From the NCBI GenBank assembly GCA_900551385.1, contig URVS01000084.1, forward strand, positions 1-6,471: a DNA stretch of 6,471 nt, read 5' to 3'. The notes beneath the pieces were generated by a model. The model saw nothing but the letters and a program-made list of their open reading frames with translations, did no database searches and was not told the origin of the DNA. Made by a program: the position numbers and the translations under genes. Shown one piece after another: positions 1-6,471 of the stretch (within the stretch, counting starts at the first letter, position 1; every line of letters starts with the position of its first letter). The DNA comes from an uncultured Mollicutes bacterium. Its GTDB lineage: Bacteria > Bacillota_I > Bacilli_A > RFN20 > CAG-449.

Positions 1-24
1 GTTGAAGAAGTTACATCAACCCCA
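1..24 (+). repeat. Duplicated spacer sequence, copy 1 (partial)
   Basis: These 24 bases, from GTTGAAGAAG to CAACCCCA, are identical to 132-155, the last 24 bases of the 36-nt spacer at 120-155. Both copies abut the 5' end of a repeat. The window starts inside this spacer, so whether the whole spacer is duplicated cannot be seen. One different spacer (55-89) lies between the copies. Confidence 0.95.
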
Positions 25-131
25 GATTAACTTTAACATGAGATGTATTTAAATTAAAATTGTTGTGCATATTTATGATAGCCTATTCCGATTAACTTTA
101 ACATGAGATGTATTTAAATGATGACCAATTT

Positions 132-155
132 GTTGAAGAAGTTACATCAACCCCA
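132..155 (+). repeat. Duplicated spacer sequence, copy 2
   Basis: This is the 3' part of spacer 120-155 and is identical to bases 1-24. The full spacer is open in frame 1 and reads DDQFVEEVTSTP, as expected if it was captured from a coding region of a phage or plasmid. That origin is inference. Confidence 0.95.
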
Positions 156-462
156 GATTAACTTTAACATGAGATGTATTTAAATTTATACATCTTATGA
201 TAATAATCGTAACTTTGCAACGATTAACTTTAACATGAGATGTATTTAAATATTGCTTTATTTAACGCTTTAGGTTTACTACCACCGATTAACTTTAACA
301 TGAGATGTATTTAAATAGCAGTATCTTCTGCATTTATAAAGATTATATTGTGATTAACTTTAACATGAGATGTATTTAAATAGATTTTACTATTCCAATA
401 TTCTTTAGTTCACCTTCGATTAACTTTAACATGAGATGTATTTAAATTTAGATAATTTTTAT

Positions 463-483
463 AGAGCCAAATAAGGCTCTTTT
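463..483 (+). other. Terminator-like hairpin inside a spacer of array 1
   Basis: Within spacer 448-483, AGAGCC (463-468) and GGCTCT (475-480) form a perfect 6-bp stem with a 6-nt loop AAATAA, followed by TTT before the next repeat. It resembles a short intrinsic terminator, probably captured from an invader's intergenic region. The T tract is only four bases including the stem's last T, so real termination is uncertain. Confidence 0.5.
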
Positions 484-615
484 GATTAACTTTAACATGA
501 GATGTATTTAAATGGCTGTGCTTGATATAATGCAGCATTTCCATTTGCGATTAACTTTAACATGAGATGTATTTAAATGGATGGAATGGTGGATAATAAC
601 AATCTCCTGCCGTAG

Positions 616-645
616 GATTAACTTTAACATGAGATGTACTTAGTT
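616..645 (+). repeat. Degenerate terminal repeat of array 1
   Basis: It matches the array-1 repeat at 27 of 30 positions. The three changes (positions 24, 28, 29) all lie in the last 8 nt, the part that would become a crRNA handle. The hairpin ACAT-GAG-ATGT is intact. This is what is expected of the last repeat, where Cas6 still has to cut but no further crRNA begins. The terminal repeat of array 2 carries the same three changes. Confidence 0.93.
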
Positions 646-699
646 AATGAAGAATAAAGAATTAAGAATGAAAAATGAAGGAGGAAACTTTCTTTAAGG
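636..699 (+). repeat. Array tail duplicated behind both arrays, copy 1
   Basis: From the end of the terminal repeat (TACTTAGTTAATGA) to the loop of the terminator, this tail closely matches 1511-1574. Within it, 34 bases (666-699, starting GAATGAAAAATGAAGGAGG) are identical to 1541-1574. Between the two conserved blocks the copies differ by short AT-rich indels. Runs of GAATTAAGAATGAAAAATGAAG may also be a dispersed repeat elsewhere in the genome; that cannot be tested here. Confidence 0.88.
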
Positions 700-714
700 A
701 GAAGTTTCTTTTTT
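684..714 (+). terminator. Intrinsic terminator after array 1
   Basis: GAAACTT (684-690) pairs with AAGTTTC (702-708) across an 11-nt loop and is followed by six T (709-714). The sequence is nearly the same as the array-2 terminator, but two changed bases near the loop shorten the stem from 9 to 7 bp, so it may be leakier. Read-through would continue into the leader of array 2. Confidence 0.75.
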
Positions 715-896
715 ATATTTTTTTACCAGGGTATTCATTAATAAAAAGCTTTAGAAGGATTGAAAATACAGGCTTTTAGGGCTGTTTAATAATTATTATG
801 AATTTTTATAATTCACTTGGTAAAAAAGTTAAGAAATGTTGATATAATCAGCCTTGAGAGGTATAATGAAAATATAGAAATGGCTTAAAATCAATT
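715..896 (+). promoter_or_regulatory. Leader of CRISPR array 2
   Basis: This AT-rich stretch lies between the array-1 terminator and the first repeat of array 2 and holds no open reading frame worth calling. Its position upstream of the first intact repeat makes it the leader, where new spacers would enter. It contains the promoter at 839-867. It also contains a 10-bp inverted pair, TTTTTTACCA (719-728) and TGGTAAAAAA (818-827), and a 6-bp pair AAAAGC (744-749) and GCTTTT (772-777). Whether these are leader motifs for adaptation proteins is unknown. Confidence 0.75.
839..867 (+). promoter_or_regulatory. Sigma-A type promoter of array 2
   Basis: The -35 box TTGATA (839-844) and a perfect -10 box TATAAT (862-867) are separated by the ideal 17 nt. 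Transcription would start near 873-875, about 23 nt before the first repeat at 897. This fixes array 2 as transcribed on the + strand and as a unit independent of array 1. Confidence 0.82.
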
Positions 897-1520
897 GATT
901 AACATTAACATGAGATGTATTTAAATTTTCATCATCTAAGATCTTAATATCTTTATTGAAAGATTAACATTAACATGAGATGTATTTAAATGTAACGCCT
1001 GCAACTTTTAAAGCAATAAGTGTTACTGGATTAACATTAACATGAGATGTATTTAAATTTGGTAGAACCAGATCCAGAAGTAAAAACTCAACAAGATTAA
1101 CATTAACATGAGATGTATTTAAATTAACTGCGGTTACGATATGAAACCAATGATAATTGAGATTAACATTAACATGAGATGTATTTAAATATATTCATTT
1201 GAATTTAATTCACCTAACTTGCGATAGATTAACATTAACATGAGATGTATTTAAATTTCTCAATTAGTTCCACTATTAGATCACACAAATTAGATTAACA
1301 TTAACATGAGATGTATTTAAATAAAATTAATACTGCATTATTGCTATTAGGTAAATAGGATTAACATTAACATGAGATGTATTTAAATTATTCATATACA
1401 TCTCCTATTGGTGGAATTGCAGCGATTAACTTTAACATGTGATGTATTTAAATTTAATAATTAATGTTAAAAGAGTAATTATTTCTTTAGGATTAACATT
1501 AACATGAGATGTACTTAGTT
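897..1520 (+). CRISPR. CRISPR array 2 (10 repeats, 9 spacers)
   Basis: Copies of a 30-nt repeat start at 897, 962, 1029, 1095, 1161, 1227, 1293, 1359, 1424 and 1491. The repeat begins GATTAACATTAAC and ends GATGTATTTAAAT; it differs from array 1 only at position 8 (A instead of T). Spacers are 35-37 nt, all different from each other and from array 1. The ninth repeat (1424) is odd: it has the array-1 base at position 8 and an A-to-T change at position 17 in the hairpin loop. The tenth is degenerate in its last 8 nt (GTACTTAGTT). The leader is on the left, so spacer 927-961 should be the newest and 1454-1490 the oldest. Confidence 0.98.
1491..1520 (+). repeat. Degenerate terminal repeat of array 2
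   Basis: It has the array-2 base at position 8 and the same three handle changes (positions 24, 28, 29) as the terminal repeat of array 1. Shared errors at the same sites show that the two array ends have a common origin. Confidence 0.93.
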
Positions 1521-1574
1521 AATGACAAATGAAGAATTATGAATGAAAAATGAAGGAGGAAACTTTCTTTAAGG
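1511..1574 (+). repeat. Array tail duplicated behind both arrays, copy 2
   Basis: This is the counterpart of 636-699. It starts with TACTTAGTTAATGA and carries 34 bases (1541-1574) identical to 666-699. It marks array 2 as a segmental copy of array 1, or the reverse, including terminal repeat and terminator. Confidence 0.88.
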
Positions 1575-1590
1575 GAAAGTTTCTTTTTTT
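1559..1590 (+). terminator. Intrinsic terminator after array 2
   Basis: GAAACTTTC (1559-1567) and GAAAGTTTC (1575-1583) form a perfect 9-bp stem with a 7-nt loop, followed by seven T (1584-1590). This is a canonical Rho-independent terminator and should insulate the cas operon from array transcription. Confidence 0.9.
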
Positions 1591-1726
1591 AGTATAGAAA
1601 AGTATAAAAATGATACTGATAGATTGTTATAAAAAATTCTGATTATCAAAATAATTGGGATTTTTTTGTTTTATATGTATAAGAAAAATTTGTATGGCTA
1701 TTATAACAAAATAAATTAATAATAAT

Positions 1727-1756
1727 GATTAAATTTAATAGTTAATGTATTTAAAA
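1727..1756 (+). repeat. CRISPR-like degenerate repeat, upstream copy
   Basis: Aligned without gaps to the array-1 repeat it matches 23 of 30 positions. GATTAA and TTTAA at the 5' side and the 11-base block ATGTATTTAAA at the 3' side are kept. The mismatches fall mainly at positions 13-18, the hairpin core. The retained 3' end corresponds to the crRNA 5' handle (7 of 8 bases). Such identity is well above what AT-rich sequence would give by chance, but no alignment score could be computed here. Confidence 0.72.
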
Positions 1757-1790
1757 TTATTTTTAATTTATATTGTTTATAAATTAAAAT
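1757..1790 (+). other. Spacer-like segment between two degenerate repeats; perfect 11-bp inverted repeat
   Basis: The 34 nt between the repeat-like copies are close to the 35-37 nt of true spacers. The segment is all A and T except one G (1775). TTTTAATTTAT (1761-1771) and ATAAATTAAAA (1779-1789) form a perfect 11-bp inverted repeat around a 7-nt centre, ATTGTTT. It could be the guide part of a crRNA-like RNA or a dimeric repressor's operator. It overlaps the TTGTTT box that may be a -35 element of the cas promoter. Confidence 0.65.
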
Positions 1791-1820
1791 CATTAAAATC
1801 AACATGAGATGTCATCATTA
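1791..1820 (+). repeat. CRISPR-like degenerate repeat, downstream copy with intact Cas6 hairpin
   Basis: It matches the array-1 repeat at 20 of 30 positions in the same register. ATTAA and a run of 12 identical bases, AACATGAGATGT (1801-1812, repeat positions 11-22), are kept. That run contains the whole ACAT-GAG-ATGT hairpin and ends exactly at the predicted Cas6 cut site. The last 8 nt, the handle, are lost. The start is 64 nt from the start of the upstream copy, against 65-67 nt in the arrays. Confidence 0.75.
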
Positions 1821-1848
1821 TTATGTAAAATAATGGTAAAATAGTTTT

Positions 1849-1854
1849 GGGAGG
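1849..1854 (+). promoter_or_regulatory. Ribosome-binding site of cas6
   Basis: GGGAGG lies 7 nt before ATG 1862. It decides the start: the alternative TTG at 1847 would overlap this site and has no site of its own. Confidence 0.9.
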
Positions 1855-1861
1855 TGATAAT

Positions 1862-2554
1862 ATGAAAGTGTTTGAAATAAAGTTAAAAGTATATTTATTG
1901 CAAGATATTATGTTTGAAAATATTCAAAGTGAAATAAGCAGTTTTATTGATGGAGCATTAGGTAAAAATGCAGAACTGAAAAAATTTCATGAAAGAAATG
2001 AATTTAAGAATTATTGTTTTGATGGTTTATATCCTGTAGAAAAAAATAAAGTTTATAGTTCTAGTAATATATATACAATAACTTTAAGAACTATTAATAA
2101 AGATTTAGCTGATTTTTTTGTTAATAAATTAGTTAATGGATATAGCAAAACTATTAAAGGGCTTACGTGTGAAATAAGGATTATTCCCAAAAAGATTATT
2201 GAAAAAATTTATTCAATAACACCAGCAATTATGAAAGATAAAAATGGTTATTGGAAAGGAAATCTTTCATTGCAGGAATATGAAAAAAGAATTATAGAAA
2301 ATTTAATAAAAAAATATAACTATTTTATGAATAGTAAAATTAAGGAGGATTTTCAGTTATATGATAGTATTTCATTTAAGAATAAAAAGCCTATTCCAAG
2401 TAACTATAAAAATGTAACGCTTTTAGGCGATAAAATATCCCTTAATATATCACAGGAAGCTCTTGCACAAGAAATAGCCTATATGTCTTTAGGAACAGGA
2501 GTTTTGGAAATGAATGCACGAGGATATGGGTTTGTAAATTATAGATGGCTGTAA
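1862..2554 (+). CDS. cas6: CRISPR endoribonuclease Cas6
   Basis: This 230-residue protein should cut the array transcripts within each repeat and release crRNAs with an 8-nt 5' handle. The C terminus carries the glycine-rich loop typical of Cas6, GTGVLEMNARGYGFVNYRW (211-229), and the N-terminal half has an FDGLYP segment (53-58). The length is normal for the family. His43, in FHERNEF, is the only histidine in the protein, so it is the natural candidate for the catalytic base seen near this position in many Cas6 enzymes; this assignment is inferred. Start ATG 1862 follows GGGAGG at good spacing. It is the first gene of a tightly packed operon, 13 nt before cas8b. The predicted cut in this locus's repeats is after ACAT-GAG-ATGT. 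Confidence 0.93.
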   Translation: MKVFEIKLKVYLLQDIMFENIQSEISSFIDGALGKNAELKKFHERNEFKNYCFDGLYPVEKNKVYSSSNIYTITLRTINKDLADFFVNKLVNGYSKTIKGLTCEIRIIPKKIIEKIYSITPAIMKDKNGYWKGNLSLQEYEKRIIENLIKKYNYFMNSKIKEDFQLYDSISFKNKKPIPSNYKNVTLLGDKISLNISQEALAQEIAYMSLGTGVLEMNARGYGFVNYRWL

Positions 2555-2567
2555 GGGAGGTGTATGG

Positions 2568-5187
<2,620 letters not shown>

Positions 5188-5189
5188 AT

Positions 5190-5978
5190 ATGGAGATATT
5201 AAAATTCACTATTAAAGGTAGTAATGCATTTTTTAAGAAACCAGATGTTAATACGTATTTATATCTCACTTATGGAAATATCCATAAAATAGCTTTAATT
5301 GGCATATTAGGAGCTATTTTAGGATATTGTGGTTATAATAAAAATAAACTTAATTATATGATTAACAAAAAAGAGTTAAAAAATGTATCAGAAAATGATT
5401 TTCCTGAATTTTATGATAAATTAATTAATTTAAAGGTGGCAATTGTTCCAAAAAGTGAATATGGTAATTTTCCTAAAAAGATACAGACATTTAATAATTC
5501 AGTAGGGTATGCTTCAAAAGAACAAGGAGGAAATCTTATAGTAAAGGAGCAGTGGTTAGAAAATCCTAAATGGGATATTTATATAATTATTGATAATAAA
5601 CAGGCAAAAGTTATAGCTGATTATATTCTTAATAAAAAAGCAGTATATATTCCATATTTAGGAAAGAATGATCATTTTGCAGATATTGTTGATTCTGAAA
5701 TGTTTGAAGAAAATCAAATAGAGAAACTTTATGACACAAAAAAAATTAGTGGTTTATTTATGAAAAAGGATTTTTCAGTTTTAATGGAAGAAGAGGATGA
5801 TGAGGAAGAAGTTGAATATGAAGAATTATATAAATATGAAGAAAAGCTTCCTATTAGAATAAATAAGCAAACTAATATGTATGAATTAGAGAGCTTTATA
5901 TGTACTAATATGAATGTAGCAAATATAAGTAATCAGACAATATACAAAGTTGGTAAAGAAAATATTGTTTTTTATTAA
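5190..5978 (+). CDS. cas5: Type I-B Cascade subunit Cas5 (Cas5h)
   Basis: A 262-residue Cas5 of the I-B type, which caps the 5' handle of the crRNA and contacts Cas8b. Features typical of Cas5h include the N-terminal AFFKKPDVNTYLYLTYGNIHK (13-33) leading to the glycine-rich IGILGAILGYCGY, and a central KKAVYIPYLGKNDHFADI. No signal peptide is evident. An unusually acidic run, EEEDDEEEVEYEE (200-212), stands out in the C-terminal part of a nucleic-acid-binding protein. The start ATG lies 2 nt after the cas7 stop, with AGAGGTG (5178-5184) inside the cas7 end as ribosome-binding site, so the two are translationally coupled. A terminator-like hairpin follows immediately after the stop. Confidence 0.94.
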   Translation: MEILKFTIKGSNAFFKKPDVNTYLYLTYGNIHKIALIGILGAILGYCGYNKNKLNYMINKKELKNVSENDFPEFYDKLINLKVAIVPKSEYGNFPKKIQTFNNSVGYASKEQGGNLIVKEQWLENPKWDIYIIIDNKQAKVIADYILNKKAVYIPYLGKNDHFADIVDSEMFEENQIEKLYDTKKISGLFMKKDFSVLMEEEDDEEEVEYEELYKYEEKLPIRINKQTNMYELESFICTNMNVANISNQTIYKVGKENIVFY

Positions 5979-5980
5979 TT

Positions 5981-6003
5981 AAAAGGAGGGGATCCCTCTT
6001 TTT
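5981..6003 (+). terminator. Terminator-like hairpin between cas5 and cas3
   Basis: AAAAGGAGGG (5981-5990) pairs with CCCTCTTTTT (5994-6003) around the 3-nt loop GAT, giving a 10-bp stem with one G-U pair. The descending arm ends in five T, so it works as a hairpin plus short T tract. It sits 3 nt after the cas5 stop and 24 nt before cas3. It may partly stop transcription, giving more Cascade than Cas3, or act as an mRNA 3'-end stabiliser. Confidence 0.65.
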
Positions 6004-6027
6004 GAATAATTATATAGGAGTATATTT

Positions 6028-6471
6028 ATGAAACCTATTAATAAATATGTAGTAGATGTAAATGAGTATTTAAATAAACAGTTTCAGTTTTTTGCTCATT
6101 TGAAGGAAGATAAAATAACAAAAGAGATTAAGAAAGAAACATTAAATGATCATACAGTCTTATGTATTAAATATTTTGAAAAAATGGTAAGAACAAAGAG
6201 TCTGGAAAAAGTATTTAGAAATTTTAAAGAAGTATTTTTTGAAAAGTTAAGTCTTAAAGCTGAGGTACTATTAAATGAAATTGTGATTAATGTAATTACA
6301 TTTCATGATATTGGAAAGATTAATCCTAATTTTCAACATAAAAATATGAATAATGATTTAAAAATGAATATAAGAAATTTTAATAAGTTAGGAACAAGAC
6401 ATTCCATAATATCAGCTATATTATATTTAGATTATTTTCTAGAAAAGATTAAAGAAATTGAAAAAGATGAG
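6028..6471 (+). CDS. cas3: Cas3 nuclease-helicase, N-terminal HD domain (cut by window end)
   Basis: The first 148 residues of Cas3, still open at the window edge. Cas3 is the effector recruited by target-bound Cascade; its HD domain nicks and degrades the displaced strand while the helicase domain moves along DNA. Visible HD-domain residues are His24 (FFAHLKED), His42 (LNDHTV), the His93-Asp94 pair in FHDIGKINPNFQH (92-104) with Lys97, and His125 in RHSIISAI. These match the usual metal-binding pattern. The helicase part lies outside, so whether it is a full fusion or a separate Cas3'' cannot be decided here. ATG 6028 follows TAGGAG at 7 nt. It has a 49-nt gap to cas5 with a hairpin in it, unlike the tightly coupled upstream genes, so its expression may be set separately. 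Confidence 0.92.
   Translation, partial: MKPINKYVVDVNEYLNKQFQFFAHLKEDKITKEIKKETLNDHTVLCIKYFEKMVRTKSLEKVFRNFKEVFFEKLSLKAEVLLNEIVINVITFHDIGKINPNFQHKNMNNDLKMNIRNFNKLGTRHSIISAILYLDYFLEKIKEIEKDE

Follow-up and report, generated by a model that had tools for sequence, protein, structure and literature searches.

The question raised by this locus is what role a degenerate CRISPR unit with a single spacer might have between a pair of ordinary arrays and the cas operon. The window, by which we mean the whole stretch of 6,471 nucleotides analysed, is a type I-B locus in which two arrays are followed by cas6, cas8b, cas7, cas5b and the start of cas3. Array 1 (positions 25–645) has ten repeats in view, the last of them degenerate, and its start is lost at the window edge; array 2 (897–1520) likewise has ten repeats with the last degenerate. 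The earlier note had placed cas6 downstream of the unit, and matches to TIGR01877 and Cas6b at 1862–2554 confirm this. Cas8b (2568–4241; PDLC01507, E 1.7e-173), cas7 (4234–5187, from profile matches), cas5b (5190–5978; TIGR02592) and the HD part of cas3 (6028–6471, interrupted by the window end) follow, and all of these features lie on the plus strand.

The unit consists of an upstream diverged repeat (psi-R1, 1727–1756), a 34-nt spacer (psi-S, 1757–1790) and a downstream diverged repeat (psi-R2, 1791–1820), all on the plus strand. The two copies first described by the earlier note, with 23/30 and 20/30 identity to the array-1 repeat, on the same strand and 64 nt apart, were reproduced on the window sequence; the corresponding values for the array-2 repeat are 22/30 and 21/30. 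Among 2000 dinucleotide-preserving shuffles of 1590–1861, neither the spaced repeat pair nor the exact 12-mer AACATGAGATGT arose (0/2000 each), and a single copy with at least 23/30 or at least 21/30 identity arose in 2 and 30 shuffles, respectively. The asymmetric decay is also real in the window, with psi-R1 retaining 15/22 of the repeat body and 7/8 of the last eight bases, and psi-R2 retaining 19/22 and 2/8. The well-kept end of psi-R1 (7/8) is the predicted 8-nt 5′ handle ATTTAAAA (1749–1756, plus strand; Cas6 cut site placed by homology), and the well-kept part of psi-R2 (1791–1812, plus strand; 19/22) would form the 3′ handle. A putative mature guide RNA of 64 nt, delimited by the repeat boundaries, would thus span 1749–1812 on the plus strand.

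This division of labor resembles that of published creA genes, in which the last 8 nt are kept in the first repeat and the first 22 nt in the second, and in which the first repeat retains the handle bound by Cas5 but is less strict over its Cas6-binding part (described in parts of PMC8501985 and PMC9458426). The change in the psi-R1 hairpin had been regarded as the weak point of a guide RNA proposal. The change itself stands, as psi-R1 lacks the ACAT/ATGT stem of the array repeat, but it agrees with what is published and is not unusual, because the first repeats of published creA genes likewise keep their last 8 nt (same parts of PMC8501985 and PMC9458426). RNA folding found no stem in psi-R1 and predicted none in most units either, so that folding does not discriminate. 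No array leader was detected ahead of the unit when 716–896, which precedes array 2, was compared with 1590–1726 (164/300 shuffles scored as high).

A self-target, which is new relative to the earlier note, emerged through an inverted repeat (1705–1726/1756–1777). Bases 1–21 of the spacer (1757–1777) match the minus strand from 1725 to 1705 at 19/21 positions, and pairing is lost beyond position 21. The two mismatches fall at spacer positions 6 and 16, the second of which is off the sixth-base grid considered below. The target (protospacer 1705–1725, minus strand) adjoins psi-R1 and is flanked on its 5′ side by a TCA protospacer-adjacent motif (PAM) at 1728–1726 (1726–1728, minus strand) that overlaps psi-R1 by two bases, TC being the complement of the GA with which psi-R1 begins. 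With neither PAM nor position required, a match of at least 19/21 occurred in 2/3000 shuffles of the upstream DNA and in 0/3000 shuffled spacers, and the 18 array spacers in the window reach 11–15/21 against the same upstream region. On these sequence comparisons, the pairing between guide and target is well supported.

The assignment of the PAM is based on the units themselves and on the functional TTTCA PAM described in part of a study of the Clostridium pasteurianum I-B system (PMC4860712), because the matches of the array spacers to phages are weak. These matches comprise 67 records, all weak, with a best E of 1e-2 among the 40 matches listed, and those listed are mostly to phages of unrelated hosts. 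The plasmid and phage records searched contained no relative of the unit region and none of Cas6, and the viral contigs searched yielded 0 relatives.

A comparison across relatives shows that the pairing is conserved rather than the sequence. Cas6 homologues (E ≤ 1e-20) were present in 52/206 genomes of the Clostridium tertium family and 12/71 genomes of the Terrisporobacter family. The locus set, numbered with the prefix L, comprises 55 loci with the window and was drawn from Cas6 searches plus twelve loci taken by place, weaker Cas6 matches of the C. tertium family being left out; removal of L038, which has too little upstream DNA, gives 54 loci, window included. Spacer starts were placed after handle-like 8- or 12-mers, and a match with a TC-type PAM was sought within 600 nt upstream of cas6, with a threshold of at least 14/15 at positions 1–17 outside 6 and 12. 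Because the handle was thereby a search criterion for units in the other 23 loci, their handle scores are not independent support, and the automatic calls of the second repeat are unreliable for L001, L022 and L028. A spacer–target pair at threshold was found in 24/54 loci, 23 with TCA and one (L027) with TCG, so that 23 relatives have agreeing spacer and target; near-copies among the 24 (L047/L048 and L023/L035) mean that these represent fewer than 24 independent events. With any other PAM dinucleotide, no more than 2 loci reach the threshold, although AA, AT, TA and TT offer approximately fourfold more trials. By plain identity of at least 15/17, the counts are 24 loci for TC, 5 for AA, 3 for TG and at most 2 for any other dinucleotide, and with the PAM filter off the top-ranked match carries TCA or TCG in 21/52 loci. 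The layout seen in the window recurs ahead of cas6 in its type I-B relatives among the clostridia.

The mismatches that do occur are unevenly distributed. Plain identity of at least 14/17 is reached by 26 loci (24 with TCA, one with TCG, and L002 by way of a different match with TCT), and 27/37 of their mismatches fall at positions 6 and 12. In a position-class test over positions 1–18, where leaving out any class modulo 6 retains 15 positions, one mismatch or none remains in 24 loci when class 0 is left out, and in 9 loci for each other class; for zero mismatches the counts are 19 loci and 2. Position 18 is mismatched in 14/24 loci. In the type I-B Cascade complex, six bases of the crRNA are accommodated by each Cas7 subunit, and every sixth base is flipped out (described in part of PMC11096372); the sixth-base pattern says that the conserved property is pairing inside Cascade. 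Spacer and target also vary together. When spacers were swapped between loci, 3/1272 combinations matched, compared with 24/24 on their own regions, and the three cross matches involve close kin (L036 on L002; L047 and L048 reciprocally). The spacers of the window, L001, L009 and L012 can be aligned yet differ, and each agrees with its own target.

A target at threshold is absent in 30/54 loci, including L007, L008, L010 and L011, which are close to the window. The two-repeat unit of L007 is well kept (second repeat body 21/22), and no target was found in its locus or, by exact pattern, in its genome; perhaps its guide has a new specificity, or pairs imperfectly with a target located far away. 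L026 and L055 pair at 13/15 with TCA, below threshold, and L043 has a 15/15 TCA match beyond the cas6 start that was left out of the 24. A Cas6 search at the level of the order (53/225 genomes) returned loci nearly all of which were already in the set, and its one new match was left out. At the level of the class (27/391 genomes), 22 new loci were obtained, none within the 24; L059 and L060 are repeats of L052 and L053, and L073 has too little upstream DNA. Among these, L074, with a distant Cas6 (29% identity), pairs at 15/15 with a TCG PAM and mismatches at positions 6 and 12, and from it the sixth-base pattern may reach past the close family. L077 scores 13/15 and the remainder at most 12, apart from the repeated L059. 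Near-identical Cas6 proteins (97–98%, six clusters) are known as proteins without accompanying DNA.

The handle and body asymmetry, taken together with a self-target bearing a PAM, leads to a reading of the unit as a CreR-type guide. The unit is probably a self-aimed element of this kind, whose predicted crRNA-like RNA would lead Cascade to repress its own transcript and likely the cas operon. The earlier proposal of a CreA- or CreR-like guide is thereby strengthened by a PAM-flanked self-target that touches the unit and by pairing conserved across relatives. In the proposed mechanism, Cas6 would cut both repeats to give an RNA of ∼64 nt, which would be loaded by Cas5, Cas7 and Cas8b. With pairing limited to 21 nt, Cascade would bind without calling Cas3, and its presence on the target would block a promoter located at 1705 or slightly upstream. 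Array crRNAs or anti-CRISPRs that occupy Cascade would lift the block and allow more Cas protein to be made, as with CreR. The extent of pairing can be set beside reported thresholds: among the loci it ends at ∼16–23 nt, and at ∼26 nt with one mismatch in L018. In Haloarcula I-B, 21–24-nt spacers repress strongly and both interference and priming vanish at 24 nt (from part of PMC10989794), and in Parageobacillus I-B interference is lost at 26 nt or less (from part of PMC10551041).

Which gene the guide controls was approached through the arrangement of target, unit and open reading frames (ORFs), which by eye falls into three layouts among the 24 loci. In 12 loci the target lies between unit and cas6, and the four of these checked (L023, L024, L028 and L035) have no complete ORF with a Shine-Dalgarno sequence after the target. 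In nine (L001, L009, L012, L015, L047, L048, L049, L052 and L054) an ORF preceded by a Shine-Dalgarno sequence follows the target, and L026 and L055, which pair at 13/15, likewise have an ORF at the target. In the remaining three (the window, L002 and L036) the target is just upstream of the unit and no such ORF precedes cas6. In the window, no complete ORF with a Shine-Dalgarno sequence was found from the target to cas6, and inspection of the other strand by eye over 1600–1704 found no GGAG, GAGG or AGGA motif. The nearest kin having a target, L001, L009 and L012, carry it upstream of the unit and on the same strand, and the ORFs at their targets encode 36 amino acids, 3 amino acids (three codons) and 29 amino acids from a GTG start, each after a Shine-Dalgarno sequence. 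These ORFs raise the possibility that control was originally directed at something other than cas.

The short ORFs of 29–36 amino acids that follow the target (L001:4729–4839, L012:1240–1329, L054:1557–1652 on the minus strand and L055:987–1076) are CreT-like in place and are putative toxins. In three further loci (L015:1180–1383, L026:2235–2441 on the minus strand and L052:738–998) the target directly precedes a small ORF with a match of the HTH_11 or Rrf2-like kind, and Cascade possibly represses a linked regulator or toxin there. Pfam matches (E ≤ 0.01) of these three ORFs include no KilA-N domain.

Among the 18 plus-strand targets, the T of the PAM is the last T of a −10-like hexamer in 11, a feature of 25/325 TC sites in the same regions (these 11 included), and by virtue of this enrichment many targets among the relatives likely sit on promoters. 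In the window itself, 1580–1870 contains 3 promoter-like sites where shuffles lead one to expect 3.9, and the best plus-strand candidate (TTGGGA-17-TATAAG, 1655–1683) is weak. Closer to cas6, a promoter-like site of the form TTTACA-17-TA(A/G/C)AAT occurs in L001, L007–L012, L014 and L015 (19 loci scored over the last 70 nt). It is absent from the window, L002 and L036; L018, L025, L027 and L030 score low too, and its absence is therefore not special to the layout of the window. At the place of the −35 element, which in the window falls inside psi-R2, the sequence reads ATCATT, in contrast to TTTACA in the nine relatives, and the extended −10 (TG) is kept. The latter is the candidate promoter element TGGTAAAAT (1834–1842, plus strand), and because it remains before cas6 the cas genes could escape the block. 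The loss of the −35 in the window and the absence of the proximal site in L002 and L036, which share the layout without an ORF, suit control of cas. The simplest reading of this region is that one upstream promoter would serve both the unit and the cas genes, the target lying on this promoter or immediately downstream. Autorepression of cas is the likeliest use of the guide that the sequence suggests, and we infer that cas itself is under the control of the unit.

The main rival is a CreTA module that has lost its toxin. The target would once have been the promoter of a toxin gene, and deletion of that gene from between the target and the first repeat would have left little to control. The target of the window does touch the repeat, as such a deletion would leave it, and L001, L009 and L012 retain an ORF in just this interval, behind a target on the same strand. 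We nonetheless consider this unlikely. In the Cas6 tree (which leaves the place of the window open), L002 and L036, which share the layout without an ORF, group together with support, away from L001, L009 and L012; the pairing in the window is kept at 19/21, and the common lack of a strong cas6-proximal promoter in the window, L002 and L036 fits control of cas instead.

A second alternative, a mini-array decaying without function, would account for repeats that are strongly diverged, for the missing leader, for the 30/54 loci in which no target reaches threshold and for the one mismatch off the sixth-base grid, and the guide RNA is a prediction. A PAM-flanked self-match of this length is rare by chance, however, and neutral decay would not produce 23 relatives with agreeing spacer and target whose mismatches lie mainly on flipped-out bases. 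This covariation disfavors the dead array remnant offered as an alternative in the earlier note, the off-grid mismatch in the window notwithstanding, and we regard it as very improbable. The match could instead be an RNA stem-loop around psi-R1, since 1705–1726 and 1756–1777 form an inverted repeat and a transcript begun upstream of 1705 could pair with itself. The predicted fold of 1705–1820 is not unusually stable (z −1.07; 29/200 shuffles fold as well) and leaves 1705–1722 unpaired, and in 18/24 loci the target is a direct rather than an inverted copy, from which no such stem could form. A hairpin would also need neither a PAM nor a sixth-base pattern. Folding and target orientation thus disfavor the hairpin, and we give it hardly any weight.

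The reading of the unit as a CreR-type guide can be placed among known systems. The primary report of CreR reportedly dates from 2023. In type I and V-A systems, CreR is a crRNA-like unit beside the cas operon with limited complementarity to the DNA upstream of cas (as far as described in part of PMC12737573). The window is alike in having, beside its cas operon, a single crRNA-like unit whose repeats have diverged, no toxin gene that we could find, and a spacer with partial complementarity to neighboring, PAM-flanked DNA, that DNA again being upstream of cas; the two repeats differ in the same sense (handle 7/8 in the first and 2/8 in the second; body 15/22 and 19/22). It is different in that the target is on the minus strand and precedes the unit, with a PAM that overlaps the first repeat by two bases. 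The target of CreR is the cas promoter, whereas a cas promoter at the window target is something we infer. CreA of CreTA modules, found in type I-B haloarchaea and others, shares the two diverged repeats, the asymmetry and a partly matching spacer with a PAM (in parts of PMC8501985 and PMC9458426). The window differs from CreTA in having no toxin ORF between target and unit, where L001, L012 and other relatives do have an ORF, and on this absence it would work like CreR and not like CreTA. In CrePA, a CreA guide is combined with a protein toxin (per part of PMC12737573), an arrangement to which L015, L026 and L052, with targets just before a small ORF encoding an HTH domain, are similar and which the window, lacking such an ORF, is not. 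An ordinary type I-B array has the same repeat origin, orientation and 64-nt spacing, and is distinguished from the unit by the divergence of the unit repeats (23/30 and 20/30), the lack of leader similarity and the self-matching spacer. Going by titles and the openings of abstracts, with subscription papers outside the scope, we found no report of CreR or CreTA in Clostridium or of a sixth-base pattern in CreA.

If the CreR-type reading is true, many clostridial type I-B systems steer themselves through RNA-guided binding of Cascade, and there is a suggestion of how a single guide could alternate between restraining cas and repressing a small gene linked to it. A more far-reaching reading, which we advance tentatively, is that the window contains a self-contained switch of 116 bp in which guide, PAM and target overlap, such that one Cascade footprint would shut off both the guide and cas. 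Such a switch would be an old clostridial I-B part that has been repeatedly re-aimed, at the cas promoter, at small ORFs and at HTH regulators, while keeping a 5 + 1 mode of pairing that records the geometry of Cascade. The sixth-base pattern also provides a simple computational way of recognizing such guides, together with their targets, when nothing but sequence is available, and it indicates TCA as the working PAM with no need for a phage match.

Several further features concern the arrays themselves. The ends of the two arrays and their trailers (613–714 and 1488–1589) share 93% identity across 102 nt, suggesting a duplication or an exchange involving arrays 1 and 2. The array-2 repeat at 1424–1453 has the base of the array-1 type (CTTTAAC) and one more change, and this suggests exchange between the arrays. 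The first, partly visible spacer of array 1 (1–24) is identical to the final 24 nt of the spacer at 120–155, likely reflecting duplication inside that array.
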